DNA from: Candidatus Zhuqueibacterota bacterium
Lineage (GTDB): Bacteria; SM23-31
Assembly: GCA_022562855.1 (NCBI GenBank)
Contig: JADFON010000009.1
Span: 1 to 14,671 of the forward strand
Length of the DNA: 14,671 nucleotides
Direction: 5' to 3'
The translations under genes and the position numbers were made by a program. This document shows, piece after piece, positions 1-14,671 of the stretch (position 1 is its first letter; the number at the start of each line of letters is the position of its first letter). The notes beneath the pieces are model-generated. The model ran no database searches and was not told the origin of the DNA. It was given only the letters and a program-made list of their open reading frames with translations.

Positions 1-1
1 C

Positions 2-2422
2 GATGCGGACGGCGAAGAGTTGTTTTTCGATATATTTTTCAATATTGATTCTATCTTTACGCTTGATAACTTTATTGCCGAGAGTCAGAACGATACATTT
101 TTTGCGCTTCCGTCGGAATTGCTGGCAAACACGACATATTACTGGAAAGTAGATGTACGGGATGAAACGGGCAACTGGAGATTCGGACCGCCATGGTCTT
201 TTACCACCGGGTCGGAATCAAATAATGCTCCTCAAGCAGTTATACTCTCCCCGGCAGATGGTTCTCAATTCTCTCTCAACGACCCTGTGACATTCAGAGG
301 ATCGGGATTCGACGTTGAAAACGGCGTATTATCCGGGGGCAATCTGCAGTGGAATTCAAATATAGACGGCATCATCGGTACCGATACATTGTTAACAGTG
401 TCGACTTTGAAGGCGGGAATTCACACAATCACTCTCAAAGCTACTGACAGCAGCAGCAAAATAGGTTCTGATAACATCCGGATTACAATCCTGGATCCTT
501 CTGCACAGAATATACCGCCCTCAGCGCTGATTCTTTCACCTGTAGACGGAGCCTCGATAGGTGAAAACCAGGAGATAACTTTTAAAGGGACCGGCAGCGA
601 TATTGAGGATGGTCCGCTTTCCGGCACAAATCTCACATGGACATCTTCGATTGACGGTTTTCTCGGCAACGATACCCTGCTGTTGAAATCGGGCTTAACG
701 AAAGGCAACCACACCATAACGCTTCAAGTAACCGATTCGGGCGGATTATCTCATGAACAATCCATACAAATTTCAATTACGCAGGTATTCAATACCGCCC
801 CTTTGATCCAGATTGTCGAGCCGTTTAGTTTTGCGCCTTATGCGGTCGATTCACTTATAACCTTTACGGGAACGGCATTCGATATTGAGGACGGTCCTTT
901 GACAGGCGCTTCGGTAACATGGACGTCAAACCGTGACGGTCTTTTAGGTACAGGCACAAGCATTACCTTTACCGGTCTTTCACTCGGTTTTCACACGATA
1001 ATTATGACAGGTGAAGACTCCCAGGGGAAAAGCAGTTCAGACCAGGTTATAATAAATATTACACCCATTGGCGACGCAAACAATGCTCCTGTGGCAACCA
1101 TCAGCCAGCCTAAAAACGATGAAGTGATTATCGAAGGAACGCAGGTTACGCTTCAGGGGAACGGAATAGATACCGAAGACGGGATAATAAACAATTCTTT
1201 GCTCAGGTGGAATTCTGAAAAAGACGGTTTTCTGGGGACAGGATCGAGCTTAACTCTTCCCGCTTTGTCGCTGGGTAAACATGTCATAACGTTGTCAATA
1301 CTTGACAGCGGGGGCAAGCGCGATTCTTCGATTGTTACATTTTTTATTAGCGCCGCGGGAAATACTGCGCCATCAGCGAGGTTTAATGTCGAACAAGTCT
1401 TTCCACCGCCGACTCCCGGTACGGTGAATATCGTCCTCGACGCCTCCTTTCTAAGTGACGAGACCGATGCGTTAGAGGATATAGAAGTACGCTGGGACTT
1501 TGATAATGACGGAACGTTTGACACACAATTTGCCGCCACAAAAAGCGCGGAGTACTCTTATACCGAAAAAAATGAACCGCATTTCATAAAAATACAAGTC
1601 AGAGACCTGGGCGGTCTTACAGACGAACTGGTGTTAATCGTCCCGGAATATGTAAAAGTACCGGCGGGAAATTTTGAAATGGGTTCACTGACAGGCGGTC
1701 CTTCCGATGAACAGCCACGTCACACCGTGACGCTTGATTTATATTACATTGACAAGTTTGAGGTAACGAATTGGCAGTTTGCCGCATTCCTGACGGCAAA
1801 CCAGTCAACCGCCGGGGATCATTTTTCATCACAAATGTCGATTGCAAAATTATCCGACGGTTCTTATGAAGCGGTGAAAGGATTAGAAAATTATCCTGTC
1901 CGATATGTCGAATGGTTATCGGCAGAAGCGTTCTCCGTATGGAAAAACAAGCGTCTCCCAACTGAAGCTGAATGGGCAAAAGCGGCACGCGGCGGACAAT
2001 TTCTTGACGAGGCGAAAACTGTTGTAAACGACCAGCCGGTCCGCAATTATCCATGGGGAACAACAATCAGCCTCAATCATGCAAATTACCTGATAGTCGG
2101 CAGACCGTTTGACGGTCTTGCCCCTGCTGGAATATACACCGGACAGCTAATAAACAGTGTACAGACCATAAACAACGCATCCCCATACGGCGCTATGGAC
2201 ATGCTTGGAAATATTGCAGAATGGGTATCGGACTGGTATGACAGTGGATATTACAGTGTGTCACCGGCTTCCAATCCCCAGGGACCGGCAAGCGGAAGCT
2301 TCAAAATTTACCGGGGCGGGTCTTTCGACCATCCCGAATCGGAACTTCTCATCAGCAAACGGTTTGTTGCATTACCTTCCTCCCGACCGTATAATGTCGG
2401 ATTCAGAACCGCGAGGAATTAG
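2..2422 (+). CDS. Ig-like repeat protein with C-terminal FGE/SUMF1-like domain (5' partial)
   Basis: The frame is open to the left edge, so the N-terminus and any signal peptide lie outside the window; the TTG at 20 is not a credible start. Numbering residues from base 20, residues ~1-65 look fibronectin type III-like (YYWKVDVRDETGNW). Residues ~68-447 hold four repeats of about 95 residues, and ~448-541 a PKD-like module (VRWDFDNDGTFD). Residues ~543-800 are an FGE-sulfatase/SUMF1 fold, recognised by YVKVPAGNFEMGS, DEQPRHTVTL, RLPTEAEWAKAARGG, MDMLGNIAEWVSDWY, YRGGSF and the terminal VGFRTARN. True FGEs convert a sulfatase cysteine to formylglycine using active-site cysteines, one of them in a C-terminal FRC motif; here that residue is Thr and the visible protein has no cysteine. 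A surface adhesion, binding or scaffold role is more likely than catalysis (inference). The fold call is secure; the function is not known. Confidence 0.9.
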   Translation, partial: DADGEELFFDIFFNIDSIFTLDNFIAESQNDTFFALPSELLANTTYYWKVDVRDETGNWRFGPPWSFTTGSESNNAPQAVILSPADGSQFSLNDPVTFRGSGFDVENGVLSGGNLQWNSNIDGIIGTDTLLTVSTLKAGIHTITLKATDSSSKIGSDNIRITILDPSAQNIPPSALILSPVDGASIGENQEITFKGTGSDIEDGPLSGTNLTWTSSIDGFLGNDTLLLKSGLTKGNHTITLQVTDSGGLSHEQSIQISITQVFNTAPLIQIVEPFSFAPYAVDSLITFTGTAFDIEDGPLTGASVTWTSNRDGLLGTGTSITFTGLSLGFHTIIMTGEDSQGKSSSDQVIINITPIGDANNAPVATISQPKNDEVIIEGTQVTLQGNGIDTEDGIINNSLLRWNSEKDGFLGTGSSLTLPALSLGKHVITLSILDSGGKRDSSIVTFFISAAGNTAPSARFNVEQVFPPPTPGTVNIVLDASFLSDETDALEDIEVRWDFDNDGTFDTQFAATKSAEYSYTEKNEPHFIKIQVRDLGGLTDELVLIVPEYVKVPAGNFEMGSLTGGPSDEQPRHTVTLDLYYIDKFEVTNWQFAAFLTANQSTAGDHFSSQMSIAKLSDGSYEAVKGLENYPVRYVEWLSAEAFSVWKNKRLPTEAEWAKAARGGQFLDEAKTVVNDQPVRNYPWGTTISLNHANYLIVGRPFDGLAPAGIYTGQLINSVQTINNASPYGAMDMLGNIAEWVSDWYDSGYYSVSPASNPQGPASGSFKIYRGGSFDHPESELLISKRFVALPSSRPYNVGFRTARN
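221..1360 (+). repeat. Four tandem ~95-residue Ig/cadherin-like repeat units
   Basis: Within the FGE-like gene, units begin near bases 221, 509, 791 and 1079, each opening with an N-x-A/P-P motif (NNAPQ, NIPPS, NTAPL, NNAPV). The next module starts with NTAPS at 1361, so the period is 94-96 residues. Each unit repeats the same landmarks: a DxEDGxL-like loop, LxWxS, DGxxGT and a GxHxITL strand. The DNA copies have diverged, so this is an old protein-level repeat rather than a recent duplication. The pattern resembles extracellular beta-sandwich modules. Confidence 0.85.
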
Positions 2423-2552
2423 CGTTTATAGCAAATCGACGAATCTTTTCCACATCTCGATTACCTGTATTTCATCATCTCCTTTCGAATAGTGTTGACT
2501 ATTGGATTTATTTTAACGAAATTTCTAAAAGTATAACCCGATTTTAATAGCT

Positions 2553-2996
2553 ATGTTCTTCAAAAGAAAAAAAGACGACGTACAAATTGAGAAATTTGAG
2601 GGATTCCGGACGCAGACGACCTTTGGGTGCAAGGGACAGTTGAAAACTCAGTTTTTCGACCTGGAAAAACCGGTTGACGAAGAATTAATCGAATACCTGA
2701 AACCGTTCGGACATCCCATACTGCTTGGAGGAAGAATGTATGAAATCCGGCGTGAGGGTTATTTCCGGCTGTTGTTAACCCCCGGAACAAACACTTTTCA
2801 TGCCCGATTTGTGAAGAACTGCGACCCAAAAATCAGGGATCTGCTTACAAGACAGGTTTTCCGTGCAATAAATGGGAACGATCAAGGTGAATTACCTTCA
2901 CGGTGTCCCGAAGGCGCAATAAACGTTAACCGGGAAAACGGCAGTAAAATTTCTATTGATTTGAAGAAATGTACATTTTGTCTTGAATGCATATGA
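2553..2996 (+). CDS. Small orphan [4Fe-4S] protein, function unknown
   Basis: This is a 147-residue soluble protein with no signal peptide or membrane segment. Its C-terminus reads R-C118-PEGAI and then, 22 residues later, C140-TFC143-LEC146-I and stop. In two-cluster ferredoxins the CP cysteine of the first motif and the CxxCxxC of the second ligate the same cluster. The four cysteines here therefore match one complete [4Fe-4S] site, with the other half of each motif absent (inference). C26 and C90 are extra cysteines. Residues 1-110 are mixed charged and hydrophobic and match no family I can name. The ATG follows AT-rich sequence without a clear Shine-Dalgarno site. The gene stands alone: 130 bases after the FGE-like gene and converging with the AstE-like operon. 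Electron transfer or cluster carriage is plausible but not shown. Confidence 0.75.
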   Translation: MFFKRKKDDVQIEKFEGFRTQTTFGCKGQLKTQFFDLEKPVDEELIEYLKPFGHPILLGGRMYEIRREGYFRLLLTPGTNTFHARFVKNCDPKIRDLLTRQVFRAINGNDQGELPSRCPEGAINVNRENGSKISIDLKKCTFCLECI

Positions 2997-3032
2997 GGAA
3001 TATTGAACAATTAGTATAATAAATTTTACATT

Positions 3033-4031
3033 TTACCGATTCTTCAAAGCTTTCTCGGCAATTTCAAGCGACCTATCAAGCATTACATAGGAACATACTT
3101 CATTTCCGGGATTGACAAGCGGATTCGTGGAATGGCTGATAATCAGCCCGTTTTGTGGTGCAACAATAGTCTCTATTTCCTCACCGAACGGGTTTGCCAC
3201 TTTTGCCAGCAATTCGCCTTCGTAAACCAGGTCTCCAGCCTGTACATGGACATACAATATCCCTCCCTGGGTTGTCTGGACACTTCGGTTTTTTTTGACA
3301 ATGATCGAAAATGACGGTTCTTTCCTTTCGATATCTACCATTTCCAAGCTTGACAGCACATTCATCAACCCGTTTACGCCTGATTCGGTTATCTTTTTGT
3401 CAAACCGAAGCACCTCTCCGCCGGAGAATACTATAGTAGGAATATCCTCTTTATTAGCGGCATGTTGAAGCGATTTCTTCGGTCCCGGTGTATTTATTAT
3501 GATTGTCGTTCCGAATGCCCGTGCAAGACGATGAACATCCCTGTTATTGAGATCGGCATTAATGTGGGGTATTTCGTATCTATTTTCGCGGGGTGTATGA
3601 ATATCGATCCCAAAATCACACCTTTTTATTATCTCCTCAAAAATTATATATGCAATTCGAGAAGCCGGAGACCCCTTATTAATTCCCGGAAACGAATTAT
3701 TAAGATTGCGCCTGTCAGGGGTATTTCGGGTCATAGTGTAAAACCCGAATATATTGACAATAGGAATACACAGCAAAGTCCCCGAAAGTTCGGAAGGCTT
3801 TATTCTTGCGGTCAACTGCCTGACAATCTCGATACCGTTTATTTCGTCACCATGAATTGCGGCTGTTACAAATACTACCGGTCCTTCCTGTTCACCATGA
3901 AGCGCTATTACCGGAATATAAACCGGATTCGAAGTATAAAACTCGCTAATCTTGAGGCGTAATTCTTTTTTTTCGCCCGGAGAAATCTCTTCCCCTATAA
4001 TATGTAATGTACTATTCATAGATGTAGACAT
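3033..4031 (-). CDS. AstE/aspartoacylase-family protein, divergent paralogue with altered active site
   Basis: This 332-residue protein belongs to the succinylglutamate desuccinylase/aspartoacylase group of zinc-dependent M14-like amidohydrolases. Predicted zinc ligands are present: H60 and E63 in AAIHGDEINGIE, and H145 in DIHTP. R102 and N111 align with substrate-site residues of aspartoacylase. Three positions depart from the upstream paralogue and the family: DLNR has become NLNN (R to N at 112), the Glu of the E-x-G motif expected to be the catalytic base is S203, and the Arg of PHVRAD is N158. The C-terminal ~80 residues form a beta-rich domain (GGILYVHVQAGDLVYEGELL) that looks lipoyl/biotinyl-like. 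It is third in the rimK operon, its ATG (4031-4029) only three bases after the previous stop. The frame is intact, so it is conserved rather than decaying. It may be a non-catalytic partner or have a changed substrate. The family call is firm. Confidence 0.88.
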   Translation of the reverse strand: MSTSMNSTLHIIGEEISPGEKKELRLKISEFYTSNPVYIPVIALHGEQEGPVVFVTAAIHGDEINGIEIVRQLTARIKPSELSGTLLCIPIVNIFGFYTMTRNTPDRRNLNNSFPGINKGSPASRIAYIIFEEIIKRCDFGIDIHTPRENRYEIPHINADLNNRDVHRLARAFGTTIIINTPGPKKSLQHAANKEDIPTIVFSGGEVLRFDKKITESGVNGLMNVLSSLEMVDIERKEPSFSIIVKKNRSVQTTQGGILYVHVQAGDLVYEGELLAKVANPFGEEIETIVAPQNGLIISHSTNPLVNPGNEVCSYVMLDRSLEIAEKALKNR

Positions 4032-4034
4032 TTT

Positions 4035-5054
4035 TCAGAAAACAACTCTTTTTACACCAAAATGAGCTTTTAGTTTCTCTCGTAAGGACTTGACCGGTTC
4101 GTCAATTTTAGAAATGCTGCATATCCCCTCACCCGGGGTCACCGTCGGTGACGTGGCGATTCCAAGAATTATTCCATTATAGGGCGAACGGATGGACTCG
4201 ATCTCAAGACCGAAAGGATTCGTATTCGTTGCGATCTTAACATTCTTTTTAACGATCCTGCCCGGGCGTGTGTTTATAGAAAGAATTCCACCCCGGTCTG
4301 CCCGAACCCAATGAGGCTTCTTTACCACGAACTGAATTGGGGCAATGTACTTTTCACCGGGTATCATTTCAAGTTCCTTGAGAACATTCAGGACACTTAT
4401 AAGCCCGTTTGAAGCAATTTTCTTTTCAAATTTGCGGGTCTCACCTGCTTCAAATACTATTGACGGGATACCGTTGTCGGTCGCTGTTTTTCTCAGCGTA
4501 CCATTGTACCCTTCGTTATCCAGTATAACGGTTGTACCAAAAGCGTGTGCTATTCGCGCTACTTCCGGATTGCTCATGTCAGCCCGGACATGGGGCAGAT
4601 TCGACCTTCCTTCAGAGGCAGTATGTAAGTCAAGTATATAATTGCTTTTAGCAGCGAGTTCATTATAAATAATATACGCGTATTTTCCCTGCGACCACTG
4701 TGTATTGTCTCCTGGAAAATGTCTATTCAAGTCCTTCCCTTCCGGAAGATACCGCGTTGTATTTTGGAAACCATAGATATTAACTACCGGCACGCATATG
4801 AGGGTACCTGAAAGTTGAGACACATCAATGCTGTAAATCAACCGCCTGACTATTTCAATCCCGTTTAGTTCGTCACCGTGAATCGCAGCTGTGACGAGGA
4901 CAACAGGACCGGATTTTATTCCATGAAATACTGTTATCGGAATGAATGTGGGATTTGCTACAAACGAAGTACTGACCTGCAGACGAAGTTGTATTTTTTC
5001 ACCGCGTTTTATTTTTGTACCGGCGATTTCTATAGATCTTTTTTTGAATATCAC
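4035..5054 (-). CDS. AstE/aspartoacylase-family zinc amidohydrolase
   Basis: This 339-residue protein is of the succinylglutamate desuccinylase/aspartoacylase group, which cleaves N-acyl or amide bonds of amino acids using one zinc. All expected active-site elements are present: H59 and E62 (AAIHGDELNGIE), R101, the D108-L-N-R111 HFPG motif, H144 (DLHTA), PHVRAD near 154-159, and E202 in FEAGE as the likely catalytic base. The C-terminal third is a beta-rich domain (GGILSINTRPGRIVKKNVKI), as in the paralogue downstream. The start is GTG at 5054-5052 and overlaps the rimK stop as GTGA, which implies translational coupling. No signal peptide is seen, so it is probably cytoplasmic. Coupling to rimK suggests it acts on the product or substrate of that ligase; the true substrate cannot be read from sequence. 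Confidence 0.9.
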   Translation of the reverse strand: MIFKKRSIEIAGTKIKRGEKIQLRLQVSTSFVANPTFIPITVFHGIKSGPVVLVTAAIHGDELNGIEIVRRLIYSIDVSQLSGTLICVPVVNIYGFQNTTRYLPEGKDLNRHFPGDNTQWSQGKYAYIIYNELAAKSNYILDLHTASEGRSNLPHVRADMSNPEVARIAHAFGTTVILDNEGYNGTLRKTATDNGIPSIVFEAGETRKFEKKIASNGLISVLNVLKELEMIPGEKYIAPIQFVVKKPHWVRADRGGILSINTRPGRIVKKNVKIATNTNPFGLEIESIRSPYNGIILGIATSPTVTPGEGICSISKIDEPVKSLREKLKAHFGVKRVVF

Positions 5055-5959
5055 TGACCGGTTCCCGGGTCGATTCCACTGGATTCTGCAGCTAATTTTT
5101 TTGCATAAGCGACAATGTTTTTCCCGACATTTATTTGCGTCGCTTTTTCTATCCCCTCTATTCCGGGCGAGGCATTCACTTCGAGCACCATCAGACCTTG
5201 CGCGGATTCAAGGATATCCACACCCGCGACTCCAAGACCAAGCACAATTGCGGATTTTTTTGCTATCTCTCTGTGTTCATCGCTTAATTCAATCGGTTCT
5301 CCAATTGCACCTTTATGAATATTTGAGCGAAATTCGCCATATTTAGCAACACGTTTGTACCCGGCAACTACTTCACCATCAACTATAATTACTCTAACAT
5401 CAGTTCCCCGCGATTCAATTATGTATTGCTGTATCAGCATGTGTCTGCCAAGACGCCAAAATGCATCTACCGTTGATTCTGCCGACTGTTTTGATTCGAG
5501 AATAATTACACCGACACCTTGTGTTCCCCGTATGAGCTTTATAATAACAGGGACACCGCCAACTCTGTCAATCGCTTTAGAAATATTAGCCGGATTTCTC
5601 ACCATAATAGAAGCCGGAACCTTTAAACCTGCCTGAGATAGAACTTGCAGTGAATGAAACTTGTCACGGGCTACGGCGATAGCATCAGGATTCGCTACCG
5701 AAGGAACACCCGAATCGACAAACCAGCGTAAGATAGAATTTCCGTAATGCGTGATAGAGAAACCGAATCTAGGAATCACAGCATCTACCCTTCTTTGCTT
5801 TTTCTTGTTGTAATACAAATAGCGATTATCCTTCCCGACAAATATATCGCATTTGAGAGGGTTCAAAACAACAGGTTCAACGTCTTGTTCCTTGCACTCT
5901 TCAATAAGACGTCTCGTTGTATATAAAGATCTTTTTCGGGAAAGTATAGCTATACGCAT
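5051..5959 (-). CDS. rimK: RimK-type alpha-L-glutamate ligase (ribosomal protein S6 modification)
   Basis: This 302-residue ATP-grasp ligase is close to Escherichia coli RimK (300 residues) along its whole length. E. coli RimK adds glutamates to the C-terminus of ribosomal protein S6, and can make poly-alpha-glutamate in vitro. The N-terminus MRIAILSRKRSLYTTRRLIE matches the RimK start. Visible ATP-grasp elements include K100, K141 in the IIKLIRGTQGVGV strand-loop, D248 (VAGVDIL), and E260 and N262 in EVNASPGIEGIEK; these fall at the same positions as the E. coli metal and nucleotide residues I recall. The ATG at 5959 gives full family length. It is first in a three-gene operon, its stop overlapping the GTG start of the next gene. 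S6 itself is not in the window, so S6 as substrate is inferred from homology. Related ligases act on other acceptors. Confidence 0.93.
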   Translation of the reverse strand: MRIAILSRKRSLYTTRRLIEECKEQDVEPVVLNPLKCDIFVGKDNRYLYYNKKKQRRVDAVIPRFGFSITHYGNSILRWFVDSGVPSVANPDAIAVARDKFHSLQVLSQAGLKVPASIMVRNPANISKAIDRVGGVPVIIKLIRGTQGVGVIILESKQSAESTVDAFWRLGRHMLIQQYIIESRGTDVRVIIVDGEVVAGYKRVAKYGEFRSNIHKGAIGEPIELSDEHREIAKKSAIVLGLGVAGVDILESAQGLMVLEVNASPGIEGIEKATQINVGKNIVAYAKKLAAESSGIDPGTGQ

Positions 5960-6019
5960 TTGTAATCGTTAGATTTTTGTTTTATGATTAGAAAATCCTA
6001 AAACCGGTAAGAAAACTGT

Positions 6020-6049
6020 TTAATATCTATAAACTGTCTATTATGCCAA
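6020..6049 (-). promoter_or_regulatory. Possible rimK promoter
   Basis: On the minus strand, TTGGCA (6049-6044) is followed after 18 bases by TATTAA (6025-6020). This would give a ~55-base leader before the rimK ATG. The match is partial, the spacer is long and the region is AT-rich, so this is only a candidate. Confidence 0.22.
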
Positions 6050-6081
6050 AAATTACAAAACATTCTTTTCTAAAACAAGTA

Positions 6082-6110
6082 TTGAAATTGAAAGTTAAAT
6101 TAATTATTAT
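6082..6110 (+). promoter_or_regulatory. Possible sigma70-like promoter for the 88-residue gene
   Basis: TTGAAA (6082-6087) and TATTAT (6105-6110) are separated by exactly 17 bases. Each matches five of six positions of the sigma70 consensus boxes. Transcription would start near 6117, leaving a short leader before the ATG at 6131. The AT-rich background makes chance matches common. Confidence 0.4.
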
Positions 6111-6130
6111 TATCAAGAATTAAGTGTGAA

Positions 6131-6397
6131 ATGATGGAAAATCAGATACTACTTCAAGAACTCGAAAACATTGCAACCAAACTCGATATAACCGTCCGGT
6201 ATGAAAACGGCGATTTCGCAGGTGGATTATGCCGTGTTAAGGAAGAAAACGTTCTCATCATCAACAAAAAAAACTCTCTGCAAAAAAAAATCACTATTCT
6301 TTCCCGCGAATTAAGCGGAGTAGATTTGAACGCTATATACATTCTTCCCAAACTGCGTGAACGAATATCTATCGAATCGGGCAAAGACCTTTCATAA
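6131..6397 (+). CDS. Small conserved-looking protein of unknown function
   Basis: This 88-residue protein has no signal peptide, membrane segment or cysteine cluster (one Cys only). It looks like a compact alpha/beta fold: an amphipathic N-terminal helix (LLQELENIATKLDITV), a central segment RYENGDFAGGLCRVKEENVL leading into INKKNSLQKKITIL, and a C-terminal LNAIYILPKLRERI helix. Balanced composition and codon use like its neighbours support real coding. I have a vague memory of similar small proteins in Bacteroidetes-like genomes but cannot name a family. Two adjacent ATG codons (6131 and 6134) could each be the start. It is transcribed divergently from rimK and followed by a long hairpin-rich region before the next gene. 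Confidence 0.65.
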   Translation: MMENQILLQELENIATKLDITVRYENGDFAGGLCRVKEENVLIINKKNSLQKKITILSRELSGVDLNAIYILPKLRERISIESGKDLS

Positions 6398-6450
6398 TTG
6401 TTGTCCGTAGTTCAAAAAAAATACCAAAATAAATTAAGTTTTTCAAGAAT

Positions 6451-6697
6451 GAGCCGATATAGAGAATGAGTACATTATATCTGTTAAGATTCTTGAGAAT
6501 GAAATCATTAAATTATACACCAGACAATACACTTGATCGGCATAGGTTGCATGCTTTGCGTCTACGCGGATCGCAGCATAAACCACCCATCGTATAGTAT
6601 ATCTATATGATATGTCGGTTTTGTTGTACGGAGGAAACACCAATAGCCAAAAACACCTCCAAGGACAGCCCTGAGAAATCGGGGCTGTCTTTTTTTT
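6451..6697 (+). ncRNA. Candidate structured RNA or structured 3' UTR
   Basis: The 478-base gap 6398-6875 has no credible coding frame, but its first 300 bases hold nested helices. An 11-pair long-range stem joins 6451-6461 with 6611-6621, three of the pairs being G-U. Inside it are a hairpin with GGTT/AACC (6545-6548 with 6581-6584), ATGCT/AGCAT (6551-6555 with 6575-6579) and an inner GCG-TCTA-CGC, and a second 9-pair hairpin (6589-6597 with 6603-6611). The long stem and this second hairpin share only base 6611. Then come GGAGG/CCTCC (6630-6634 with 6656-6660) and an intrinsic terminator. No convincing promoter lies just upstream, so it may be an independent small RNA or the 3' UTR of the 88-residue gene. 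I found no tmRNA, RNase P, SRP RNA or 6S hallmarks on either strand. Confidence 0.5.
6664..6697 (+). terminator. Strong intrinsic terminator
   Basis: GACAGCCC (6664-6671) pairs perfectly with GGGCTGTC (6682-6689) around a 10-base loop, followed by eight T residues (6690-6697). It is the clearest rho-independent terminator in the window. It ends any transcript crossing the structured region and separates the 88-residue gene from the nucleotidyltransferase operon. Confidence 0.9.
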
Positions 6698-6803
6698 AGT
6701 CAAAATACCGAAACATCCGCTATTTTTTCTTTTCCCTAATCTTATCTTTAAGCCTTGGTTCCGATTAATCTTTTGTGCTGTTTTTATCTCGCATATATTT
6801 AAA

Positions 6804-6831
6804 TTGATACTTTCAAAAATAATAGTAGATT
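6804..6831 (+). promoter_or_regulatory. Possible promoter of the nucleotidyltransferase operon
   Basis: TTGATA (6804-6809) is followed after 16 bases by TAGATT (6826-6831). This is a partial sigma70-like match about 45 bases before the ATG at 6876. Its position after the terminator at 6664-6697 is right for the start of a new transcript. The rest of 6698-6875 is AT-rich and shows nothing else. Confidence 0.3.
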
Positions 6832-6875
6832 TCAGGTAATATGAATTTTATTATCACAAGCAATAAACTAACTTT

Positions 6876-7718
6876 ATGCCGAGCAAAAAAGTAATTGACG
6901 CAGTGATACCCGCCGCAGGAAGAGGCACGAGGATGCAGTCTGTAACTCGGGGAAAACCAAAGGAACTGCTTCCCGTTAACGGTATCCCCATTATCGGACA
7001 TACAATACAGGAAGCTATCGACGCCGGTATAGAAAAGATTTATATAATTATAAGCCCTGATAAACAAGCCATTAGAGAATATTTGGAAAGCAAGGCTGAT
7101 TTTAGGATTGGTGAATCCCGCGTAAAGTTTAAAAATTTGGAAAAATCGGGTATTTATTGCACTTTTTTGAATCAGGCCGAGCCATTAGGACTTGCAAATG
7201 CACTTTCACTTGCCGAAAGTAATATATCCGGCAACGATTTTTTAGCCTTGATGCCGGATACTTTATTTCCTGAACATCCTTCTCCATCAGTCCAGTTGAT
7301 TAACAATTACAATTCAGGCAGATGCTGCATGGGTTTCATGAAGTTAAGCCGGCAAGATATTCTCTTCTACAACAACACATGCACAGTGAATTTTGAAACA
7401 TCTGAAAACAAAAAGGTTATAATCAGGTCATTGTCCGAAAAAAATTATTGCGATGAGACCGGGGATTCCAAAAAGTACTCCTATCGAACGGGCGGCGGAA
7501 TGATTTATTCAAAGGATTTTTTTCAAATATACCATGAGTTGAGACGCCCTGATATAAGTGATTTTGATGATGTCCCGATCTTAAGGGAATTGATTACAAG
7601 AGGTTTAATGGACGGTTGTCTTATTAAGGGTGTCGGTTTCGATTTGGGAAGTCCAACAGGATATAAAGCGGCATTGGAGTATGTTTCTAACAATGCACAA
7701 GAACTACTTTTCATATAA
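6876..7718 (+). CDS. GalU/RfbA-like sugar-1-phosphate nucleotidyltransferase
   Basis: This 280-residue cytoplasmic enzyme of the nucleotidyl-transferase family couples an NTP to a sugar 1-phosphate to form a nucleotide sugar. The NTP-binding loop PAAGRGTRM (residues 12-20) is followed by the catalytic PKELLPV (28-34). FLNQAEPLGLANAL (97-110) matches the GalU-type uridine/sugar region, D128 in LALMPDTLF is the likely metal ligand, and GFDLGSPTGYKAAL (254-267) is the C-terminal signature. PKELLP and the GLA-x-A segment favour UTP-glucose-1-phosphate uridylyltransferase (GalU) over thymidylyltransferases, but the exact sugar and nucleotide are uncertain, so I give no symbol. It lies first in a run of + strand genes, its stop nine bases before the next ATG, so those two are very likely cotranscribed. 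The product could feed cell-surface polysaccharide synthesis, though no glycosyltransferase is nearby. Confidence 0.85.
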   Translation: MPSKKVIDAVIPAAGRGTRMQSVTRGKPKELLPVNGIPIIGHTIQEAIDAGIEKIYIIISPDKQAIREYLESKADFRIGESRVKFKNLEKSGIYCTFLNQAEPLGLANALSLAESNISGNDFLALMPDTLFPEHPSPSVQLINNYNSGRCCMGFMKLSRQDILFYNNTCTVNFETSENKKVIIRSLSEKNYCDETGDSKKYSYRTGGGMIYSKDFFQIYHELRRPDISDFDDVPILRELITRGLMDGCLIKGVGFDLGSPTGYKAALEYVSNNAQELLFI

Positions 7719-7727
7719 AGGTTCATC

Positions 7728-9854
7728 ATGCCCATAAAGATAGATGCATCAAATTTAAGAAACAACCTGGATAAAGCTACAAGCGCTTATCTTTTGAGCG
7801 CTAAAGATCAACCGGTACACTGGCAGGAATGGGGTGATGATGCATTTCAGATTGCTGAGGAGAAGGATTTGCCCGTGCTGCTCGATATAGGCGCTGTCTG
7901 GTGCCACTGGTGTCATGTAATGGACAAGGAATCTTACGAAAGCGAGGATGTTGCTGAAATCATAAACGAACACTTCATTCCGGTAAAGGTCGACCGGGAC
8001 GAACGTCCGGACGTTGACAGAAGATACCAGATTTTCGTTCAAGCAACCGGAAGCGGGGGTGGCTGGCCTCTTACATGTTTTCTCACGTCCGAGGGAAAAT
8101 TGTTTTTTGGCGGCACATACTTCCCTCCTGAAGACAGAATGGGAAAACCAGGTTTCAAAAATTTACTGTTAAACATAATAAAAACATACCGTGAAAAAAG
8201 AAACGATGTTGAAGAAAGCTCTGACAAGTTGTTCAAGAAAATAGTTGATTTCGAATCTACTCGAGCAAAACCGGCAGAACTGCACGTTGATATTTTTACC
8301 AAAATTCTTAAGGACGTTGAAGATAATTTCGATCCTGTATATGGCGGGCTTGGTATTTCTCCAAAATTCCCGAATGGCAGCGCTCACGACCTTGCCTTGC
8401 TCTCTTACAACATTACCGGCAATGAAAAATATTTGGATATAGCAAGAATAGGATTGGATAATATTGCTGCCGGAGGAATACATGACCATGTGGGCGGAGG
8501 ATTTCACCGTTATTCCGTTGACCAGTTCTGGCACGTACCCCATTTTGAGAAAATGACTTCCGATAACGCAGAATTCTTAAAGAATTATCTCCATTTATAC
8601 CAGGTAACCGGAAACGAACACTACAAGAAAATCGCTGAAGGCATTATCGATTATTACCTGAGAGATATGACAGACGCGGAAATGGGAGGATTCTTCGCCT
8701 ACCAGGATGCAGATATTTCACTTGAAGACGACGGGGATTACTTCACATGGTCAAAAAAGGAGTTGCTGAAAACGTTAAACACCGAACAATTCGAGGTGTT
8801 TTCCATGTACTTTGGCATATCCGATAACCCTCAGGACCTTCACGGCGTACCCGACCGCAATGTTCTTTACAGGGTCAGAAAATTGGACGCTATAGCTGAA
8901 GAACTGAAAATTTCAATAAAAGACGCTGAAGAAAAATTGGAATCTTCTAAGGTAGTATTATTGAAAGCACGTTACACTCGTCAGGCTCCTTATATAGACA
9001 AAACGATATTTGCTGACATAAACGGTATGATGATTTCCTCATTCATAGCGGCGTATCATGTCCTTAAGCGTAACGAATTAAAACGATTTTCGTTAAAATC
9101 CATAGACTTTATATTGGACAACTTATACGATTCAGAAAAGGGATTCGCTCATTCTTATGTCAAAGGGAAAGCCAACATTTATGGGTTACTTCAAGATCAG
9201 GTTCGAATGGCTTTTGCCTTAATCGATGCCTTTGAATTATCAGGCTCTCTCAGATATCTGGAAATCGCGAAAGAGGTTATGGACCTTGTCATCTTAAACT
9301 GTTTTGACCATAATACAGGAGGGTTCTTTGACAGGTTTCAACTGAGCGAATCTACGGGAATCTTATCTATCGGTCACAAACCTTTTGAAGACGTACCCGT
9401 TGCTTCTGTGAATTCAGTCGCAATTCGTGTGCTGGACATATTATTTGCCTTGACGGATGACGATAAATACCGTACGACTGCAGAAAAAACATTGAAAGCC
9501 TACGCAGGCAATATGGAAACTAACGGCACCTATTTATCATCTTATGCTATATCCCTGTATTTTCATCTCAATCCCCCACCGCTTGTTATTATTATTGGCG
9601 ACCAGGATCACGACCAAACGAACGATCTTCAAATTTCAGCAAGAAATACGTACCGACCAGGGCTGCGGGTCATTACGTTCAATCCAAACAAATCCTCCAT
9701 GGAAAACCTCCCGATTGCAGTAAAATCAAAAATTTCTGGAACTAATGCCGGTCAAACTGCTGTTGCTTATGTATGTTCCGGCGCCAGTTGTGCTCCACCA
9801 ACCGGAAATCCGGCAACGCTCAAAGAGTTGGTGAGCACATATAACAAAAGTTAG
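7728..9854 (+). CDS. YyaL/SSP411-family protein (thioredoxin-fold domain plus alpha/alpha-barrel)
   Basis: This 708-residue protein is full length for the family known as YyaL in Bacillus and SPATA20/SSP411 in animals. Residues ~20-170 form the DUF255 thioredoxin-like domain, with the WCHWCHVM motif (C59/C62), KVDRDERPDVD and GGGWPLTCFLTSEGKLFFGG followed by TYFPP. The rest (~190-690) resembles an (alpha/alpha)6 glycosidase/epimerase-like barrel, including GGIHDHVGGGFHRYSVD and PHFEKM. The C-terminal CSGASCAPPTGNP segment is also typical of the family. No signal peptide is seen, so the cytoplasm is likely. The biochemical role is not settled for the family; the CxxC suggests redox or metal chemistry. 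An AAAGG site (7717-7721) overlaps the previous stop and lies six bases before the ATG, which supports this start and cotranscription with the nucleotidyltransferase. Confidence 0.92.
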   Translation: MPIKIDASNLRNNLDKATSAYLLSAKDQPVHWQEWGDDAFQIAEEKDLPVLLDIGAVWCHWCHVMDKESYESEDVAEIINEHFIPVKVDRDERPDVDRRYQIFVQATGSGGGWPLTCFLTSEGKLFFGGTYFPPEDRMGKPGFKNLLLNIIKTYREKRNDVEESSDKLFKKIVDFESTRAKPAELHVDIFTKILKDVEDNFDPVYGGLGISPKFPNGSAHDLALLSYNITGNEKYLDIARIGLDNIAAGGIHDHVGGGFHRYSVDQFWHVPHFEKMTSDNAEFLKNYLHLYQVTGNEHYKKIAEGIIDYYLRDMTDAEMGGFFAYQDADISLEDDGDYFTWSKKELLKTLNTEQFEVFSMYFGISDNPQDLHGVPDRNVLYRVRKLDAIAEELKISIKDAEEKLESSKVVLLKARYTRQAPYIDKTIFADINGMMISSFIAAYHVLKRNELKRFSLKSIDFILDNLYDSEKGFAHSYVKGKANIYGLLQDQVRMAFALIDAFELSGSLRYLEIAKEVMDLVILNCFDHNTGGFFDRFQLSESTGILSIGHKPFEDVPVASVNSVAIRVLDILFALTDDDKYRTTAEKTLKAYAGNMETNGTYLSSYAISLYFHLNPPPLVIIIGDQDHDQTNDLQISARNTYRPGLRVITFNPNKSSMENLPIAVKSKISGTNAGQTAVAYVCSGASCAPPTGNPATLKELVSTYNKS

Positions 9855-9913
9855 TTAACAGAAGCAAACAAACAATTAAAAATTCACAAAAAATAAAAAT
9901 CAAAGGTCTGATT

Positions 9914-10846
9914 ATGAGAAAAATTCTCTTCTTCAGTTGTTTTCTGGTTTTATTAGTTCCCGTGCACACGATTGCTCAGTCTTGTAGCTGCGGTGGCACT
10001 CCACTGCTTAATTCGCTCGAGCTTCCTGCTACTCAACCCGGTTATTGGCAGTTCGCATTGACATATGATTATAACAATATCAATGACACCTATGAGGGGA
10101 CAAAAAAAATCGAAACCACACGGGAAAGGATTACTCGTACGGGTTTGCTCGAGGTTAGTTACGGGTTGTCTAAAAGATTTTCTTTTTCAACGTTGATCAC
10201 TTTTGTTCAACAGGACCGTACCGCCGCAGATGAATTTATCAGGACAAGGGGAATAGGCGACGTTGTAGCTCTTATAAAATACAATTTAATTCCGATGAAT
10301 GCGATAAACCAGAGAACTTTGTCTATTGGTATCGGACCTAAAATCCCCGTCGGAGATGTAAAGTTAAGAAACAGTGGTATTCTTCTGCCTGAGGATTTGC
10401 AGCCGGGCACCGGCGCATGGGACTTGATTTTCTGGGGTTATCTTTTTCAAGGTTTTCAACCTAAGACAAATGCCAATTTGTTTTCGACCTTTTCATACCG
10501 GATAAGCGATGATAATTACCGGGGATTTCGATATGGTAGTGAATTCAGCCTCACGGTAGGCTCAAGTTACGTAACAACGACACCTTTCGATATTTCACTG
10601 CTGCTCCGTTACAGGAATATTGGATCCTATGAGATAAATGGAAATTCCGAAAGCAATACCGGTGGACAATGGCTTTACCTGCTTCCCGGGCTCAATGTCA
10701 AAGTTTCAAACGCGCTTTCTTTTCGTGTCTCAGGTCAAATACCGATTTACCGGGATTTGAACGGGCTTCAGTTGACGACGACGTATACGTCTTCGATATC
10801 TCTATTCTATACTATTATGAAGAAGCCAAAACTTCAAATATTTTAA
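9914..10846 (+). CDS. Exported outer-membrane beta-barrel-like protein
   Basis: This 310-residue protein has a clear Sec signal peptide: MRK, a hydrophobic stretch to about residue 19, and a cleavage region near IAQS. The mature start has SCSCGG. The body alternates aromatic-rich amphipathic strands (YWQFALTYDYN, GLLEVSYGLS, FSFSTLITF, TLSIGIGPKIP, NLFSTFSYRI, FDISLLLRYRN, LSFRVSGQIPIY) with polar turns, as expected of an outer-membrane barrel. The arrangement resembles the transporter-like family annotated as 'MetA-pathway of phenol degradation', but I would not infer phenol metabolism. An AAAGG site (9902-9906) sits seven bases before the ATG. It lies 59 bases after the YyaL-like gene and 50 before the first DUF3179 gene. 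The barrel prediction is fairly confident; the cargo or role is unknown. Confidence 0.75.
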   Translation: MRKILFFSCFLVLLVPVHTIAQSCSCGGTPLLNSLELPATQPGYWQFALTYDYNNINDTYEGTKKIETTRERITRTGLLEVSYGLSKRFSFSTLITFVQQDRTAADEFIRTRGIGDVVALIKYNLIPMNAINQRTLSIGIGPKIPVGDVKLRNSGILLPEDLQPGTGAWDLIFWGYLFQGFQPKTNANLFSTFSYRISDDNYRGFRYGSEFSLTVGSSYVTTTPFDISLLLRYRNIGSYEINGNSESNTGGQWLYLLPGLNVKVSNALSFRVSGQIPIYRDLNGLQLTTTYTSSISLFYTIMKKPKLQIF

Positions 10847-10896
10847 TTGTCCAAATGAATCAAATCAATATTTTTCAAAAAAAAAGGTTAAAGATC

Positions 10897-11970
10897 ATGA
10901 AGGGTAAGTTTGTTACTTGTTTGATTATTACAATTTCACTTTTCTCCGTATCATGTAGTGATATTCTGAATAGCGGATCCGCAGATTTAAGTGGGGACTG
11001 GTTGATACCGACAAACCAGATCCGTGATGGAGGTCCAGGCAAAGACGGTATTCCCTCCCTGGACAGTCCACAATTCATTACTGCGTCCGCAGCAACCTAT
11101 ATGTCAGTTGGCGACCTCGTTATAGGTGTAATAATTGATGGCGAGACACGTGCATATCCGAATTTTATTATGGAGCACCATGAAATTGCAAATGACATTA
11201 TGAACGGTTTTTCATTTAGTCTGACCTTTTGTCCGCTTACAGGTTCTGCAATCGGATGGAATCGGACCATCGAAGGTGTGGTAACGGAATTTGGCGTTTC
11301 AGGATTATTATTCAAAAACAATCTTATCCCATATGACCGACGGACTAACAGCAATTGGTCTCAAATGAGAAATCAAAGTGTTAACGGAGTATTAATTGGA
11401 TTTGATGTTGAGACTTTCCAGGTAGTTGAAACATCGTGGGCAACATGGTTGTCGATGTACCCTGAGACAAGCGTATTGTCTATAAATACAGGATTTAGCC
11501 GCAGTTACGGTACGCCGCTTTACGGCGATTATAATTTTAACCATAATAATATTATTTTCCCTATTACGAATGACGACCCTCGTCTACCAAGGAAAGAGCG
11601 CGTTCACGGTGTAATAATCGATGGACAAGTAGAAGCCTATCAGTTTGAACTTTTTCCGGAAGGAATCGGCGTCTTTAACGACACCAAAGTTGGTGAAGAA
11701 ATCGTCGTTGTTGGAAGTAATGGATTGGGATTCATTGCCTCTTTTAAGAGACTTACCGAAGAAGGCGGCATGCTAATGTTCGAACCTGTACAAGGCGAAT
11801 TACCCGCAGTCATGAGGAGCGAAGACGGAACAACCTGGGATGTTTTTGGAAACGGAATAGACGGACCCAGATCGGGTGAAAGACTCCGGAAACTTGAATC
11901 ATTTATTGCTTTCTGGTTTGCCTGGGGGGATTTTTACCCCGGGCTTACAATACGTTCTAACAATCCGTAA
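10897..11970 (+). CDS. DUF3179 domain protein, probable lipoprotein (copy 1)
   Basis: This 357-residue exported protein carries a DUF3179 domain. The start is the ATG at 10897, with AAAGG nine bases upstream; the frame runs open further upstream only by overlapping the barrel gene. The N-terminus MKGKFVTCLIITISLFSVSC is a signal peptide ending in a possible lipobox with C20 (the -3 position is Ser, so not ideal). Family landmarks are in order: DGIPSL, RAYP, H95-EIAND, FC112PLTGSAIGW, EFGVSGLLF, SWATWLSMYPET, ERVHGVIIDG, GTTWDVFGNGIDGPR and FAWGDFYPG. The function of DUF3179 is unknown; the conserved Cys and His could be a metal or redox site (inference). A paralogue follows after 96 bases. 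Confidence 0.88.
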   Translation: MKGKFVTCLIITISLFSVSCSDILNSGSADLSGDWLIPTNQIRDGGPGKDGIPSLDSPQFITASAATYMSVGDLVIGVIIDGETRAYPNFIMEHHEIANDIMNGFSFSLTFCPLTGSAIGWNRTIEGVVTEFGVSGLLFKNNLIPYDRRTNSNWSQMRNQSVNGVLIGFDVETFQVVETSWATWLSMYPETSVLSINTGFSRSYGTPLYGDYNFNHNNIIFPITNDDPRLPRKERVHGVIIDGQVEAYQFELFPEGIGVFNDTKVGEEIVVVGSNGLGFIASFKRLTEEGGMLMFEPVQGELPAVMRSEDGTTWDVFGNGIDGPRSGERLRKLESFIAFWFAWGDFYPGLTIRSNNP

Positions 11971-12066
11971 TGTTCGTGCAGTGCAGTATTTCCAGAAATA
12001 ATTCCATATAACCGGATTGTGACAAGTTTCTCATCGAAAATTAAGCCAAACTGAGAGAGATTAAAT

Positions 12067-13146
12067 ATGCTGCAAAAACTGTTTGTTTTTTTGATCGTAT
12101 TTCCAATGCTCTTTTCAAATTGCCAGTCGCAAAAAATTAGCAGCGATAAACAGAACTCGTCCGATTGGTTGATCCCGGAAAATCTTGTAATGTATGGCGG
12201 AGTGCCAAAAGACGGTATTCCCGCTTTGACAAACCCAGTATTTGTCCCGGCATCATCGCTGTATGCAGGCTATGTTGAAGACAATGATTTAGTAATCGGG
12301 ATAATGGTGAATAATGAAGCCCGGGCGTATCCTCATAAAATACTTGACCGGCATGAAATCGTCAACGACACTATTCAGAATACACCGGTTGGTATTGTGT
12401 ATTGTCCGCTTACCGGTTCAGGCATAGGCTGGGACAGGAAAATCAACGGAGAAATAACTGAATTTGGTGTTTCGGGTCTGTTGTACAATTCAAATGTTAT
12501 TCCCTATGACAAAAATACAGACAGTTACTGGACACAAATGGGTTTAATTTGTATCCGGGGAGATTTAAAGGGGCAGAAGGTAACTACGGTACCTGTAATC
12601 GAAACAACATGGGCAACATGGAAGGAAATGTTTCCTGAAACAAAAGTAATATCATCCCAAACAGGATATTATTCTAATTACAGTAATTATCCCTATAAAA
12701 GAAACGGTGAGGACTACCGGGAAAGCGATTTCTTGATATTTCCCATTACAAATTATGACGATAGGATGAGAAGAAAAGAAAAAGTGCATGGAATAATTAT
12801 AGATGAAAGTGCAAAAGCTTACCCTATAAGTTCTTTCAATAAAGAGATAGAGACAATTAACGATGTTTTAAATTTAACTCCTGTTGTCGTTGCCGGCAGC
12901 AGTCAAAGGCATTTTGCGGTGTCATTCATAAGAACGGTTGAAGATGGAACAGTGCTTGAATTCTCCCCCGTTCAGGGTAAGTTACCTATAGTCATGCAAG
13001 ATAATGAAGGTACAACGTGGGATGTGTTTGGAAATGCCGTTGAAGGACCGCGTAAGGGTTCTCGCTTACGTCAGGTTGAATCATTTGATGCGTATTGGTT
13101 TGCCTGGGGAACTTTTTATCCTGACATCGATATTTATAAAAAATAG
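12067..13146 (+). CDS. DUF3179 domain protein, probable exported or lipoprotein (copy 2)
   Basis: This 359-residue paralogue of the preceding gene shares the same order of motifs: DGIPALTNPVF, RAYPHKILDRH96EIVND, YC113PLTGSGIGWDR, EFGVSGLLYNSNVIPYD, TTWATWKEMFPETKV, EKVHGIIID, GTTWDVFGNAVEGPR and WFAWGTFYPD. The N-terminus MLQKLFVFLIVFPMLFSNC is a signal peptide with C19 as possible lipid anchor, though the lipobox is poor (F-S-N-C). A purine-rich GAGAGA stretch sits about six bases before the ATG. Compared with copy 1 it differs mainly between residues 158 and 220 and is closer to what I remember as the usual DUF3179 consensus. The two look like an old tandem duplication with divergence. It is the last gene of the + strand run and converges on the helical membrane protein. 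Confidence 0.88.
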   Translation: MLQKLFVFLIVFPMLFSNCQSQKISSDKQNSSDWLIPENLVMYGGVPKDGIPALTNPVFVPASSLYAGYVEDNDLVIGIMVNNEARAYPHKILDRHEIVNDTIQNTPVGIVYCPLTGSGIGWDRKINGEITEFGVSGLLYNSNVIPYDKNTDSYWTQMGLICIRGDLKGQKVTTVPVIETTWATWKEMFPETKVISSQTGYYSNYSNYPYKRNGEDYRESDFLIFPITNYDDRMRRKEKVHGIIIDESAKAYPISSFNKEIETINDVLNLTPVVVAGSSQRHFAVSFIRTVEDGTVLEFSPVQGKLPIVMQDNEGTTWDVFGNAVEGPRKGSRLRQVESFDAYWFAWGTFYPDIDIYKK

Positions 13147-13191
13147 AAATTCTTGCGTTTCTTAAAGCTACCTAAGCGAAATTAAACAATC

Positions 13192-13719
13192 TCATATTTC
13201 CCCGATTTTTTCCTCCAAAACATGCACTAATAATGGGCCGGTGTCAACAATCTTTTCTATTTTTTGAATAACGTTAGAGGCTGAAGAATTATAAAATAAA
13301 GCGGCTGATTCATCATTAATATCCTCACTTGGTACAATATTCTTTTCAATAAAAGATAAGAGTGTGTCATTTGCAGAAACAAGAATGGTCAGATTGTTAT
13401 AAAAATCTTTTAATGCTTGCAAAACCTCCTTGTCGCTTATTTTGTAAAGCCGTTTATTGAAATTCTTGAAATGTAATTCAATATTTCCCAGTTTTTTGGA
13501 CAAAGCAAGTCTTTTCATCTCCTTTTTCAGGCGAATGGTATTATTCTTTACTTCAACTCGAAAATGATTAAGAATTTTCTTTTGACGTTCCTTTTTTTTC
13601 TGAATTCGAACTGCCTTATGCGCAGCAAATCGCCTCTTACGAAGAAATGAGCTTATACTCCAGCCTGCAATAATCCCTACAAAAACGCCAAAAATGATAT
13701 ATGTTAAACTTGGCATCAT
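13192..13719 (-). CDS. Membrane-anchored alpha-helical protein of unknown function
   Basis: This 175-residue protein has one N-terminal membrane segment (about residues 7-26, YIIFGVFVGIIAGWSISSFL). A strongly basic stretch follows (RKRRFAAHKAVRIQKKKERQKK), which by the positive-inside rule puts the remainder in the cytoplasm. Residues ~50-175 are rich in Lys, Leu and Glu and predicted helical, possibly coiled coil in part, with no cysteine or recognisable motif. I do not recognise a family. Two adjacent ATG codons (13719 and 13716) are possible starts. It lies 89 bases downstream of the AlkA-like gene on the same strand, in an AT-rich gap that could hold its own promoter, so cotranscription is uncertain. 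Its end converges with the second DUF3179 gene. Confidence 0.65.
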   Translation of the reverse strand: MMPSLTYIIFGVFVGIIAGWSISSFLRKRRFAAHKAVRIQKKKERQKKILNHFRVEVKNNTIRLKKEMKRLALSKKLGNIELHFKNFNKRLYKISDKEVLQALKDFYNNLTILVSANDTLLSFIEKNIVPSEDINDESAALFYNSSASNVIQKIEKIVDTGPLLVHVLEEKIGEI

Positions 13720-13808
13720 AAATGCAAAAGACCAATTAGTTTTTGATTTTTAAGATAACAATTATTTTTTTATAATACATATATATTTTTGTTATTTTCG
13801 GACCAATT

Positions 13809-14474
13809 TCACTGCAGTTTCCTATTAATTTTCTCTAAGTAAAAGTGCCATAAGATCCGTGCTGCAACCGCCCTCCACGGTCTCCAAGCATTGCTTATTT
13901 TCTGTAATTCATCACCGGTTGGCCGGGACTTTAGACCTTTGACGTGTTGCAATGCTACCTCCAGGGCAAGGTCGCCAGCAGGCATAACGTCAGGTCTGCC
14001 AAGAGCCATCAACAGGTAAATATCGGCTGTCCACCTCCCTATTCCCTTTAATTTCATCAACTCTGATCTTGCGTCGCTGTCATTCATCTTCTCAATTTTG
14101 TTCAGATCAATACTTCCGTCAAGAATTGAACCTGCAAGAATCCGGCTGTAAAGCGTCTTTTGTCTACTGTAACCGATCACAAGTAATTCCGAATCGTTCA
14201 GTTTAAGAAAGTTCTCAGGGTTAAGCGGCTTAACCGAACTCAATAGACGGTTGTATGCAGCGCGCGCCGATGCAAGTGACACTTGTTGTTCAAGTATTAT
14301 ATGCAATAGGGTGGGGAATCCCGGTTTGCGGTTCCACATCGGGGGGATTCCCAAATCTTTTACAATTTCTTCAAGGTCTTCATCCTTCTCCGACAAATAT
14401 TTAATTGCCCTGGCAAAATTTCCATCATTTAAAACCGAATGATTCTCCGTTTCAATTGTTGTAAATTGTTTCAT
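13809..14474 (-). CDS. DNA-3-methyladenine glycosylase II family (AlkA-like, HhH-GPD)
   Basis: This 221-residue base-excision repair enzyme removes alkylated purines such as 3-methyladenine from DNA. It shows the HhH-GPD core: LEQQVSLASA (residues 61-70), the helix-hairpin-helix LMKLKGIGRWTA (139-150) and, 18 residues further, PAGDLAL with catalytic D168. The length suits the compact AlkA/Mag1-like branch, lacking the N-terminal beta domain of E. coli AlkA. It has no iron-sulfur cysteine cluster, unlike MutY/Nth relatives. The ATG at 14474-14472 gives a full-length protein. It appears to be the first gene of a minus-strand unit. A broader substrate range is possible and cannot be read from sequence. 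Confidence 0.9.
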   Translation of the reverse strand: MKQFTTIETENHSVLNDGNFARAIKYLSEKDEDLEEIVKDLGIPPMWNRKPGFPTLLHIILEQQVSLASARAAYNRLLSSVKPLNPENFLKLNDSELLVIGYSRQKTLYSRILAGSILDGSIDLNKIEKMNDSDARSELMKLKGIGRWTADIYLLMALGRPDVMPAGDLALEVALQHVKGLKSRPTGDELQKISNAWRPWRAVAARILWHFYLEKINRKLQ

Positions 14475-14548
14475 TCAAACAATATGAATATTGCTATTTA
14501 CAAATTCAAGAAATTTGTATCAAATGTCTGATTTTGGGAACATATTAC

Positions 14549-14576
14549 TTGAAAAACTATATAATACTATTATATT
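14549..14576 (+). promoter_or_regulatory. Possible promoter at the right edge
   Basis: TTGAAA (14549-14554) followed after 16 bases by TATATT (14571-14576) lies about 30 bases before an ATG whose frame stays open to the window end. The AT-rich context makes this weak. Confidence 0.22.
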
Positions 14577-14607
14577 AGATAAGAAATCCTTTATTTTAAC
14601 TGACGTC

Positions 14608-14671
14608 ATGAAAATCAAAAGAATTTGTAGAACAAATCAAACTCTTTCCTCTTTTCCATTTGCACTGCTAT
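14608..14671 (+). CDS. Possible start of a further gene (3' partial)
   Basis: An ATG at 14608 opens a frame of 21 codons to the window end, beginning MKIKRICRTNQTL and continuing into SSFPFALL. The basic N-terminus followed by a turn to hydrophobic residues could begin a signal peptide. No clear Shine-Dalgarno site is present. The frame is too short to be sure that it is coding. Confidence 0.3.
   Translation, partial: MKIKRICRTNQTLSSFPFALL

Follow-up and report, generated by a model that had tools for sequence, protein, structure and literature searches.

Enzymes of the RimK type normally add glutamate residues to proteins. In Pseudomonas, the protease RimB takes glutamates off polyglutamated RpsF and also stimulates RimK (PMC11957791). 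Metallopeptidase relatives that have lost activity are likewise on record: Ecm14, a yeast M14 pseudocarboxypeptidase, keeps its zinc ligands and R127 but carries the replacements R145H and E270K and has no detected activity, and the alpha subunit of MPP is an essential inactive partner (PMC11266112). In the literature that we searched, no report of an inactive partner within the AstE/AspA family was found, and no paper combined aspartoacylase with a pseudoenzyme or RimK with succinylglutamate desuccinylase; searching there for RimK together with aspartoacylase returned only matches that, judged by title and abstract, were unrelated.

The rimK operon and its two AstE-like genes

The window, by which we mean the whole stretch of 14,671 nucleotides that was analysed, belongs to contig C348 of a 2.5 Mb genome that is 80% complete. 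It contains a three-gene operon, rimK-AstE1-AstE2, in which all genes lie on the minus strand, rimK and AstE1 overlap by 4 nucleotides, and AstE1 and AstE2 are separated by 3 nucleotides.

5051 to 5959, minus strand: RimK-type ATP-grasp ligase, the first gene of the operon (206 bits against RimK family PF08443; 237 bits against TIGR00768, above its cut-off)
4035 to 5054, minus strand: AstE1, the paralogue with a complete site (134 bits against PF24827; alignment; structure model)
3033 to 4031, minus strand: AstE2, an AstE/AspA-fold protein without the catalytic Glu (intact open reading frame of 332 amino acids; orthologues in genomes G001 and G002)

A first-pass annotation of this DNA had described AstE2 as an intact frame in the same operon as AstE1, and this description holds. 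The start codon may correspond to M5 (position 4019), which is the start site of both orthologues. When AstE2 was used as the query, the source genome yielded AstE1 and AstE2 alone. AstE2 scores 107 bits against PF24827 (curated cut-off 25) and is thereby a member of the AstE/AspA catalytic domain family. Judged by score, neither paralogue can be assigned to DoeB or AstE, the named enzyme models: AstE2 reaches 73.1 bits against the DoeB model TIGR02994, below the equivalog cut-off of 402.7, and against the AstE succinylglutamate desuccinylase model TIGR03242 (equivalog cut-off 305.65 bits) AstE2 gives no match and AstE1 gives 27 bits.

AlphaFold models of both proteins are confident, with a mean pLDDT of 94.6 for AstE1 and 95.3 for AstE2. 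The AstE2 model matches EutE/DoeB and 3cdx across residues 12-320 with Z about 35, and this fold match backs the alignment that places the residues discussed below.

Several other genes in the window were noted. Convergent with AstE2 is a gene for a 147-amino-acid protein (2553-2996, plus strand) that ends in a C-terminal CxxCxxC half-ferredoxin motif and gave no match in a Pfam search; its G002 orthologue adjoins AstE2 as well. Divergent from rimK is a gene for an 88-amino-acid protein of no recognised family (6131-6397, plus strand); in G001 its orthologue occupies the corresponding position. An 800-amino-acid protein with PKD/Ig-like repeats and a C-terminal FGE-sulfatase domain is encoded at 20-2422 (plus strand), where the 5' end may fall beyond the contig. 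Two adjoining look-alike proteins that carry WLIP...DGIP and CPLTGS motifs (10669-11970 and 12067-13146, plus strand) form another tandem pair.

Active-site residues and conservation of AstE2

Our comparison set comprised 85 complete RimK-type homologues among the matches listed, including AstE1 and its orthologues. AstE1 itself has a full site by alignment, consisting of H59, E62, R101, N110, R111, H144 and E202. The corresponding features of AstE2 are as follows, all on the minus strand, with fractions referring to the complete homologues listed.

3423 to 3425, minus strand: S203 codon (Glu in 85/85; alignment and solved structures)
3696 to 3698, minus strand: N112 codon (Arg in 85/85; alignment)
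3558 to 3560, minus strand: N158 codon (Arg in 85/85; alignment)
3573 to 3575, minus strand: E153 codon, an acid gained near the pocket loop (Asn in 85/85; alignment)
3465 to 3476, minus strand: K186-Q189 codons, a GSLR-type motif (G and R in 85/85) that is now KSLQ (alignment)
3276 to 3284, minus strand: S250-Q252 codons, W-x-R (85/85) that is now S-V-Q (alignment)
3843 to 3854, minus strand: H60-E63 codons, two kept zinc ligands (predicted from alignment)
3597 to 3599, minus strand: H145 codon, the third kept zinc ligand (predicted from alignment)

Position 203 is Glu in all 85 complete homologues among the matches listed and Ser in all three AstE2 proteins. The same column holds Glu in solved AstE-family structures when these are added by profile alignment, and by motif it corresponds to E178 of human aspartoacylase (AspA; site list from PMC5412892). 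Seven further sites, each invariant in the 85 complete homologues among the matches listed, are changed in AstE2. Four have the same replacement in the window, G001 and G002, namely N153 to E, G186 to K, R189 to Q, and W250 to S. The other three vary: R112 is N in the window, D in G001 and R in G002; R158 is N in the window and E in both other genomes; and R252 is Q in the window and in G001 and H in G002. In addition, Y103, which is Tyr in 83 of the 85 complete homologues listed, has become N or K. In AstE2 of the window, both the NR-pair Arg and R158, which by motif are AspA R71 and R168, are therefore absent; R112 is present in G002. The zinc triad H-x2-E...H (H60, E63 and H145) is found in all three AstE2 orthologues, and AstE2 also keeps R102, N111, D143, R151 and E206.

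Most of the residue assignments made at first pass withstand this comparison. The retained zinc ligands with R102 and N111 are seen in the alignment, the loss of Glu at 203 was correctly called and is common to all three orthologues, and the placement of S203 and N112 at catalytic positions agrees with the homologue alignment, the solved structures and the AspA motif. The three replacements named there are present in the window, but the list omitted N153E, G186K, R189Q, W250S, R252Q/H and Y103N/K. One of them, given as VRAD to NAD, was right about the loss of Arg but had dropped a letter, the ungapped change being VRAD to INAD (R158N). The change of DLNR to NLNN is likewise real in the window but fails as a clade mark, since the motif reads DLND in G001 and is still DLNR in G002. 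Hence the idea of a conserved NLNN/SGG clade survives for the Ser form, which occurs in all three family genomes with 100/100 support, and not for NLNN, which varies.

The distribution of changes suggests that the fold has been kept while the chemistry was selectively lost. When invariant sites are defined on 82 sequences that do not belong to the family, AstE2 has changed 8 of 21 polar sites versus 1 of 29 non-polar sites (Fisher p 0.0025, with the polar and non-polar classes picked post hoc), so that polar invariants are altered and non-polar ones spared. The values for AstE1 are 2 of 21 and 3 of 29. By alignment, AstE2 has lost the catalytic Glu and most of the substrate-binding Arg residues on an intact fold.

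Six genomes of the phylum were examined. The pair is present in three, where rimK, AstE1 and AstE2 occur in the same order (the source genome, G001 and G002), and the remaining three, which come from other families, gave no match of any kind. Gene duplication gave rise to the operon of RimK, AstE1 and AstE2. Both the AstE2 clade and the AstE1 clade have tree support of 100/100; a clade joining them is not in the best tree, yet it is not rejected (p-AU 0.16), and branching within AstE2 is not firm (p-AU 0.42).

AstE2 orthologues retain an intact frame in three genera at 57-68% identity, and silent sites and third codon positions are saturated among the three family genomes. Because dS is saturated, we compared dN between genes instead of using a dN/dS ratio. 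The values for AstE2 (0.23-0.34) are close to those for RimK (0.21-0.33) and slightly above those for AstE1 (0.17-0.29). A dN like that of RimK at saturated silent sites argues that AstE2 is under purifying selection and is no pseudogene. At the sequence level, then, AstE2 unites what is expected of a conserved pseudoenzyme, which is a lost catalytic residue, an intact frame and purifying selection.

Tandem pairs and RimK-linked AstE genes in other genomes

A profile survey across 386 genomes for tandem AstE pairs revealed pairs on another branch of the family, in eight genomes from four families.

Loci L106, L107, L108 and L119-L123: second-branch tandem pairs, in genomes G010, G042, G034, G158, G181, G187, G295 and G310

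All eight pairs combine a complete upstream copy with a downstream copy that lacks the Glu, the replacements being S, S, C, V, V, K, H and R. These downstream copies have usually lost the zinc ligands too, although that of G310 keeps them. A single clade (99/98) unites the complete copies, and a 100/100 branch separates the RimK type from it. These separate clades indicate that the RimK-type pair and the second-branch pair arose independently.

Half of the second-branch pairs (G034, G042, G187 and G310) adjoin a circularly permuted ATP-grasp gene, and in three of these four a transglutaminase-like and an Alpha-E-like gene lie in between; neighbour families were assigned with Pfam in G034 and G042 and by similarity or sequence start in G187 and G310. 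No circularly permuted ATP-grasp gene was found near the other four. A PAS-like and a response-regulator-like gene precede the pair in G010, G158 and G295.

The repeated appearance of complete-plus-degenerate pairs suggests that a non-catalytic second AstE subunit can be useful in itself. A broader proposal, which we offer tentatively and consider rather doubtful, is that pairing a complete with a degenerate AstE protein is a two-subunit design that has recurred, with at least two separate origins and often with an ATP-grasp ligase as neighbour: RimK in the present operon, a circularly permuted ATP-grasp protein in other loci. In this scheme, cleavage of the ligase product would fall to the complete subunit, and the degenerate one would hold that product or regulate it.

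Single complete AstE genes downstream of rimK occur in many phyla among the matches listed. This adjacency of a RimK-type ligase and AstE is thus widespread, yet the pairing itself has no paper in the literature searched.

A possible partner role and comparison with known systems

We favor the reading, with a probability of about 0.5, that AstE2 is a conserved pseudo-hydrolase and serves AstE1 or RimK as a partner without catalytic activity. Its components differ in strength. Loss of canonical hydrolysis is very probable from the alignment, given that the missing Glu is otherwise invariant in the family. The partner role stands at roughly even odds. AstE1, with its full AspA/M14-type active site, would trim or deacylate the RimK product, as its operon position and M14-like fold suggest, and that product would probably be alpha-glutamate tails, by comparison with trimming by RimB in Pseudomonas. 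AstE2 would be unable to hydrolyse by the family mechanism without the Glu; it might instead assemble with AstE1 as a non-catalytic subunit, or dock on RimK or on the substrate of RimK, and thereby set activity or specificity.

Ribosomal protein S6 of the source genome (L129; G000:C24, around 2332-2595, minus strand) has 307 amino acids, with an encoded tail of 202 residues in which Glu (49 residues), Asp (33) and Ser (28) are abundant, and the terminus KEKE. Ending in Glu after a long acidic tail, it is a possible RimK substrate.

The partner role is backed by the presence of the pair in all three family genomes, by purifying selection, by the second-branch pairs, and by the analogues Ecm14 and alpha-MPP. 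Retention of the zinc triad and R102 counts against it, since a pure scaffold needs neither, as do the four second-branch pairs that have no ATP-grasp gene nearby.

These retained residues could instead mean that AstE2 is a neofunctionalised zinc enzyme. It would hydrolyse a different, less acidic substrate, with E153, E206 or a zinc-hydroxide lacking a general base doing the work. We consider this possible but unlikely. Besides the zinc ligands, R102 and N111, such an enzyme would account for purifying selection and for the residues E153, K186, Q189, S203 and S250, which are identical across the three AstE2 orthologues; the conserved gains E153, K186 and Q189 in particular would also fit a new specificity. 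It conflicts with the invariance of Glu203 in the complete homologues listed and in solved relatives. E206 had been singled out at first pass as a base that might take over, but Glu occupies this position in 86 of 91 aligned homologues, which means nearly all active copies, and we discarded it as a substitute specific to AstE2. If an acid did take over, the more specific candidate would be E153, which all three orthologues have gained.

It is improbable, on present evidence, that AstE2 stands in for RimB by binding RimK or glutamate tails and regulating the ligase rather than AstE1. A RimB-like gene, recognised by its sequence start, lies upstream in several rimK-AstE loci elsewhere, RimB stimulates RimK in Pseudomonas (PMC11957791), and a search of the three family genomes detected no member of the RimB family PF05618, although these genomes are 63-80% complete and rimB may be missed. 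In opposition to this, the fold of RimB differs, and AstE2 has lost rather than gained the basic residues that would bind an acidic tail. Finally, a decaying pseudogene whose frame is not yet lost would explain the several missing catalytic residues and the variation at R112, but we reject it as exceedingly improbable because intact frames at 57-68% identity with saturated silent sites, a dN like that of RimK, and preserved structural invariants are conserved across three genera.

With AstE2 read as a pseudo-hydrolase partner, the locus can be set against described systems. The named enzymes closest in fold are EutE/DoeB N-acetyl-diaminobutyrate deacetylase and the cyanophycin-dipeptide hydrolase CphZ (VIA Z about 35 and 28). 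They act on small substrates and share about 14-22% identity with AstE2, and EutE has the Glu that AstE2 lacks. Human AspA resembles AstE2 in its fold, its zinc triad and the equivalents of R63 and N70 (PMC5412892), whereas AspA R71, R168 and E178 are N, N and S in AstE2. RimK-linked AstE/AspA proteins (PF24827) of Pseudomonadota, Cyanobacteriota, Planctomycetota and others share the fold, the place after rimK, and 36-44% identity, but each occurs as a single copy and has Glu203, R112, R158, R189, W250 and R252, the Glu and most of the rest being absent from AstE2. The Pseudomonas RimABK and RimB-RimK systems resemble the operon of the window in that a RimK ligase adjoins a predicted remover of its product (PMC11957791, PMC10092738); there the eraser is RimB, a retropepsin-like protease, and here the candidates are AstE proteins, in incomplete genomes where RimB was not detected.

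Ecm14 is a close analogue in its pattern of kept zinc ligands with a lost base and Arg, although it belongs to the M14 carboxypeptidase family, has a prodomain, and has no known active tandem partner. The alpha and beta subunits of MPP (M16) and their prokaryotic two-gene homologues combine complete and inactive homologous subunits, encoded in one operon in prokaryotes (PMC11266112). A gene arrangement of this kind, with complete and degenerate homologues adjacent and conserved together, is found in all three family genomes. The MPP fold is unrelated, alpha-MPP has no zinc motif, and the MPP complex is proven whereas the AstE pair is known from its genes. A lineage in which RimK adjoins two AstE proteins, one complete and the other stripped of its catalytic residues, offers a direct handle on the role of the AstE partner. 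Inactive partners are already known among metallopeptidases from MPP, and by analogy AstE1 and AstE2 would add a case from the AstE/AspA family.
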